Below are positions 1-64,000 of a DNA stretch of 64,000 bases, piece after piece. Each line of letters starts with the position of its first letter. Within the stretch, counting starts at the first letter, position 1. The DNA comes from Haloferax litoreum. Its GTDB lineage: Archaea; Halobacteriota; Halobacteria; Halobacteriales; Haloferacaceae. The notes under the pieces are model-generated. The model was not told the origin of the DNA. It worked only from the letters and a program-made list of their open reading frames with translations, and made no database searches. Location: positions 1,984,001 to 2,048,000 of the forward strand of contig NZ_WKJO01000001.1 in NCBI RefSeq assembly GCF_009674605.1, given 5' to 3'. The translations under genes and the position numbers were made by a program.

Positions 1-453
1 GCACTCGTCGACCGAACGCCGGACGAAGTCTTGCGAGCGGCGGACCAGCACGTGCGCTCCGACATCACACTCGTGTCACACGGCGTCTGTCCGTACTGTT
101 CGGGGACTATGACAGCGACGCGAGACCGCGTCTCGGATTCGCCGACAGGCAACGTCTACATCCACCACTTCTGTGTGCAGTGTGACCAGCGAATCATCAG
201 TACGACCGTCGGCGAACTGTTCCTCTCACACCCCGCAGTCGTCGCGTTCTTCTTCGAACACGGAGTGAACTTGTTCGACAAACCCTGTTGGGAAATCGAG
301 TTCTGCGTCACAGACGAGTTCACGTCGGTCTCCTCGGACGACCCGTTACAACTAACGTTCGAGTACGCGCTGGCGGGAGATGTCATTCGCGTCTCGCTGG
401 ACGACGAGTTAGAGACGGTCGACGTCTCGGTCACGACGGAATCTGCGACGTAG
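1..453 (+). CDS. C-terminal part of a haloarchaeal winged-helix-type regulator with zinc ribbon (5' end outside window)
   Basis: The frame is open from the first base of the window, so the N-terminus lies outside it and the TTG at 31 is not a credible start. The visible part holds two CxxC pairs (CPYC and CVQC) that would form a zinc ribbon, followed by a segment ending in short beta strands. Haloarchaeal ArsR-like winged-helix regulators often have this C-terminal arrangement, with the DNA-binding domain in front. The DNA-binding part cannot be seen here, so the regulator call is inference from family layout. It ends convergently with the TrmO gene on the other strand, 60 bases away. Confidence 0.6.
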   Translation, partial: ALVDRTPDEVLRAADQHVRSDITLVSHGVCPYCSGTMTATRDRVSDSPTGNVYIHHFCVQCDQRIISTTVGELFLSHPAVVAFFFEHGVNLFDKPCWEIEFCVTDEFTSVSSDDPLQLTFEYALAGDVIRVSLDDELETVDVSVTTESAT

Positions 454-512
454 CAGTCACACCCTTTTGCATCCGCAACGCACCACGTCTTTCGGTATCG
501 TGGGTGGGAGAG

Positions 513-1019
513 TCAGTACGCGTCTTCCGGTGCGCCCATCGAGTCGTAGTATCGTTCCATGAGTTCGACCGACCAGTCGGGTTGTGCGACCGGTCCACGC
601 GGGCCGAACTCGCGCATGTATGGTTTGATATCGAGAACTGGCGACCCGTCGATTGCGTCCAACCCGCGAACGGTGACCGTGTGGCCATCGACGGCGACGA
701 TTTCGCACCGCGAGAGGGCGAGTCTGTTGGGGCGGCGTTTCGCACGCTGGGCGAAGATTCCAACCGATGGCCAGTCGGACCGATTGCGCGGATGGCGTGC
801 CGCCGTCTCGACGCTGTTGGGGTCGACCCGGTCTACGTGGAAGATGACCTCTGCGTGTGAGAACGAATCGAGTCCACGCAGTGATGCCGCTGGTAGCCAA
901 CGACTGTCGAGTTCTATCGTCGAGATGACTGCCCCCCAGTGGTCGTCCGCCACCTCGGTTCGAGGGGAACGAACGATGCCGATGGGCGAGAGTTCGATAG
1001 TCTGCGGTCTATTCACCAT
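513..1019 (-). CDS. TrmO/TsaA-like tRNA methyltransferase family protein
   Basis: This 168-residue protein matches the TsaA/YaeB (TrmO) fold. It starts with the PIGIVRSP strand (residues 12-19), has GIFAQR at 87-92, RRPN at 95-98, and DGSPVLDIKPY near 124-134, which are the family's signature blocks. The bacterial enzyme N6-methylates t6A37 in certain tRNAs using S-adenosylmethionine; whether the haloarchaeal form does the same is inference. Its ATG overlaps the stop of the upstream N-acetyltransferase (TAATG), so the two are probably translationally coupled. It is the last gene of a three-gene operon with no obvious shared pathway. Confidence 0.85.
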   Translation of the reverse strand: MVNRPQTIELSPIGIVRSPRTEVADDHWGAVISTIELDSRWLPAASLRGLDSFSHAEVIFHVDRVDPNSVETAARHPRNRSDWPSVGIFAQRAKRRPNRLALSRCEIVAVDGHTVTVRGLDAIDGSPVLDIKPYMREFGPRGPVAQPDWSVELMERYYDSMGAPEDAY

Positions 1020-1840
1020 TAGTTGTCCTCCGGACTGCGGAACCAGAACTGTGACTTCAAGAGGGCGTCACGATGGGCGGGCGACTCCACGTCGGTGGTT
1101 CGCTTCTGGCCGTGTTCGGTGACTGTGAGCGTCTCGTCTGAGAGCGTCAGTCGTCCCGTCGGCGTCGCAACCGTCGCGAGCAACCCGCCGGTGAAGTTCG
1201 AGTCGGATGACGTCTGCTGATACGTACACATCTCTTCGAAGTCGTGTACCGACCGCGACGCGGTGGTGAATTCGTACGCAGTCACCCACTCGTCGTCACG
1301 TAGTCGCTGTGCGGCATACGGGTGGTCAGCAGTGTCGGGTGGCAGTACTCGGTACGTCCCGCTCACGTCAGTGACTGGTTCGGACGTGAGCGGAAGCGGA
1401 CGACGTGTGAACTGTCCGAATCCCACGTCGACGAGGTACGGTTGGTCGAGTGCCACGAGGAGTGCCATGTGGTCGAACGGAGGGCCGACGCTCCCACCGT
1501 CGTCTCGGACGCGGCCTTCGACGAGACGAGTCTCGAAACCGAGTGTGGCGAGAAGCCATCCGAACAGCGAGTTGAGTTCGTAGCAGAACCCGCCCCGGCC
1601 ACGGTCGACGACTTTCTCGTACGTCGATTGGAGGTCGAGTTCGATGGGGGTACCACGTACGACATCGACGTTTTCGAACGGAACAGACAGGAGGTGGTTC
1701 GCCTGAAGCGCCGCGAGTGTCTCGACATCGAGAGACTGGGAGTCGTCCACGGACGCAGAGAGACGAGCGAGGTAAATCTCCGTTTCGAGCGGAACCTCGT
1801 CAGATGAGCGCGGCTGGGGTGGGAATTCGATGTCGGTCAT
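1019..1840 (-). CDS. Arylamine N-acetyltransferase (first of two)
   Basis: The 273-residue protein has the arylamine N-acetyltransferase layout: RGGFCYELN at 82-90 with catalytic Cys86, FDHMALLV with His124, and YLVDVGFG with Asp138, the complete Cys-His-Asp triad. These enzymes move an acetyl group from acetyl-CoA to arylamines, hydrazines or related amines in the cytoplasm. The gene overlaps the FMN reductase upstream by four bases (ATGA) and the TrmO gene downstream by one, so it is the middle cistron of an operon. A paralogue lies at 13826-14626. The natural substrate is unknown. Confidence 0.9.
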   Translation of the reverse strand: MTDIEFPPQPRSSDEVPLETEIYLARLSASVDDSQSLDVETLAALQANHLLSVPFENVDVVRGTPIELDLQSTYEKVVDRGRGGFCYELNSLFGWLLATLGFETRLVEGRVRDDGGSVGPPFDHMALLVALDQPYLVDVGFGQFTRRPLPLTSEPVTDVSGTYRVLPPDTADHPYAAQRLRDDEWVTAYEFTTASRSVHDFEEMCTYQQTSSDSNFTGGLLATVATPTGRLTLSDETLTVTEHGQKRTTDVESPAHRDALLKSQFWFRSPEDN

Positions 1841-2418
1841 TCGGTAAGAGAGGCCACGAGACGCTCTCGGGAAGGCTGGTCGTCGATGGAAGCGTATCGA
1901 ACCGCGTCGACGCCGAGGGTATCGACACGCTCGGCGAGTGAGTCACTCGTGAACTCGCCGTCACCATCGAACGCGTCTTCGACGTTCGGGATGGCGACTT
2001 CGTGTGGGAGGACCCACGCACCGAGTGACCGACAGACCGTTCGGAGGTGTGCGAGCGTCGTCACCGGGAATCGACCTCCAGCGACGGCGAGCAACCCGAC
2101 CGTCTTTCCCTCGAACTCGGAGCGTCCGCAGTAGTCGAGAGCGGTTTTCAAGACCGAGGAGTACGACCCGTGGTAGACCGGCGTCCCGAGCAAGAGTGCG
2201 TCGGCATGGGCCACTCGGGTACGCAGGGCCTCAACGTCCTCACTTTCGTTGGCGTCAGGGTCGAATACCCGAACGTCGAGCGCCGAGTGGTCGATGAGGT
2301 CTGTCGTCGCACCGATTCGCTCGGCAGCATCTACGGCGTGCTGAAGGGCGGTACGTGTGTGGCTGCCGTCTCTGAGGCTCCCGGAGAGGGCAACGACGTG
2401 GGGGTGTTTGGAAGGCAT
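1837..2418 (-). CDS. NADPH-dependent FMN reductase family protein
   Basis: The 193-residue flavodoxin-fold protein has the FMN phosphate loop GSLRDGSHT at residues 13-21 and the PVYHGSYSSVLKTALDY segment typical of NADPH-dependent FMN reductases and related azo/chromate reductases. I start it at the ATG at 2418. A TATA-like stretch around 2443 lies about 25 bases upstream, consistent with a leaderless message, and the longer frame adds an unrelated 26-residue N-terminus. It heads the operon with the N-acetyltransferase and TrmO genes. An FMN reductase next to an arylamine acetyltransferase suggests handling of aromatic or nitro/azo compounds; that link is inference. Confidence 0.87.
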   Translation of the reverse strand: MPSKHPHVVALSGSLRDGSHTRTALQHAVDAAERIGATTDLIDHSALDVRVFDPDANESEDVEALRTRVAHADALLLGTPVYHGSYSSVLKTALDYCGRSEFEGKTVGLLAVAGGRFPVTTLAHLRTVCRSLGAWVLPHEVAIPNVEDAFDGDGEFTSDSLAERVDTLGVDAVRYASIDDQPSRERLVASLTE

Positions 2419-2454
2419 CGGTTCTGAGGTGCCCGCAGATGAAAGATAACTATT

Positions 2455-2466
2455 TGCGGAAACGCA
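2455..2466. promoter_or_regulatory. Short dyad TGCG-GAAA-CGCA upstream of the FMN reductase operon
   Basis: Two perfect 4-base arms flank GAAA. The element sits just upstream of the presumed TATA box (about 2443) of the leftward operon, where an activator or BRE-overlapping factor could bind. A second imperfect dyad (TTGTTA-N4-TAGCAA) lies at about 2475-2490 between the two divergent genes. Both are short and may be chance. Confidence 0.3.
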
Positions 2467-2576
2467 TTTATGTTGGAGAATTGTTATTATTAGCAACGTG
2501 GGTCGTGTCGTACGCTATCACCGACTGAAACGTCTTTCTGCAATCGCTTATCACCGTCCTGTGCATCGAGCGGTCC

Positions 2577-3062
2577 ATGAGTACAGGAGAGACGAACCGA
2601 GAGTGTGGTGACGAATCCGATACTGGCCAGTCCGACGACGACAGGCAGGTCACTCCAGTTAGTGGTCCACGAATGCTCCTTCGGGCCGAAGGTCTCGCAG
2701 TCTTCGCCGCGTCGGTGGGGGCGTACTACGCGCTCGGCGGCCCACTCTGGTTGTTCGTGGTTCTGGCGCTCGCACCGGACGTATCGATGGTCGGGTACCT
2801 CGCCGGCGCACGAATCGGCAGCGCAACCTACAACGCGTTCCACACCCTCGTCGCGCCGGTAGTGCTCGCAGCGGTTGGACTCTGGCACGCTGCTCCGTTC
2901 CTCGTCTGGGTCGCGCTCCTCTGGGCAGCGCACATCGGGATGGACCGCGTCGTCGGATACGGGTTGAAGTACCCCACTGAATTCAGCGACACCCATCTCT
3001 CACGGCTCCGCAACGTGGACGACGGTGTCAGCTCCCCCGATATCGAGACCACTCTCCACTGA
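2577..3062 (+). CDS. DUF4260 family membrane protein
   Basis: The 161-residue protein has a hydrophilic N-terminus of about 32 residues and then the DUF4260 core: LLRAEGLAVF, APDVSMVGYLAG, YNAFHT, and the closing AHIGMDRVVGYGLKYPT. Three to four hydrophobic segments predict an inner-membrane location. Function is not known for the family. The ATG at 2577 lies about 25 bases below a TATA-like GCTTATCACC, supporting this start; the internal Met33 would give the more usual bacterial length. It is divergent from the FMN reductase operon and convergent with the CPBP protease downstream. Confidence 0.82.
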   Translation: MSTGETNRECGDESDTGQSDDDRQVTPVSGPRMLLRAEGLAVFAASVGAYYALGGPLWLFVVLALAPDVSMVGYLAGARIGSATYNAFHTLVAPVVLAAVGLWHAAPFLVWVALLWAAHIGMDRVVGYGLKYPTEFSDTHLSRLRNVDDGVSSPDIETTLH

Positions 3063-3076
3063 CGGTGCTCGTCGCG

Positions 3077-3916
3077 TCACCTCGCCGGAAGACTGCTGAC
3101 CGTCGGCTGGGACCGCCGCCAACTCACCACCACGGCCATCGCTGCGAGTGCGGTTCCCACGAGGAGGAACGGGAACATCTCCGGTGCGAGTCCGAGGAAC
3201 TCCCCGGTCAGGTTCATCAGTCCGTGGAAGAGGAGGACTGCGAGGACGCTCCGTTGCGTGTTGTTGTACACCCAGACGATGAGGAGCGTCTGGAGGACGA
3301 TAGACGGGAGCCACCACCAGAGTTCCGGGTTGAACGTCGTGTTCGCGTAATAGCCGGGGAAGTAGACGAACGGTGCGTGCCAGACGGCCCACGTTCCGCC
3401 GTTGATGAGCCCAGCGACTGTCGGACTGAACCGCTCTTGTAAGGCGTCGAGGTAGTACCCACGGAGACCGATTTCTTCGACGAGCGGGAAGACGAACGAC
3501 AGGACCAGCATGAACGCGAGCGTTTCGGGGTCCGTCAGGACGCCCCAGACGATGTCCAGCGGTCGGTCCGACACGCCGAGTGCGAGTGCGGCACCCGCCA
3601 CGAGGAGATTGAACGCCGGCCAGAAGAGCAGAATCGTGACCAGCCACTTCGGGCTGATACGCTGAACGTCGGTGAGGCGTCGCCACATTCCACGGAGTCG
3701 CTCAGTGCCGCCTGTGAGAAGTGCCAGCGTGACGCCGGCGAGGAGGGGACTCGCACCACCGACGAGAAAGAAGAGTACGTTTGGGAACGACCAGACAGAC
3801 GTCTCTGAGACCAGTATCGGTGCCCAGAACACGAATGCCCACCCGAGATAGATGAGGGGGAATCCCCAGGGCCGCAACTGTACTGCTACGTTCTGCAACC
3901 GTCTGTACGTCGTCAT
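3077..3916 (-). CDS. CPBP family intramembrane glutamic endopeptidase (first)
   Basis: About 279 residues and several membrane spans. It has the Abi/CPBP signatures: VEEIGLRGYY (Glu147-Glu148), TWAVWHAPF (His180) and LLFHGLMN (His231, Asn235). The family includes eukaryotic CAAX prenyl proteases and bacteriocin-immunity proteases that cut within the membrane. The ATG at 3916 is preferred over the upstream TTG. A second CPBP gene and a remnant of a third follow on the same strand. The substrate cannot be told from sequence. Confidence 0.88.
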   Translation of the reverse strand: MTTYRRLQNVAVQLRPWGFPLIYLGWAFVFWAPILVSETSVWSFPNVLFFLVGGASPLLAGVTLALLTGGTERLRGMWRRLTDVQRISPKWLVTILLFWPAFNLLVAGAALALGVSDRPLDIVWGVLTDPETLAFMLVLSFVFPLVEEIGLRGYYLDALQERFSPTVAGLINGGTWAVWHAPFVYFPGYYANTTFNPELWWWLPSIVLQTLLIVWVYNNTQRSVLAVLLFHGLMNLTGEFLGLAPEMFPFLLVGTALAAMAVVVSWRRSQPTVSSLPAR

Positions 3917-4038
3917 CGTCAACGTCCTCTGTTCGAGAGACGCGCCGTCGTGACGTTACGTTTGAGGAGTTTCCCGAGTGACGGGAACTATCACCGCGTG
4001 GATGCGTCTCCCCGCGTTCCCCACCGTCGTCGCTCGGC

Positions 4039-4779
4039 TCAGCCAACGAATCCGTGGGCGATGCCAGCAGCGAGGAGCGTCCCGCGCCGGTCGGTGAGCC
4101 ATCCGGTCACGAGGCCGACGAGAAACACGACGACGAGGAGTGGCCACGACGACAGTGGGTAGTATCCAATGTGCGCGAGTGAGAAGACTGCTGCCTGACC
4201 GACGATAGCGGTGAGACGGCCATACCGTTCGTCGAGGAGTTGCTGGAGGAACCCACGGAAGAGCGTCTCTTCTTGAAACGCCGCGATAGCGAATCCGAAG
4301 AACCAGCCGAGGAGGAGATTCACGCCGAACCCGCCTGCTTGAGCGCCACTATCCGTGGCAGGCGACGTCGCTGACGCCCCAGCGCCGCCGTTTGGTGCCA
4401 ACTCGGGGAAGGCGAGCGTCAATCCGAGCACGCCGACGACGGTGACGACGAGGATGGCGACGGTGCCGGCGATACCCCAGAGGATGTCACCACGAAGTTG
4501 CTGTCGGTCGAACCACCACGCACGCAGGTCGACGCCGACCCACCGCGTGAATCCGAGATAGACGACACCGACCGAGAGGACGACGAAAATGCTCCCGAGG
4601 AATGCGAGGAAGACGGGGTCGGTGCTGTAGACACCGCCGAAGTATCGGTCCCAGACGCGCGCCAGTACCGCCCGGAGAACGACGAAGACGCCGAGCAAGA
4701 CGAGCCCACGAATTTGCTGTGTACGAGTGAACGTTGCCGTCGAAAGCGACCCCGACGACGGTGATTCGACTCGTTCCAT
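4039..4779 (-). CDS. CPBP family intramembrane glutamic endopeptidase (second, short C-terminus)
   Basis: The 246-residue membrane protein carries FQEETLFRGFL (Glu170-Glu171), FSLAHIGYYP (His203) and a last motif AGIAHGFVG with His242. A Gly/Ala/Ser-rich loop near residues 130-150 splits the membrane core. The protein stops only four residues after the last catalytic His, whereas family members usually continue through an Asn and a final membrane segment, so the C-terminus may have been lost by mutation. It is followed by the first CPBP gene, 122 bases away on the same strand. Confidence 0.85.
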   Translation of the reverse strand: MERVESPSSGSLSTATFTRTQQIRGLVLLGVFVVLRAVLARVWDRYFGGVYSTDPVFLAFLGSIFVVLSVGVVYLGFTRWVGVDLRAWWFDRQQLRGDILWGIAGTVAILVVTVVGVLGLTLAFPELAPNGGAGASATSPATDSGAQAGGFGVNLLLGWFFGFAIAAFQEETLFRGFLQQLLDERYGRLTAIVGQAAVFSLAHIGYYPLSSWPLLVVVFLVGLVTGWLTDRRGTLLAAGIAHGFVG

Positions 4780-4879
4780 ACGAACACTGCGTCTCGCGGG
4801 TAGTTAGATAGTCTTCCCATTCCGATACAGCGAGAATCGTTCAGAGCGACGACGCTCTCGTCCCCACTCGGGCGAGGGT

Positions 4880-5050
4880 CTACAACGCCCCGTAGACGAT
4901 GTGCCAGACGATATTCGTCCAGAAGTGAACGCCGATGGTGGCCATCACTCGGTGTCGGCGGAAGAGGACCGTCGCGACGGCCGAGCGGAGACTATTGAGG
5001 ACGAACAGTTCGCCCAGCAACACGAACGGGACAACCTCTATCTGGTCGTA
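4880..5050 (-). pseudogene. C-terminal remnant of a third CPBP intramembrane protease
   Basis: On the minus strand a 56-codon stretch reads as a typical CPBP C-terminus: a hydrophobic LLGELFVLNSLRSAVATVLF segment, then GVHFWTNIVWHIVYGAL and a stop at 4880-4882. HFWTN-type motifs hold the last histidine of the family. The frame is closed upstream by a TAG at 5051-5053 and further stops follow, so the EE motif and the start are missing. The remnant fills most of the gap between the second CPBP gene and the dioxygenase gene. It is best read as the tail of a deleted or decayed tandem paralogue. Confidence 0.6.
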
Positions 5051-5126
5051 CTATCGCTCGAACGAGCGCCCTCCTCATCGAAATACCGGCGGCCGACATC
5101 GTCTCCAACCCGGGCGAATCAGGCAC

Positions 5127-6116
5127 TCAGTCGTCTGCTTCCACAGATTCTGCCCGCGGTATCGTCACGTCCGTCAATCCGGCTTCTATCTGCTCGCGTC
5201 GAGCCTCGAACTTCCCGGGGAGGACGAGTCGCCCACCGAGGTCGTCGAGTGGTTCGTCGCTCGCGTACCCCGGGCCGTTGGTGGCGAGTTCGAACAGGAC
5301 ACCGCCGAACTCGCGGAAGTAGACCGAGCGGAACCAGTGGCGGTCGATTTGTGGCGTCGGTCGGAGTCCAGCCGATTGGACTGCGTTTCGCATGGATTCT
5401 TGGTCCTCGTCGGTCGGTGTCTGGAAAGCGACGTGGTGGACCGTTCCGTGGCCCTGTCGGCTACTCTCGATGGTCGGGAGCACGTCGACGTACTTCCCGA
5501 CGTGGCCGGACGCGGCGAATCGGGTTCGCTCGTCGCCTGCCATATCACCCTGTGCCTGTTCGGTTCCGACTTCTTCGAACCCCATCGTCTCCAGTAAGTC
5601 CATCGTCGGGTTGGGGTCGGCCACCCAGAGCGTCACCGAGTGGAACCCGCGAATCGCGACTTCCTCGGGGACGAACTCCGTCCACGGGACAGTCGGGTCG
5701 TCGTCGGGGATGACGACTTCGACGAGTTCGACCGGCAGGCCGTCCGGGTCGCGGAAGGGGAGGACCGTCTCACCGAAGCGTTCGATTCGGTCGTCGTAGT
5801 CGACGCCGTACTCGTCGAACCTGTCTTCCCAGAAGTCGAGGCTTCCCTCGGGGACGCGGAACGCGGTCCGTGACACCTGTCCTGTCCCGACCTTCCCGCG
5901 CGAGAGGTTCTCCCACGGGAAGAAGGTCATACTCGTTCCCGGGGTTCCCTCAGCGTCCGTGAAGAAGAAGTGGTAGGTGCTGGGGTCGTCTTGGTTGATC
6001 GAGCGTTTGGCGAGTCGCAGGCCGAGTGTTTCGACCCAGAAGTCAAGATTCTCCTGTGGGTCGCCAGCGATACACGTCACGTGGTGAATGCCCGGTGTCG
6101 GAGTGGGTGTTGCCAT
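5127..6116 (-). CDS. VOC-family ring-cleaving dioxygenase (MhqA/MhqO type)
   Basis: The 329-residue protein is two tandem vicinal-oxygen-chelate modules. Each begins with a typical motif: GIHHVTCIAGD (His11-His12) and later GFHSVTLWV. Further candidate metal ligands are GTVHHVAF (His227 or His228) and GVLFELAT (Glu276). Members open quinone or hydroquinone rings, or use other Fe(II) or Mn(II) extradiol chemistry; in Firmicutes MhqO is induced by quinones. The ATG at 6116 is preferred to a GTG two codons upstream. An 8-base palindrome TCACGTGA (6119-6126) lies directly at the start. A metallo-hydrolase and a regulator precede it on the same strand. Confidence 0.88.
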   Translation of the reverse strand: MATPTPTPGIHHVTCIAGDPQENLDFWVETLGLRLAKRSINQDDPSTYHFFFTDAEGTPGTSMTFFPWENLSRGKVGTGQVSRTAFRVPEGSLDFWEDRFDEYGVDYDDRIERFGETVLPFRDPDGLPVELVEVVIPDDDPTVPWTEFVPEEVAIRGFHSVTLWVADPNPTMDLLETMGFEEVGTEQAQGDMAGDERTRFAASGHVGKYVDVLPTIESSRQGHGTVHHVAFQTPTDEDQESMRNAVQSAGLRPTPQIDRHWFRSVYFREFGGVLFELATNGPGYASDEPLDDLGGRLVLPGKFEARREQIEAGLTDVTIPRAESVEADD

Positions 6117-6262
6117 TGTCACGTGATACGGGCCGGAAGGACTTGAGTTTCTGGCGACGTGAGTGTAACCGGGTGGTGGCGATGGTCACTGCCGCAGTGG
6201 TTTGGGGAGGGAGGTGTTCTGCCGGGGTGCGTCATTCCTCGAACGCGTATCACCTTCCTGAC

Positions 6263-6985
6263 TCAGACGATACCCGCCATATCACCGGACCACGGTTCGC
6301 CGTGGCCCGAGAGTAACACCACCTCGCCGCACGATTCGAACTTCCGTATCGACGCCCACGCCTTCTCTGCATCGTAGTGTATCGGTGGCAACACTGTGGG
6401 GTTCGTTTGTTCTCCGGTACGCACGTTGAGCGTCATCAGCGCATCCCCGCAGAAGAGGACACCTCGGTCTGGGAGGTAAAATGCGGACGACCCGGCGGTG
6501 TGACCGGGGACGTGGATGACCGTCGGGTGACCGGGAACGTCGAGTTGGTCACCGTTTTCGAACACCTCGAACTCCGTGAGCGGTGGGACCGACCCGACGC
6601 CCGAGCGGACAACTTCGACGAAGTACGCCATCGTGGGGGGCCGCCACAGGTTCTTCAGGAAATCCACCGGCGGGAGTGACCGGGACATCGTGTTCGCGCG
6701 CTTGACATCCGCCGGGTGAATCCACACCGACGCCCCACTGGCTTTCCGGAGCCATTCGGCGAACCCGATGTGGTCGAGGTCACCGTGTGTGACGAGGACC
6801 GCCTCGATGTCTGCGAGGGTGTATCCGAGTGCGTCGATACCCTCAATTAACAGGTCCCAGTGGCCGGGGAGGCCGGCGTCGATGATGGTGAGCGCACCGT
6901 CTTCTTCGACCACGTACCAGTTGATACGCTTCGTCCCGAATCGGGTGACTCCCTCGGCGACGTGCTGTCCGCGAATAGTGTTCAT
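6263..6985 (-). CDS. Metallo-beta-lactamase fold hydrolase with altered HxDxDH motif
   Basis: The 240-residue protein has the MBL fold: VLVTHGDLDHIG at 64-74, VPGHTAGS with His162, FCGDAL with Asp181, and SGHGEPW with His228. In the canonical HxHxDH motif the second His is replaced by Asp69 (His67-Gly-Asp69-Leu-Asp71-His72), which changes one zinc ligand but keeps the site plausible. Glyoxalase II-like and quorum-lactonase-like proteins share this layout. It lies 146 bases upstream of the dioxygenase gene and 74 bases downstream of a FilR1-type regulator, all on one strand, so it may belong to a detoxification set. Confidence 0.87.
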   Translation of the reverse strand: MNTIRGQHVAEGVTRFGTKRINWYVVEEDGALTIIDAGLPGHWDLLIEGIDALGYTLADIEAVLVTHGDLDHIGFAEWLRKASGASVWIHPADVKRANTMSRSLPPVDFLKNLWRPPTMAYFVEVVRSGVGSVPPLTEFEVFENGDQLDVPGHPTVIHVPGHTAGSSAFYLPDRGVLFCGDALMTLNVRTGEQTNPTVLPPIHYDAEKAWASIRKFESCGEVVLLSGHGEPWSGDMAGIV

Positions 6986-7059
6986 GGTTGATGATGGTCC
7001 GCAGAAGGCATTACATCGGTGTCACGTTCTCGTGGAACGAGAGACAGACTCGAACTGAC

Positions 7060-7968
7060 TCACTCAGTCTGCGCTCGCGTCTCGTCGAGCGACTCGGAGT
7101 CCGCTCGAACCGACGCGTAGACGCGCTCGGCCCACTGGCGGGCGATTGGTGCGTCCGTATCGACGAAGACCTGCATGAGGCCCGTCGACCTGTCGTACCC
7201 GCCGATACCGACACGCTCGTCGAAGATAGCGAGGCCGTAGGGGAGTTCGTCGCGCGTTCGGAGGGTCAGATGCCCGCTCTCGATTGCCTCACGAGCGCGT
7301 TCAGGGTACGTCTCGAAGAGTTTCTCCACGATTGCTGGGAGGTAGATAATCTCGGTCTCTGTCGCGCTGAACAGGTGTTCGTGGAACTCACCGAGGGCCA
7401 AGGGAGCCATGTGAGTCGTGTTGAAGCCACGGAACGTCTCCGTCTCGCGGGCGAGTGTAACGAACCGCTCGACGGGACGGTAGGGGTCTTCCGGGTCCGC
7501 CACCGTGACCGTCGCGTCGACGAAGGGTTCGACGACAAATTCCTCGTGGTCGTCGCAGATGACTTCGAGGAGCGGCGTCAGTCGCTGGGCGGTTCGCACG
7601 TTCGCCTCGAACCGAAGCACTTCTTCGGCGATTGCCTCGCCGCGGCCGGTCAACTCGACGCGGTGGTCGACTCGTCTGGCGAGTCCGTGTTCGTCGAGCC
7701 ACTGCACGAACCGGTGACTCGTCGCCTTCGAGACACCGAGTTTGTCTTCGAGCGTTCGCCTGTCGAGCGGGTCCGCTAAGAGCGCTTCCAGAACCGGTCC
7801 GTGACGGACGATGTCGACGAGTTCGTCCGTCTCGATGCGGTCGCCTGCCGTCGCTAATTGACGACCTAAGTGGCGACGGTTTCGAGCGTCGTCGAGTATC
7901 GCATCGAGAATCTGCGACCCCGGAGGTGGGTCCTCGTCGTCGGGACGGTGGGGGCCGAGAGCGTGCAT
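7060..7968 (-). CDS. Winged-helix transcriptional regulator with FilR1-type sensor domain
   Basis: About 302 residues. The N-terminal third has a winged helix (ADPLDRRTLEDKLGVSKATSHRFVQWLDEHGLARR, shown here only as its location near residues 65-100). The C-terminal two thirds match the FilR1/DUF1724 domain common in haloarchaeal and methanogen regulators, ending in strands such as YGLAIFDERVGIGGYD. I choose the ATG at 7968; a GTG three codons upstream is possible. A TATA-like TTACTATTC near 8000 would start transcription about five bases before this ATG, and the 10-base palindrome at 7976-7985 lies in between. It is divergent from the FAD oxidoreductase gene and is a candidate regulator for it or for the hydrolase-dioxygenase genes. 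Confidence 0.82.
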   Translation of the reverse strand: MHALGPHRPDDEDPPPGSQILDAILDDARNRRHLGRQLATAGDRIETDELVDIVRHGPVLEALLADPLDRRTLEDKLGVSKATSHRFVQWLDEHGLARRVDHRVELTGRGEAIAEEVLRFEANVRTAQRLTPLLEVICDDHEEFVVEPFVDATVTVADPEDPYRPVERFVTLARETETFRGFNTTHMAPLALGEFHEHLFSATETEIIYLPAIVEKLFETYPERAREAIESGHLTLRTRDELPYGLAIFDERVGIGGYDRSTGLMQVFVDTDAPIARQWAERVYASVRADSESLDETRAQTE

Positions 7969-7975
7969 GATAATC

Positions 7976-7985
7976 ACTAGCTAGT
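7976..7985. promoter_or_regulatory. Palindrome ACTAGCTAGT at the start of the FilR1-type regulator gene
   Basis: A perfect 10-base palindrome between the presumed TATA element (about 8000) and the start codon at 7968. A regulator binding here would block transcription start, which suggests autorepression. No second copy was noticed in the window. Confidence 0.4.
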
Positions 7986-8109
7986 TGGTGGGGTCGAATA
8001 GTAACTCTACCCACGACGTGAAACGGGTTCCGCGGCGTGAGAGACCTGCCACGGAGTGAGACGGACACTGGTCGGTGAGGCTAACGACCGTGCGACCCTA
8101 TCGCAGTAC

Positions 8110-9507
8110 ATGTCGACCGACCTCGTCACCGACCAGCAGATACGGGAATTTGCAGCAGACGTTCTCGGGACCGTCGTTCGACCTGCCGATGCCGACTACG
8201 ACGACACCCGGGCGGTCTGGAACGGAATGATAGACAAGCGCCCTGCTCTCATCGTTCGGTGCACCGGCGTCGCCGACGTGGTCCGGTCGGTGACGTTCGC
8301 CCGCGAGAACGACCACCTCGTGGCAATCCGCGGTGGGGGCCACAACGTCGCTGGAACGGCAGTCTGCGACGGCGGTATCGTCATCGACCTCTCGGAGATG
8401 ACCAGTGTGCGTGTCGACCCAGAGGAGCGAACCGCGTGGGTCTCGGGCGGCGCTCGGTGGGTCGACGTCGACCACGAGACGCAGTTGTTCGGTCTCGCCG
8501 CACCCGGCGGTGTCGTCTCGGACACCGGCGTCGCAGGCCTCACGCTTGGAGGTGGAATCGGCCATCTCCGTCGGAAGTACGGCCTCAGTTGTGACAGTCT
8601 CCAGTCCGTGGACCTCGTGACCGCGGAGGGCGAATTCATCACCGCCAGCGAAGACGAACACCCAGACCTCTTCTGGGCCCTCCGTGGTGGCGGCGGCAAC
8701 TTCGGCGTCGTCACCGGGTTCGAGTTCAACCTCCACCACGTCGGGCCAGACGTTGCGACCTGTCTGGTGTTCTACCCGGCCGACCGACTTACCGACTATC
8801 TCAGCGCGTACCGCGAGTACGTTCGGTCGGCGCCCGACGAAGTCAGCACCCTGACGTTCGCCGGCGTTCTCCCCGACGAAGACCTCTTCCCGGACGCAGT
8901 CGACGTTCCGAAACTCGGGATAATGGGCTGTTACGCCGGTCCCGTCGAAGAAGGACTGGAGGCACTGGCACCGCTTCGTGAGTTCGGTGACCCCATCGCC
9001 GACTTCAGCGACGTGATGCCGTACGCGGCGTTCCAGCAACTGCTCGACGAAGACTACCCCGACGGGATGCGGTACTACTGGAAGTCACTCTATCTGGATG
9101 GACTCTCTGACCGGGCACTCGAACGCATCGAACACTGGGTCGACACGGCACCATCGCCGCTTTCGACAGTCGACGTGTGGCACCTCGGTGGCGCGGTAGC
9201 CGACGTGGGTCTGGCAGAGAGCGCGTTCGCCGGGCGGCAGGCCCCGTTCCTCCTCGGCGTGGAGGGGAACTGGGTGGACGCCGATGCCGACGACGAAAAC
9301 GTCGCGTGGGTCCGTGATTGTCTCGACGACATGCGGGAGTTCTCAGACGGGTCCGTCTACCTCAACTTCCCGGGATTCTTCGAGGAAGGAGACGAGATGA
9401 TAGAGTCGGCGTTCGGCGCGGCGTACGAACGCCTCGTCGCGGTGAAAACCGAGTACGACCCGACGAACCTGTTCCGGGTGAACCAGAACATCACACCGAC
9501 GACGTGA
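8110..9507 (+). CDS. FAD-binding oxidoreductase (berberine-bridge type, PCMH domain)
   Basis: The 465-residue protein has the PCMH-type FAD domain: IRGGGHNVAGTAV with His78, the position of the histidyl-FAD link; GLTLGGGIGHLRRKYGL; and WALRGGGGNFGVVT. The C-terminus has the berberine-bridge tail YDPTNLFRVNQNI. Such flavoenzymes oxidise sugars, alcohols or alkaloids with oxygen or other acceptors; the substrate here is unknown. The ATG at 8110 is chosen because the longer frame adds 18 residues without similarity. The gene is divergent from the FilR1-type regulator, and its stop is one base from the convergent alpha/beta hydrolase. Confidence 0.88.
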   Translation: MSTDLVTDQQIREFAADVLGTVVRPADADYDDTRAVWNGMIDKRPALIVRCTGVADVVRSVTFARENDHLVAIRGGGHNVAGTAVCDGGIVIDLSEMTSVRVDPEERTAWVSGGARWVDVDHETQLFGLAAPGGVVSDTGVAGLTLGGGIGHLRRKYGLSCDSLQSVDLVTAEGEFITASEDEHPDLFWALRGGGGNFGVVTGFEFNLHHVGPDVATCLVFYPADRLTDYLSAYREYVRSAPDEVSTLTFAGVLPDEDLFPDAVDVPKLGIMGCYAGPVEEGLEALAPLREFGDPIADFSDVMPYAAFQQLLDEDYPDGMRYYWKSLYLDGLSDRALERIEHWVDTAPSPLSTVDVWHLGGAVADVGLAESAFAGRQAPFLLGVEGNWVDADADDENVAWVRDCLDDMREFSDGSVYLNFPGFFEEGDEMIESAFGAAYERLVAVKTEYDPTNLFRVNQNITPTT

Positions 9508-9508
9508 C

Positions 9509-10300
9509 TCACACGCGATGGAGGAATGCCAGCACCTCCGCGTATGCTGCATCGTACTGGTCGCGGAACACGCAGTGACCGGCGTCGGGAACGTGGACGA
9601 GGCGGCCGTTTGCCAACTCGTCGGCGGCGGCGAGATGGCCCGCCCTCGTTTCCGGGTCGGCGTCGGCCTTCAAGATGAGCGTCGGAGCCGTGATATCGCC
9701 GAAAGCGTCCTTCGTCGCCGGGAATCCGGCCCGTGAAATCTCTGCTATCTCCGGGCGGCACTCGGTTCGTGCAACAGCGAGGGTTCGTGCGAGGTCAGGA
9801 CGCGTTTCGGCGTACGCTGCTTCGAGTTCGTCGACACCTCGTTCCGACCACTTTCGCACTGTCTCTCGGACCGAATGCGCGCGCTCCGCGGGAGTCGAAT
9901 CCGAACGTTCCAGCATGCCTGCTGGGTCTTCGAGGACGAGCGCTCGTGGAAGTTCGGGGTGCAGTGCAGCAGTCCACGCGACGGTGTCCCCACCCATCGA
10001 ATGCCCGACGAGAATCGGGTCTTCGAGACCGAGTTCGGTCACGACGGCCACGAGGTCTTCGACTCTCGCTTCGATTGTGTACCCGGATTCGGGAGCGTCT
10101 GAACGGCCGTGAGCGCGGGCGTCGTAGGCGACCACGTCGTAGTCGGCGGCTAAGTCTTCGACCAGCGGTCTCCAACACCGGCCATTGTCGGAGAATCCGT
10201 GTGCCAAGACCAATGGTGGCCCGTCACCAGTTCGGTAGTACTGCAACGAGACGCCCTCCGAGCAAACGGTTCCCGTGGTCCAGTCGTCTGGCACGGTCAT
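9509..10300 (-). CDS. Alpha/beta hydrolase
   Basis: The 263-residue protein has the alpha/beta hydrolase fold: oxyanion region LAHGFSDNGRCW (32-43), nucleophile elbow VGHSMGG with Ser101, acid residue in LKADADPE (Asp213 or Asp215) and His242 in DAGHCVF. Members include esterases, epoxide hydrolases and C-C hydrolases. It follows the HAD phosphatase gene on the same strand with a 43-base gap and ends against the FAD oxidoreductase. Confidence 0.9.
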   Translation of the reverse strand: MTVPDDWTTGTVCSEGVSLQYYRTGDGPPLVLAHGFSDNGRCWRPLVEDLAADYDVVAYDARAHGRSDAPESGYTIEARVEDLVAVVTELGLEDPILVGHSMGGDTVAWTAALHPELPRALVLEDPAGMLERSDSTPAERAHSVRETVRKWSERGVDELEAAYAETRPDLARTLAVARTECRPEIAEISRAGFPATKDAFGDITAPTLILKADADPETRAGHLAAADELANGRLVHVPDAGHCVFRDQYDAAYAEVLAFLHRV

Positions 10301-10343
10301 GCCCGCACACAGACGCGGCGGTGGTGTAAAAGTACGACTCGAC

Positions 10344-11036
10344 TCAGGCGAGAAGGCGTGTCAGGTCGGAGAGCGAGTCGATTTCGTGCGTTGGCGTCGC
10401 CGTGAGGTCGGTTTCACGACAGTGTGGTCGCCGAATGAACACTGAGTCCACCCCGGCATTGTGCGCTGCGACCACGTCGCTCTCGCTGTCGCCGACGTAG
10501 AGTGCTGAGGTCGCATCGAGGTCTGCTTCCGCGTTGTCGAGATAGTGGGTGTTTGGCTTCTTCAGCGACAGACTCTCGATAGTCATCTCACGGCCGTAAA
10601 ACGTGTCGAACAGCGGTTCTAGCTCGAAGAAATCCAACTTGAACTCGATGGTGCTGTGGTGGTTATTGCTCACGACGCCGCGTCTGCCCGGCAGTTCCGC
10701 TATCGCCGCCACGTCGTCGTATCGGTCCCGTGCGCCGCGTTTGAAAGCCTCGAACTGCGACTGTTCGTCGCGCCGTTCGCGTGCATCCCAGAACGACTCG
10801 GCGTCGATATCGTACGTGCGACAGATATCGTAGAGTCGGTCGGCGGTCACGCCGCCGACGATATCGTCGAGGTGTTGCTGACTGGGTGTCTCGATGCCCA
10901 CGTCGCGGAAGGCATCCCGCGTGGCAGCGAGTTGGGTTTCGTATGCGGGGGGTTCGACGAGAACTCCGTCGCTGTCGAACACAATCGCGTCGTACTCGGT
11001 CACACGAACCACGTTCGTTGCCACGTTGATTGACAT
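10344..11036 (-). CDS. HAD-family phosphatase
   Basis: The protein has the HAD motif I AIVFDSDGVLV with nucleophile Asp21 and acid Asp23, motif II in GVVSNNHH, a Lys in SLKKPNTHYL (motif III), and motif IV YVGDSESDVVAAHNAG. It belongs to the phosphoglycolate phosphatase/beta-phosphoglucomutase-like branch, with a helical cap between residues 30 and 110. A GTG at 11003 (twelfth codon) would place the first residues directly before motif I, as in many haloarchaeal homologues, and may be the true start. The physiological substrate is not evident. Confidence 0.88.
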   Translation of the reverse strand: MSINVATNVVRVTEYDAIVFDSDGVLVEPPAYETQLAATRDAFRDVGIETPSQQHLDDIVGGVTADRLYDICRTYDIDAESFWDARERRDEQSQFEAFKRGARDRYDDVAAIAELPGRRGVVSNNHHSTIEFKLDFFELEPLFDTFYGREMTIESLSLKKPNTHYLDNAEADLDATSALYVGDSESDVVAAHNAGVDSVFIRRPHCRETDLTATPTHEIDSLSDLTRLLA

Positions 11037-11125
11037 TTCAGTCGGCGTCGAAGCACGCGTGCCAATGCCCGACGATAGTGTCCGACGAGGAATATTACAG
11101 CAGAGAGCGTTTCGTTAATCGGTGG

Positions 11126-11743
11126 TTATTGCGACGGGAGTCGTCGGTGGAACACCCTGCTCAGGGCGAACAACACCGCTGCCAGAAGACCCGCCGGAAT
11201 AGCGACCATCGGCACGGTCACGGGAATGACGGCACCACCGAATGGGTTTTCACCGCCAGCAGCGAGGAACGCCGCGATTGCGTCCTCACCGGCGAGACCG
11301 AGGAGGAAGAACCCGTCGACGGCGACGACGGCCAAGACACCGGTGATGAGGCTAATCAACGACGCGACTTCTTCGACGTTCAGCAAGTGACTGGCTTCTC
11401 GCTCGCTCAACGACTGTTCTCGCTGGAGTCGGCGGAAACCGACGTACACGAGGCTGAGTGCGGCAATCGTCACGATGGTACCCGCGTACGCCCCGAGGAC
11501 CAATATCTTCGGGGACGAACCGAGTGGGTCGCCACCGGGAAAGAGCGCACGCGTCGAGGGAGGTAACGTCATCGCCAGCGGGAAGACGAGTGTGAGCCCA
11601 GCGAGAATCAGGCTCTGCCACGCGAGCTTTTGTGATATCGACTGCTTAAACAGACTTCGCCGCCGGACGCGAAGTTGTTCGTAGGGGGACCCGTCTATCA
11701 ACGCCGACGCGATGGGGTCTTCGAAACTGTCGTCTTGGACCAT
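11126..11743 (-). CDS. Uncharacterised haloarchaeal membrane protein
   Basis: About 205 residues. A charged N-terminus is followed by four hydrophobic segments (roughly residues 40-60, 80-105, 125-150 and 170-195) separated by a basic loop with RRLQREQSLSEREASHLLNVEE. I do not recognise a family. The ATG at 11743 is used instead of an upstream TTG. It stands alone between the HAD phosphatase gene and a gene-free stretch. Confidence 0.7.
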   Translation of the reverse strand: MVQDDSFEDPIASALIDGSPYEQLRVRRRSLFKQSISQKLAWQSLILAGLTLVFPLAMTLPPSTRALFPGGDPLGSSPKILVLGAYAGTIVTIAALSLVYVGFRRLQREQSLSEREASHLLNVEEVASLISLITGVLAVVAVDGFFLLGLAGEDAIAAFLAAGGENPFGGAVIPVTVPMVAIPAGLLAAVLFALSRVFHRRLPSQ

Positions 11744-12048
11744 ACTGTACAATCGACGGGTCAGGTACCGCAGTATAAAATATAGTCGGTCGAAAAATCC
11801 TCAGTTTACTGTGATTGTTCGATAATAGTGGCATTTCGACGGGTGTGGTGAGACAATTAATATACACTTCAACCACCCGTTCACCTCCTGGTCGAGTCGA
11901 GGGGGTTCGCTAACGGTTCTTCCGGTAGTTTGCCTCGATTTCGTCGAGGATGGACACCGCTGTTTCACCGACGACCCACGGGCGACTGGGACGACATCTG
12001 AGCCGAGACAGACACACGTTTTTGGTCGCTGACAGTGACCAGTCGAGT
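11744..12048. other. Gene-free stretch with a short coding remnant and promoter elements
   Basis: No intact gene is seen in these 305 bases. An AT-rich part (about 11770-11870) holds the promoter of the leftward membrane protein. At 11910-11984 the minus strand encodes 24 codons that look like a real C-terminus, ending SILDEIEANYRKNR and a stop, with no start or domain in front; it may be the tail of a lost gene. The right end holds the promoter of the aldo/keto reductase with a near-perfect palindrome (12024-12040). Confidence 0.5.
12024..12040. promoter_or_regulatory. Near-perfect 17-base palindrome GGTCGCTG-A-CAGTGACC before an aldo/keto reductase gene
   Basis: The arms match at seven of eight positions around a central A. 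The element lies just below a T-rich TATA-like stretch (CACGTTTTTGG) and 8 bases before the start codon at 12049, so it would cover the transcription start. This is a repressor-type position. Confidence 0.5.
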
Positions 12049-12933
12049 ATGAAGACGCGTCCACTGGGCGAGACCGGTCACGACAGTAGCATCATGACGT
12101 TCGGCACTATCGCGCTCAACTGGCTCGAACAGGAGGGTGCAGACCAGATGGTCGAACTCGTGCTCGACAGAGGGGTCAACCACTTCGACGTGGCCCCGAT
12201 GTACGGGGACGCCGAACTGAAGTTAGGGCCGAAACTCCGGCAACACCGAGACGACATCTTCCTCGGGTGCAAGACGCAGGAGCGAACCTACGAAGGCGCG
12301 AAGCAAAAGCTCGAACAGTCGCTCAACCGCCTCGGCGTCGACCACATCGACCTCTATCAGGTCCACGGCCTCGAATACGAGGAAGAACTGGACACCATCA
12401 CGGGCGAGGGTGGCGCGCTCGAAGCCTTCAGAGAGGCCAAAGAGGAGGGACTCATCAGCCACATCGGCCTGACGAGTCACAGCGAACCACGACTCATCCT
12501 CGACGCTATCGACCGTATCGACGACCTTGAGACGCTCATGTTCCCGATGAACCCCGTCGTCGCAGGCAAAGACGACCCGGACCACGACTATGCGGCGGTC
12601 CTCGAACGAGCAGACGAGGAGGGCATCGGAACGCTCGGAATCAAGGCCTTCGCGAAGGGACCGTGGCCGTCGACAGACGAACTGCCGGAAGGGGACCGCC
12701 CGTACGCGAACTGGTACGAACCGGTCGATACTCCCGCCGAAATCGCGGAGCGGTTCGACTTCGCTGCGTCGCAGGGCCTGACGAGCGTCGTCAGCATGGG
12801 CGACCCGAAGCTGATGGCGATGGTCCTCGACGCGGCACAGCGATACGACGGGATGGACGAGGCCGCACAGCGGTCGCTCATCGAAAAACTCCGCCACGAC
12901 GAGAGTCCGGTGCCGGAGCAACTCCACCACTGA
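12049..12933 (+). CDS. Aldo/keto reductase family protein (first)
   Basis: About 294 residues with the aldo/keto reductase barrel. It has NHFDVAPMYGDAE (Asp-Tyr of the catalytic tetrad), LGCKTQERT (Lys), IDLYQVHGLEYEEEL (His) and a C-terminal GLTSVVSMGDPKLM in the cofactor-binding region. It resembles the oxidoreductases that scan for aldehydes with NADPH. The ATG at 12049 is chosen because a TATA-like element and palindrome lie immediately upstream and the longer frame has no similarity. A methyltransferase gene follows after 24 bases in the same direction. Confidence 0.87.
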   Translation: MKTRPLGETGHDSSIMTFGTIALNWLEQEGADQMVELVLDRGVNHFDVAPMYGDAELKLGPKLRQHRDDIFLGCKTQERTYEGAKQKLEQSLNRLGVDHIDLYQVHGLEYEEELDTITGEGGALEAFREAKEEGLISHIGLTSHSEPRLILDAIDRIDDLETLMFPMNPVVAGKDDPDHDYAAVLERADEEGIGTLGIKAFAKGPWPSTDELPEGDRPYANWYEPVDTPAEIAERFDFAASQGLTSVVSMGDPKLMAMVLDAAQRYDGMDEAAQRSLIEKLRHDESPVPEQLHH

Positions 12934-12957
12934 CGCCGACATCCAACCAGACACCGA

Positions 12958-13674
12958 ATGGACGTTCCAACGACAGTCAGGGCCGCCCTCGAAGACCGAC
13001 CGGTCTCCGGTGCCATCTGTCTGGAAGCGGGTGCTGGCGTCGGCAACACGACGGCCGGACTGCTCGCCGCAGGTGCGAGTCGCGTCTACGCGGTTACGAC
13101 CAATCCCGACCACGCCTCACTCGTCCGGGAGCGAGTCGCACCCGACGACACAGACCGGACCGCTGTCCTCGAAGCAGACGTTCGCACGCTCCCACTGGCA
13201 GACAGTTCGGTCGAAATTATCACCGCCCACGGGTTGTTCAACCTGCTCGCACCGGAGACGCTCGACGCAGTCGTGAGTGAGTTGACTCGGGTCGCCGCAC
13301 CGGGGTGTCACCTCGTCGTCGACGACTACGACCCACTCCCCGAGACTGCTGCTGTCTGTGACCTCTTCGCCCTCGAAAACGCCGTGTCTGAACTGGCGAA
13401 CGGGACCCCCGCGCTCACGTTCTACCCGGCGGGCGTCCTCCGTCGGTCGTTCGTCGCCGCGGGGTGGGAGTTCGACCGAGAGCGAACCCTCCTTGACCCG
13501 GTTCCGTGGACGAAAAAACACCTCCGAGCACACGCGAACGCGACCAAATCACTTGCGTCGAAGCTCTCGCCGGAACTGGCGGACCCACTCACTGAGGAGG
13601 TAGAACACCTCAGGAGGGCTATCGGTGACGAATCGGTCGGGCAGATGTTCAGCCTCGCGTTCCGACGCAGATAG
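12958..13674 (+). CDS. Class I SAM-dependent methyltransferase
   Basis: The 238-residue protein has a Rossmann core with motif I LEAGAGVGNTTAG at 22-34, an acidic end of strand two, LEADVRTLPLADSSVEIITAHGLFNLL (motifs II-III) and VAAPGCHLVVDDY (post-III). It is therefore a class I methyltransferase of the methyltransferase-11 type. Substrate is unknown. The 24-base gap to the aldo/keto reductase gene suggests co-transcription. Confidence 0.85.
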   Translation: MDVPTTVRAALEDRPVSGAICLEAGAGVGNTTAGLLAAGASRVYAVTTNPDHASLVRERVAPDDTDRTAVLEADVRTLPLADSSVEIITAHGLFNLLAPETLDAVVSELTRVAAPGCHLVVDDYDPLPETAAVCDLFALENAVSELANGTPALTFYPAGVLRRSFVAAGWEFDRERTLLDPVPWTKKHLRAHANATKSLASKLSPELADPLTEEVEHLRRAIGDESVGQMFSLAFRRR

Positions 13675-13825
13675 TGACCGTCTCTTTACATAATTTCGCT
13701 TCAGGGAGCGTTTTAGTACGGATAGTGCGTCGAACGACGTAGGGAGGGATGTCGGAACGCCGTCACCCGCGACGACTTCGGCCCTCCACTCCACACCCAA
13801 CACGCCTTCGACACCCTCTCCACGT

Positions 13826-14626
13826 ATGAATGCAGACGCCTACCTCGTCCGACTCGGACTCGACCCCGACGCGTTCGTGGAACCCACTCTCTCGGCCCTC
13901 GAACAGTTGCAGCGAGCTCACGTGCAGACGGTTCCGTTCGAGACACTCGCCGTCACCGGCGACCCCTTCGACGAATCCGACGACGGCGACGGCGTTCGCC
14001 TCGAACTCCCCCACCTCTTCGAGAAAATCGTCGAACGCGAGCGCGGCGGGTTCTGCTTCGAACTCAACGGTCTGTTCAACTGGTTGCTCTGTGAACTCGG
14101 ATTCGACGCCGACCGAATCGCTGCCCGCGTCGTCGGCGACGACGGTGCAGGACGCCCACCGGCCAATCACCACGCGAACGTCGTCGAACTCGACCGGAGA
14201 TACGTCGTCGACGTTGGGATGGGCGTCCCGACGATGCGGCGTCCACTCCCGCTCGATGGGACGGTCCGTACCGACGACGTGGGCGTCTCGTGGCGCGTCG
14301 TCGAGTGTGACCGACCGGACGAGACGTACACCACACAGTATCGAGTCGGGTCGGGCGCGGACTGGCAGGACAGATACTACTTCTCGGACACACCGCGGGA
14401 ACTGACGTACTTCGAGGCGACGTGCGACTACCTCCAGTCGGCACCCGAATCGCCGTTCACCGGCGACCCCGTCGTCTCCCGTGCGAGCGACGATGGCTAC
14501 GTCAAACTCAGGCCAGACAGTCTCATCCGGCACGTCGGGTCCGAGGAGACGGAGGACCCTGTCGAAGAGGGTGCGTGGCACGACGTCCTCGAACGCGAGT
14601 TCGGACTCCGATATCGAGTCGCCTAA
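13826..14626 (+). CDS. Arylamine N-acetyltransferase (second)
   Basis: The 266-residue protein has the full triad of the family: RGGFCFELNGLFNWLL with Cys77, NHHANVV with His116, and YVVDVGMG with Asp129. It resembles the enzyme at 1019-1840 but differs enough in the middle and C-terminus to be an old duplicate and not a recent copy. It lies alone on the plus strand and its stop overlaps the stop of the convergent aldolase gene. Confidence 0.9.
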   Translation: MNADAYLVRLGLDPDAFVEPTLSALEQLQRAHVQTVPFETLAVTGDPFDESDDGDGVRLELPHLFEKIVERERGGFCFELNGLFNWLLCELGFDADRIAARVVGDDGAGRPPANHHANVVELDRRYVVDVGMGVPTMRRPLPLDGTVRTDDVGVSWRVVECDRPDETYTTQYRVGSGADWQDRYYFSDTPRELTYFEATCDYLQSAPESPFTGDPVVSRASDDGYVKLRPDSLIRHVGSEETEDPVEEGAWHDVLEREFGLRYRVA

Positions 14627-15420
14627 CCGGACCTCTCGCCCTCGTAGGCGTCGAACCACCCTTCGACGACGCCCTTGAGCGCGCCGGTCGTCGTTCCGAG
14701 ATTGAGCATCTGGTAGTCGGTACTCGCTTTCTCGTTCACGTCGTCCATCCCGAATCCGAGGCCACCGACGGGCACGCCGGCGTCGACGGCGGTTGTCCGA
14801 ATCGTCTCGACGGCCTCCTGCACCTTCGGATGGTCTATCTCGCCGGGGACGCCCAGCGAGACGGAGAGGTCGAACGGCCCGATGAACACGAATCCGAGTT
14901 CGGGAACGGCCAAAATCGCATCGAGGTTCGCCAGCGACTGTCGATTCTCGATGGTCACGCCGACGAGTGTTTCCCCGTCTTCGGTGGCGACGTAGTCGTC
15001 TGCGAGGCCCCAGCGCCGAGCACGCGGCGACGCGAGACCCCGGTCACCCGGCCCACCGTCGTATCGAAACCGCGACGAACGGACCGCAGTCCGAACTTCG
15101 TCGGCGGATTCGACGCGAGGGAGGAACACGTTCCTGACGCCGAGGTCCAACGCCTTCCGAACGAGTGTGGGGTCGGTGCTCGGCAGTCGGACGACTAACT
15201 CGGTTCCCGTGCGTTCCGCCGCGCGAAGCAGGTCTTCTATCGAACCGGCGTGCCACGGACTCGGTCCACCGTGTTCGAGGTCGACCCAGACGAAGTCGAG
15301 GCCGAGGTCACCGTAAAATTCGATGAGCGTCGGACTGTACGCGGTGTCGAGGACGCCGAGTGCGACGCCGCCTTCGTCGAAACGCGCGCGGAGCCCGTTC
15401 TGTTGTCGTGGCGCAACCAT
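14623..15420 (-). CDS. HpcH/HpaI-type aldolase (citrate lyase beta-like)
   Basis: The 265-residue TIM-barrel protein has FVWVDLEHGGPSPW with the catalytic His50, LVVRLPS with Arg78, the metal-site segment FLPRVESADEV, VGVTIENRQSL, and FIGPFDLSVSLGVPG. These are the markers of class II pyruvate aldolases such as HpaI and 2-keto-3-deoxy-L-rhamnonate aldolase. It would cleave or form 2-keto-3-deoxy acids using a divalent metal. No sugar-acid genes are adjacent, so the substrate is open. Confidence 0.87.
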   Translation of the reverse strand: MVAPRQQNGLRARFDEGGVALGVLDTAYSPTLIEFYGDLGLDFVWVDLEHGGPSPWHAGSIEDLLRAAERTGTELVVRLPSTDPTLVRKALDLGVRNVFLPRVESADEVRTAVRSSRFRYDGGPGDRGLASPRARRWGLADDYVATEDGETLVGVTIENRQSLANLDAILAVPELGFVFIGPFDLSVSLGVPGEIDHPKVQEAVETIRTTAVDAGVPVGGLGFGMDDVNEKASTDYQMLNLGTTTGALKGVVEGWFDAYEGERSG

Positions 15421-15656
15421 GCCAGTGGTACGACACGTATTCGGAAAAAGGGGCGTGACGACGAGAACAGGACTGTCGCGTTCTGGTCTCTCCTCAGACG
15501 TGCCACCGAGTCCGGCCGGGACCGGAATCAGAACCGAACCGTGACTGTGCCCGAGAGTAACGCCCTACCACCCCGATTCCGTGATTGCTAGCCGAGAAAC
15601 TGCGGCGGACGAGCGCGAGGTGCCCGACTCGACGCAGGAGCGTCTCAGGCCCGTGT

Positions 15657-17366
15657 TCAGAACAGGCCGTGAATCGTCCCGTCGTCGTCAACGTCGATGT
15701 CGAGCGCGGCGGGGTGTGCCGGGAGTCCCGGCATCGTCATCACGTCGCCCGTGAGTGCGACGACGAATCCAGCACCTGCGGCGGGGTAGAGTTCGCGGAC
15801 GTGGAGCGTCCAGTCAGTCGGTACCCCTGTGTTCGAGGCGTCGTCGGACAGCGAATACGGCGTCTTCGAGAGACAGACCGGAAGCGAGTCGAAGCCCTGT
15901 TCGGCGAGTCGGCCGAGGTCTTTCTCGGCTTGCTTCGAGAACGTCACGTCTGCCGCGCCGTAGACGCGCGTGGCGACTGCCGTAATCTTCTCGCGGAGTG
16001 AGTCGTCGAGTTCGTACGTCGGGCGGAGGTTCGCCTGGCCCGACTCGACCTGTTCACGGACGAGTTCGGCGAGTTCCGCGGCACCCGGTCCGCCCTCGGC
16101 GTGGGCCGTGGAGACTGCGGCAGGTATCTCACGGTTCGCGCACGCGTCGAGAATTGCATCGACTTCGGCGTCGGTGTCGTCGGGGAATCGGTTGACGGCG
16201 ACGACGACGGGGAGACCGAAGTCCCGAATCGTGTTCACGTGGTGGAAGAGGTTCGGAAGACCGTCGCGGACCGCGTCGGGGTCGGGTTTCGCAAGCACGT
16301 CGAAGTCGGCCGGCCACATGTCGAGTCCGTGGCGCTTGAGGCCGCGAACCGTCGCGACGACGACGACTGTCTCCGGTGCCGCACCTTCGCGGGCGACGAT
16401 GTCGAGGAACTTCTCTGCGCCGAGGTCAGCGCCGAATCCTGCCTCCGTGACGAGATAGTCTGTGTACGCGAGGCCAACGTCGTCGGCGACGAGCGTGTTG
16501 GTTCCGTGTGCGATGTTCGCGAAGGGTCCGCCGTGGACGAACGCCGGCACACCCTCGATAGTCTGGACGAGGTTGGGTCGCAGTGCGTCTCGAAGCAGGG
16601 CGCTGACCGCCCCGGTTGCACCGATATCGTCGACGGTGACCGGCGCGCCGTCGCGGTCTGACGCGACGACGATTCGGCCGACACGGCGACGAAGGTCTGC
16701 GAGGTCCGACGCCAGACAGAGGACGGCCATCAGTTCGGACGCCGCGGTGATGCCGAACCCGTCTTCTCGCGGCGGACCGTTGACGCTCCCGCCGAGTCCG
16801 ACGACGGTCTCTCGGAGCGCTCTGTCGTTCACGTCGAGCGAGCGTGTCCACGAAATCCGGTCGACGTCGATGTCAAGTTCGTTTCCGTGGTGTACGTGGG
16901 CGTCCAGCATCGCCGAGACGAGGTTGTGGGCGGCCGTGAGCGCGTGGATGTCGCCGGTGAAGTGGAGGTTGATATCCTCCATCGGGAGGACCTGCGAATA
17001 GCCACCACCGGCGGCACCGCCTTTGATACCGAAGACGGGGCCGAGCGACGGTTCACGGACCGCGACGGCGACGTTCTCGCCGAGGTGGGAAAGTCCCTGC
17101 GCGAGACCGACGGAGATGACGGTCTTTCCCTCGCCTTTCGGTGTCGGCGTGATGCCGGTGACGAGGACGAGCGACCCATTTCGACCACGTTCACGGGCGG
17201 TATCGACCGCATCCTGCGTGAGTTTCGCCTTGTTCGACCCGTAGCGCTCGATATCCTCGGGAGCGAGGCCGAGTCGGGCGGCGACTGTCTCGATATCATC
17301 CAGTGTTGCTTCCCGGGCGATTGCCTCGTCGGATGGAATCTCGGATGTGAGTGTGGAGTGTGACAT
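15657..17366 (-). CDS. fhs: Formate-tetrahydrofolate ligase
   Basis: The 569-residue protein matches formyltetrahydrofolate synthetase over its full length. It has the P-loop ITPTPKGEGKT near residues 72-82, REPSLGPVFGIKGGAAGGG, HFTGDIHAL, and FVHGGPFANIAHG. It joins formate to tetrahydrofolate with ATP, feeding one-carbon units to purines and other products in the cytoplasm. It stands alone, with about 120 bases to thiD and about 240 bases of apparently empty sequence on the other side. Haloarchaea use folate-type one-carbon carriers, so the role is expected. Confidence 0.95.
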   Translation of the reverse strand: MSHSTLTSEIPSDEAIAREATLDDIETVAARLGLAPEDIERYGSNKAKLTQDAVDTARERGRNGSLVLVTGITPTPKGEGKTVISVGLAQGLSHLGENVAVAVREPSLGPVFGIKGGAAGGGYSQVLPMEDINLHFTGDIHALTAAHNLVSAMLDAHVHHGNELDIDVDRISWTRSLDVNDRALRETVVGLGGSVNGPPREDGFGITAASELMAVLCLASDLADLRRRVGRIVVASDRDGAPVTVDDIGATGAVSALLRDALRPNLVQTIEGVPAFVHGGPFANIAHGTNTLVADDVGLAYTDYLVTEAGFGADLGAEKFLDIVAREGAAPETVVVVATVRGLKRHGLDMWPADFDVLAKPDPDAVRDGLPNLFHHVNTIRDFGLPVVVAVNRFPDDTDAEVDAILDACANREIPAAVSTAHAEGGPGAAELAELVREQVESGQANLRPTYELDDSLREKITAVATRVYGAADVTFSKQAEKDLGRLAEQGFDSLPVCLSKTPYSLSDDASNTGVPTDWTLHVRELYPAAGAGFVVALTGDVMTMPGLPAHPAALDIDVDDDGTIHGLF

Positions 17367-17488
17367 ACTGGTCTCTGTCTGATAGTTCGGACAGAAGACG
17401 AATGAAAGGGGTTCGTGACTCTAAGAAGCCGAGAATCGAGGGAGAGAGACCCACACACGCCGGCGAGTGAGTCGGTCGCCGCAGTAGG

Positions 17489-18349
17489 TTACCCTGTCTC
17501 GTCGGGAGGCGTCCACCCATCTCCGAGGTCGACGAGGTGGTTCACGCTTCCCGGACCGGTACCAACGTCGGCAGGGGACGAGAGCGCGGCGTGTGTGAAT
17601 GCGATTCCGTGCTGGACGGCCGACGCCAGGTTGTCGCCGTGGGCGAGTCGCGCGACGATGGCGCTGGAGAGCGTGCATCCAGACCCGTGGGTCGCTTCGG
17701 TGTCGATGCGCGGGTTGGTGTACGTCGTCGTCTCGTCGGGAGTGACGAGCCAATCGACGACGGTTCCGTCAGCAGTCTCGACGTGCCCGCCTTTCAGGAG
17801 GACGGCGTCGGCACCCCAGTCGAAGAATCGCTCCGCGACGGCCCGAACGTTCTCGGGGGTGTTTGGGACGACACCCGTCAGTTCGGCCGCTTCGTCCGCG
17901 TTGGGCGTCACGAGCGTCGCCTGTGCGAAGAGGTCGATGTAGGCGTCGATGGCGTCTGTTTCGAGTAACCGGTCGCCCGACGTAGAGACCATCACCGGGT
18001 CCACGACAATCGGTCCGTCGTAGTCGCGAAGGCAATCAGCGACCGTTTCCACCCCGCCAGCGGTGGCCAACATACCAAGTTTGACCGCACCGACGTCGAA
18101 GTCGCGGTGGACGGCGTCGAACTGGGCGCGGACCGCCTCGGTCGGAAGGACGTGCGTCCCGGCGACCCCCTGTGAGTTCTGCGCAGTCGCGGAGACGAGG
18201 ACAGACCCACCGTAGACACCGAGGCGAGTCATCGTCTTGAGGTCCGCTTGGATTCCGGCCCCACCGCCCGAGTCGCTAGAGGCGATAGTGAGCGCGTACG
18301 GCGTCGTCTGAGGGGCAGGCGACGCTGTTCCTCGTGGTGTTTCGGTCAC
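17489..18349 (-). CDS. thiD: Hydroxymethylpyrimidine kinase / phosphomethylpyrimidine kinase
   Basis: The 286-residue ribokinase-fold protein has the HMP-binding SSDSGGGAGIQADLKTM (24-40), GTHVLPTEAV, VVDPVMVSTSGDRLL, and the anion hole motif THGSGCTLSSAI near residue 240. It phosphorylates 4-amino-5-hydroxymethyl-2-methylpyrimidine twice for thiamine synthesis. Many archaeal ThiD proteins carry a fused ThiN domain; this one ends at the kinase domain. It starts with GTG, three bases after the end of thiM, and is the last gene of thiE-thiM-thiD. Confidence 0.94.
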   Translation of the reverse strand: MTETPRGTASPAPQTTPYALTIASSDSGGGAGIQADLKTMTRLGVYGGSVLVSATAQNSQGVAGTHVLPTEAVRAQFDAVHRDFDVGAVKLGMLATAGGVETVADCLRDYDGPIVVDPVMVSTSGDRLLETDAIDAYIDLFAQATLVTPNADEAAELTGVVPNTPENVRAVAERFFDWGADAVLLKGGHVETADGTVVDWLVTPDETTTYTNPRIDTEATHGSGCTLSSAIVARLAHGDNLASAVQHGIAFTHAALSSPADVGTGPGSVNHLVDLGDGWTPPDETG

Positions 18350-18352
18350 GGT

Positions 18353-19177
18353 TCACACCTCGATGCGCTCGATTCGGCCGGTCACGTCGGGCGCGGCGTC
18401 GGCGAGTCCCGCGACGGCGTCGAGGAAGGCAATCTTGTAACTCGCCGGGCCGTGGTACTCGCCGAACGACCCGTCTGCGGCCAGTTCGCCAGCGAGGCCG
18501 TACGAGGCAGTCGCAGAGAGCGCCGCCTGAAGCGTGTCGCCCATCGCCGCCGCGAAGACGGCGAGCGTCACCCCTTGCATGCACCCGGTTCCGACCACGT
18601 TCCCCATCATCGGGTGACCAGTGTGGATTTCGAACGCTTCCTCCTCGGTGGCGACGATATCCGTCTCGCCGGACGCGACGACCACAGCACCCGTCTTTCG
18701 GGCGCAGGCGATGGCCGACACGGCGATATCGCCGTACTCGCCGACGGACTCGACGCCACGAACCTCGGCGTCGTCGCCCGCGATGGCCGATATTTCGCCG
18801 TAGTTCCCGTTGAGAACGTCCACGTCGAGGTCCGTGACGAGACGGTCGGCGACGCGCGTTCGAGTCGGCGTCGCGCCGACCCCGACAGGGTCGACGACGA
18901 GTGGGACGCCGGTGTCGTTCGCCGCCTCGCCGGCGGTCAGCATCGTCTCTTCGCCCGTCGCACTCACGGTCCCCATGTTCAGGAGACACCCGTCGGCGAT
19001 GGCGACCATGTCGGCGACTTCGCGCTCGTCGTCCGACATCACCGGCAACCCACCCCAGTGGAGGGTGATGTTCGCCACGTCGTTCACCGTCACTTCGTTC
19101 GTGACCGAGTTGACGAGCGGTGTCGCCTCCAAGACTGTCGAGAGTGCCGCTTCGAGAGGCACGTCGAGAGCGGTCAT
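18353..19177 (-). CDS. thiM: Hydroxyethylthiazole kinase
   Basis: The 274-residue protein has ThiM markers: VNSVTNEVTVNDVANITL (22-39), VVDPVGVGAT (94-103), and GTGCMQGVTLA with the GTGC anion hole at 196-199. It phosphorylates the thiazole alcohol, the salvage half of thiamine synthesis. Its start overlaps the thiE stop by four bases (ATGA), showing tight coupling. Confidence 0.95.
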   Translation of the reverse strand: MTALDVPLEAALSTVLEATPLVNSVTNEVTVNDVANITLHWGGLPVMSDDEREVADMVAIADGCLLNMGTVSATGEETMLTAGEAANDTGVPLVVDPVGVGATPTRTRVADRLVTDLDVDVLNGNYGEISAIAGDDAEVRGVESVGEYGDIAVSAIACARKTGAVVVASGETDIVATEEEAFEIHTGHPMMGNVVGTGCMQGVTLAVFAAAMGDTLQAALSATASYGLAGELAADGSFGEYHGPASYKIAFLDAVAGLADAAPDVTGRIERIEV

Positions 19178-19818
19178 CGCTGTGTCCTCCCCGATTCGAC
19201 CGCAGCAGCGAGACGGCGCGTCGCCGCCGCCGGGTCGTTAGCGGCCGTAATCTCTGAGATGACGGCGACACCGTCGGCACCTGCGGCGACGACATCGGCG
19301 GCGTTCTCCGCCGAGATACCACCGATGCCGACGAGCGGAATCGACACGGCGTTGGCGACTGCTTCGACCGTCTCCAGACCGATTTCGGTCTGTTCGACCG
19401 TGGTCTGCTTCGACGACGTTACGAAGACGGCACCGACGCCGAGGTAGTCCGCTTCTGCGTCCTCGGCGGCCTTCGCACCCGCGACAGTCGACACCGAGCG
19501 ACCGATGATGGCGTCTGGGCCCAGTTGGGCACGCGCGACGTCGACGGGAACGTCGTCGTCGCCGAGGTGGACGCCGTCCGCGTCGACTGCGACGGCGATA
19601 TCGACCCGGTCGTTGACGACGAGTGGGACACCGGCGTCGGCGGTCATCGCACGGAGTTCGCGGGCGAGGTGGTATCGCTCGCAGGCGGGGACGTTCTTCT
19701 CACGAAGTTGGACGACGTCGACGCCGCCCTCGAGTGCGGCCGAGACCACGTCCACCGTCGACCGCGCTTCGGAGAGGGTCGACTGAGTGACGAGGTACGT
19801 ATCCATCGAGATATTCAT
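19174..19818 (-). CDS. thiE: Thiamine phosphate synthase
   Basis: The protein (214 residues from 19818, 210 from the ATG at 19806) is a ThiE barrel with VVQLREKN (35-42), VNDRVDIA, DGVHLGDDDVP, VGAVFVTSSK and VGIGGIS. It joins HMP pyrophosphate and thiazole phosphate to give thiamine phosphate. The ATG at 19806 may be the real start, because the TATA-like CTAATACAAC lies about 23 bases before it. It heads the thi operon. A 14-base element in its promoter recurs upstream of tenA. Confidence 0.95.
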   Translation of the reverse strand: MNISMDTYLVTQSTLSEARSTVDVVSAALEGGVDVVQLREKNVPACERYHLARELRAMTADAGVPLVVNDRVDIAVAVDADGVHLGDDDVPVDVARAQLGPDAIIGRSVSTVAGAKAAEDAEADYLGVGAVFVTSSKQTTVEQTEIGLETVEAVANAVSIPLVGIGGISAENAADVVAAGADGVAVISEITAANDPAAATRRLAAAVESGRTQR

Positions 19819-19822
19819 TGGT

Positions 19823-19836
19823 TGTATTAGTCAGTG
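19823..19836. promoter_or_regulatory. Shared element TGTATTAGTCAGTG at the thiE promoter
   Basis: This 14-base sequence differs at two positions from the one upstream of tenA (24375-24388). On the transcribed strand it reads CACTGACTAATACA and overlaps the likely TATA element of thiE. It is a candidate operator for a thiamine-responsive regulator of the ThiR kind; part of the similarity could be TATA-like composition. Confidence 0.4.
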
Positions 19837-19912
19837 TTCGACCGGGCCGTGAAAACAGTTGTTGATGGATACCCAACACGAGTGGAGGGAGAGAGAGGGA
19901 CCGGGAATCTCG

Positions 19913-20749
19913 TCAGTTGAGGTCGGTTCGCCGGAAGACGAGGTACCCGAGGACCAGTGGAATCGTGGTCCACGCCGCGAGGACGAGCGCGAAGACCCAC
20001 CACTGCGCGTAGAACGGAACTGGGCCGCCGAGGAGTGCCTCCGCACCGGGTATCGCTGGATTGTTCGCACTCAGCACCGCGGTCACCAGCGCACTGTACG
20101 CGCCGGAGGGACTCAGTCCCTCGACGAGGATGTACCACGCTGGGACTGTCGACGACGGAAACTCACCGAGGACGACGAGGTGGGCCCCCTGTGGGACGAG
20201 GTCCCAGAGGAGTGCTAACCCGAGGTAGACGGCGATACCGAGCGTCATCGCTCGTGCACGAGTGGCCGTCGCGGCGGAGATACCGATAGCGATGCCGACG
20301 AAGGAGACACCGAGCGCAGCGGTCAGGAGTACAATCAGTCCGAACGTCGCGACGGGGAGTTCGCCGTAGACGAGGAAGGCGAGGAGGCCCGCGATGAGGA
20401 CGCCGATGCCGACGCCGGCGACGACGACACCGCTCCGACCGACGAACTTTCCGAGGACGACCGTCCCACGGGCGGGTTTCAGGCCGAGCAAGAGGCGGAG
20501 ACTCCCAGATTCACGCTCACCGGCGATGGCGAGGTAGGCCGCGACGAGCGAGACGATTGGGACGAGCATGGCCGCGAACTCCGTGGCCGCACCGAGTCCG
20601 AGGAGGACAGACCCGTCGAACTCCGGGATGAGAAGCGGCACGAGTGACGTGAGGCCCATGACGAGAGCGACGACGGTGACGAGTCCCCAGAGCAGTTTCG
20701 ACCGGACCGCGTCGTCGAACTCCTTGGCCGCGATGACGGACCAACTCAT
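19913..20749 (-). CDS. ABC transporter permease (ABC-2 type)
   Basis: The 278-residue protein begins MSWSVIAAKEFDDAVRSKLLWG, as in haloarchaeal ABC-2/NosY-type permeases, and has six hydrophobic spans with the motif RESGSLRLLLGLKPARGTVVLGKFVGR between spans two and three. It would form the membrane channel for the ATPase encoded directly upstream, with which it overlaps by four bases. The exported substrate is unknown. A paralogous family acts in copper/NosY-like and antibiotic export systems. Confidence 0.86.
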   Translation of the reverse strand: MSWSVIAAKEFDDAVRSKLLWGLVTVVALVMGLTSLVPLLIPEFDGSVLLGLGAATEFAAMLVPIVSLVAAYLAIAGERESGSLRLLLGLKPARGTVVLGKFVGRSGVVVAGVGIGVLIAGLLAFLVYGELPVATFGLIVLLTAALGVSFVGIAIGISAATATRARAMTLGIAVYLGLALLWDLVPQGAHLVVLGEFPSSTVPAWYILVEGLSPSGAYSALVTAVLSANNPAIPGAEALLGGPVPFYAQWWVFALVLAAWTTIPLVLGYLVFRRTDLN

Positions 20750-21690
20750 CGTTCTGCCTCCACGGCCATCGGTTCGTCCACGGGGTGCGTGTACGCCGAA
20801 AACAGGTCTTCGAGCGACGTCTCGTGTGTCTCGATGTCGAGGATGCGACTACCTCCCTCTCGGACTCGGTCGACGAGTGTGACCTTCGAGGTTGGGTCTG
20901 TGCACGTCGCTTTGACGACGCTTCCGTCGAGTGCTACGTCGGTGATACCGTCGATGTCGTCGAACTCGACGCCGACTGGCGGCGTGTCGACGGCGAGCGT
21001 AATCGTCGCGCCAGTCCCGACCGCTTCGCGCAGGCCGTCGATGGTGTCGATGGCGACGAGTCGCCCACGCGAGAGGATGCCGACGCGGTCACACACCGCT
21101 TCGACCTGACTGAGGATGTGTGACGAGAAGAACACCGTTCCGCCCGCGTCGGCGTGGGACCGCGCCAGCGCTCGAATGTCGCGGATACCGTCCGGGTCGA
21201 GGCCGCTCGACGGTTCGTCGAGGATGAGTACGTCGGGGTCCCCGACGAGTGCCATGCCAAGTGCAAGGCGTTGACTCATCCCTTTCGAGTAGGTTCCAGC
21301 AGGTCGGGCCGCCGCATCCGCGTCCAACCCGACGCGAGCGAGAATCTCGTCTGGGTCGTCGTCGCTCTCCTTCAGTGAGATGGCGAATTCGATGTGTTTG
21401 CGCCCCGAGAGGCGGTCGTACAGACTGTACCCGTCGGGGAGGATACCGACGCGTTTGTGAACCGCTTCAGCCTCGTCTTGGGCGTCGTATCCGAGGATGG
21501 TCGCCGACCCCGAGGTGGGCCGGACGAAGTCCATCAGCATGTCGATGGTCGTCGATTTCCCGGCACCGTTCGGGCCGAGGAAGCCGAACACTTCTCCTTC
21601 TTCGACCGTCAACGAGAGGTCGGAGACTGCGTACACGTCGTGGCCGTACCGCTTCGTCAACCCAGTCGTCTCGATGGCGGGCACGGTCAC
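20746..21690 (-). CDS. ABC transporter ATP-binding protein (drug-exporter/NosF type)
   Basis: The protein has Walker A LGPNGAGKST, the Q-loop region around GILPDGYSLYDRLSGRKHIEF, signature YSKGMSQRLALG, Walker B LILDEPSSGLD, and the H-loop FFSSHILSQVEAVCD. The C-terminal extension is typical of CcmA/NosF-type exporters. I start it at a GTG at 21690 (VTVPAIETTGLTKRYG). The frame can extend to a GTG at 21741, which adds a Ser/Pro/Arg-rich tail of 17 residues. It is translationally coupled to the permease. Confidence 0.86.
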   Translation of the reverse strand: MTVPAIETTGLTKRYGHDVYAVSDLSLTVEEGEVFGFLGPNGAGKSTTIDMLMDFVRPTSGSATILGYDAQDEAEAVHKRVGILPDGYSLYDRLSGRKHIEFAISLKESDDDPDEILARVGLDADAAARPAGTYSKGMSQRLALGMALVGDPDVLILDEPSSGLDPDGIRDIRALARSHADAGGTVFFSSHILSQVEAVCDRVGILSRGRLVAIDTIDGLREAVGTGATITLAVDTPPVGVEFDDIDGITDVALDGSVVKATCTDPTSKVTLVDRVREGGSRILDIETHETSLEDLFSAYTHPVDEPMAVEAER

Positions 21691-21933
21691 CACGTCCCCC
21701 CGAGATGGTCGGGGCACTGAGGGTCGCTCCGATTTGGCCACTGTCGAGTCCAGAAGAGGTTCATGTCGGTAGAGACGGCTCTCACGAAGTAAATAGTCGC
21801 ATCACATTCTCACCCCGTGGTAGGCTCGATTCCACGTGGCTCTCTGACCCGGTATGGTCGTCGTTCCCGGAGAGTGAGAGTCTGAAACGGCCATTATCCC
21901 CACTGACGACGAATAGTCACCCGGTGACCGCAG

Positions 21934-22518
21934 ATGGCGTCATTCCTCGTCGTATACGGAAGTAGCGAAGGACAGACAGCGAAAATATCGGAGCGAATCG
22001 TAGACGTGCTTGCAGACCGTGGCCACGAGGCCACCGCCGTCTCCGCAGGTTCGGTTCCGACGGACGTAGACCCGGACGCGTTCGACGCGATACTCGTCGG
22101 GTCGTCGATTCACATGGGCAAGCACGCCAAGCCCGTCTACACGTTCGTCCGCGAGAACCGCGCGGCGCTCGAAGACCGGCCGAACGCGTTCTTCCAGGTG
22201 TCGATATCGTCTGCCAACCCGGACGACGAGGCACAGGCCCACGCAGCGACGTACGTCGATGAATTCATCGAAGGGTCTGGATGGCACCCAGACAGAATCG
22301 CCCTCTTCGGTGGCGCACTCCGCTACTCGAAGTACGGGTTCCTCACTCGAATCGTGATGAAGCGTATCGCGAGGGATGCGACCGGTGACACGGACACCTC
22401 GCGCGACTACGAGTACACCGACTGGGACGAAGTCGAGGCGTTCGCGGCGGACGTCGCATCACTGGTCGAGACTGGCGACGTGTCCGCGAGTGGCGAATCG
22501 GAGGGGACGCAGGCGTGA
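21934..22518 (+). CDS. Flavodoxin-domain protein, HemG-like
   Basis: The 194-residue flavodoxin-fold protein has the FMN loop VYGSSEGQTAKIS, GSSIHMGKHAKPV, and the HemG block GALRYSKYGFLTRIVMKRIARDATGDTDTSRDYEYTDW (about residues 125-165). Menaquinone-dependent protoporphyrinogen oxidases of the HemG type share this block. A role in haem synthesis is therefore possible, but many haloarchaeal copies are only distantly related. Its end overlaps the next gene by four bases (GTGA). Confidence 0.82.
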   Translation: MASFLVVYGSSEGQTAKISERIVDVLADRGHEATAVSAGSVPTDVDPDAFDAILVGSSIHMGKHAKPVYTFVRENRAALEDRPNAFFQVSISSANPDDEAQAHAATYVDEFIEGSGWHPDRIALFGGALRYSKYGFLTRIVMKRIARDATGDTDTSRDYEYTDWDEVEAFAADVASLVETGDVSASGESEGTQA

Positions 22519-23399
22519 GGACAGCGGGGTCTGCCGTGCAGACTGATACTGCCGTGTCTCTCCCGAGGCCGTACGTCGTGGCGTCGGCTCTGACGCTCTC
22601 CTTAGCCGCCGCAGCGACGCTCGTCGGGTTGTTCGTCCCCGACTTCTACCGCGACGCGCCTGCGCTCGTCGCGCAGGTGTACGGACAGGACGCATTGACG
22701 CTCGTCGTCGCGCTTCCGGTCCTCGCGGGGTCGCTCTCGCTCGCACGTCGAGGGTCACAAAGCGGGTACGTCGTCTGGCTTGGCGTGACCGGATACCTCC
22801 TGTACACGTACGCCTCGTACGCGTTCATGACGGCGTTCAACGAACTGTACCTCGTCTACGTGGCCCTGTTCGCACTCACGCTGTTCACCTTCGTCGGCGG
22901 GATGCTCCGACTCGACGCCGTGGCGCTTCGTGAGCGAATGGGTGACCACCCAGTGCGCGCGTACGTCGTGTTTCAGGTGGTCGTCGCCGTCGTCGTTGCG
23001 GCACTGTGGCTTTCGGAAATCGTCTCCGCGACGCTGGGTGGAACCGTCCCCGTGAGCATCCATGAGATGGGCATCCCGGTGAACGTCATCCACACACTGG
23101 ACCTCGCCGTCTTCGTTCCCGGCCTCGTCCTCGCTGCGTATTGGCTCTGGCGCGGTGACGCTCGTGGATACGCACTGACCGGCGTCCTCGTCGTCAAGGC
23201 GACGACGCTCGGATTGGCCGTCTTGTCGATGGTCGTCTTCATGGTTCGCGACGGCCACGCCATCGTCCTCCCACAGGTGATTATCTTCGCCGCGTTCAGT
23301 CTCGCCGGATTGGCGTTAGTCGGCAGATTCGTCACGGCCATCCGGGGCGCATCGCCGACGACGACGCGGACGACACAGACGAGCGGTGAGATTCGATAG
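22515..23399 (+). CDS. Uncharacterised polytopic membrane protein
   Basis: The 294-residue protein starts with GTG inside the stop region of the HemG-like gene. It has seven or eight hydrophobic segments and few loops. I recognise no conserved catalytic motif; the stretch YLLYTYASYAFMTAFNELYLVYV between spans is tyrosine-rich. Coupling to a flavodoxin suggests a membrane redox partner, but that is only context. Confidence 0.72.
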   Translation: MRTAGSAVQTDTAVSLPRPYVVASALTLSLAAAATLVGLFVPDFYRDAPALVAQVYGQDALTLVVALPVLAGSLSLARRGSQSGYVVWLGVTGYLLYTYASYAFMTAFNELYLVYVALFALTLFTFVGGMLRLDAVALRERMGDHPVRAYVVFQVVVAVVVAALWLSEIVSATLGGTVPVSIHEMGIPVNVIHTLDLAVFVPGLVLAAYWLWRGDARGYALTGVLVVKATTLGLAVLSMVVFMVRDGHAIVLPQVIIFAAFSLAGLALVGRFVTAIRGASPTTTRTTQTSGEIR

Positions 23400-23528
23400 A
23401 CTGTGCGCGACGACGGACGTTCTCACCCACTTGGAACTGTGTGGTGAGTACATCCACTCACGGACGAAATACCAACCAACGAACGGGTATCCTCCCGAGC
23501 GCATCTATGCGCTGACTGGATTCAACTG

Positions 23529-24350
23529 GTGGTTACATTGAAAACACGCACACTCGGCATCGTGGTAGTCGTCCTCCTCCTCCTCGTCGCCGTCGTCGGT
23601 GGTGGTCTGTGGGCAGTCGGACGTCTCTCGTTCCTCGATTCGTACAGAAGCGAGTACGACTACACGGTCCGCGTCTCGGCAGACGAACCGATTTCGAACG
23701 TGACTATCTTCGTTCCGTTACCGGTCCACGACGGAACGTCGGACGTCGGCACCGTCGTCGAGACGCGCGAGTACTTGAAGCCCGATTCGTGGACGTACTC
23801 GGTCGTCGAGACCAGACACGGTCCGATGCTTCGGATTCAGGCAGACGAGATACCCGCTGAACCGACGTACCATCGGGCAGTCATCGAGAACGACCGGCTA
23901 GTGCGCTGGGAACAGATTCCGGTCGAAGAGTACGTCCAAAACGACTCTGAGACGGTTCGCGTCGAACACGACGCGGTCGAAGTCAACGCCGACCTGGCGA
24001 CGAACCGGTCTATCGATACGAAATCGCCCGAACGGGCAGAGCCACTCCTCAACCCCCGGTCGAACGCACGGGCGGTCCCGTGTGAGTGGCCACACGACGC
24101 CGACGAGACACAGTGTTACTCGTACGACACCATGATCTTCGTCGAGTACGACGGTCCGGAGACGACGAACCTCACGGTGACGAGCGAACTCCGCGGGGGG
24201 AACTCGTGGTGGGTCGGCGGGTGGAATTTCAACGAGTACACCGACCGCGTCTACGTCTACGACCTCCCGGGCGACCAACAGGGGTGGGTCGTCGTCCAAG
24301 GCGAACTCCAGACGGGCGTCGGGAACTACCCACTAAACCCACCGCAGTAA
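23529..24350 (+). CDS. Uncharacterised membrane-anchored extracytoplasmic protein
   Basis: The 273-residue protein has one N-terminal hydrophobic segment (about residues 9-30) and then a mostly beta domain with no further span, so it is probably anchored with its bulk outside the cell. Two cysteines (in CEWPHD and QCYSYD) are close enough for a disulfide. Several Asn-x-Thr/Ser sites (for example NVTIF, NLTVT, NDSE) could be N-glycosylated. The start is GTG. No family is recognised. Confidence 0.68.
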   Translation: MVTLKTRTLGIVVVVLLLLVAVVGGGLWAVGRLSFLDSYRSEYDYTVRVSADEPISNVTIFVPLPVHDGTSDVGTVVETREYLKPDSWTYSVVETRHGPMLRIQADEIPAEPTYHRAVIENDRLVRWEQIPVEEYVQNDSETVRVEHDAVEVNADLATNRSIDTKSPERAEPLLNPRSNARAVPCEWPHDADETQCYSYDTMIFVEYDGPETTNLTVTSELRGGNSWWVGGWNFNEYTDRVYVYDLPGDQQGWVVVQGELQTGVGNYPLNPPQ

Positions 24351-24374
24351 GGCGGTCTTTACCCCTATATCGAA

Positions 24375-24388
24375 TGTATTAATTAGTG
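24375..24388. promoter_or_regulatory. Shared element TGTATTAATTAGTG upstream of tenA
   Basis: Twelve of 14 bases match the element at the thiE promoter. It lies upstream of the likely tenA TATA box (TTATATG, about 24400-24407). It is flanked by CGAAT and ATTCG, which form a wider inverted repeat (24371-24395). Confidence 0.4.
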
Positions 24389-24433
24389 ATATTCGTCAGT
24401 TATATGTGCCGCAGGACGAATTGCGTTCCACCG

Positions 24434-25105
24434 ATGGGATTCAGCGACCACCTCCTCGAAGTCGGTGCGGACCACTGGGACGCACAGAAAGAACACCCGT
24501 TCGTGGTCGAACTCGCCGAGGGAACCCTCGACGAAGCGGCGTTCCTCCACTGGGTGCGACAGGACTACCACTACCTTCTCGACTACGCGCGGACTTTCGC
24601 CCTTCTCGGAGCGAAGGCCGAAGACGAAGAGACGATGGCCCACCTCTACGGTGTCGCACACCGAGTCGTCGACGACGAGATGGACCTCCACCGCGAGTTC
24701 GCCGCCTCCTACGGGGTGTCCCCCGCTGACCTCGTGGCGACTGAGAAAGCGCCGACGTGTGTCGCGTACACCAACTACCTGCTCCGGGTCGCCCGTGAGT
24801 GCCCCCTCCCCGTCGGTGCGGCGGTCATCTACCCGTGTGGACAGGGGTATCTCGACATCGCAGACCACATGGCTGAACTGTCCGACGGCGACCACCGATA
24901 CACGCCGTTTATCGAGAAGTACACGAGTGACGGGTTCCGCGACGCCGTCGCGTGGATTCGCGAGTTCGTCGACGAGATGGCCGAGGCGTACCCCGACCAA
25001 CGCGACGCGATGGAAGACGCGTTCCGTCGAAGCACGAAACTCGAACACACCTTCTGGGAGATGGCTTACACCGGCGAGGAGTGGCCTACGACCGAAACAG
25101 CGTAA
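24434..25105 (+). CDS. tenA: TenA-family thiaminase II / aminopyrimidine aminohydrolase
   Basis: The 223-residue all-helical protein keeps the catalytic positions of Bacillus subtilis TenA with the same numbers: Asp44 and Tyr47 in RQDYHYL, Cys135 in VIYPCGQGY, and Glu205 in KLEHTFWEM. TenA hydrolyses aminopyrimidine breakdown products of thiamine so the pyrimidine can be reused, complementing the ThiE-ThiM-ThiD set at 17.5-19.8 kb. The ATG at 24434 fits a TATA element about 27-30 bases upstream; the longer frame adds 16 residues with no support. Confidence 0.92.
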   Translation: MGFSDHLLEVGADHWDAQKEHPFVVELAEGTLDEAAFLHWVRQDYHYLLDYARTFALLGAKAEDEETMAHLYGVAHRVVDDEMDLHREFAASYGVSPADLVATEKAPTCVAYTNYLLRVARECPLPVGAAVIYPCGQGYLDIADHMAELSDGDHRYTPFIEKYTSDGFRDAVAWIREFVDEMAEAYPDQRDAMEDAFRRSTKLEHTFWEMAYTGEEWPTTETA

Positions 25106-25223
25106 CTTGGGGAGCGACGGCGGCGGTTGACCCCACAGACGACACCACCTCACCGCTACCGCTCGGGGCAAAGATGGCGGCGCGCACACACATTTTTCCC
25201 GTCTTACACAATTATACATTATA

Positions 25224-28200
25224 ATGGCTGGTGGCGATGCTCCGCGGACGAACCGACACACGGAACCGACACACGGAACCGACCTGAGCGACTTCCAGCA
25301 CTTCCAGGAGTCGCGCGACTACGAGGTGGTAGACGTAGACGAGTACGCCGGATTGGCCGACGACTTGCGTAGTGCCGTCAGCGGTGAGGTTCGGTTCGAC
25401 GAGTACGCACAAGTGCTGTACGCCACCGACGGGTCGATTTACGGGGCACGTCCCGCGGGTGTGGTCATCCCCGAGACGGTGGACGACGTGACGGCGGCCA
25501 TCGAAATCGCCGGCACCCACGACGTGCCGATTCTCCCGAGAGGTGCTGGGTCGTCACTGGCGGGACAGACCGTTGGCCCGGGATGCGTCGTCCTCGACTT
25601 CTCGAAGTACATGGACGACATCGTGGATATCGACCCGGAGAACCGACGCGCGACGGTGCAACCCGGCGTGGTTCAAGACGACTTGGACGACAGACTCGCC
25701 GAGTACGGATTGAAGTTCGCACCCGACCCGGCGTCGTCGAATCGCGCGACTATCGGCGGCGGTATCGGAAACAACTCGACCGGTGCGCACTCGGTCCGGT
25801 ACGGCATCACCGACGCCTATACCGAGGAGTTACAGGTGATACTCGCGGACGGGTCGCAGATTCACACGCGCGACGTGGTCGTCGACAGCGACGAGTGGGA
25901 CGAAATCGTGGGAAAAGACGACCGAGAAGCGGCACTGTATCAGACCGTCAGGCAACTCGTCGAGGACAACGAAGACGAACTCGAACGACGGTATCCGACG
26001 CTCAAACGCTCCGTCTCGGGCTACAACCTCCACAAGGTGGTCTTCGAGAACGACGCCGGCGAGACAGTCATCAACCTCTCGAAACTCTTCGTCGGCGCAG
26101 AAGGGACACTCGGCGTCGTCGTCGAAGCGACTGTATCTCTCGTGACGGTTCCCGAGGAGACGGCACTCGTCCTCTACGCCTACGACGACCTGATAGACGC
26201 GATGGCGGCCGTTCCCGACGCACTCGACTTCGACGCCAGCGCCGTCGAACTCATGGACGACGAGGTGTTCAGGATGGCCAGCGAGTCGAGCGAGTACGCG
26301 CAGTACGTCGAGCAAATCCCGGACGGGACGGCGGCGACGCTGATGTTGGAGTTCGACTCCGAACTCCACGACGACTTCGAGGCGGCCATCGAAGCGGCCA
26401 ACGACCACTTCCTCCAGTCGGGGTCGGACGATGGCAACGCCTTCGAGGCCATCGAAGCGTACACCGACGAGGCACAAGCCGACATCTGGAAACTCCGGAA
26501 GGCGGCGATTCCGTTGCTCATGTCGCTGCAAGGCGACCCCAAGCCGTATCCGTTCATCGAGGACGCGAGCGTCCCGCCCGAAGAACTCGCCGAGTACGTG
26601 CAGTCGTTCGAGGACGTCCTCGACGACCACGGCACGTCGGCGGCGTACTTCGCCCACGCCGGGTCGGGAACGCTCCACATCCGGCCCATCCTGAATCTGA
26701 AAGACACCGACGGCATCGAGACGATGCACTCGATTACCGACGACGTGACCGACCTCGTGTTGGACCACCACGGTGCGTTTTCGGGCGAACACGGTGACGG
26801 CATGGCCCGAACCGAGTGGAACCCGAAGATGTACGGACCCGAACTCTGGGAGGCGTTCAAGCAACTGAAGTCGGCGTTCGACCCCGACTGGCGAATGAAT
26901 CCCGGGAAGGTGGTCTACCGCGACGACGACCCGGCGGATATGCGCGAGAATCTCCGCTACGGCGCGACGTACCAGTCGCTCGAACCCACGACTGCCCTCG
27001 ACTTCGACGACGAAGGTGGGTTCTCACACCTCGTGGAGTTGTGCAACGGGTGCGGGACCTGCCGCCAGACCGGGTCGGAGACGATGTGTCCAACCTATCG
27101 AGCGTCGAAGGACGAAGCGGAGACGACGCGTGGGCGGGCGAACATGCTCCGTGCGGCCATCAGCGGCGACCTGCCCGAAGACGAACTCTACACCGACCGG
27201 TTCCAAGAGGAGGTTCTCGGCCTCTGTGTCGGGTGTAAGGGGTGTAAGAACGACTGTCCGACCGGCGTGGACCTCGCGAAACTCAAAGCCGAGGTCAAGC
27301 ACAAACACCACCAAGAAGAAGGGTCGTCCCTCCGTGAACGCCTCTTCGCGCAGATAGACAACGCGGCGAAACTCGGGAGTGCACTCGCACCAGTGTCGAA
27401 CTGGGCGGCGAGTGTTCCGGGTGCGCGAACCGTGATGGACCGACTCTTCGGTATCGCGCCGGACCGAGAACTGCCGGCGTTCACCCACCACTCCCTCGAA
27501 GACTGGATGTCGTCGCACGACCCCGCCGTCTCCGCCACCGAGGCGACACACAAGGTGCTCTTGTTCCCCGACACCTACACGAACTACGTCACGCCAGAGA
27601 TTGGCCGGGCGGCAGTTCGGACGTTGGAGGCGGCAGGCGTCCACGTCCAGTTGGCAGAGAACGTCGCCCCCAGCGGACGCGCGGCGTTCTCCGGTGGGTT
27701 CCTCGACCTCGCACAGGGGCGGGCCGCCCGAAACGTCGAGACGCTCGCTCCGCACGTCGAGGATGGCTGGTCAGTGGTGTTCACCGAACCCTCGGACGCC
27801 GTGATGTTCCAAGACGAATACTACGACCTACTCGACCACCCATCCGTCGCAGACGTTGGCGCGGCGGCCTACGGCGTCATGGAGTTCCTCGACGTGTATC
27901 GACTGGACGACTCGCTCCCGATTCGAGGACGAGACGACGCGACTGGCGCGGGGTCGGCGGGCGGCCCAAAGGCCGTCGTCGACGGCGGTGCAGTCGAATC
28001 GCTGACCTACCACGGCCACTGTAACCAGAAGGCGCTGAACAAAGACCACCACGCAGTCGGCGTCCTGCGCCGGGTCGGGTACGAGGTGGACCCACTCGAT
28101 TCGGGATGCTGTGGAATGGCCGGCAGTTTCGGCTACGAGACCGAACACTACGACCTCTCGAAGGCAATCGGACGCATCCTGTTCGGGCAGGTCGACGACA

Positions 28201-28322
28201 GTGACGGCGACACCGTGGTCGCACCGGGCGCGTCGTGTCGAACGCAACTCGAAGACCGAGATACGGACGCGTCACGGCCACCACACCCAATCGAGAAGGT
28301 GGCCGAGCGAATCATCGGGTGA
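25224..28322 (+). CDS. FAD-linked oxidase fused to Fe-S/CCG domain (D-lactate or glycolate dehydrogenase type)
   Basis: The 1032-residue protein joins a PCMH FAD domain (PRGAGSSLAGQTVGPG near residue 100), a FAD-oxidase C-terminal domain (about 280-560), a ferredoxin-like pair of 4Fe-4S motifs (CNGCGTC from Cys607; CVGCKGCKNDCP from Cys668), and a GlpC/GlcF-type region with HCNQKAL and DSGCCGMAGSFGYE (Cys962-Cys963). This is a GlcD-GlcF fusion as in haloarchaeal D-lactate/glycolate dehydrogenases. It would oxidise a 2-hydroxy acid and pass electrons to the membrane quinone pool. A glyoxylate-type aminotransferase follows, favouring glycolate, but D-lactate is equally possible. Confidence 0.88.
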   Translation: MAGGDAPRTNRHTEPTHGTDLSDFQHFQESRDYEVVDVDEYAGLADDLRSAVSGEVRFDEYAQVLYATDGSIYGARPAGVVIPETVDDVTAAIEIAGTHDVPILPRGAGSSLAGQTVGPGCVVLDFSKYMDDIVDIDPENRRATVQPGVVQDDLDDRLAEYGLKFAPDPASSNRATIGGGIGNNSTGAHSVRYGITDAYTEELQVILADGSQIHTRDVVVDSDEWDEIVGKDDREAALYQTVRQLVEDNEDELERRYPTLKRSVSGYNLHKVVFENDAGETVINLSKLFVGAEGTLGVVVEATVSLVTVPEETALVLYAYDDLIDAMAAVPDALDFDASAVELMDDEVFRMASESSEYAQYVEQIPDGTAATLMLEFDSELHDDFEAAIEAANDHFLQSGSDDGNAFEAIEAYTDEAQADIWKLRKAAIPLLMSLQGDPKPYPFIEDASVPPEELAEYVQSFEDVLDDHGTSAAYFAHAGSGTLHIRPILNLKDTDGIETMHSITDDVTDLVLDHHGAFSGEHGDGMARTEWNPKMYGPELWEAFKQLKSAFDPDWRMNPGKVVYRDDDPADMRENLRYGATYQSLEPTTALDFDDEGGFSHLVELCNGCGTCRQTGSETMCPTYRASKDEAETTRGRANMLRAAISGDLPEDELYTDRFQEEVLGLCVGCKGCKNDCPTGVDLAKLKAEVKHKHHQEEGSSLRERLFAQIDNAAKLGSALAPVSNWAASVPGARTVMDRLFGIAPDRELPAFTHHSLEDWMSSHDPAVSATEATHKVLLFPDTYTNYVTPEIGRAAVRTLEAAGVHVQLAENVAPSGRAAFSGGFLDLAQGRAARNVETLAPHVEDGWSVVFTEPSDAVMFQDEYYDLLDHPSVADVGAAAYGVMEFLDVYRLDDSLPIRGRDDATGAGSAGGPKAVVDGGAVESLTYHGHCNQKALNKDHHAVGVLRRVGYEVDPLDSGCCGMAGSFGYETEHYDLSKAIGRILFGQVDDSDGDTVVAPGASCRTQLEDRDTDASRPPHPIEKVAERIIG

Positions 28323-28451
28323 GTCGACCGACGAAGGACAGACTCGTCACCGACTGCGCTCACTCTCGAACGTCTTTCTCGCGTATCTACCGGCACTCCG
28401 TTCGCTTTCCCTATGTTTTTAGCCCAGTGGGGAGGCACGTCATCGTAGACC

Positions 28452-29639
28452 ATGCCGAATGCACCAGATGTCGGCGAACTCACGCCGCCAAATCGGACGC
28501 TGATGGGCCCCGGACCGAGCGACGTACACCCCCGCGTGCTCCGGGCGATGTCGACGCCGCTGGTCGGGCACCTCGACCCGTCGTTCATCGACATCATGAA
28601 CGAGGTTCAAGAACTCATGCGCTACACGTTCCGAACCGACAACCAGTGGACGATTCCCGTCTCTGGGACCGGGTCGGCGTCGATGGAGGCGGCCATCGGC
28701 AACCTCGTGGAACCGGGCGACACGATGCTCGTCCCGACGAACGGGTACTTCGGTGGCCGGATGGAGGCGATGGCCGAACGCGCCGGTGGGAACGTCGTCC
28801 ACGTCGACGCGCCGTGGGGCGAACCCCTCGACACCGCCGACGTGCAGGAGGCATTCGACGAGTACCAACCCGACGTGTTCGGGTTCGTCCACGCCGAGAC
28901 CTCGACCGGTGTCAAGCAACCGCACGTTCAGGAACTGACGAGCATCGCTCACGACCACGACGCACTCGTCGTCTCCGACACCGTCACTTCGCTGGGCGGC
29001 GTCGAACTCGAAGTCGACGACTGGGGCATCGACGTGGCGTACTCCGGTCCGCAGAAGTGTCTCTCGTGTCCACCGGGTGCGAGTCCGCTGACGCTCAACG
29101 ACCGTGCGATGGACAAAGTCCTCTCCCGTGAGGAGGCACCGCGTTCGTGGTACCTCGACCTCTCGCTGCTCGAAGGTTACTGGGGCGAAGACCGGGCGTA
29201 CCACCACACTGCACCCATCACCAACGTCTACGCAATCCGCGAAGCGCTCAGACTCGTCGCCGAAGAGGGTATCGAGAATCGCTGGGACCGTCATCGTCGC
29301 GTCGCAAGCGCCCTCAAGGCCGGCGTCGAAGCGATGGGTCTCGGGCTGAACCCCGAAGACGAATACTGGCTCCCGAGCCTCAACGCCGTTCTCGTCCCCG
29401 ACGGCGTGGACGCAGGCGAGGCCATCAGCTACGTCCTCGAACACTACGACCTCGAAATCGCGGGCGGTCTCGGCGCACTCGCCGGCGACATCTTCCGTAT
29501 CGGATGCATGGGCTACTCCGCCAAGCCCAAGAACGTCTCGTACCTCGTGACCGCACTCGGTGAGGCACTCGAAGCGCAAGGCGCGGACGTAGACGTGGAT
29601 GCCGGGTTCGCGGCGATGCGCGCGCAACTGAACCAGTAA
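28452..29639 (+). CDS. PLP-dependent class V aminotransferase (alanine/serine-glyoxylate type)
   Basis: The 395-residue protein begins with NRTLMGPGPSDVHPRVL and has GTGSASMEAAIGNL for phosphate binding, VHAETSTGVKQP, VSDTVTSLGG with the pyridine-binding Asp, and YSGPQKCLSCPPG with the PLP lysine Lys202. These identify the alanine-glyoxylate/serine-pyruvate aminotransferase branch of class V. It would convert glyoxylate to glycine with alanine or serine as donor. It follows the glycolate/lactate-type dehydrogenase by 129 bases, a sensible pathway pair (2-hydroxy acid to glyoxylate to glycine). Confidence 0.9.
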   Translation: MPNAPDVGELTPPNRTLMGPGPSDVHPRVLRAMSTPLVGHLDPSFIDIMNEVQELMRYTFRTDNQWTIPVSGTGSASMEAAIGNLVEPGDTMLVPTNGYFGGRMEAMAERAGGNVVHVDAPWGEPLDTADVQEAFDEYQPDVFGFVHAETSTGVKQPHVQELTSIAHDHDALVVSDTVTSLGGVELEVDDWGIDVAYSGPQKCLSCPPGASPLTLNDRAMDKVLSREEAPRSWYLDLSLLEGYWGEDRAYHHTAPITNVYAIREALRLVAEEGIENRWDRHRRVASALKAGVEAMGLGLNPEDEYWLPSLNAVLVPDGVDAGEAISYVLEHYDLEIAGGLGALAGDIFRIGCMGYSAKPKNVSYLVTALGEALEAQGADVDVDAGFAAMRAQLNQ

Positions 29640-29767
29640 CGGGGCGTTACTCGCGGATAATCCGCGTTAATCCGGTTCAACCGTCGGCCGAACCGGTGCA
29701 AATCGACACGCACTGTCTCCTCCCTTCATCACCCTCCCGTCGTGAGTGGCGACCGGAGCGAATCACG

Positions 29768-30049
29768 ATGAAACGACGAACTATCGTCGGCGTCGCACTC
29801 GCCGTCCTCGTTGCGACTGCGGGTGTCGCCGCCGCGACGCCAAGTACAGGTGCGAGCGAATCGACGACGAACCCGAACCCGAGCGACGCCGGCCAACAGA
29901 GTCCGCCGAGTAAGTTGCCCGAGCAGGTTCCCGACTTCGTGTCCGCCATCCACGAGACGGTAACCGAGTACGTCGACGGCGCGCTCGATGGCGCGCTCGG
30001 CCCCGTCGTGAGTGACCACGCCGAGTCGTCGCACCCCGCCGAGAACTGA
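29768..30049 (+). CDS. Small secreted protein, function unknown
   Basis: The 93-residue protein has a Sec-type signal peptide (KRRTIVGVALAVLVATAGVAAA, cleavage near residue 25) and a short hydrophilic remainder rich in Ser, Pro and Asn with one helical segment (VSAIHETVTEYVDGALDGAL). Haloarchaea carry many such small exported proteins without assigned function. A T-run follows the stop. The next gene, also exported, starts 47 bases later. Confidence 0.6.
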   Translation: MKRRTIVGVALAVLVATAGVAAATPSTGASESTTNPNPSDAGQQSPPSKLPEQVPDFVSAIHETVTEYVDGALDGALGPVVSDHAESSHPAEN

Positions 30050-30052
30050 CTT

Positions 30053-30057
30053 TTTGA
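30053..30057 (+). terminator. T-run after the small secreted protein gene
   Basis: Five T residues directly after the stop codon (TGACTTTTTGACC). Archaeal RNA polymerase terminates at T-runs without a hairpin, so this may end the upstream transcript. The run is short. Confidence 0.3.
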
Positions 30058-30096
30058 CCGACGGTTACTCCCCAAACGAACACGTATCACACACCT

Positions 30097-30696
30097 ATGA
30101 AACGGTCCCTCCTCGTCGCCTCGACGGTCGTCCTCCTCGTCGCCGCCGGCGTCGGTGTGGCGTTCGTGGCTGGCATCGGCCCATTCGCCGACGGGTCTGA
30201 CGCCGGAGACCAATCGACCGACCCGTTCCCGACGCAGACGGCGACGCCCACGAGTGATGGCAGTGGAAGTACCGAAGAAAGCGAGACAGACGGCGGGACC
30301 AGCGGTGGTGACGCAACGAGTACGAGTACCGCGACGACGGCAGAACCGGTCGACCCGTTCGCGTTCACCATCGTTCGTATCGAGGAGTGTGGACAGACCT
30401 GCCGTGACGTGACGAGTACGCTGACGAACCAGCAAGAGACGGGTGCGACTGGTGTCACCGTCTACAGTCGTATCTTCGCCGGCAATAGCACCGCCTCGGA
30501 CGACGAGATTTGGCGCGGGAGCGAATCGGTCGGTGACCTCGACGCCGGCGAGTCGTACACGACGACCAGACGTGTCGAACTCTCGTTCTCCGAGGCGTTC
30601 GCCGTCCAGCAAGCAGATGGATGGATTACGATTCAGACGACGATTCAGACCGACCAACAGACCGTGACGTACACGGAACGTCGGGACGTCATCTAA
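30097..30696 (+). CDS. Membrane-anchored or secreted protein with Thr/Ser/Gly linker
   Basis: The 199-residue protein has an N-terminal hydrophobic segment (residues 3-27), a low-complexity acidic Thr/Ser/Gly linker (about 32-85) and a beta-rich domain with a CGQTC pair and repeated TIQTTIQT strands. The linker resembles the O-glycosylated stalks of haloarchaeal surface proteins. The domain looks like a small immunoglobulin-like or pilus-type fold but I cannot name it. Confidence 0.65.
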   Translation: MKRSLLVASTVVLLVAAGVGVAFVAGIGPFADGSDAGDQSTDPFPTQTATPTSDGSGSTEESETDGGTSGGDATSTSTATTAEPVDPFAFTIVRIEECGQTCRDVTSTLTNQQETGATGVTVYSRIFAGNSTASDDEIWRGSESVGDLDAGESYTTTRRVELSFSEAFAVQQADGWITIQTTIQTDQQTVTYTERRDVI

Positions 30697-30804
30697 CTAC
30701 TGGGGCGCTGTCAGCGCACGGTTCGGTCACGTGGTGCGGTAACGGTTCGCCGTCAGGGCCACCGCTTCCGCAACGTCTTTTCGCGCCGACGCCGAACGCC
30801 GCCT

Positions 30805-32085
30805 ATGAACATCGAGGTTCGCGAACTTGCCGGTCTCGGCCCGGACGCCCGCCGCGCCTTCTTCGAGCGTGACGCCGGCGTCGCCGAGGTGCGGTCCGAC
30901 GTCCGCGACATCGTCGAACGCGTCCGAACCGAGGGGGACGTCGCCCTCCGCGAGTTCTCCCGCGAGTTCGACGGCGTCGAAGTCGGAAACATCGACGTGA
31001 GCGACGCGGCGGAACGCGCGTACGAGGAAATCGACGACGACGTACGCGACGCAATCGAGACGGCGGCGGCGAATATCCGCGAGTTCCACGAACGACAGGT
31101 TCCCGAGGACTGGCGCGAGGAGTTCGACGGCGGCAGAGAACTCGGCCGTCGCTACCGACCGCTCGAACGGGTCGGCGTCTACGCGCCCGGCGGCACCGCG
31201 GCGTACCCGTCGAGCGTCCTCATGGGCGTCATCCCCGCGAAGGTGGCCGGCGTCGAACACGTCGCCGTCGCCACCCCGCCCGCCGACCCGATGAACCCCG
31301 TCACGTTGGCCGCGATGCACGTCGCTGGCGCGGACGCGGTGTACTCGGTTGGCGGCGCACAGGGCATCGCCGCACTCGCCTACGGGACCGAGACAGTCAA
31401 AGCCGTCCAGAAGGTGGTCGGACCGGGTAACAAGTGGGTGACCGCCGCGAAGGCCGAAGTCCGCGGCGACGTGGACATCGACTTCCTCGCCGGCCCATCC
31501 GAAGTCCTCGTCGTCGCCGACGAGACGGCGGACCCGCGATTCGTCGCGGCGGACCTCGTCGCGCAGGCCGAACACGACCCGAACGCCTCCGTCGTCGCCG
31601 TCACGGACGACGCCGACGTCGCCGAGGAAATCGTCGCCGAAGTCGAACGGCAGGCCGCCGAACGCGAACGTGTCGAGACCATCGAAGCGGCACTGGAGAA
31701 CGACGCGTCGGGCGTCCTCCTCGCCCGGTCGATGTCCGAAGCGGTCCTCTTCGCCGAAGAGTACGCCGCAGAACACCTGTCGATTCAGGCCGACGACGAC
31801 GAAGCACTCTTAGACCGCATCGACTCGGCGGGGAGCGTCTTCCTCGGCCCGTACACGCCCGTCGCCGCCGGCGACTACGCCTCCGGGACGAACCACGTCC
31901 TCCCGACCGGTGCCGGCGCGAAGCGGCAGGGTGGCCTCTCTGTCGACCACTTCGTTCGCTCGACGACGGTCCAACGACTCGACCACGACGCCCTCGAGGG
32001 TCTCTCGGAGACCATCACGACGCTCGCCGAGGCAGAAGGACTCGACGCCCACGCCCAGAGCGTCCGCGAGCGATTCGACCAGTAG
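30805..32085 (+). CDS. hisD: Histidinol dehydrogenase
   Basis: The 426-residue protein is HisD over its full length: [59 protein letters not shown], the zinc-site pair QAEHDPNA (Gln254 and His257), [13 protein letters not shown] and the VDHFVRSTT segment. It oxidises histidinol to histidine with two NAD and zinc in the last steps of histidine synthesis. It stands alone; no other his gene is in the window. Confidence 0.96.
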
Positions 32086-32176
32086 CGAGCCACTGCGTTG
32101 GGTGACGAGGGGGTAACGAGATGGTCGGGTTGACCCCGGCGCCACAGTTATCCGTTCCCACAGTATAACGGGTAGT

Positions 32177-32542
32177 ATGAGCACGGAATCCGCGACCGGA
32201 AGCGGCGACGCGGGTATCACGGTCACGCCCGACGCCGCGGACGAGGCCATCTCGCTCCTCGAAGGCGAGTCGATGGACACCGACGTTGCCGGTCTCCGTC
32301 TGTTCGTCCAACAGGGCGGGTGCGCCGGCCTCTCGTACGGAATGCGGTTCGACAACGAACCCGAAGACGACGACACGGTCGTCGAACAACACGGTCTGCG
32401 CGTCTTCGTCGACCCGGCGAGTATCAACTACATCGGCGGGTCGACGCTCGCCTACGAGGGCGGACTGCAAGGTGCAGGGTTCCACGTCGAGAACCCGAAC
32501 GCGACGAGCAGTTGCGGGTGCGGCGAATCCTTCCGAACGTAG
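32177..32542 (+). CDS. HesB/IscA-family iron-sulfur cluster assembly protein
   Basis: The 121-residue A-type carrier protein has its three conserved cysteines: Cys49 in QQGGCAGLSYG and Cys113/Cys115 in SSCGCGESF. The middle FVDPASINYIGGSTLAYEGGLQGAGF is the family core. It would carry or repair Fe-S clusters for enzymes such as the large FAD/Fe-S dehydrogenase upstream. A TATA-like element lies before the ATG. Confidence 0.93.
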   Translation: MSTESATGSGDAGITVTPDAADEAISLLEGESMDTDVAGLRLFVQQGGCAGLSYGMRFDNEPEDDDTVVEQHGLRVFVDPASINYIGGSTLAYEGGLQGAGFHVENPNATSSCGCGESFRT

Positions 32543-32582
32543 GCCCAGACTTCTTAAGCCACTCGCCCGCGAATCGAGGTAC

Positions 32583-32831
32583 ATGGCCGACTTACAATCA
32601 CAGACCGTCGACAGCGGAAAGACCGTCTACGTCGCACAGGACGAAGTCGAACGCGGGTCGAAGGGGCCGTTCTACGTCGTCTACGCCACCGACGACGCAG
32701 AGAACCGATGGGGATTCCTCTGCGGCAACTGCGACTCGTTCAACACGGCGATGGATACGATGGGGCGAATCGAGTGCAACGAGTGTGGAAACGTCCGAAA
32801 ACCGGACGAGTGGGACGCCGCACACGAGTAG
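32583..32831 (+). CDS. Small zinc-ribbon protein, DUF5816 family
   Basis: The 82-residue protein has two CxxC pairs (Cys47-Gly-Asn-Cys50 and Cys65-Asn-Glu-Cys68) in a C-terminal zinc ribbon and a short beta domain before it. I recall this as the haloarchaeal DUF5816 family. The start at 32583 lies about 27 bases after a TATA-like CTTCTTAAG, fitting a leaderless message. Function is unknown. Confidence 0.8.
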   Translation: MADLQSQTVDSGKTVYVAQDEVERGSKGPFYVVYATDDAENRWGFLCGNCDSFNTAMDTMGRIECNECGNVRKPDEWDAAHE

Positions 32832-32919
32832 AATCGTCTGTGCAACCGAACATTCGTTGACAATTGGTACGGTATGCCGTGACAACCTTTATCAAGGGCG
32901 CTAGTGTAGATAGACTTGC

Positions 32920-33264
32920 ATGGCCCAGGCTTCGATGCCCCCTGTTCAGGAGGCTCGGTCGATATTCGGCCGGCTGGGGTACACCGTCTCGGGGGACGGA
33001 CCCCAACTGCTGGCCGAACACAAGTGGCGTACGGTCCAAGTGACCGCACTGAGCTCGCGCGAAGCGTCTGAGTGCCGACCGGTACTTACAGACGGCGGAG
33101 ACGAGAACGGATATCGACTCCGCTGCTTCGTGACGTGGGACGACCACATCGACGCGCTCACAGAGCGCCTCCGTGGTGTCGACCTCCCGTACGAGTGGGC
33201 CATTATTGGTGTGTCGAACGGTGGGGGAGACGACTACGAAGTCGTTCGCGGCGTGAACACCTAA
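32920..33264 (+). CDS. Conserved haloarchaeal protein of unknown function
   Basis: The 114-residue soluble protein has an N-terminal helix (PPVQEARSIFGRLGYTVSG) and a beta domain with WRTVQVTAL, LRCFVTWDD and YEWAIIGVS. It looks like one of the small haloarchaea-specific DUF families (DUF7116 by memory, not certain). A good TATA-like CCTTTATCAAG lies upstream. A hairpin-forming ACGG-TATG-CCGT at about 32868-32879 is in the same promoter. Confidence 0.7.
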   Translation: MAQASMPPVQEARSIFGRLGYTVSGDGPQLLAEHKWRTVQVTALSSREASECRPVLTDGGDENGYRLRCFVTWDDHIDALTERLRGVDLPYEWAIIGVSNGGGDDYEVVRGVNT

Positions 33265-33300
33265 CCGCGCCCAAACGTTTTCTCACCCCATCGCTAACGG

Positions 33301-33993
33301 ATGGGTATGCCGCAGACCACGCAGTCGGGGCTTCGTCAGTTTGTCCGTAACAAACGGCTCAACGCGGCCCTCTCGTGGTTATTCGTTGGATTTCTCGTAG
33401 CAGTCGCTATCGGGAGTGTCGTCGCCAACGACGACCTCGTCTGGGGTGGGTTCGCGGCCATCGTCGCTATCCTGACCGTGGTCCCAGCGATTGCGTTCCG
33501 TGAACCGCAGGCGATGCTCCCGTGGGAGGTGGTCGCACTCGCGTCTTTCCCACTCGTCGCTCGGATACTCGTCACGGGGCAGACGATTGGCGGACTGACG
33601 TTCACGGGGCGCGTCTCGACGTACCTCGCCGTCGCCGCAGTCGCCCTCATCATCGCCGTCGAGTTAGACGTGTTCACGCCGGTTCGGATGAACCACTCGT
33701 TCGCCGTCTTCTTCGTCGTCATCGCGACGATGGCCGCCGCTGGCGTCTGGGCGGTGGTCCAGTGGTTGTCCGACCTCTACCTCGGGACGCGCCTCCTGTT
33801 GAACGGCCGACCCGAGGACGTCGTCGAGACGGCGCTGATGTGGGACTTCGTGGCCGCGACAGTCGCCGGACTCGCCGCCGGATTACTGTTCGAGTACTAC
33901 TTCCGCCGCCGGGCAGATTCGAGACAGCGCCTCCCGGCAGATGTCGTCGAAGCAGCAGAGATGGTCGAACCCGACGGAGGGGAGTCACCGTGA
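33301..33993 (+). CDS. Membrane protein of unknown function, paired with a YjdF-like protein
   Basis: The 230-residue protein has six hydrophobic segments between residues 22 and 195 and a charged C-terminus rich in Arg and Glu. The run ELDVFTPVRMNHSFAVFFVVIATMAAAG resembles half of the next gene's product in topology. A second ATG two codons in may be used. It overlaps the next gene by four bases, so the two membrane proteins are probably made together. Confidence 0.72.
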   Translation: MGMPQTTQSGLRQFVRNKRLNAALSWLFVGFLVAVAIGSVVANDDLVWGGFAAIVAILTVVPAIAFREPQAMLPWEVVALASFPLVARILVTGQTIGGLTFTGRVSTYLAVAAVALIIAVELDVFTPVRMNHSFAVFFVVIATMAAAGVWAVVQWLSDLYLGTRLLLNGRPEDVVETALMWDFVAATVAGLAAGLLFEYYFRRRADSRQRLPADVVEAAEMVEPDGGESP

Positions 33994-34649
33994 AGATTCG
34001 GACGAGACTGCACATCGACGCGAACCGCCAACAGCAACTCGCGCGAGCGATGCAACTGATTCTCGTCGGTCTCATCTTCATCGGACTCGACCGGCGGAAC
34101 CTCGGTATCGTCGTCAACGCGTCCGTCGGACTCGGTGTGACCTATCTCCCGGCGATACTCGAACGCGACTACCGCATCCCGATGGACGCCGGGTTGACGC
34201 TCTGGATTTCTGCTGCCGCGTTCCTCCACGCAGTCGGCACCGTCGGCGTCCCCGGTTCCGAGACGAGTTTCTACGCCGGCGTCTGGTGGTGGGACCACCT
34301 CACGCACGCACTCTCGTCGTCCGTCGTGGCCGCCGCCGGGTACGCGACGATTCGGGCCGTCGACCAGCACACCACCGCTATCTACCTCCCCGGCAGGTTC
34401 ATGTTCGTCTTCATCTTGTTGTTCGTCCTCGCGTTCGGCGTCTTCTGGGAGGTCATCGAGTTCGCGATTTCCCGCGTCGCCGCTCTCGCAGGGACCACGT
34501 CGGTGCTGACGCAGTACGGACTCGAAGATACGATGTTGGACCTCGTCTTCGACACTGTCGGTGGGTTAGTGGTGGCACTCTGGGGGACCGCACACCTCAC
34601 CGACGTGGTCGGTGCGATTCGGTCGCGTCTGGACAAATCCACACAGTAA
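33990..34649 (+). CDS. YjdF/DUF2238-like membrane protein
   Basis: The product from the GTG at 33990 is 219 residues with five or six spans. It has WWWDHLTHALSSSVVAAAGY, FGVFWEVIEF, and DTMLDLVFDTVGGLVVALWG, which match the conserved His-Leu and Asp-Asp blocks of YjdF/DUF2238 proteins. The GTG overlaps the stop of the upstream gene (GTGA), which decides the start over the much longer open frame. Biochemical role is unknown. Confidence 0.75.
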   Translation: MKIRTRLHIDANRQQQLARAMQLILVGLIFIGLDRRNLGIVVNASVGLGVTYLPAILERDYRIPMDAGLTLWISAAAFLHAVGTVGVPGSETSFYAGVWWWDHLTHALSSSVVAAAGYATIRAVDQHTTAIYLPGRFMFVFILLFVLAFGVFWEVIEFAISRVAALAGTTSVLTQYGLEDTMLDLVFDTVGGLVVALWGTAHLTDVVGAIRSRLDKSTQ

Positions 34650-34689
34650 CACGGCGGCGACACCGTTCGTCGACCACCAACTCCGCCGT

Positions 34690-34701
34690 TACAAATTTGT
34701 A
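34690..34701. promoter_or_regulatory. Palindrome TACAAATTTGTA before the FilR1-type regulator/dodecin operon
   Basis: A perfect 12-base palindrome lies 24-35 bases before the start codon at 34725, where the TATA box or BRE of a leaderless gene is expected. This is a likely autoregulatory site. Confidence 0.45.
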
Positions 34702-34724
34702 GTTACGTTGAGATTTAGAGGCTC

Positions 34725-35525
34725 ATGGGGAAGTCGGCCAATACGGATAACCGGGCAGTCGACTTTTCGACTGTGTCCAAACGGCGGTCGATACTCGACG
34801 TGCTGACGACGGAGACGTACTCCAAAGCGGAACTCGTCGAACTACTTTCGGTCTCTCGGTCGACTATCGACCGCGGTATCGAGGAACTCACCGACCTCGG
34901 GTTGGTCGAACACGTCTCGGGTGAGTTCGTCGCGACGAACACCGGCGTCGTCGCTTTGCAAACGCACGACGAAGCACTCGACACGTTCTCGAACGTCCTC
35001 GCCGCCGACGCGGTTCTGGCCCGTCTTCCGAACGGGTTCGACGTGCCAACGTCGCTGTTCCGCGACGCTATCGTCTGCGACAGAGACCCGGCGGCACTCG
35101 AAAACCAAGTCGAGGCCGTCCTCGACGACGTGACGGCAATCGATGGCTTCAACGGTCCGTTTCGGTACAGCCTCGACCCGGACACACGTGAGACGCTCGT
35201 CTCACTCGGCGAGCACGCTCGGTTCGTGGTCTCGGAGGAATCGCTGTCGTGGCTTTCGTCACAGTACGGGACCGCGCTCGATGCCGTCAACGACGCAGGT
35301 GTTCGTATCTTCAGTGTCGCCGACGCGCCACCGTACGGGGTTTTCGTCGCCGAGCGAACGGACAACGCGTCTGTGACACTCGTCGTGTACAACCACACGG
35401 GAGGTGTCGAGGCGGTGCTCGTGAGTTACGACGCTCAGGCAGTCGAGTGGGCCTGTGGCCTCGTCTCCGAGCACGCCGAAACCGGGACGCCGTATCGAGG
35501 TCCAGACGGGGACGATTATTTGTGA
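34725..35525 (+). CDS. Winged-helix transcriptional regulator with FilR1-type domain (second)
   Basis: The 266-residue protein has an N-terminal winged helix (SKAELVELLSVSRSTIDRGIEELTDLGLVE, residues about 33-62). A C-terminal FilR1-type domain follows, with PYGVFVAER and VTLVVYNHTGGVEAVL strands. It is related in layout to the regulator at 7060-7968. The dodecin gene starts 24 bases after its stop and is probably co-transcribed, so flavin status is one possible input. A palindrome covers its promoter. Confidence 0.83.
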   Translation: MGKSANTDNRAVDFSTVSKRRSILDVLTTETYSKAELVELLSVSRSTIDRGIEELTDLGLVEHVSGEFVATNTGVVALQTHDEALDTFSNVLAADAVLARLPNGFDVPTSLFRDAIVCDRDPAALENQVEAVLDDVTAIDGFNGPFRYSLDPDTRETLVSLGEHARFVVSEESLSWLSSQYGTALDAVNDAGVRIFSVADAPPYGVFVAERTDNASVTLVVYNHTGGVEAVLVSYDAQAVEWACGLVSEHAETGTPYRGPDGDDYL

Positions 35526-35549
35526 TAGTACGACGAATAGTCTGCCGAG

Positions 35550-35762
35550 ATGGTGTTCAAGAAAATCACCCTCATCGGTCGGAGTAACGAGAGTTTCGAC
35601 GCGGCAGTCGACGACGCAATCGACCGGGCAGAGGAGACGCTCGCTGGTGTCAAATGGGTCGAGGTGAAAGAGTTCGGCGTCGAAGTCGCCTCCGTAGAGA
35701 CCCGAGAGTACCAAGCAGAGGTCGAAGTCGCGTTCGAACTGCAAGGCGAAGAAGGCGAGTAG
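35550..35762 (+). CDS. Dodecin, flavin-binding protein
   Basis: The 70-residue protein is a dodecin: [23 protein letters not shown], Trp36 that stacks on the flavin, and Gln55 in [13 protein letters not shown]. The Halobacterium dodecin forms a hollow dodecamer that stores riboflavin and lumichrome and protects against light-driven flavin damage. Length and both key residues are normal. It sits 24 bases behind a FilR1-type regulator. Confidence 0.93.
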
Positions 35763-35882
35763 CGCAGTTCGGTTCGGGGAGTGACTCCCTTTTGGGCCGG
35801 CGTCTGGCCCGAGTCCACTCTTCGAGTCTCAGTGCGTCCCGACGACTTCTTGTCCAATCGCACCCCCACGTTCGACTAGCGA

Positions 35883-37262
35883 ATGCCTCGGCTCCTCCAC
35901 TACTCTGATATCGAGAACGTCTTCGACGACCCTGAGCGTGCGGGCCGCCTCGCCGGGTGTGTCACCGCCCTCGACGACGACCGAACCCTCGTCGTCGGCA
36001 CGGGCGACAACACCTCTCCCGGTGTTTTGTCGCTCGTCGAACGAGGCGGGCAAGTCCTCGACTTCTACGACGCCGTCGACGCCGACTTGGAGACGTTCGG
36101 CAACCACGACTTCGACTATGGCGCGAGTCGGACTCGCGAACTCGTCGCCGCGAGTCGCCCGACGTGGGTCTCCAGCAACATCCGCGACGAGAACGGCGAC
36201 CAGTTCGCCGCCGCGGACGGTGCCGTCCCGTGGACCACCCGCGACGTAGACGGTGTGACACTCGGGTTCTTCGGCGTGACAGACCCTGCAACCGGGTCAA
36301 TCAACCCCGAAGCGGTCGAACTCACGTTCGACGACCCGTACGCGGCGGCGGACGACGCGACCACCGCACTCCGTGAAGAGGGTGCCAACGTCGTCGTCGC
36401 ACTCTCACACCTCGGAAGCGGCGACGACGAACTCGCCAGTCGGTGCGACGTCGACCTCGTCCTCGGCGGACACGTCCACGCAGAGCGTGACGACGTGGTC
36501 GACGGCGTCCCAATCGTTCGCCCCGGCGCGAACGGCCACGTCGTCTGGGAAGTCCGAATCGAGCCGGACCGAATCGAGACGGTCCGCCACAGGACGTCGG
36601 AATACCGCCCCGTCGAGTCACTCGTGACGGCGCTCAACGGCCGTGTGGACGCCGCTGGTCTCGACGAGGTGCTCTGCCGAATCGACCGCCCGATGGACCG
36701 GTCAGAAGAGACTGTCGCCGCCGGCGAGTGTCGGGTTGGGAACGCCATCGCAGACGCCTACCGCTGGGCCACTGGCGCGGACGTCGGCCTGCAAAACAGT
36801 GGCGGGATTCGCTCTGGCCCACCTATTGGTCCCGATATCACCCACGCCGACCTTGTGAGTCTCGTCCCGTTCGAAGAGCACCTCGTCGTCGCCGAACTAA
36901 CCGGCACGGAACTTCTCGCCGTCTTCAACGCCGCCCGCGGGGCGAAGATGGGATTCGGTGAACCCGAGTGGTGGCACGCACACGTCAGTGGCGCACGTAT
37001 CGTCTGGGACGACGACCGAGACGAAGTCGTCGCGGCGACGGTCGGTGGCGACCCACTCGACCCGGATGCGCTCTACACCCTCGCCACGAGCGACTACGTC
37101 CTCCACAGCACACAGGAGTTCCCGGCGGTGACACAGGCACACCGCGCCGGTGAGTTCGGGATTCAACACGAGGAACTGGCGCGGTACGCCCGCGAAGTCG
37201 GGTTCGACGCGGCAGTCGAGGGGCGAATCGAGCGACGGACGACGACACCCGCGGAGGACTGA
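35883..37262 (+). CDS. Bifunctional metallophosphatase / 5'-nucleotidase with altered first metal motif
   Basis: The 459-residue protein has an N-terminal calcineurin-like phosphatase domain and a 5'-nucleotidase C-terminal domain (about 270-420, with NSGGIRSG and EHLVVAELTGTELLAVFN). Metal motifs are GTGDN (Asp42), FGNHDFDYG (Asn74, His75), ALSHLG (His176) and LGGHVHAE (His197, His199). In the first motif the usual DxH is SDIEN (Asp9, Glu11), so one ligand His is Glu. The N-terminus has no signal peptide, unlike many secreted 5'-nucleotidases, so it probably acts in the cytoplasm. It may hydrolyse nucleotides or related phosphoesters. Confidence 0.85.
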   Translation: MPRLLHYSDIENVFDDPERAGRLAGCVTALDDDRTLVVGTGDNTSPGVLSLVERGGQVLDFYDAVDADLETFGNHDFDYGASRTRELVAASRPTWVSSNIRDENGDQFAAADGAVPWTTRDVDGVTLGFFGVTDPATGSINPEAVELTFDDPYAAADDATTALREEGANVVVALSHLGSGDDELASRCDVDLVLGGHVHAERDDVVDGVPIVRPGANGHVVWEVRIEPDRIETVRHRTSEYRPVESLVTALNGRVDAAGLDEVLCRIDRPMDRSEETVAAGECRVGNAIADAYRWATGADVGLQNSGGIRSGPPIGPDITHADLVSLVPFEEHLVVAELTGTELLAVFNAARGAKMGFGEPEWWHAHVSGARIVWDDDRDEVVAATVGGDPLDPDALYTLATSDYVLHSTQEFPAVTQAHRAGEFGIQHEELARYAREVGFDAAVEGRIERRTTTPAED

Positions 37263-37345
37263 CCGATTTTCGACCGTCGTTCGGACGCCGGCCAACGCGT
37301 CCGAGAAGGAAAGGTTGACGCACACCCAGTGAGTGGGTGCCGAAT

Positions 37346-37753
37346 ATGACACGGGTCGTGGTCCCGGTTCGGTATCCGCTCTCCAGACACTCGCGGGCGA
37401 CGCTCGAAGAGGCAGTTCGCGTCGCGAGGGAACGCGACGCGGAGTTGACGGTCCTCCACGTCGACCTCTACCAGTCGAACCGAGGCGTCACGCGCACCGA
37501 ACTCAAGCGCGCGGTAGAACGCGAGTTCGGCCCGCTGACTCGCGCGCGCTACGTCGTCCGGAAAGGGTTCCTCGTCGAAGAGACCATCCTCGAAGAAGTG
37601 GCCGCCGAAGACGCCGACATCGTCGTCATCGGGTCCAAACAGGCGAGTCGCTGGCGGCGGATGCTCCGACGGTTCCTCGACGACCCGGACATCGACGTGT
37701 TCCTCCGCGAGAAACTCGACGCCACGGTCATCACCGTCCGCGCCAACCACTGA
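37346..37753 (+). CDS. Universal stress protein family protein
   Basis: About 135 residues from the ATG at 37346. The fold order is that of UspA: VVVPVRYPLSRHSRATLEEAV, LTVLHVDL, VVRKGFLVEETILEEVAAEDADIVVIGSK and LDATVITV. The usual ATP-binding GxxG-9x-G(S/T) is not well kept (GSKQASRWRR), so ATP binding is doubtful. It ends convergently with the MscS gene. Confidence 0.82.
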   Translation: MTRVVVPVRYPLSRHSRATLEEAVRVARERDAELTVLHVDLYQSNRGVTRTELKRAVEREFGPLTRARYVVRKGFLVEETILEEVAAEDADIVVIGSKQASRWRRMLRRFLDDPDIDVFLREKLDATVITVRANH

Positions 37754-37769
37754 CGTCGGCTGAACAGAC

Positions 37770-38837
37770 TTATTCTGCGCCGTCGCGGCCGGTGTCGGGT
37801 GACTCTGCGGCCTCTCCCGACGGCGCCGCGACTGCGTGCTGGGCGCGTTCGGGCGTGCCAGCGTCGACCTGAAGCGACCCACTCGTCTCGTCGAAGACGA
37901 TGTGGGTGTGCGGGTAGGCGAACTCGACGTTTGCGTCGGACTCTTCGAGCAGGTTCCACAGGCGTGTCTGTACGTCTGACTGGATACGGGGCATCTTGTA
38001 CGGTTTCGTCACCCAGTAGCGAAGGCGCAAGAGGACGCCGTTGTCGGCGTACGAGTTGATGTACGCGGTCGGTTTCGCGGGGTAGCGAGCGCTGCCGACG
38101 CGAATGTCAGGGCCCCCCTCGATGACCTGCTCTGTGTCGCGAGCAGCGCGTTCGACCAACTCGCGTCCCCGCGCTAAGTCCGACTCGTAGGTGACGAGCA
38201 CGTCGAGCGTCATCCGCGTCCGTTCGTCCTCGGCGGAGTAGTTGATGACGTCGCGGTTACGGATGTTCGAGTTCGGCATGACGAGGAAGGTGTTGTCGAG
38301 CGTGAACACTTTCGTGTAACTCAGGTTTATCTCGTCGACGAACCCACGGGTCCCGTCGTCGAGTTCTATCATGTCTCCGATTTCGAAGGGCTGGTCGACG
38401 AGGACGAACACGCCGTTGATGACGCTCCCGACGATGGGTGCGAGGACGATACCGAGTACGGCCGAAAACACCGTCACTGAGAGGACGATGTTACCGAGTT
38501 CGAAGCCGAGAAGGTTCGCTGCGAACACGGACCCGGTGAAGAAGATGGAGAGGCGGACGATACGAAGCACTGTCTGTGCGACGCTCTGACGGGCGAACTG
38601 CCGGGCGACTGGCCGGCCCAGCAATCTGACCGCGTACTTCGAGACGACGACGCTGAGGACGAGAACGAGGAGTGCCGCGACGAACTGCCACCCGGGGAAC
38701 AACAGGTAGTCCGGGACGAAGTTCGGCGGTGTCACCAGTCCCGACTGGAGTGGGACGGGGAGGGCGTCTCGGCCCGTCGCTGCGAGTCGCGTCCCGGCAT
38801 CGACTGCCACGTCCGTCACCCCGTCGACTCCGTGCAT
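37770..38837 (-). CDS. Small-conductance mechanosensitive channel (MscS family)
   Basis: About 355 residues from the ATG at 38837. Three hydrophobic segments precede the MscS pore helix and beta domain: VLSVTVFSAVLGIVLAPIVGSVINGVFVLVDQPFEIGDMIEL, then GFVDEINLSYTKVFTLDNTFLVMPNSNI. The C-terminal domain ends in an acidic tail from about residue 320. It would open under hypo-osmotic stress to release solutes, which suits a halophile. It is convergent with the Usp gene and divergent from the PAC2 gene. Confidence 0.92.
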   Translation of the reverse strand: MHGVDGVTDVAVDAGTRLAATGRDALPVPLQSGLVTPPNFVPDYLLFPGWQFVAALLVLVLSVVVSKYAVRLLGRPVARQFARQSVAQTVLRIVRLSIFFTGSVFAANLLGFELGNIVLSVTVFSAVLGIVLAPIVGSVINGVFVLVDQPFEIGDMIELDDGTRGFVDEINLSYTKVFTLDNTFLVMPNSNIRNRDVINYSAEDERTRMTLDVLVTYESDLARGRELVERAARDTEQVIEGGPDIRVGSARYPAKPTAYINSYADNGVLLRLRYWVTKPYKMPRIQSDVQTRLWNLLEESDANVEFAYPHTHIVFDETSGSLQVDAGTPERAQHAVAAPSGEAAESPDTGRDGAE

Positions 38838-38932
38838 GGAAATCGCAACGCAGAGTGACGAAAAAAGGGTTGTCACTTCAGGGGTTCACGAGACAGTGAA
38901 CGGCTATGTGTCAGTGCGACGTATCGTCGTGT

Positions 38933-39673
38933 ATGACCAACACAGCGATGTCCCGTCCCGACTTCCACATCACACACGAAGAGACGCCGAGCGAGGTTCT
39001 CATCGCGGGGTTCTCGTCGTTCGGACTCGCCGGCCTGACCGCCGTCGATTTCATCGTCGACCACCTCGAACTCGAAGAGACCGGACACCTCACCGTCGAA
39101 GGGTTGCCGTCGGTGACGCCGTTTCTCGAAGGCCGGCCGAGACACCACACACGACTGTTCTCTCGCCCCGACATCGACGTGACAATCCTCGTCGGTGAAT
39201 TGTTCGTCCCCGCCGAGTCCGGCGCGCAGTTCAGCAACGCCATCCTCGACTGGATGGAGGGACACGGCGTCGGTGAGATAGCAGTCCTCAACGGGATTCC
39301 GATTGCACACGGTCCGGACGAACACCGGGTCTACTACGTTGCAACCGACGACTATCGTGCGGCACGTCTCCAGTCGGCCGACATTCCGCCGATGGGGCGC
39401 GGGTTCTTCGGGGGCACGAACGCCGCACTCGTCGAACGTGGCATCGAATCCCCACTGGGCGTCGGTGTGTACATCACGCCTGTCCATGCACAGGTTCCCG
39501 ACGTCGAAGCGGCAATCAGACTCGTCGACGCGGTAAACGACGTGTACGACTTAGGCGTGGACTCCCACCCGCTCGAATCGTTCGCCGAAAACGTGCACCA
39601 GTACTACACCGAACTCGCGGACAGACTCGAAGAGAGCGAGTCTGACCTGCCCGACGACCGAATGTTCATGTGA
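38933..39673 (+). CDS. PAC2 family protein (proteasome-assembly-chaperone-like)
   Basis: About 246 residues from the ATG at 38933. The PAC2 fold is shown by VLIAGFSSFGLAGLTAVDFIVDHL, PSVTPFLEGRPRHHTRLF, ILVGELFVPAESGAQFSNAIL and GFFGGTNAALVERGI. Eukaryotic PAC2 helps assemble the proteasome; archaeal members are common but their role is unproven. The acidic C-terminus is about 30 residues. TrmB follows on the same strand with its own promoter. Confidence 0.88.
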   Translation: MTNTAMSRPDFHITHEETPSEVLIAGFSSFGLAGLTAVDFIVDHLELEETGHLTVEGLPSVTPFLEGRPRHHTRLFSRPDIDVTILVGELFVPAESGAQFSNAILDWMEGHGVGEIAVLNGIPIAHGPDEHRVYYVATDDYRAARLQSADIPPMGRGFFGGTNAALVERGIESPLGVGVYITPVHAQVPDVEAAIRLVDAVNDVYDLGVDSHPLESFAENVHQYYTELADRLEESESDLPDDRMFM

Positions 39674-39718
39674 ACGTTCCTGTCGACGAATACACCACTT
39701 GTTTTCGAAATGGGGTGC

Positions 39719-39734
39719 TACTCGGATATTAGTA
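39719..39734 (-). promoter_or_regulatory. TrmB-type site TACT-N7-GAGTA at the trmB promoter
   Basis: On the minus strand the sequence reads TACTAATATCCGAGTA, an exact fit to the TACT-N7-GAGTA element reported for Halobacterium TrmB. It overlaps the upstream edge of the likely TATA element (TTAGTAAATG) of trmB, a position for autorepression. Confidence 0.6.
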
Positions 39735-39768
39735 AATGACTTAGGTGATGCCTGTATACGTCACGAAC

Positions 39769-40830
39769 ATGGCTGATGAACTGCGGCTTACGATGGAGCG
39801 TGTCGGCGAGCGCTTCAGTCTCGGCGAGTACGAGATAGACGCGTACCTGGCCGTCCTCGAACACGGGCAGTTGACGGCGAGCGAAATCGCAGACCGAACG
39901 AGCATTCCGCAACCGCGAGTGTACGACACGGTTCGGAGTCTCTCGGATCGCGGACTCGTCGAACTCCGCGAGTCGCGGCCGATGAAAATCGTCGCCGTCG
40001 ACCCCGAAGACGCCTTCTCGAACGTCCAATCGTCGCTCGACGAACTCATCGAGGAACTCGAAGCACGCTACACCGCCCCCGCTCGGGACACTGAGGCCGT
40101 CTCCCTCGTCAAGTCCCGTTCGACGATTCTCCGCTACATCGAAGAGATAATCGAGTCCGCAGAGTACGAACTCGTCTTGTCGCTGACGCCCGACCTGCTC
40201 CGTCGCTTCCGTGACGACCTCGCCGCGGCAGTCGACAGCGGTGTCAGCATCGACCTCTTGGTCACGCCCGCCTCCCGCGCGCCCGACCCGGCCGAGTTCA
40301 ACTACCTCGACGTGGCCACTATCGCTCGCGCACGCCGCGGTATCACCTCGCCCGTCTTGGCCGTCGCCGACGGCGAATACTCCATCTACGCGACGCAGGA
40401 CGCCCTCCGCGACGACAGAGACCGGTACGGCGTCATCTTCAACCGCTCGGCACTCGGGTTCCTCGTGAGCGGATTCTTCGGGACGGTCCTGTGGTCCACT
40501 GCCGAGACTATCGTCGCCAACGGCAAGCGCCGCCCCTTCCCGCGTCGCTACGCCTCGATTCGCCGCGCAGTCAAGGACATCCGCGAGATAGAAGGCGACT
40601 TCTACGCCTCTGTCTCTGGCCGTGACGTGGAGTCGGGCAACCCAATCGTCGTCGAAGGCCGCGTCATCGAGACCGCCTTCGAGGACACCGAGGAAGTCGC
40701 GTCGCTCCACATCGAGACGGACGAAGGCGTCGTCGAAGTCGGTGGCCTCGTCGCCGCACTCGAAGACATCGAAGGTCAAGAGATTTTGCTCGGACTCGAC
40801 GAAGTGCCGGACCGCGACCGGTTCGCCTGA
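39769..40830 (+). CDS. trmB: TrmB-family sugar-responsive transcriptional regulator
   Basis: About 353 residues from the ATG at 39769. A TrmB winged helix ([42 protein letters not shown], residues about 17-58) is followed by a coiled-coil stretch (residues 80-100) and the long sugar-sensing domain to the C-terminus. In Halobacterium TrmB represses glycolysis and activates gluconeogenesis genes when glucose is absent. A sugar ABC importer lies 2.4 kb away, and TrmB-type sites occur in both promoters, so it probably controls that transporter. Start choice fits a TATA element near 39735. Confidence 0.9.
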
Positions 40831-40901
40831 ACGGCGTCTCTGTGTCTGAAAAATTCGCTGGTGTCTGAACGACACCCGTCCGTCGCGGTTCGCGATTTTC
40901 C

Positions 40902-41690
40902 TTACTCGTCCCCGAACTCGTAGACGACCGCACCGCACCCCGAACAGCCCAGCACCTCGTGTTCCGGGGAGTCGTAGATGCCGGCCGTGCCGCCACAGCA
41001 GTTCCGCACCGTCGTCTCTTCGACGACGCCGCCGCACGCGGGACAGACTTCGGTGAACATCCGGAGTGGTTCCGTCGCGGCGAGCGAGACCATCGGGTCG
41101 ACACCACGTTCGGTGACTGCCAGAAGCGTCGCCACGTCGGCGATGGCCTGTGGTCGGGAAATCCACACGGACATCGACGGTCCGTCGATTGAGATGCCGT
41201 CGTACTCGGCCGTCACGGTCGCCTCGAAGGGAATCGCGGCGGCCACGGCGTCGGCCAGTTCGTCGTCCGAGGCCTTGCGAAGGGTCGCCATCGTCGACTC
41301 CCATTCCTCCCGCGCGTCGTCCGCGAGGAACAGGCCGTCTGGTTCTTCGACGAGGACGCCGGCGTCGAGGAGCGTCGACAACATCACGTCCGGGTTGACG
41401 TTGGCGTCGAGACTCTCAGATTGACGCGGTTCCTCGTCGTGGTCGAAGACACCGCTGAGTCCGGCGGCGGCGACGAGTTCCGGCGCGAACGACGGTGTTC
41501 CGGGGACGACGTAGCCACGGAGGTAGACGAGGAGTGCCCCGATGGCGAGGACGACGAATCCGGCCGGTATCCACAGGACGCCGAGTGCCAATCCGACGAT
41601 GGCGACGAACGCGGCGTTGACGACTGTACACGGACGACACCGGTTCTCACCGGTGTGCTCGGGTCGTTTCAGTGAATCGATGACGGACAT
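40902..41690 (-). CDS. Haloarchaeal membrane protein with C-terminal zinc ribbon
   Basis: The 262-residue protein has an N-terminal cysteine pair (Cys18, Cys21 in RCRPC), two membrane segments (about 24-58), a cytoplasmic alpha/beta middle (100-205), and a C-terminal set of cysteines (Cys216, Cys219, Cys231, Cys232, Cys249, Cys252) suited to a zinc ribbon. I recognise no family. It lies between trmB (convergent) and the Gfo/Idh gene (same strand, 42 bases). Confidence 0.7.
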   Translation of the reverse strand: MSVIDSLKRPEHTGENRCRPCTVVNAAFVAIVGLALGVLWIPAGFVVLAIGALLVYLRGYVVPGTPSFAPELVAAAGLSGVFDHDEEPRQSESLDANVNPDVMLSTLLDAGVLVEEPDGLFLADDAREEWESTMATLRKASDDELADAVAAAIPFEATVTAEYDGISIDGPSMSVWISRPQAIADVATLLAVTERGVDPMVSLAATEPLRMFTEVCPACGGVVEETTVRNCCGGTAGIYDSPEHEVLGCSGCGAVVYEFGDE

Positions 41691-41732
41691 GGTGAGGACG
41701 TAGGGTCGTGAGGTGTTTCGCTGTTTGGGTCG

Positions 41733-42821
41733 TCAGTTCGCTGGTGGGGTCTCGACGGTGTCGAGGCGGACTGCCCGGCCAGTCTCGGACGAACGGTAGA
41801 TTGCGTCGATGACGCGCTGGACCGCGAGTCCCTGTTCGACGGTGTTTCGGCCGGGGTGTTCGCCCGCGGCGACTGACTCGACGAATAGCCTCTGTTCGGA
41901 CTTGTGGGTGTCGTTGGCCTGCGTCTCGACGTTCGCCGTCGAGAGGTGGTTGCTGCCACCGACGCCACCGTCGTAGAACTCCAGTTCGTGGCTCGCGCGG
42001 TCGAACCGCGCACCACCCTCGGTCCCGCGGAGGAAGAACTCGTCGTTGGTCGGACGGTTCGTCGCCCACGCGACTTCGAGCGAGATAGTCGTCCCTTCGT
42101 CGGTACGGATGAACGCACTGGCGGAGTCGTCGACGTCGAACGCCTCCGGCCCGATGTCGTCGCCCCACATCTCGACGTACGTGTAGTCGTCTTTGTCACC
42201 GAACTCAGAGCGGGTCACACCGGAGACTTCGACCACGTCGGGGAAGTCGAGGAAGTAGAGTGCGAGGTCGATGGCGTGGACGCCGATGTCGATGAGGGAC
42301 CCGCCGCCGGCGATGTCCTTCGAGGTGAACCACGACCCGCGGCCGGGAATGCCGCGGCGGCGGACGTAGTTCGCTTCGACGTGCGTGATGTCGCCGAATT
42401 GGCCGCTCTCGTAGTGGTGGCGGACGACTTCGACCGGGTTGGCGAAGCGGTTGTTGAACCCGACCATACAGAATCCGTCAGCCCGTTCGGCGGCCTCGGC
42501 GATTCGCTCGGCGGATTCGAGCGAGTGTGCGAGCGGTTTTTCGAGGAGCACGTCGAGACCAGCGTCGAGTGCTGCAACGGCGTACTCTTCGTGGAAGCGG
42601 TTCGGCGTCGTGATGATGACGGCGTCGACTTCGCCGAAGAGTTCTGCTTTGTCTTCGTAGGTGTTGACGTCGTACTTCTCGGCGAACTGGCGGCGCGCGT
42701 CCGCCTGAATGTCGAGACCGCCGACGAGCGTCGCACCGAGGTCGACGAGACGGTCTGCGTGGTGGTGCCCGATGTTGCCGAGTCCGACGATACCGACCCG
42801 GACCGATGAACCTGTACTCAT
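41733..42821 (-). CDS. Gfo/Idh/MocA family oxidoreductase (first)
   Basis: The 362-residue protein has the NAD(P) loop GIVGLGNIGHHHADRL (residues 9-24), the sugar-site motif LLEKPLAHS near residue 95, and the C-terminal domain with the catalytic block GGGSLIDIGVHAIDL. Members oxidise sugars, inositols or sugar alcohols. It is downstream of the sugar ABC operon and a small membrane protein on the same strand, so it may process the imported substrate. Confidence 0.9.
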   Translation of the reverse strand: MSTGSSVRVGIVGLGNIGHHHADRLVDLGATLVGGLDIQADARRQFAEKYDVNTYEDKAELFGEVDAVIITTPNRFHEEYAVAALDAGLDVLLEKPLAHSLESAERIAEAAERADGFCMVGFNNRFANPVEVVRHHYESGQFGDITHVEANYVRRRGIPGRGSWFTSKDIAGGGSLIDIGVHAIDLALYFLDFPDVVEVSGVTRSEFGDKDDYTYVEMWGDDIGPEAFDVDDSASAFIRTDEGTTISLEVAWATNRPTNDEFFLRGTEGGARFDRASHELEFYDGGVGGSNHLSTANVETQANDTHKSEQRLFVESVAAGEHPGRNTVEQGLAVQRVIDAIYRSSETGRAVRLDTVETPPAN

Positions 42822-42954
42822 GAATCGATTATTAACTACAGCTGGTGTTAAGTTTCACGTTCTTTAGCCTGATTTACCAGCATCGACAACGGCCGAGACG
42901 AAATCGGCCGACGGGTGCCGGCCGCGCGAGAGGAGAAGAGGCGGACTGGACGTC

Positions 42955-43158
42955 TCAGTAGAGTTGCTCTTCGCGCTCTTGTCGTTCCTGTTCACGGCGC
43001 TCTTCTTCTTTGAGACGTCTCCGTCCGCGAAGGTACTGCCGTCCCTTCGGGATGTAGATGTTCTTCACGTCGAGGAGGAACGAGACGATTCCGTAGGCCC
43101 AGAAGAAGAACAGAATCGTCATGCCGCCGATGTAGAACAGTCCGAGTTCGTTGACCAT
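42955..43158 (-). CDS. Small membrane protein with charged coiled tail
   Basis: The 67-residue protein has two short hydrophobic parts forming one or two spans (residues 5-28) and then a strongly basic and acidic tail (RGRRRLKEEERREQERQEREEQ) predicted to be a helix. It has its own TATA-like GTTTATCC upstream. It lies between the sugar ABC ATPase and the Gfo/Idh gene on the same strand. No family is recognised. Confidence 0.65.
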   Translation of the reverse strand: MVNELGLFYIGGMTILFFFWAYGIVSFLLDVKNIYIPKGRQYLRGRRRLKEEERREQERQEREEQLY

Positions 43159-43211
43159 GGGAGTGTGATACGTCGTGGGTCGGATAAACGTTGTGTGGGA
43201 GTGTCGAGGGC

Positions 43212-44399
43212 TTAGTCGTCGCTTTCGGCTTCGGTACCGGTTGGCCCACTCGCCTGGACGGCGCTCTCGATTCCGTGGCTGATAGCCTTGCCCGTCTCCG
43301 TGTCGAAGAGATGGACCCTCGAGCGGTCGAGGATTACCGTGACGTCTTCGTCCTCTTCGATGTCGGTGTCGGGTGCGACGCTCATCAGCAGTTGGTCGTT
43401 CATCGCGATAGCGTCCTCGTCGAGGCTCGCTTCCGCGCCTTCTTCGAGTTTCAGGTAGACGAATATCTCGTCACCCATCGGTTCGAGAACGTCGGTCATC
43501 GCCTCGATTTCGTGGCTCGGGTTCGCCACGAGGTTCGTGTCTTCGACGAGGTAGACGTCCTCCGGGCGGATACCCATCGTGACTTCCCGCCCGGCCTCGA
43601 TGCCGACGTCGGCGGGGTCGAACTCGATGTCGATGTTAGTCGACTCGAAGCCGTTTTCGGTGACCGTTCCGTCGAGGAAGTTCATCGACGGCGACCCGAT
43701 GAAGCCTGCGACGAACAGGTTCGCCGGTTCGTTGTAACAGACCAACGGCGGGTCGATTTGCTGGAGTTGACCGGAGTCGATGACGGCGATGCGGTCGGAC
43801 ATCGTCATCGCCTCTGCCTGGTCGTGCGTGACGTAGATGATGGTCGTGTCCAGTTCCTTGTGCAGTCGCTGGAGTTCCGTCCGCATGTGGACGCGAAGTT
43901 TCGCGTCGAGGTTCGCGAGCGGTTCGTCCATCAGGAAGACACCGGGGTTCCGGACGATTGCACGGGCGATAGCGACACGCTGTCGCTGCCCACCGGACAT
44001 CTCGTCGGGCATGCGGTCGAGCATCCCTTCGAGTTGGACGACGTCTGCGGCGCGGTTGACGCGCCGGTCGATTTCCTCCTTGTCGTAGTTGCGGAGGCGA
44101 AGGCCGAACGAGATGTTGTCGTACACGTCCATGTGCGGGAACAGCGCGATGTTCTGGAACACCATCGCCACCCCGCGGTCCTTCGGCGGGAGGTTCGTGA
44201 CCTCGCGGTCACCGATGAAGACCTTCCCCTCCGAGGGGATGGTCAGTCCCGCAATCATCTCCATCGTCGTCGACTTGCCACACCCCGAGGGGCCAACGAG
44301 GCAAATAAATTCGCCGTCGTTGATGTCGAGGTTCATGTCGTCGACTGCCGTTACGTCGTCGTAGTGCTTGCTTACGTGTTCGAGTTTGACGTCTCCCAT
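43212..44399 (-). CDS. Sugar ABC transporter ATP-binding protein (MalK/UgpC/MsmX type)
   Basis: The 395-residue ATPase has Walker A GPSGCGKST (36-44), Q-loop MVFQNIALFPHMDVYDNISFGL, signature MSGGQRQRVA (134-143), Walker B FLMDEPLANLD (155-165), and a C-terminal regulatory TOBE domain (about 240-395). These are typical of carbohydrate importers. The ATG at 44399 lies three bases after the permease stop, so it is the last gene of the four-gene importer operon. The longer open frame upstream is inside the permease gene. Confidence 0.93.
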   Translation of the reverse strand: MGDVKLEHVSKHYDDVTAVDDMNLDINDGEFICLVGPSGCGKSTTMEMIAGLTIPSEGKVFIGDREVTNLPPKDRGVAMVFQNIALFPHMDVYDNISFGLRLRNYDKEEIDRRVNRAADVVQLEGMLDRMPDEMSGGQRQRVAIARAIVRNPGVFLMDEPLANLDAKLRVHMRTELQRLHKELDTTIIYVTHDQAEAMTMSDRIAVIDSGQLQQIDPPLVCYNEPANLFVAGFIGSPSMNFLDGTVTENGFESTNIDIEFDPADVGIEAGREVTMGIRPEDVYLVEDTNLVANPSHEIEAMTDVLEPMGDEIFVYLKLEEGAEASLDEDAIAMNDQLLMSVAPDTDIEEDEDVTVILDRSRVHLFDTETGKAISHGIESAVQASGPTGTEAESDD

Positions 44400-44401
44400 G
44401 G

Positions 44402-45361
44402 TTACTCCTTCAGTGCTCCTGCAGTCAGTCCACTGACGATACGTTCCTGTGCGATGATGACAAGGATGGCCACGGGTAAGACTCCCACGATGGAAGCGGC
44501 GGCCATCAGGTTGTACGGTGTGTCGAACTGGCCTTGATATTTCAGGATACCAGCGACGATTGGCGCCCACGACGAGGCCTCTCCGTTGTTCATGATGAAC
44601 GAGAAGAAGAACTCGTTGTACACTCCGATGAACGTGAGGACGCCTGCAGTCGCCACACCCGGTGCCGAAAGCGGGACGATGACGCGGAAGAGTGCGCCGA
44701 GTCGAGTCGTCCCTTCGACCCGTGCCGCATCCTCCAACCCGTCGGGAATCTGTCCGTAGAAGGTCGTGAGGATGAAGATTGACAGCGGCAGGAACAGTGC
44801 GCTGAACGGGAAGACCATCGGTGCCGGCGTGTTGAACAGGTCCGGCGTCGAGATGGTGACTGTGCCGAGGCTGATGGCGGTGTTCCCGGTGAACAGTTCG
44901 AACAGCGGGATGAGGAACGCCGCCGGCGGGAAGTACGAGATAGCGAGGATGCCCAGCATCAACAGGCTCTTCCCCGGGAAGCGGAGTCGTCCGAAGACGT
45001 ATCCCGCGAGACTCGCGAGGAGCAACACGATAATCGTCGTCGTGATGCCCAACACGAAGCTGTTGAACATGTACAGGTGGAACGGCACCCGTTCGAACAT
45101 GGTGATGAACACCTCGGGATTGAATCCCTTCGGGACCAGTCCCATGTCGGTGATGAGGTTGTTCGGCGTGAGTGCGATGACCAAGAGCCAGTAGAACGGG
45201 AACAGGGTCGTCACGAGGAAGAACACCGTCGCGACGTAGAACATCGCTCGGTAGACCCTGCCGGGGTTCTTGATGGCCTTACCGACCCAGCGTCCGAGCG
45301 GCCCTCGCTTCATCTCTGCGTCGTCGGAACCGAGGCCGATTCCGGATTGTTCGTTGGACAT
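44402..45361 (-). CDS. Carbohydrate ABC transporter permease (MalG type)
   Basis: The protein (about 319 residues from 45361) has six spans and the EAA-type coupling loop EDAARVEGTTRLGALFRVIVPLSAPG near residue 220, which contacts the ATPase. It matches the second permease of CUT1 sugar importers. Its start lies one base after the stop of the first permease gene. Confidence 0.91.
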   Translation of the reverse strand: MSNEQSGIGLGSDDAEMKRGPLGRWVGKAIKNPGRVYRAMFYVATVFFLVTTLFPFYWLLVIALTPNNLITDMGLVPKGFNPEVFITMFERVPFHLYMFNSFVLGITTTIIVLLLASLAGYVFGRLRFPGKSLLMLGILAISYFPPAAFLIPLFELFTGNTAISLGTVTISTPDLFNTPAPMVFPFSALFLPLSIFILTTFYGQIPDGLEDAARVEGTTRLGALFRVIVPLSAPGVATAGVLTFIGVYNEFFFSFIMNNGEASSWAPIVAGILKYQGQFDTPYNLMAAASIVGVLPVAILVIIAQERIVSGLTAGALKE

Positions 45362-45362
45362 C

Positions 45363-46388
45363 TTAGATTCCCTCACTGGCGAAGTTCACGATGTAGACGG
45401 AGACCACGATGGCGATGATACCGGCGGTGATGAACGCCACCGTCGCCGAAGTTCCGTACAGCGGTGCGTTGAACGTGGTGACGACGAGACACGAGAGCGA
45501 CGGCACGGTCTGACACCCTGCCATCGTCTCGATGATACCGTAGACACGCATCGCGTCGATGGTGCGGAACAGCATCGCGACCAGCACCGTCGGCAGGATG
45601 AGTGGGAAGGTGATGAGCTTGAACTGCTGCCAGCGCGACGCGCCAGCGACCTTCGCCACGTCGTACAGAGAGCGGTCGATACTCTGCATCCCGGCGAGGA
45701 TGAGCAGCGCCATGAACGCTGATGTCTTCCAGACGTCGGCCACGATGATGAGGAACAGCGAGTCTGCGGTGTCACGCAGTGGCGTTGTTCCGATGAGGCC
45801 GAGTTGGTTCATGATAGCCGGGTTTTCGGTCGTTCCGACGAGGAACCCGATGTTCGGCTGGAACATCAGGAACCAGATCATCCCCTGAATGACGATGGGA
45901 ACAGCCCACGGGATGATGATAGCGACGCGGACCCACCGGCGGCCACGGAAATCCTGGTCGAGGATGAGCGCTTGGCCGAAGCCGATGAGTGTTTCGAACA
46001 GTACGCTGAACACGGTGAAGATGAGCGTCACCATCAGCGCACTCGAGTAGATGTCTGTAACGAACGGGAATTCTGTCGTGAACGTCGGGAGGAAGGCCGA
46101 TGGGAGCGCGAAGTCCCGCGCACCGGTGAACAGGTCGATGTAGTTCTGCAACCCAACGAACTCACCCAATCGTGCGGCCCCAGTCAGCTGGTCGGCGTAC
46201 AGCGACATGCTGAACGTCGACGCGAGCGGATAGATTGCGATTACCCCCAGTAGGATGAGTGCGGGCGTCAGAAGCAGGTACGCGAACTGCGTCTCCGAGA
46301 GCGTCTCGATCCAGTTGACGGCCGATGCGTACGGGCCGCTTCGCTGGGTCTCTGTGAGTGCCTCCCCCGATTGTTGTTCAGTAGCCAT
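45363..46388 (-). CDS. Carbohydrate ABC transporter permease (MalF type)
   Basis: The 341-residue protein has six main spans and the coupling loop YDVAKVAGASRWQQFKLITFPLILPT near residue 250. The N-terminal tail is cytoplasmic and Ser/Thr-rich. It matches the first permease of CUT1 importers. It follows the substrate-binding protein gene by 50 bases. Confidence 0.91.
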   Translation of the reverse strand: MATEQQSGEALTETQRSGPYASAVNWIETLSETQFAYLLLTPALILLGVIAIYPLASTFSMSLYADQLTGAARLGEFVGLQNYIDLFTGARDFALPSAFLPTFTTEFPFVTDIYSSALMVTLIFTVFSVLFETLIGFGQALILDQDFRGRRWVRVAIIIPWAVPIVIQGMIWFLMFQPNIGFLVGTTENPAIMNQLGLIGTTPLRDTADSLFLIIVADVWKTSAFMALLILAGMQSIDRSLYDVAKVAGASRWQQFKLITFPLILPTVLVAMLFRTIDAMRVYGIIETMAGCQTVPSLSCLVVTTFNAPLYGTSATVAFITAGIIAIVVSVYIVNFASEGI

Positions 46389-46438
46389 GACAATTGATAA
46401 CGTGTGTGGGTATTATTACGTCTTACCCAAGACGAGGT

Positions 46439-47977
46439 TTACGAGGCGCTCTGCTCGATTTGCTCGAGCTGCGACTTGAGGTCAGACATCGCCTGTTCGG
46501 GGGCCTTCTCCTGTGCATACGCGTTGTTGACCTCCTGCGCGACCTTTCCGGACTGCTGCGGCCACACGACGGTGACCGGACGCGGGATTGCGTTCTCGCC
46601 AGCGACCTTCAGGGCGCTGAGGTAGCGACCGATGACGTCCACTTCTTTCGCCTCGTCGGAATCGAGGAGTTCCGGACGTGGTGGAATCCATCCCTGGATA
46701 CCGAAGTTGTCGAGCTGGAACTGCGGTTCCATCATCGCTCTCAAGACCTGAACTGCTGCCGACTTCTGCTCGTCGGGGGCGTTCGGGTTCATCGTCATGT
46801 GCCAGCCACCGAGGGCGGCGACAGGGCCACCGGTACCCTCGTACTCGGATTCGTCCGGCGTGACGCCGTACGGAATCGGCATGACACCGAGGTCCTCGCC
46901 GAAGACGTCCTCTGCACCGTTGATGGTGATGGAGTACGGCCAGTTGCGGTGCATGATGGCGTTTCCGCCCGTGAACGGCTTGCGGGACGGCTCTTCGGTC
47001 CACTGCAGGACGGCCTCGGGCGAGATGTTGCCCGTGATGCCGTCGAGGGCGTGTTCGTCGTCCTCACCGTGGATGAGCGTACGAACCATCCGGATGGAGT
47101 TGAGGACGGGTTCTTCGTCGACCGTAATCGGTCGGTCACCGACGGGGCCGAAGAGGTTGTCTCGGCCACCGAAGAAGGTCCCACCGTACGAGGTCATGAA
47201 CTCGTTGAAGTCACAGCACGAGAGACCCTCGTAGACGTTCGCCTGGAAGGTGAACCCGTTGTCGATGTCGGGGTTGGCCTCCATGGCCTCTTTCGTGATC
47301 GCGGAGAACTCTTCCCACGACATGGACTCGGTCGCCCACGTCTCGAAGTCCTCGTCGGTGTAGCCCGCGTTTCGAAGCAGGTCTTTGCGGTACTGCATCG
47401 TCGGGAAGTCGGGGAACAGCGGAACACCGTAGAGGTCGCCTTCGGCACCCTTCGCCGTATCGACACTCGCCTGGAAGTACTCGTCTTCGATGGTGGAGGT
47501 CATCTCGCTCGGGAGCGATTGCGAGAGGTTCTGCAACTGGTCCCGTGCGATGAACGGAATCGTCCACCCGCTGTCCATCATCAGAAGGGTCGGTTCTTCG
47601 CGGCCACCGTTCAGCCACTGCTGATACTGTGCCTGTCGGTTGTCGGTCACCTGCGAACCGGCGATAATCTCGACAGAGATGTTCTCAGGCAGTCCTGCAT
47701 CGTACATGGACTGGATGATTGCATCGCTGTTGTCGGCCATCCGGGTGTCGCCGGCAATCTGGACCGTGATGTCTTCGGTCGGTGCTTCGGTGTTGATTGG
47801 CGTGTTGGTGTCTTCGTTGCCACCGTTGCCGCCACCGTTTCCGGAGTTACCGTCGCCGCCGCCTGTGCTAATACAGCCTGCGAGTCCAACTGCGACGCCA
47901 GATGCGCCGGCAGCCTTCACGAAGTTGCGTCGCGAGACGCCATTCCGCTTGCCCTTGCGTGAGTCAGCATCAACCAT
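46439..47977 (-). CDS. Sugar ABC transporter substrate-binding lipoprotein (twin-arginine signal)
   Basis: The 512-residue family-1 solute-binding protein has a twin-arginine signal VSRRNFVKAAG (Arg16-Arg17) and lipobox GLAGC with Cys35. A Gly/Asn/Thr linker follows, as in most haloarchaeal binding proteins, which fold before export. The rest is a periplasmic-type sugar-binding fold. The start lies below a clear TATA box and two palindromic elements. The sugar cannot be told from sequence. Confidence 0.93.
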   Translation of the reverse strand: MVDADSRKGKRNGVSRRNFVKAAGASGVAVGLAGCISTGGGDGNSGNGGGNGGNEDTNTPINTEAPTEDITVQIAGDTRMADNSDAIIQSMYDAGLPENISVEIIAGSQVTDNRQAQYQQWLNGGREEPTLLMMDSGWTIPFIARDQLQNLSQSLPSEMTSTIEDEYFQASVDTAKGAEGDLYGVPLFPDFPTMQYRKDLLRNAGYTDEDFETWATESMSWEEFSAITKEAMEANPDIDNGFTFQANVYEGLSCCDFNEFMTSYGGTFFGGRDNLFGPVGDRPITVDEEPVLNSIRMVRTLIHGEDDEHALDGITGNISPEAVLQWTEEPSRKPFTGGNAIMHRNWPYSITINGAEDVFGEDLGVMPIPYGVTPDESEYEGTGGPVAALGGWHMTMNPNAPDEQKSAAVQVLRAMMEPQFQLDNFGIQGWIPPRPELLDSDEAKEVDVIGRYLSALKVAGENAIPRPVTVVWPQQSGKVAQEVNNAYAQEKAPEQAMSDLKSQLEQIEQSAS

Positions 47978-47986
47978 TACAGTTTG

Positions 47987-48002
47987 TACTCTACAATTAG
48001 TG
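47987..48002 (-). promoter_or_regulatory. TrmB-like site CACT-N7-GAGTA at the start of the sugar ABC operon
   Basis: On the minus strand the sequence reads CACTAATTGTAGAGTA. It differs from TACT-N7-GAGTA at one base and shares 11 of 16 bases with the site at trmB. It lies between the TATA box (48005-48012) and the start codon, a repressor position. Confidence 0.5.
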
Positions 48003-48004
48003 AT

Positions 48005-48012
48005 TATTTATA
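48005..48012 (-). promoter_or_regulatory. TATA box of the sugar ABC operon
   Basis: On the transcribed strand this reads TATAAATA, a near-ideal archaeal TATA box. Its spacing to the start codon at 47977 implies a leader of only a few bases. Confidence 0.7.
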
Positions 48013-48026
48013 GTTTTGGTGCCGGC

Positions 48027-48045
48027 TACTACCGCTGTTGTAGTA
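48027..48045. promoter_or_regulatory. 19-base palindrome TACTAC-N7-GTAGTA upstream of the sugar ABC TATA box
   Basis: Perfect 6-base arms flank CGCTGTT. The element lies 15 bases upstream of the TATA box, where archaeal activators bind. The arm spacing differs from the TrmB-type sites, so a second regulator is likely. Confidence 0.5.
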
Positions 48046-48131
48046 AATTGCTTGTCAATAGTGTCGGCACTCCGGAACCCAATCAATCTAGCATCTGCGA
48101 CGAATCGCGTATTACTTCGGACTATTGAAAC

Positions 48132-49118
48132 TTAATCCTTGCCCGGTGCAGGCCACCGTGGCGTCTTCGGCGCTTCGATACGTTCGATATCGTCGGGTGT
48201 TAGGTCGATATCGAGCGCAGCGAGATTCTCGTCGAGGTGCTCGATGCTTCGTGGCCCGACGATTGGTGCGTCGACGACGGGTTTGTGGAGCAACCACGCG
48301 AGCGACACTTGCGCCGGCGTCGCGTCTTTCTTCTCGGCGATGTCGCGTATCTCATCGAGGACGTCCCAGTTCTCGTCGCTGAAGCGATTCGAGGTGTATT
48401 TATCTGTTTCTGCGCGTGTGCCCGCGGGAATGGAACTATCTCGCTCGTACTTCCCGGTGAGGAACCCGCCCGCCAACGGTGACCACGGGATGACGCCGAT
48501 ATCCTCACCTTCACAGACTGGAAGGAGATTCGCCTCTTCGTGGCGGTCGACTGCGTTGTACTCCGGTTGCATGCACGCGAACCGTTCGAGGTTCTCTACG
48601 TCTGCGGTGTACAACGCCTTCGTAAACTGGTAGGCAGACATGGTACTGGCACCGACGTAGCGGACGAGTCCCTCGTCGACGAGGTGGTCGAGTGCGGAGA
48701 GTGTCTCTTCGATGGGGACGTGGTCGTCCCAGCGGTGAATCTGATAGAGGTCGATGTAGTCGGTGCCGAGTCTGTCGAGACTCGCCCGCGCTTGGTCGAG
48801 GATGTGTTTCCGCGAGAGACCGGACTTGTTCGGGCCGTCGCCCATCGGGAAGTACACTTTCGTCGCGATGGCGAGTTCGTCTCTGTCGCGGTCGGCGATG
48901 GCCTCTCCGACGATCTCTTCTGACTCACCGCGAGAGTACGCGTTCGCCGTGTCGAGGAAGTTGATACCCGCGTCGAGTGCGTGGTCGAGGAGTTCGAGAC
49001 TGGCGTCCCGGTCGTTCATCATCCAGTCCGCACCCGACCCGAAGTTCATACACCCGAGACAGAACCGAGAGACTTCGAGACCGGTGTTTCCGAGGTACGT
49101 GTACTGCATGTCGCTCAT
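48132..49118 (-). CDS. Aldo/keto reductase family protein (second)
   Basis: About 328 residues from the ATG at 49118. It begins MQYTYLGNTGLEVSRFCLGCMNFG after three residues and has the tetrad in FLDTANAYSRGESEE (Asp, Tyr), IATKVYFP (Lys) and LYQIHRWDD (His), with the cofactor region VVDAPIVGPRSIEHLDENL near the end. It resembles YajO/Tas-type reductases that handle sugars or aldehydes. It sits beside the sugar importer operon and is divergent from priS, with an inverted repeat over its promoter. Confidence 0.9.
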   Translation of the reverse strand: MSDMQYTYLGNTGLEVSRFCLGCMNFGSGADWMMNDRDASLELLDHALDAGINFLDTANAYSRGESEEIVGEAIADRDRDELAIATKVYFPMGDGPNKSGLSRKHILDQARASLDRLGTDYIDLYQIHRWDDHVPIEETLSALDHLVDEGLVRYVGASTMSAYQFTKALYTADVENLERFACMQPEYNAVDRHEEANLLPVCEGEDIGVIPWSPLAGGFLTGKYERDSSIPAGTRAETDKYTSNRFSDENWDVLDEIRDIAEKKDATPAQVSLAWLLHKPVVDAPIVGPRSIEHLDENLAALDIDLTPDDIERIEAPKTPRWPAPGKD

Positions 49119-49129
49119 ACGTTGTCGTA

Positions 49130-49154
49130 CACACACGACCGGCAAAAGTGTGTG
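49130..49154. promoter_or_regulatory. Inverted repeat CACACAC-N11-GTGTGTG between aldo/keto reductase gene and priS
   Basis: Perfect 7-base arms flank GACCGGCAAAA. The element covers the likely TATA region (CACTTTTGCC on the transcribed strand) of the leftward reductase gene, about 12-36 bases before its start. The dinucleotide nature of the arms makes chance more likely than for the other palindromes. Confidence 0.35.
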
Positions 49155-49243
49155 TGCAGTGAGAAGAGCAGCGCGGTGAGAGGCATCACCACCGACGCCC
49201 AGAGACGTAATCGCTTTACCCCCGCCTCTGGAATCCGAGATGT

Positions 49244-50401
49244 ATGGACGGGCGCACTCGCGAGTACCTCGAAGGTCGCTTCGGTGACTACTACCGGAGC
49301 ACCGACGTTCCCCTCCCGCCCGCCCCGAGCGAACGGGAGTGGGGCGTCATCCCGTGGTCTGCCGGCGGGACACGGATGCACCGCCACCAGTCGTTACTCG
49401 ACCTGGGTGACCTCAGCGACTATCTCGCACGCACTGCGCCCCGGCACGTCTACTTCTCGTCGGCCCGCTTTGCCGACCCCGGCGCGTCAACGATGGACGA
49501 CAAGGGATGGCGCGAAGCGGACCTCGTCTTCGACATCGACGCGGACCATCTCCCCGGTGTCGACCCCGAGGAGACGCCGTACGCTGAGATGCTCGAAGCG
49601 GGGAAGCAAGCCCTCTTGGACCTCCTCAACCTCCTCGAAGACGACTTCTCGTTCGACGAGATGCAAGCCGTCTTCTCTGGGGGACGCGGATACCACGTCC
49701 ACGTCCGCGACGAGTCGATTCGGCGTCTCGATAGCGAAGCACGCCGCGAAATCGTCGATTACATCCGCGCAATCGACCTCGACGTGGACGGCCTCATCGA
49801 GACACGTGCCTTCGGGACGACCACCCGCCGCGTCCTCCGAACTGAGGGAGGGTGGGGACGACGGACCCACCGCCGCCTCCTCCAGTTCGTCGATGGGCTG
49901 ATGGACCTCGAAGAAGAGGCCGCGCTCGAACGACTGAAAGAACTCGACGGTATCGGCGACGGTCGAGCGAAGACTATCCTCGGGGCGTTCCAGAACAATC
50001 CGGACGCCATTCGAGACGGGAACGTCGAAGCGGGCGGCCCCGGTGTCAGGACGCTAGTCGAAGCGATTGCGACCGAGACGGTCGCCGACGAAACGTCGCC
50101 CATCGACGAACCCGTGACGACGGACACGAAGCGCCTGATTCGACTCCCGAAGAGCATCCACGGTGGGTCCGGACTCGTGGTCGAACCCCTCGACCGGGAC
50201 GAAATCGACGACTTCGACCCACTCGTCGACGCGGTCCCCGACCGTTTCCGTGGCCGCGACATCACGGTCAAAGTCACGGACCCCGGGTCGGTGACCTTCG
50301 ATGACGATACCTTTACACTTCCGTCGGGCGTGCAGTCAGTACGCGAAAGCCTCGGGGTGTTTCTCATGGCCCGCGGTCGAGCAGAGAAGGTGGCAGAATG
50401 A
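49244..50401 (+). CDS. priS: DNA primase catalytic subunit PriS
   Basis: The 385-residue protein is archaeal Pri[10 protein letters not shown], the metal-binding Asp triad in DLVFDIDAD (Asp97, Asp99, Asp101), [12 protein letters not shown] (with His151), and [17 protein letters not shown] near residue 305. With PriL it makes primers for DNA replication. Its stop overlaps the GINS start by four bases, so priS and the GINS gene form the replication operon known in haloarchaea. Confidence 0.96.
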
Positions 50402-51381
50402 ACGTAGACGACCTCAGGAGTGTGCTGCGGACGGAGCGACAGAAAGATAGCTTGCAGCATCTCCGCGAGTCGTTCTACGACGACGTCGCGGAGTACATCG
50501 CCGAACAGAAGGCGATTCGCAATCAGAAGGCCGAGGAACTCGGCACCCACTACTCACCGGAGATTCGGCGCATCACCGACGAAATCGAAACCGCCGAAGA
50601 AGTCGTCACTTCGATTTACGAGCGACGAGTCGGGAAAGTCGTGAAGGCCGCCAGTTTCGCGGCGGCCGGGATGTCCTCCGAGACGGAGGGCCTGACCCAC
50701 GAAGAGAAACGACTCTTCGACGACCTGGTCGCCCGTATCGAGCAGAACCGAAGTACCGTCCTCTCGACGCTCGAAGACGTCGTCGCGAACGACGGGCCGA
50801 AAGACGCTGTCACAGCAGGGTCCGTCTCGACTGACGAACCGACGGCCCGACAGGTCGAACCGGAGGCCTCCGAGACACCGTCGTCAGACCCCACGATTCC
50901 ACCGGACGAACCCGACCCGGGGACGATGGCGTTCGACGGGTCTGACACCGACGGAACCGGCGATGCGGGCGACGTCCTCGCCGACGCGATGGGCACCGGT
51001 TCGAGCGATTCGGCGGCCACTGCCGACGAACACGTTGCTGCACCCGACGACGAGTCCGGTATCGACCGCCCTTCCGACGAAGCGGCGGCGGTCATCGGCG
51101 GCGACGAATCCACGGCGGAGACGCCGTCAGAGTCGGGACTCGAAACGGTGGAGCCCGCAGCGAACACGACAGTAGACTCAGACACTACCGCAGAGTCCGA
51201 CGACGACCCACTTTCGGGCCTCGTCGACGACCGAGAGACGGTCCGAATCACCGCGGACGTGGGAACCATCTTCGGCGTCGACGAACGCGAGTACGACCTC
51301 GCCCGCGAGGACGTGGTGACACTGCCGTCCGCCAACGCAGAACCCCTCGTCGAACGCGGTGCCGCAGAGAAACTCGAGTAG
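50398..51381 (+). CDS. ginS: GINS complex protein (archaeal Gins51 type)
   Basis: The 327-residue protein has the helical GINS A domain (residues 1-125, with [25 protein letters not shown] and a long coiled helix). A very long acidic Ser/Thr/Asp/Glu linker (about 130-275) follows, then a small B domain ([31 protein letters not shown], near 277-312). GINS joins MCM and a Cdc45/GAN-like partner in the replicative helicase. The linker is far longer than in thermophilic archaea, a known haloarchaeal tendency. It is coupled to priS. Confidence 0.9.
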
Positions 51382-51417
51382 GAAACATCCTTCATCCCAC
51401 CACCCGAACCGGTGGAT

Positions 51418-51876
51418 ATGCTCGCACCCGGCGACGATGCCCCCGACTTCGAACTCACCGACCAGCACGGCGACTCTGTCTCGCTGTCCGACTTCCGTGG
51501 CGAACACGTCGTCGTCTACTTCTACCCCCGAGCGGACACGCCGGGGTGTACGACGGAGGCCTGTTCGTTCCGCGACGCGTGGGACGACTTCACGGAACGT
51601 GACATCACCGTCCTCGGAATCAGCGACGACCCGGTCTCGGACCTCGATTCGTTCGCCGAAAAGTACGACCTTCCGTTCTCGCTCCTCTCCGACGAAGACG
51701 GTGCTGTCTCGACCACGTACGACTCCTACGGCGAGAAGAACATGTTCGGCAACACCTTCGACGGCGTGTTCCGCAACACGTACGTCGTCGCCCCCGACGG
51801 CACCATAGAACACGTCTACGAAGGTGTCTCTCCCGCAGGGCACGCCGAGGAGATTCTCGCCGATATCGACGACTGA
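51418..51876 (+). CDS. bcp: Peroxiredoxin, Bcp/PrxQ type
   Basis: About 152 residues from the ATG at 51418. The peroxidatic Cys44 and resolving Cys49 lie in PRADTPGCTTEACSF, five residues apart, as in Bcp/PrxQ. FELTDQHGDSVSLSDFRG and GVFRNTYVVAPDG are also typical. It reduces peroxides with thioredoxin in the cytoplasm. It follows the GINS gene by 36 bases and may share its transcript. Confidence 0.94.
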   Translation: MLAPGDDAPDFELTDQHGDSVSLSDFRGEHVVVYFYPRADTPGCTTEACSFRDAWDDFTERDITVLGISDDPVSDLDSFAEKYDLPFSLLSDEDGAVSTTYDSYGEKNMFGNTFDGVFRNTYVVAPDGTIEHVYEGVSPAGHAEEILADIDD

Positions 51877-52179
51877 CGGCCGAGTACGGCGTTTTCGACG
51901 GTGTTCCACCCGATGCAGAAGTGACAACTACGCACCGAGTACAATCTTTACAAACGGGGAGGGACACACCGCATTTCCGGTGAAACAAACGCGAAGCTCG
52001 TTGAAAATTTACTATCCCTAGCAGTGGGTACCACTACATAGTAGACAGGAGTAATAAGAACATATCGGTCCGCCGGAATCACAGCAGACAAAGAGTGTCA
52101 GTCGAGGACGAACGTCGATGGATAAACACCAGTCGCAGTCGGTGGGCGAACACCACCGACCGCCGTCGGAAGACGGACC
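51877..52179. other. Gene-free stretch with a nested dyad
   Basis: No gene is supported in these 303 bases between bcp and cdc48, which converge here. The middle is unusually AT-rich for the window and holds a nested inverted repeat at 52010-52043. A lone sequence like half of a haloarchaeal origin recognition box is at 51974-51991. The right end runs into the 3' side of cdc48. Confidence 0.5.
52010..52043. repeat. Nested inverted repeat TACTAT / AGTGG-GTA-CCACT / ATAGTA
   Basis: An inner stem AGTGG (52023-52027) and CCACT (52031-52035) with loop GTA is enclosed by outer arms TACTAT (52010-52015) and ATAGTA (52038-52043). It lies between convergent genes, so it could be a transcript end structure, a small RNA or a binding site. 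Confidence 0.45.
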
Positions 52180-54444
52180 TTACTGGAAGGTCCGGCCGAC
52201 TTCGGTCTCGCGGTCGCGTTCGACTTCGCTCTTCTGGAAGCGTTCTTCTATCTCCTCGTAGCGGCGGCGAACGTCGTCGGTGACGCTCGCACGAACCTCG
52301 TCGAGGGCGTTCTCGAAGTGTTCCATCGTCACGCGGACGTTGCCGATGCTCTCGTCGATTTCGTCTCTCTTCACGCTCTGGATGAGTTCGCGGGAGGCGT
52401 TCATCGACGCCTCACGGGCGAGTGCTTCGAGGTCGGCACCGACGTAGCCCTCGGTCTTCGATGCGATTTTGTCGAGGTCGACGTCGTCTGCCAGCGGTTT
52501 GCTCCGGGTGTGGACGTCGAGGATGGCGCGGCGGGCGTCCTCGTCCGGCACGGGGACGTGGACGTGGCGGTCCAACCGACCCGGGCGCAAGAGCGCCGAA
52601 TCGATGAGGTCCGGCCGGTTCGTCGTCGCGATGACGACTACGTCTTCGAGTGATTCGAGACCGTCGAGTTCCGTCAGGAGTTGCGAGACGACGCGTTCGG
52701 TGACCCCCGAACTCGACGAGTCGCGGCCACGTTCGGTCGCGATGGAGTCGATTTCGTCGAAGAACACCACCGTCGGGGCGTTCTCGCGGGCCTTCTTGAA
52801 CACTTCGCGGACGCCCTTTTCGGACTCCCCGACGAACTTGTTCAGGAGTTCGGGACCCTTGATGGAGATGAAGTTCGACTCTGCCTCGTTGGCGACAGCC
52901 TTCGCGAGGAGCGTCTTCCCGGTCCCCGGCGGGCCGTACATCAAGACGCCCTTGGCGGCGTCCATGTCCATCTGCTGGAAGACCTCGGGGTATTCGAGTG
53001 GCCACTGGATGGTCTCGCGGAGGCGCTCTTTGGTGCCTTCGAGGCCACCGACGTCGGTCCAGTTGACGTCGGGGACTTCGACGAACACTTCGCGGAGTGC
53101 CGACGGTTCGATGCTCTTTCTGGCCTGCTTGAAGTCGTCCTCGGTGACGCGCAGGTTTTCGAGGACTTCGGCGTCTATCTCCTCGGCCTCTAAGTCGAGT
53201 TGCGGGCGGATGCGGCGCAGTGCGTGCATCGCCGACTCCTTGGCGAGCGATTCGAGGTCGGCACCGACGAACCCGTGGGTGCTGTCGGCGTACGCGTCGA
53301 GGTCGATGCCGTCCGACAGCGGCATGTTCCGCGTGTGGACCTGGAGAATCTCCTTGCGGCCGTCGCGGTCCGGGACGCCAATCTCGATCTCGCGGTCGAA
53401 CCGGCCACCACGGCGCAGTGCGGTGTCGATGGCGTCGACGCGGTTGGTCGCGCCGATGACGACGACCTCGCCGCGTTCGTCCAGCCCGTCCATGAGGGAC
53501 AGGAGCTGGGCGACGACGCGGCGTTCTACGTCACCGCCGGCCTCGCTCCGCTTGGGCGCGATGGAGTCGATTTCGTCGATGAAGACGATGGCGGGCGAAT
53601 TCTCGGTCGCCTCTTCGAAGATTTCGCGGAGTTGCTCTTCGGACTCACCGTAGTACTTCGACATAATCTCCGGGCCGGAGATGGTGTGGAACGAGGCGTC
53701 GATTTCGTTGGCGACGGCCTTCGCGATGAGGGTCTTCCCGGTCCCCGGCGGCCCGTGCAGGAGCACGCCTTTCGGCGGCTCGATGCCGAGGCGCTTGAAC
53801 AGTTCCGGGTGACGCATCGGGAGTTCGATCATCTCCCGAACCTGCTCGAGTTCCTTGTCGAGGCCACCGATGTCTTCGTAGGTCACAGACGGCCCGTCGC
53901 CACCGCTCGGCGCGGTTTCTTTGATTTGCTCGGCGGGTTTCTGGCTGACCTGGAACTCGGTGTTATCGGTGACGACGACGGTCCCAGCGGGGTCGGTGGA
54001 GGCGATTTTGATGGGGACCGACTGGCTGGAGGCGCTCATGAACCCGAAGCCCAGTGGTAACTGGACGTTCTGGCCCGTCGTGACCGGTTGCCCCGAGAGT
54101 TTGTCGCGGATGTAGGTCCCGATGTTGCCACCGATACGGAGGTTCTGGGGGAGCGCGATGGTGACGCGGTTGGCTGGTTTCACGTCCGCTTTTTCGACCT
54201 GTACGCGGTCGTCGATACCGACGCCGGCCTGCTGGCGGAGTCGCCCGTCGATGCGAATGATACCCGTCCCCTGGTCTTCGGGGTACCCAGGCCAGACACG
54301 CGCGATGGCGGTGCCACCGTCGGGGCCTTCGATACGGATGAAGTCGCCGCCTTCGAGTTCGAGTTCCGCGGCGGCGGCACGGTCGATTGCGGCGAGTCCA
54401 CGGCCAGCGTCCTTCTGTTTGAGTGGTTTGACAGTGAGTTTCAT
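52180..54444 (-). CDS. cdc48: Cdc48/VCP-type AAA ATPase
   Basis: The 754-residue protein has the N-terminal double-psi barrel and CDC48_2 domain (1-185) and two AAA modules. Walker A motifs are at 231-238 and 504-511 (GPPGTGKT), Walker B at 286-291 (IVFIDE) and 559-564 (VVFFDE), with arginine-finger regions [11 protein letters not shown] and [10 protein letters not shown]. It unfolds proteins for degradation by the proteasome. The C-terminus ends RTFQ without a clear HbYX motif. Its ATG directly follows the stop of the Hsp20-like gene, so both are under one promoter with a heat-shock-type operator. Confidence 0.96.
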
Positions 54445-54696
54445 TTATTTCTGGATGGTGATGGTGAGCACGCCGTTTCGAACGTCCACATCGACGTCGC
54501 CGCTAGCGGGGAGTTCGAACTCCGTCTCGGTCACGTGGTCGCCGGTGTCGGCGACGACGATGGCCGTCGAACCGACGATATCGACGTCTATCTCGTCTTC
54601 CGAGAGGCCGATATCAGCTGCGATGACCCAGCTGTCTTCGTATTCGTACCGGCGAATGAACCGCTCGTTTCCGCCGGCGAATTGCTGCATGCTCAT
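54445..54696 (-). CDS. Hsp20/alpha-crystallin-like small protein (DUF7127 family)
   Basis: The 83-residue protein is mostly beta and reads like a stripped alpha-crystallin domain: DSWVIAADIGLSEDEIDVDIVGSTAIVVAD, then EFELPASGDVDVDVRNGVLTITI, where the final NGVLTI matches the family's G-x-L motif. I recall haloarchaeal relatives as DUF7127. It is far shorter than usual small heat-shock proteins and lacks the C-terminal I-x-I tail. It is adjacent to cdc48 (TAA then ATG) and its promoter holds CTAAC-N5-GTTAG, which supports a heat-shock role. Confidence 0.82.
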   Translation of the reverse strand: MSMQQFAGGNERFIRRYEYEDSWVIAADIGLSEDEIDVDIVGSTAIVVADTGDHVTETEFELPASGDVDVDVRNGVLTITIQK

Positions 54697-54703
54697 GATA
54701 AGT

Positions 54704-54718
54704 CTAACCCAAGGTTAG
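54704..54718. promoter_or_regulatory. HSR1-type operator CTAAC-CCAAG-GTTAG at the Hsp20-like/cdc48 promoter
   Basis: A perfect palindrome (six paired bases per side, CTAACC and GGTTAG, around CAA) covers the expected transcription start. It matches CTAAC-N5-GTTAG, the site described for the HSR1 repressor in Archaeoglobus fulgidus, where the operon also encodes an Hsp20 and Cdc48. Confidence 0.7.
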
Positions 54719-54726
54719 CGTTTTGA

Positions 54727-54736
54727 ATATATAAAT
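54727..54736 (-). promoter_or_regulatory. TATA box of the Hsp20-like/cdc48 operon
   Basis: The transcribed strand reads ATTTATATAT, in an AT-rich island. About 27 bases downstream lies the operator palindrome, and the start codon follows within a further 10-15 bases, so the leader is very short. Confidence 0.65.
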
Positions 54737-54893
54737 CTTTCTGCGCAAAATCGGGTGACGACGTGGAAATACCCGTTTTTCGGTTGTATTGCGGTTCACA
54801 CTCGTCGCACCTCGGTATGTGATTCGCGGCGGAGTAACGTCAAACTAGTGGCCTCGGAACTCGGCGCTGGAACCCATTTCGACGAGTGGCGTC

Positions 54894-55358
54894 TCAGGCG
54901 AGTGCGGATGTGATACGGGAACCGCCATAGATGCCAGTGAGGGTGGTGACGCGACTTGCGAGATAGACAAACGCGTAGATGACAGCCGTCACTGGGTGGT
55001 AGAAAAAGAGTGCGGCGTACGTCCCAACCGTCAGCGACATCACCGAGGCTCTAACCGCTGGTTTGCTGCTTAGTCGATTGAAATACACGAAATACTGGAA
55101 CAGAAACGGAACGACCGCCCCAAGGACGACTCCGGGAACGAGACCGAGTAGTAGCGCAGCGATGATCGAATCCGGTCGTGCATCGAGTGTTGCGAGTGTC
55201 ATTATCTGCAGCGACTTGGCCAACACGAATACCAACCCAAACTCGACAGCTACCACCCCTACCAGTGCAAGTCCGAGAACGAATGTCCTCGTCTGTGTGT
55301 AATCCACCGAATTACGAGAGACAATTCGTCCCCAATTTCGGAGAGGCACCATAGCCAC
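54894..55358 (-). CDS. Uncharacterised four-span membrane protein with lower GC
   Basis: The 154-residue protein has four hydrophobic segments (about 27-50, 64-92, 103-120 and 125-140) and basic loops. No conserved motif is recognised. By eye its codon use is more AT-rich than that of neighbouring genes and its protein is less acidic, and the flanking intergenic sequence is AT-rich too, which may mean recent acquisition. A short basic N-terminus (PLRNWGRIVSRNS) precedes the first span. Confidence 0.62.
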   Translation of the reverse strand: MAMVPLRNWGRIVSRNSVDYTQTRTFVLGLALVGVVAVEFGLVFVLAKSLQIMTLATLDARPDSIIAALLLGLVPGVVLGAVVPFLFQYFVYFNRLSSKPAVRASVMSLTVGTYAALFFYHPVTAVIYAFVYLASRVTTLTGIYGGSRITSALA

Positions 55359-55467
55359 GAGAACATATCAACAGACTACTAAATTTTCGGTTAGAGAGGA
55401 CGAGCGTATCCTCAGGACCGCGGCCTACGGAGTCGGCTTTATCGCGCCGTGGTGTGCAAGAGACACT

Positions 55468-56256
55468 ATGGACGTTTTGACGACTGCGCACCACGGACGG
55501 ACGACGACGTATCGGTTCCGTGAGGCGCGCGGCGAGCCTGATGCACCAACCATCTTGTTCGTACACGGCAGCGGCGGGTCTCATTCCGTCTGGCGTGGCC
55601 AATTCCGACTCGCGAGTGACTACTCGGTCGCCGCGCTCGACCTGAGTGGCCACGGAGATAGCGACGACGTGGACGCCGACACCGGCTACGAAACACTCTC
55701 AGCGTACGTGGACGACGTTATCGCTGTCGCCAAAGCGACGGACGCGAGCGTCCTCGTCGGCAACTCACTCGGTGGGGCAGTGGCCATGACGCTCGCGCTG
55801 GAACGCGACTACGACCTCGACGCACTCGTCCTCGCGGGAACCGGCGCGAAACTCGCCGTCCTCGACGACTTACTGAACTGGTTGGACGACGACTTCGACA
55901 GGGCCGTCTCGTTCCTCCACGAGGAAGACAAACTGTTCCACACGGACGACGAACGACTCGTCGAGGGGTCGAAAGAAGCCATGTACGACGCCGGACGGGC
56001 CGTCACTCGGCGCGACTTCCGCTCGTGTCACACCTTCGATGTGCGTGACCAACTCGGCGAGATTTCGGTCCCAACGCTCGCGCTCGTCGGCGAGTACGAC
56101 CGCTTGACGCCGCCGTCGTATCACGAGTTCCTCAGCGAAGAGATACCGAACGGCGAGATGGCGACTATCGAAGACGCGGCACACCTCGCCATGTTAGAAC
56201 AACCGGAAGCGTTCAACGCGGCGGTTACGTCGTTTCTCGACCGGCGCGTCGAATAA
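55468..56256 (+). CDS. Alpha/beta hydrolase (second)
   Basis: The 262-residue protein has the oxyanion region LFVHGSGGSHSVW, nucleophile elbow VGNSLGGAVAM (Ser-containing NSLGG), acid in LALVGEYDRLTPP, and His in EDAAHLAMLEQPE. It is a typical alpha/beta hydrolase of the esterase or lactonase kind. The cap region (about 130-190) is helical and acidic. It converges with panB. Confidence 0.9.
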   Translation: MDVLTTAHHGRTTTYRFREARGEPDAPTILFVHGSGGSHSVWRGQFRLASDYSVAALDLSGHGDSDDVDADTGYETLSAYVDDVIAVAKATDASVLVGNSLGGAVAMTLALERDYDLDALVLAGTGAKLAVLDDLLNWLDDDFDRAVSFLHEEDKLFHTDDERLVEGSKEAMYDAGRAVTRRDFRSCHTFDVRDQLGEISVPTLALVGEYDRLTPPSYHEFLSEEIPNGEMATIEDAAHLAMLEQPEAFNAAVTSFLDRRVE

Positions 56257-56277
56257 CATCGAGACGCGGTCTCTCGC

Positions 56278-57087
56278 TCAGTACAACTCGTCTAACTCGT
56301 CTTCGACGTGACTGTGTTCGTCGGCCGGGAACTCGCGCGCTTCGACGGCGTCGCGGTACGCGTCCACTGCCTTCTCCATCTCGGCTTTCACGTCGCCGAA
56401 CTGGGCCGCGAAGGGCGGCACGCGGTCACTCATGCCCACGACGTCGTCGATGACGAGGACCTGCCCGTCGCAGTCCGGGCCGGCACCGATGCCAATCGTC
56501 GGGATGTCGATGGCTTCTGTGACTTGCGTTGCGACGTTGGCCGGAACGTGTTCGAGGACGAGTGAGAACGCGCCTGCGTCCGCGTGGGCCTTCGCCAGTT
56601 CGAGGATTTCGCGGGCACTCTCTTTGCTGGTCCCCTGTCTGCTGTAGCCGACTTCCTTGACGCGTTGCGGCGTGAGGCCAAGGTGGGCCATCACGGGGAT
56701 GCCGAGTTGGACGAGACGCTCCGTCAACTCCACAGTGTGGGGGCCGCTCTCCAACTTGACCGCGTCTGCGTCCGCCTCTTTGAGCATCTGACCGCAGTTC
56801 TCGATGCTCGACGCTTCGTCTACGCCGAACGAGAGGAACGGCATGTCGGCGACGACGAGTGCGTCGTCAGTCGCCCGTGCAACCGCGGCGGTCCGACTCT
56901 TCATCTCCTCGACTGTCACCGGGAGCGTCGACTCGTGTCCGAGCGACGTGTTCCCCATGCTGTCGCCGACGAGGATGATGTCGATTCCCGCGGCGTCGAC
57001 GATGCCCGCCGTCGGCGCGTCGTACGCCGTGAGCATCGTAATCGGCTCTGTTCCAGCCTTCGCCCGAAGGGCCCGTACCGTGACCAT
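56278..57087 (-). CDS. panB: 3-methyl-2-oxobutanoate hydroxymethyltransferase
   Basis: About 269 residues from the ATG at 57087. PanB blocks are present: ITMLTAYDAPTAGIVDAAGIDIILVGDSMGN, ADMPFLSFG, DAVKLESG, VMAHLGLTPQ and IGIGAGPDCDGQVLVIDDVVG. It makes ketopantoate from 3-methyl-2-oxobutanoate and methylene-tetrahydrofolate, the first step toward pantothenate and coenzyme A. Its folate one-carbon need fits the presence of fhs in the same region. No other pan gene is nearby. Confidence 0.95.
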   Translation of the reverse strand: MVTVRALRAKAGTEPITMLTAYDAPTAGIVDAAGIDIILVGDSMGNTSLGHESTLPVTVEEMKSRTAAVARATDDALVVADMPFLSFGVDEASSIENCGQMLKEADADAVKLESGPHTVELTERLVQLGIPVMAHLGLTPQRVKEVGYSRQGTSKESAREILELAKAHADAGAFSLVLEHVPANVATQVTEAIDIPTIGIGAGPDCDGQVLVIDDVVGMSDRVPPFAAQFGDVKAEMEKAVDAYRDAVEAREFPADEHSHVEDELDELY

Positions 57088-57228
57088 GCAGGCCGTTCGC
57101 ACGTCTGGTTTATCAGCGTCACTCTTGCGCGCTGCGAGCGGCGGGACACCCCAGCACGCAGACAGTGTCCAATCGATAACGTCGTGGAATACTGTTATAT
57201 TCTCGCCGTCTGATGCCTCAGACGACGG

Positions 57229-57744
57229 ATGGTCCCAGAACGCCCCTCCATTACCCTCCCACGCTTCGGTCGCAGAGGCATCTCACCAGTCGTCGGTGTC
57301 TCACTCATGCTCGTCATCGTCGTCCTCCTCGCGACGATGGTCGGCGTCATGGTGATGGGGTTCGAGGATTCGCTCGTCGAACCACAACCCCAACTCTCGT
57401 TCGACGTGGCGTACCACCCCGCTGGAGAGGGCAACGGCGCGAACGGGGCGTACATCAACCTCACCCACGAGTTCGGGAGCATCGAAGACGGAAATCAGGT
57501 GTTCGTCATCGACGGGAGCGGCAATCGCATCGCGTGGGAAGACATCTGGACCGGCGGACCAGTCGTCGGCCCGGCAGGTGAGTACGCCCACATCGACGGT
57601 GCCGGGTCGGACGATGTGCTGGACCCCATCTGTGAGGCCGGCCAAACGTACCGCGTCGTCGTCGAACACGACGACGGGTCGTCGAGTACGCTCACTACCT
57701 ACGAGATACCCACAGACCCGTCGTCGACGAGTTCTGACTGCTGA
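57229..57744 (+). CDS. Archaeal type IV pilin
   Basis: The 171-residue protein has a class III signal: a short positive leader ending GRRG at residue 17, then ISPVVGVSLMLVIVVLLATMVGV, the sticky hydrophobic helix. The prepilin peptidase PibD would cut after Gly17. The exported part is an acidic beta domain with two Cys residues. The ATG at 57229 lies about 27 bases below TTATATTC, fitting a leaderless message. No pilus assembly genes are adjacent, so it would use machinery from elsewhere. Confidence 0.87.
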   Translation: MVPERPSITLPRFGRRGISPVVGVSLMLVIVVLLATMVGVMVMGFEDSLVEPQPQLSFDVAYHPAGEGNGANGAYINLTHEFGSIEDGNQVFVIDGSGNRIAWEDIWTGGPVVGPAGEYAHIDGAGSDDVLDPICEAGQTYRVVVEHDDGSSSTLTTYEIPTDPSSTSSDC

Positions 57745-57787
57745 CGGGAACCGGCACGCATTAGCCCCCGCCGTCGTAGCTTTACTC

Positions 57788-58057
57788 GTGCAACCAGTCG
57801 AGCGAACGAATCCGGAAGGTGTCGACTACGGGTGGGTCATGCAGATGACCTTCGTCACGACGATTCTCGTCGGGTCGCCAATCGTGGCACTCCTCTCGTT
57901 GAACACCACGCTCCCGACGTGGGGCGCACGTGCGGCGTTCGCCATTCGAATCGGTGCAGTCATCTGGTTCGTGACCGCCATCGCTCTGTTCGTCTACGCG
58001 AAGCGGACCAACGCCGGCGACGGCGGGTCGTCGCCCGAGGCGGACGCCGAGAACTGA
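57788..58057 (+). CDS. Small membrane protein, DUF5822-like
   Basis: The 89-residue product starts with GTG at 57788 (VQPVERTNPEGVDYGWVMQ) and has two spans (about 20-42 and 50-72) and an acidic tail. I recall this as the haloarchaeal DUF5822 family. The longer open frame upstream lies inside the pilin gene and is not used. It is followed by the eIF2B-like gene after 53 bases. Confidence 0.72.
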   Translation: MQPVERTNPEGVDYGWVMQMTFVTTILVGSPIVALLSLNTTLPTWGARAAFAIRIGAVIWFVTAIALFVYAKRTNAGDGGSSPEADAEN

Positions 58058-58110
58058 CACGTCTGCCCCCGTCCCGGAAACTCTTTCACACGATACGCAG
58101 AGGTTCTCGT

Positions 58111-58959
58111 ATGATAGACGAGACCATCGAGGAGATTCGTGAGATGCAGACACACAGCTCCTCGGTCGTCGCCGTCAAGGCCACGCAGTCGCTCGCGGAG
58201 TTGACCGAACGCGACTACGCGACCGTCGAGGAGTTCGAGCGTGACCTCGAACGAAACGTCGGCGCACTCAAGCGCGCGAACCCGTCGCACGCCTCTCTCT
58301 ACAACGCGCTTCAAGACGTCCTCCGGAGCGTGCAAGGTGAGACAGATACGTTCGAAGACGCACGCGAACTCACTCTCGACACCATCGACCGCGTGGTCGA
58401 GAGCGTCGAGATGGGCAAGAGTCGCGCCGCCGAAAACGCGGCGACGACTATCAATGACGGCCAGACGTTCCTCACACACGACTACTCGTCGACTGTGATG
58501 GAAGCGGTCGAACTCGCCGTCGACGAGGGTGCAGAACTGACTGCCTACGTCACGGAGGCCCGTCCGCGCTTCCTCGGCCGGAAGTTCGCTCGTGAACTCG
58601 CCGCCATCGACGGCGTCGAACCGCACCTGATGGTCGACGGCGCGTCCGGCATGTTCCTCGCCGAGTGCGACCGAGTCATTATCGGGATGGACTGCATCGT
58701 CGAAGAGACCTTGTACAACCGCATCGGGACCTTCCCACTCGTCGCGACGGCCAACAAGATGGACGTTCCCGTTACCGTCGTTGGGTCGAGTACGAAAGTC
58801 GTCGACGGCGGGTTCCGCTTCGAGAACGAGATTCGCTCGCCCAGCGAGGTCATGCTCGAACCCGTCGAAGGTATCGAGTTGGAGAACCCAGCCTACGACG
58901 CGACCCCTGTCGAACTCATCGACCAGGTCATCACCGACGAAGGCCTCGTCGAGTTCTGA
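58111..58959 (+). CDS. eIF2B alpha/beta/delta-like protein (R15P isomerase family)
   Basis: The 282-residue protein has the IF-2B fold: helical N-terminal half, then TAYVTEARPRFLGRKFARELA, MFLAECDRVIIGMDCIVEETLYNRIGTFPLVATANKMDVPVTVVGSSTKVV and a final acidic stretch. Archaeal relatives include ribose-1,5-bisphosphate isomerase (AMP recycling) and methylthioribose-phosphate isomerase; haloarchaea use the former in nucleoside catabolism. The catalytic Cys and Asp of R15P isomerase appear kept in AECDRVIIGMDCI, but I cannot separate it from a pure translation-factor-like paralogue. Confidence 0.83.
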   Translation: MIDETIEEIREMQTHSSSVVAVKATQSLAELTERDYATVEEFERDLERNVGALKRANPSHASLYNALQDVLRSVQGETDTFEDARELTLDTIDRVVESVEMGKSRAAENAATTINDGQTFLTHDYSSTVMEAVELAVDEGAELTAYVTEARPRFLGRKFARELAAIDGVEPHLMVDGASGMFLAECDRVIIGMDCIVEETLYNRIGTFPLVATANKMDVPVTVVGSSTKVVDGGFRFENEIRSPSEVMLEPVEGIELENPAYDATPVELIDQVITDEGLVEF

Positions 58960-58968
58960 TTCCCTCCC

Positions 58969-60087
58969 CTATTCGAGACTGACCCACTCACCGGATTCGT
59001 CCGACCGCTCGATTGCATCGAGCACCTGCTGGACTTCGTAGGCGTCTTCGAACGACGGGTGGAACTCGCCGCCTTCCGCCGCCGCAGACAGGAACTCGAA
59101 GTTCTCGTGGACGAAGGTGTGTTCCCACCCGATGACGTGGCCCGGCGGCCACCAGTGGTCCACGTACGGGTCGGTTTCGTCGGTGACGAGTACCGTCTCG
59201 TAGCCCCGGTTGTCGCCCGTCTTGACCTCCAACTCGTTGAGGCGTTCGAGGGAGAATTTCAGGCTCCCTTCGGACCCGTGAATCTCGATGGTGTGGTCGT
59301 TCTTGTGGCCGTTGGCGAAGCGGGAGGCTTCGAACGAGCCGACAGCACCGTTTTCGAACGCGGCCTGCGCGGTGTACGCGTCGTCCACCGTGACCGGTTT
59401 GTACTCGTCCGTACCGGGGACGGGTCGTTCGTCGACGAACGTCTGGAGGTGGCCAGAGACGCGTTCGATGTCACCGGCGACGTTCCCGACGAGGAATCGC
59501 GCGAGGTCAACCGTGTGCGCGCCGAGGTCACCGAGTGCGCCGGACCCGGCGAGGTCCTTGTCCATCCGCCACGCCCACGGCGCTTCGGGGTCGACCAACC
59601 AGTCTTGGAGGTAGCGCCCGCGAACGTGGTGAATCTCACCGAGTTCGCCGTCTTCGATGAGGCCCTTCGCGTGCTGGATGGCCGGGACGAAGCGGTAGTT
59701 GAACGCACATCCGGCGACGCCGTCGGCGTCGCGGGCGGCGTCGCGCATCTCCTCGGCTTCGTCCAGCGTCGGGGCGAGCGGTTTCTCGCAGAAGACGTGT
59801 GCGCCCGCTTCGAGTGCGGCGATAGAGGGTTCGGCGTGGAGGTGGTTCGGGCCGAGGTTGTAGAACACGTCCACGTCGTCGACGACGTCGCGCCAGTCCG
59901 TTGCCGTGGACTCGAAGCCGAATCGGTCGGCAGCGTCGGCGAGGGCCTCTTCGTCGCGGCCGACGATGACCGAGCGCTCTACCTCGGGTGCCTCCGGGAA
60001 GAACATCGGGAGGCGTGCGAGGGCGTTGGAGTGTGCTTTCCCCATGAAGCGGTAACCGAGGACACCGACGGAAAGTTTGTCACTCAT
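58969..60087 (-). CDS. Gfo/Idh/MocA family oxidoreductase (second)
   Basis: The 372-residue protein has the NAD(P) loop SVGVLGYRFMGKAHSNAL, the FCEKPLAPTLDEAEEM motif (Glu-Lys-Pro near residue 99), the block GALGDLGAHTVDLARF with the catalytic Asp-His region, and a C-terminal beta sheet. It likely oxidises a sugar or cyclitol. It lies six bases after the sugar isomerase/epimerase gene and forms an operon with it. Confidence 0.91.
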   Translation of the reverse strand: MSDKLSVGVLGYRFMGKAHSNALARLPMFFPEAPEVERSVIVGRDEEALADAADRFGFESTATDWRDVVDDVDVFYNLGPNHLHAEPSIAALEAGAHVFCEKPLAPTLDEAEEMRDAARDADGVAGCAFNYRFVPAIQHAKGLIEDGELGEIHHVRGRYLQDWLVDPEAPWAWRMDKDLAGSGALGDLGAHTVDLARFLVGNVAGDIERVSGHLQTFVDERPVPGTDEYKPVTVDDAYTAQAAFENGAVGSFEASRFANGHKNDHTIEIHGSEGSLKFSLERLNELEVKTGDNRGYETVLVTDETDPYVDHWWPPGHVIGWEHTFVHENFEFLSAAAEGGEFHPSFEDAYEVQQVLDAIERSDESGEWVSLE

Positions 60088-60093
60088 GGTGAA

Positions 60094-61062
60094 TCACTCC
60101 GCCCAGTAAGCGTCGCCCGGTTGCGTCTCGAAGACGGCGCGCGAGAGCACGTCGACGGCCTTTTCGAGTCCTTCGTTCGAGGAGGTGAGCGCATCTTCGT
60201 GTTCGATGGAGAGCGCACCTTCGTAGCCGACCATCCGGAGCGTCGAGACCACGTCCTTCCAGTGTTCCTCGCCGTGGCCGTAGCCGATGGAGCGGAAGAG
60301 CCACGAACGGTCCGCGGTGTCGGCGTACGAGGTGGTGTCGAGGACGCCCTTCACACGGGCGTGGTGGTCGTATACCTTCGTGTCCTTCGCGTGGAAGTGG
60401 TGGATGGCGTCGTGCTCGCCGAGGAAGCGAATGGCCTCAGTGATATCGATATCCTGCCAGTAGAGGTGCGAGGGGTCGAAGTTCGCGCCGATGCGCTCGT
60501 TGGTTTCCTCGCGGAGTTTCAGCATGCCAGTCGGTTCGTAGACGAGCATGTTGGGGTGCATCTCGATGGCCATATCGACGCCGTGGTCGTCGGCGAACTC
60601 GGCGAGGTCCGACCAGTAGTCGATGGCGACGTCCCACTGGTACTCGTGGGCGTCGGCGTGCTCAGTCGGCCACGGCGCAGTAATCCAGTTCGGCACCTCG
60701 TCGTTCGGGCCGCCGGCAGGCAGGCCGGAGAAACAGGTGACGGTGTTCACGCCGAGTGCGTCGGCAAGTTCGATGGCCTCTCGGAGTTCCGCGTCCGCGT
60801 CGGCCGCCGTCTCCTCGTCGGGGTGGAGCGGGTTGTTGTGGGTCGCCAGCGCGCTGATTTGCATGTCGCGTTCCTCGACGGCGGCGAGCAGGTCGGCCTG
60901 CGCGTCGTCGTCGCCGAGGACGGCCGTTCGGTCCACGTGGTCTTCGCCCGGCCACCCGCCGACGCCGAGTTCGACGCCCGTGACGCCGATTCCCGACAAA
61001 TAGTCGAGGGCGTCTTCGAGTGATTCGTTCCCCAGTGGGACAGTGAGCACTCCGATGTACAT
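60094..61062 (-). CDS. Sugar phosphate isomerase/epimerase family (AP endonuclease 2-type TIM barrel)
   Basis: About 322 residues from the ATG at 61062 (MYIGVLTVPLGNESLEDAL). The TIM barrel shows metal-site residues in GVTGVELGVGGWPG, MAIEMHPNMLVY, GANFDPSHLYWQ and IHHFHAKDTKVY. Inosose dehydratases, ketose 3-epimerases and related isomerases share this plan. Together with the Gfo/Idh partner it suggests a sugar or inositol pathway. A TrmB-like site lies at its start. Confidence 0.9.
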   Translation of the reverse strand: MYIGVLTVPLGNESLEDALDYLSGIGVTGVELGVGGWPGEDHVDRTAVLGDDDAQADLLAAVEERDMQISALATHNNPLHPDEETAADADAELREAIELADALGVNTVTCFSGLPAGGPNDEVPNWITAPWPTEHADAHEYQWDVAIDYWSDLAEFADDHGVDMAIEMHPNMLVYEPTGMLKLREETNERIGANFDPSHLYWQDIDITEAIRFLGEHDAIHHFHAKDTKVYDHHARVKGVLDTTSYADTADRSWLFRSIGYGHGEEHWKDVVSTLRMVGYEGALSIEHEDALTSSNEGLEKAVDVLSRAVFETQPGDAYWAE

Positions 61063-61074
61063 ACGCGGCCCTAC

Positions 61075-61090
61075 TACTACGAAGCGAATA
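61075..61090 (+). promoter_or_regulatory. TrmB-like site TACT-N7-GAATA before the isomerase/dehydrogenase operon
   Basis: The plus strand reads TACTACGAAGCGAATA, one base from TACT-N7-GAGTA. It lies 12-28 bases before the start codon at 61062, just below a T/A-rich TATA-like element (about 61088-61096), at the same relative position as in the sugar ABC promoter. Confidence 0.4.
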
Positions 61091-61181
61091 AAAATTAAGG
61101 ATACGAGCAAGGTCGGAGCGCTGGCGCAGAGTGCGACGCTCCACGAGTGAGGAGGGGGTCAGCAGTCGGTGTGCGGGTGGG

Positions 61182-61658
61182 TTACCGCCGCAAGAACTCG
61201 GAGAGTCGTTCCCGGAGACTCGCTTCTTCCCCGAGGCGGAGATAGTACGACGCGCCGCCGTCTTCGTAGTAGTTCTCGATGCGTCGCTGGACTTCGAAGC
61301 CCATCGCCTCGTAGAAGTCGAGGGCGTTCCGGTTCGTCGTTCGAGCGTGGCAGGTCACGACCGGATGCTCTTTGGCGACTTCGGCGACGAGACGTTTTCC
61401 GTAGCCCTTGCCGCGGGCCTCGGGAGAGACTGCGAGAAAGAGGATGTAGCCGTCGCGTCGTGTCGACGCGAAGGCGACGAGTGCGTCGTTTTCGAAGAGG
61501 AGATAGGTCGTCGACCGGCGGTAGGCGTCCATGAAGAACCCACGGCGTTGCTTCAGGAGGCCCTCGTTGACCCGGATTTCTTCTTTGAGGGCCCACGCCG
61601 TTTCGGCGTACTCCGTCTCGCCGGGGCCGTCGATTCGCATCTCCACGTTGACGCTCAC
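61182..61658 (-). CDS. GNAT family N-acetyltransferase
   Basis: The 158-residue protein from the GTG at 61658 has the GNAT acetyl-CoA site ILFLAVSPEARGKGYGKRLVAEVAK (R/Q-x-x-G-x-G/A as ARGKGYGKR) and the C-terminal TNRNALDFYEAMGFEVQRRIENYY typical of RimI-like enzymes. The GTG is favoured because TTATATTC lies about 26 bases upstream; the ATG 19 codons earlier lies in the promoter. Target unknown. Confidence 0.85.
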   Translation of the reverse strand: MSVNVEMRIDGPGETEYAETAWALKEEIRVNEGLLKQRRGFFMDAYRRSTTYLLFENDALVAFASTRRDGYILFLAVSPEARGKGYGKRLVAEVAKEHPVVTCHARTTNRNALDFYEAMGFEVQRRIENYYEDGGASYYLRLGEEASLRERLSEFLRR

Positions 61659-61815
61659 GTCCCGAGGTAACCGGAGCGAGAATATAACTCCACCGTCCGT
61701 CAGGACAGGTCTCAATCACGAGAGAACTCCGCGAAGTATCGCCGCCCGCGACGACCGACGAGAGTCACGACTGTCGACCGAAAGGACGAGGACACACGCC
61801 ACCTCTCTAGTGGAT

Positions 61816-62226
61816 ATGGGATTCACACTCCGCGAACACACCGCCGACGTGGCCGTCGAGGCCGACGGCCCGAGTCTGGGGGCCGTCTTCGCCGCCGTCG
61901 CCGACGGCCTCGCGGCGGCGATGTGCGACGACATCCCCGAGACTGGCGAGCGATTTTCGCTCTCTGTCCGCGCCGAGAGTCGCGAGGCGGCACTGTTCGA
62001 CTATCTCGACCAACTCATCTACGAACGGGACGTTCGAGGCGTGCTACCGGTTGCGCACGAGGCGACGGTCACACAGGACGGCGACGAGTGGGTCGTCGAC
62101 GCATCGGCCCGCGGTGTTCCCTTCGCGGACGTAGAGGCCCGTGACGTGAAGGCAGTCACCTATTCAGAGATGCGACTCGCACCGACCAACGACGGGTGGG
62201 AATCGTACGTGGTATTCGACGTGTAA
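61816..62226 (+). CDS. Archease
   Basis: The 136-residue protein has the archease signature: GFTLREHTADVAVEADGPSLGAVFAAVADGLAAAMCDD (with the metal-binding Asp in HTADV), ALFDYLDQLIYERD and AVTYSEMRLAPTNDGWESYVVFDV. Archease stimulates the RNA ligase RtcB, which begins at 63511 in the same direction. The long open frame upstream of the ATG at 61816 is not used. Confidence 0.95.
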   Translation: MGFTLREHTADVAVEADGPSLGAVFAAVADGLAAAMCDDIPETGERFSLSVRAESREAALFDYLDQLIYERDVRGVLPVAHEATVTQDGDEWVVDASARGVPFADVEARDVKAVTYSEMRLAPTNDGWESYVVFDV

Positions 62227-62317
62227 TTCGCGTATTCTATCGTTTCATACCTTCTATCGGCCGTCTTCGACCGAATTTATCCCGCGACGTTATGCCGTCT
62301 CGACCGTAGTATCGTGC

Positions 62318-63424
62318 ATGTCCTCCACCGTTCGACGCGGGGCCGCGCTGAGTGGACTCGTCACCCTCCTCACCCTCGCCACGGGGACGGCAAGCGCGCA
62401 CGTCAAGTACGTGACACCGGGGAGTGACCCCGTCGAAGTCGCCGCGTTCCTCGCCGACGCGTTGACGGACCCGTTTAACCTCGCCGTCCTCTCCGTGGGC
62501 GCATTCGGCACCATCGCTACTGGGCTGGCGTATCTCAGACTCCGGCCGTTTCCGGACGACGTTCGAGTCTTCCGCCGCACACTCCGGTCGTACGAGGACC
62601 GCCTGCCGTGGCTTCTCCGCCTCGCAGTCGGACTTCCGTTGGTCGGTGCAGGATTTTCGGGGTACTTCTTCTCGCCCGTCGTCCAACCTGCTGCCCCTGT
62701 CTTCGTCCGCCTGTTCGGCATCACCATCGGGTTCCTCCTCCTGTTCGGGTTCGGGACGCGACTCGTCGCCGCCGTGGGTCTCGTCTCGTACCTCGTCGCG
62801 CTCGCCGTCGAGCCTGCACTCCTCCTCGCGTTCGAGTACGTCCCCGGATTCCTCGCGATTGCACTCGTCGGTGGCGGACGGCCCAGTGCAGACCACGTCG
62901 TCGCGTCCATGGCGGCAGACGACCGGACCGTGTACTCACGTCTCGACCCGTTCTATCGCCGCGTCGCGCTCCCGTTCGTGGAACGGACCCGTCACCTCGA
63001 ATCGTACGTTCCCGTGATTCTCCGCGTCGGCCTCGGACTCACCTTCGTCTACCTCGGTGTCGCACAGAAACTGATGGAACCCGGTGACGCACTCGCCGTC
63101 GTCGCCAAGTACGACCTCACGGCCGTCGTGCCTGTCGCACCCGAACTGTGGGTCGTCGGTGCGGGGTTGACCGAACTGCTCGTCGGTGTCCTCCTCATCG
63201 TCGGGGCGTTCACGCGCGCGGCGTCCGGTGTCGCGTTCTTGCTCTTCACGACGACGCTGTTCGGCCTCCCTGACGACCCTGTCCTCGCGCACATCTCGTT
63301 GTTCGGACTCGTCTCGGCGCTCCTCGTGACCGGTGGCGGGCCGTATTCGGTGGATGCGGCGCTCCACGACAGTTCGACTACTGCCGACACCAGCGCGCCG
63401 CCGCGGACGACACAGAGCGACTGA
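62318..63424 (+). CDS. DoxX-like membrane protein
   Basis: The 368-residue protein begins with a signal-like segment ending GTASAHVKYVTPG and then two groups of spans. The second half (about 220-345) has the DoxX layout: VILRVGLGLTFVYLGVAQKLMEPG, WVVGAGLTELLVGVLLIVGAFTRAASG and a final pair. DoxX proteins are linked to quinone oxidation and redox defence. It lies between archease and rtcB; a link to RNA repair is not evident. Confidence 0.85.
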   Translation: MSSTVRRGAALSGLVTLLTLATGTASAHVKYVTPGSDPVEVAAFLADALTDPFNLAVLSVGAFGTIATGLAYLRLRPFPDDVRVFRRTLRSYEDRLPWLLRLAVGLPLVGAGFSGYFFSPVVQPAAPVFVRLFGITIGFLLLFGFGTRLVAAVGLVSYLVALAVEPALLLAFEYVPGFLAIALVGGGRPSADHVVASMAADDRTVYSRLDPFYRRVALPFVERTRHLESYVPVILRVGLGLTFVYLGVAQKLMEPGDALAVVAKYDLTAVVPVAPELWVVGAGLTELLVGVLLIVGAFTRAASGVAFLLFTTTLFGLPDDPVLAHISLFGLVSALLVTGGGPYSVDAALHDSSTTADTSAPPRTTQSD

Positions 63425-63510
63425 CCGATTGGAGCACGGCATTCGGTGTGAGACGACTGACACAGGCGCGTGACGGAATCCTATTCAATCGCCGTCTCGA
63501 TTGTTCGACC

Positions 63511-64000
63511 ATGACCACACGCGAGTTCGGCGATATCGAACTGCGACGAGTTCGCGAGCACGTCTGGGAGATTCCGCAGGAGGGCGACATGAACGCCCCC
63601 GCACGGATTCTAGCCTCCGAGGCACTGCTCGAACAGATTGGACAGGATAAGACGCTCGAACAGTTGCGAAACGCCACGCACCTGCCGGGTATCACGAAAC
63701 ACGCCATCTGCATGCCAGACGGTCACCAAGGCTACGGGTTCCCCGTCGGCGGCGTCGGCGCGACAGACACCACTGACGGATGCATCTCACCCGGTGCTGT
63801 CGGATACGACATCAACTGCGGGGTTCGAATGATGACGACGAACCTCACCTACGAAGACCTTCAGGGGAAGGAAGCGGAACTCGTTGACGCCCTCTTCGAG
63901 GCCATCCCGTCCGGCCTCGGCGGCGGCGGTGTCGTCAACGGTGACGCCGAGACCATCGACGACATCCTCGCTCGCGGGATGCAGTGGGCACTCGACGAAG
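63511..64000 (+). CDS. rtcB: RtcB tRNA-splicing ligase (3' end outside window)
   Basis: The frame starts with ATG at 63511 and is open to the end of the window (163 codons). It has HLPGITKHAICMPDGHQGYGFPVGGVGATD and GCISPGAVGYDINCGVRMM; the Asp and Cys of DINC are metal ligands of RtcB. The enzyme joins 2',3'-cyclic phosphate and 5'-OH RNA ends with GTP, as in tRNA splicing and RNA repair. The cofactor archease is encoded 1.3 kb upstream. The guanylated histidine lies beyond the window. Confidence 0.95.
   Translation, partial: MTTREFGDIELRRVREHVWEIPQEGDMNAPARILASEALLEQIGQDKTLEQLRNATHLPGITKHAICMPDGHQGYGFPVGGVGATDTTDGCISPGAVGYDINCGVRMMTTNLTYEDLQGKEAELVDALFEAIPSGLGGGGVVNGDAETIDDILARGMQWALDE

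Follow-up and report, generated by a model that had tools for sequence, protein, structure and literature searches.

A perfect palindrome lies across the expected transcription start of the DUF7127-cdc48 operon of Haloferax litoreum, and the question is which protein, if any, recognizes it and in response to which signal. A sequence-only reading had interpreted it as the operator of an Archaeoglobus HSR1-type heat-shock regulator in front of an Hsp20-like/cdc48 operon. The window, i.e. the whole 64,000-nt stretch of DNA analysed, contains the following features of this operon and its promoter:

54704 to 54718, no strand assigned: predicted operator of an HSR1/Phr-type repressor, CTAAC-N5-GTTAG (exact palindrome and class-wide conservation)
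54728 to 54735, minus strand: TATA box TTTATATA, beginning 17 nt ahead of the operator (direct reading; spacing common to relatives)
54703 to 54707, minus strand: expected transcription start region (placed from the TATA position by archaeal promoter geometry)
54781 to 54799, minus strand: second conserved promoter block GTGAACCGCAATACAACCG (kept in relatives, including the genus without operator and regulator)
54445 to 54696, minus strand: DUF7127 (PF23444), 83 aa, predicted to have the alpha-crystallin domain of small heat-shock proteins (Pfam E 5.2e-53; AlphaFold2; fold matches)
52180 to 54444, minus strand: cdc48, AAA+ ATPase, second gene of the operon (Pfam CDC48_N, CDC48_2 and two AAA domains)

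Direct reading bears out the description of the palindrome, CTAACCCAAGGTTAG at 54704-54718, as a perfect CTAAC-CCAAG-GTTAG over the expected start of the operon: the arms match perfectly around a 5-nt spacer, the TATA box is 17 nt away, and by archaeal promoter geometry the element should span approximately -13 to +2. The exact pattern CTAAC-N5-GTTAG has this single copy in the 3.56 Mb genome. Since the reversed control pattern was found four times, the bare pattern is weak evidence and not improbable at such a genome size; the significance of the palindrome comes from its place and its conservation. Fourteen one-mismatch sites inspected in the same genome showed no convincing promoter, and a larger strict regulon in H. 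litoreum was rejected on this basis.

The gene pair was also aptly named, Cdc48 by its Pfam domains and DUF7127 by its predicted small heat-shock protein (sHsp) fold. DUF7127 begins with an ATG at 54696, and cdc48, encoding a 754-aa protein, begins right after the DUF7127 stop with no gap. The Pfam HSP20 model matches DUF7127 weakly (E 0.018, below the Pfam cut-off). Its AlphaFold2 model is an all-beta fold with a mean pLDDT of 81.5, and the PDB fold matches listed for this model are small heat-shock proteins and alpha-crystallins, the best being the ACD of Sulfolobus Hsp20.1 (4rzk, E 3.7e-5). In two genomes of family f11 (loci L285 and L286), reading by eye places the exact operator, itself preceded by an AT-rich and TATA-like segment, immediately ahead of a gene that looks hsp20-like; DUF7127 was not detected in these two genomes by the class-wide search. 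The label 'Hsp20-like' is fair for DUF7127, given the sHsp-type predicted fold and the operator before an hsp20-like gene in this family.

Because the bare pattern is not rare, conservation is decisive for the palindrome. We collected 82 distinct haloarchaeal DUF7127-cdc48 promoters without use of the palindrome. The exact motif occurs in 56 of these promoters, compared with no exact motif in their dinucleotide shuffles. Another 24 carry variants with one- or two-base changes (14 RTTAC-N5-GTTAG, 6 CTTAC-N5-GTTAG and 4 other one-mismatch forms); altogether the operator, exact or variant, is found in 80 promoters and is absent in two. Haloferax and Halobellus relatives have CTAAC-N5-GTTAG at the matching place, and in Halogeometricum limi the left arm is changed, an arm that drifts in several genera. 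An apparent absence of the operator in four genera (g6, g7, g9 and g19) was rejected, as (A/G)TTAC-N5-GTTAG stands at the same place. The search for the palindrome before this gene pair in haloarchaea, proposed with the sequence-only reading, found it kept almost throughout the class, and the refuting outcome named there, a palindrome that close relatives do not share, was not seen. A set of 108 promoters, some of them from loci picked up by the pattern itself, shows little variation in the arms and more at most spacer positions. Of 106 haloarchaeal promoters, 96 have a TATA spacing of 17 nt.

DUF7127 itself is present in 287 of 292 Halobacteria genomes. Among 60 loci drawn from the DUF7127 search, the exact site lies immediately ahead of most copies with cdc48 behind them. 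Six copies without cdc48 in the fetched stretch have no operator, and one locus that stops at a contig end (L080) has a variant operator.

The second conserved block of the promoter has the consensus GTGAACCGCAAyaCaAyC and a TTGCGATT-like partner near 54750-54765, just upstream of the TATA region; genome G066 has an inverted AACCGCAA/TTGCGGTT. The H. litoreum genome holds no further exact copy of the consensus, and the block was rejected as a regulon-wide element for this reason. It is perhaps an activator site.

To find the regulator, we used a Phr sequence that matches PDB 2p4w over all 202 residues. Its best match in H. litoreum shows 56% identity over residues 8-95, the DNA-binding domain (E 6.5e-22; next match E 2.7e-5). 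This candidate, an HSR1/Phr-like winged-helix gene, is located at G000:C1:1791715-1792365 on the minus strand, 246 kb from the operon, which agrees with the earlier suggestion that the regulator gene is now elsewhere. The HSR1-like protein sought in haloarchaea is likewise present across the class: a relative of the full regulator at E <= 1e-15 was found in 290 of 292 Halobacteria genomes. Recognition-helix residues PKAV..HL are common to Phr/HSR1-type proteins and the haloarchaeal regulator. In the regulator tree, a 100/100 branch parts the haloarchaeal proteins from the non-halophile ones and from Phr, SurR and one short paralogue, these last three being long-branched. The H. litoreum regulator groups with HSR1-type proteins, and five paralogues from its own genome are placed outside in this long-branched tree.

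The regulator was not detected at E <= 1e-15 in G066 and G231, both of genus g10, and a Phr search of G066 gave no match. These are the same two genomes whose promoters have no operator. The co-absence is a single event in one genus; it therefore supports the link and is no proof of it. The operator, its place and conservation, the near-universal regulator orthologue and the absence of both in one genus are all read directly from the sequences.

These observations bear on two other accounts of the palindrome. It could be a core-promoter, initiator or RNA-hairpin element and no repressor site, as its overlap with the expected start site and its unremarkable count as a bare pattern would allow. 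However, the 5' arm lies upstream of the start expected from the TATA spacing, so that the transcript would contain only part of an RNA hairpin; most promoters of paralogues of the general transcription factor TFB are without the palindrome, and the genus with no detected regulator lacks it. We consider this account highly improbable. Alternatively, another winged-helix or other DNA-binding protein may bind the palindrome, the presence of the HSR1 orthologue being coincidental. Haloarchaeal genomes do encode many winged-helix proteins (72 HTH_20 matches in H. litoreum), and binding by the HSR1 orthologue is itself a prediction. This alternative is nonetheless improbable: the same operator is physically linked to an HSR1-type gene in non-halophiles, the published HSR1 site is identical to the palindrome pattern, and in genus g10 operator and regulator are missing together.

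As for control of the HSR1 orthologue itself, its own promoter in Haloferax scores like shuffled sequence and has no convincing operator. Of 34 regulator promoters, 19 have their highest-scoring site between -12 and -16 relative to the ATG, and the score exceeds that of shuffled sequence in only part of the set. In the haloarchaeal loci L229, L159, L165, L218 and L231, a degenerate operator (e.g. CTAACCATACGTTAATG) immediately precedes the start codon of the HSR1-like gene. Weak autoregulation through degenerate sites is possible in haloarchaea, with none visible in Haloferax.

Across the phylum, the Phr query found relatives in 287 of 393 genomes. In all 30 non-halophile loci that were read, cdc48 lies downstream of an HSR1-type gene (with a gap of about 500-600 bp in L200 and L201), and the exact operator occurs near the start of the regulator gene in 21. 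For 14 of these 21, the TATA-operator spacing is 16-17 nt, close to the haloarchaeal value. One A. fulgidus-like locus (G391) consists of CTAACATAAAGTTAG, the regulator, a 733-aa Cdc48 and a 174-aa Hsp20, and is presumably the A. fulgidus HSR1-cdc48-hsp20 operon. Six non-halophile loci (L189, L190, L191, L197, L200 and L201) have another copy of the operator behind the first and overlapping with it, CTAAC-N5-GTTAGTAAC-N5-GTTA-like, which suggests possible tandem binding.

The circuit looks inherited, because the non-halophile HSR1-type gene precedes cdc48, mostly with the exact operator in front. The operator-HSR1-cdc48 arrangement is likely ancestral in the phylum. The simplest history looks to be one in which HSR1 relocated on the halobacterial line with the operator retained, and the small sHsp gene likely now stands in place of the HSR1 gene. 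Of the two histories left side by side by the sequence-only reading, conservation is borne out by the promoter counts given above, whereas horizontal transfer is not supported: the haloarchaeal regulators are near-universal and group together, and their tree fits vertical inheritance.

Judging from these comparisons, we think it quite likely that the palindrome serves as operator for the orthologue of Archaeoglobus HSR1 in haloarchaea, a member of the Phr/HSR1 family with an ArsR-like winged helix, which would act as a heat- or folding-stress-relieved repressor of DUF7127-cdc48. Under normal conditions, a dimer of the regulator would occupy about -13 to +2 and keep RNA polymerase from being recruited to this promoter. 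Heat or protein-folding stress would lift the block, allowing transcription of the sHsp-fold DUF7127 gene together with cdc48. The operator position fits a repressor that keeps the transcription machinery off the promoter, the mode of action proposed for Phr and HSR1. Binding by the regulator, repression and heat as the signal are what we infer; heat is chosen because of Phr and HSR1 and because of the published heat induction of H. volcanii tfb2 and of cdc48b and cdc48d in Halobacterium NRC-1 (5.6-fold and 3.4-fold upon heat shock, for genes that may not be orthologues of H. litoreum cdc48).

The HSR1 orthologue might instead bind the site in response to redox or another stress, not heat. The PCY motif ahead of the recognition helix contains a Cys that is conserved in nearly all haloarchaeal proteins and in many of the HSR1-type proteins seen in non-halophiles; in the alignment it corresponds to Cys number two of the SurR CxxC. 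SurR, a redox-type regulator, is assigned to arCOG01684, as are Phr and HSR1. Such a signal is unlikely, however: the haloarchaeal regulator lacks the CxxC pair and has a single Cys in PCY, its predicted targets are proteostasis genes (sHsp, Cdc48, hsp20 and proteasome alpha), and Phr is a heat regulator without this Cys. SurR also differs in its recognition helix (SSTAVAKHL versus PKAV..HL).

The proposed repressor may have further targets. Several genomes have a second exact site, with a TATA box at the same spacing; it precedes TFB genes in families f3, f6 and f10, and in two genomes of genus g64 (L297 and L299) the exact operator with a TATA lies ahead of a proteasome alpha-subunit gene; the genes in both cases were named by reading their sequences. 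We retrieved 50 TFB loci by homology, from 16 genomes; 11 of them have CTWAC-N5-GTWAG upstream, versus 0.01 in shuffles. The scan for this relaxed operator covered about 0.97 Mb of retrieved haloarchaeal DNA, a large part of which was selected for carrying targets. H. litoreum itself has two such TFB genes, L322 (G000:C1:2332237-2333214, minus strand) with CTTACTGATGGTAAG in front and L341 (G000:C2:223753-224685, plus strand) with CTTACAAAAGGTAAG in front, both at the operator's TATA spacing. These two sites are perfect CTTAC-N5-GTAAG palindromes, and since the third base of both arms differs from the cdc48 operator, HSR1 binding is less certain there. In the TFB tree, a 28-member group (98/82) is without the site; all operator-bearing TFBs fall outside it, along with a few siteless ones. 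A new finding from these sequences is that one TFB orthologue group stands out by operator-like palindromes (CTWAC-N5-GTWAG), which keep the TATA spacing of the cdc48 operator.

This suggests that the same repressor may also control a specialised TFB, and the sites could connect an HSR1 repressor with the heat induction that has been reported for a TFB in Haloferax. Work by Lu et al. in 2008 on the hsp5 promoter reportedly concerned TFB-directed heat shock in haloarchaea. The likeness to that system is that a TFB gene, tfb2, is heat-induced (up to eightfold in H. volcanii, in a gene that may not be the operator-bearing TFB described here), and that here one TFB orthologue group carries an HSR1-type site. 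No repressor is described for TFB-directed heat shock in the literature examined. In a broader proposal, whose chances we judge to be evenly balanced, the haloarchaeal HSR1 orthologue would be a master heat-shock repressor over both the sHsp-Cdc48 operon and a dedicated TFB, and derepression of the TFB would spread the response to operator-less promoters. Such a repressor-to-TFB cascade would functionally resemble a bacterial repressor feeding an alternative sigma factor.

The sequence-only reading described the Archaeoglobus circuit correctly. A review (PMC9133787), reporting Rohlin et al. 2005, gives the operator CTAAC-N5-GTTAG near the TATA, and the A. fulgidus-like locus has this operator followed by an HSR1-type gene, cdc48 and hsp20. 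The haloarchaeal system shares with it the operator, an orthologous-type winged-helix protein, and cdc48 and a small heat-shock-type gene as targets. In contrast, the regulator gene is first in the A. fulgidus operon and at a distance in Haloferax, DUF7127 occurs in Haloferax where A. fulgidus has hsp20, and haloarchaeal TFB promoters bear a related site. Unlike A. fulgidus, H. litoreum does not encode its regulator within the operon, and the regulator promoter there is without a convincing site for autoregulation; the haloarchaeal circuit is therefore a variant of the HSR1 circuit, not the same one. Phr of Pyrococcus furiosus (2p4w) is strongly similar in its DNA-binding domain, and also alike in a site that overlaps the transcription start and in a regulon with hsp20 and an AAA+ ATPase, whereas its C-terminal part has diverged. 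The Phr site is 29 bp long.

According to a recent review, no such heat-shock repressor has been found in haloarchaea. The data presented here point, in nearly all genomes of the haloarchaea, to a candidate repressor together with its operator and targets, with the operator kept across the whole class after the regulator gene moved away. An operator site on a TFB gene would join the repressor and TFB models of haloarchaeal heat shock. Haloferax is genetically tractable, and the prediction is thus directly testable; if it is true, haloarchaea would have a heat-shock repressor.
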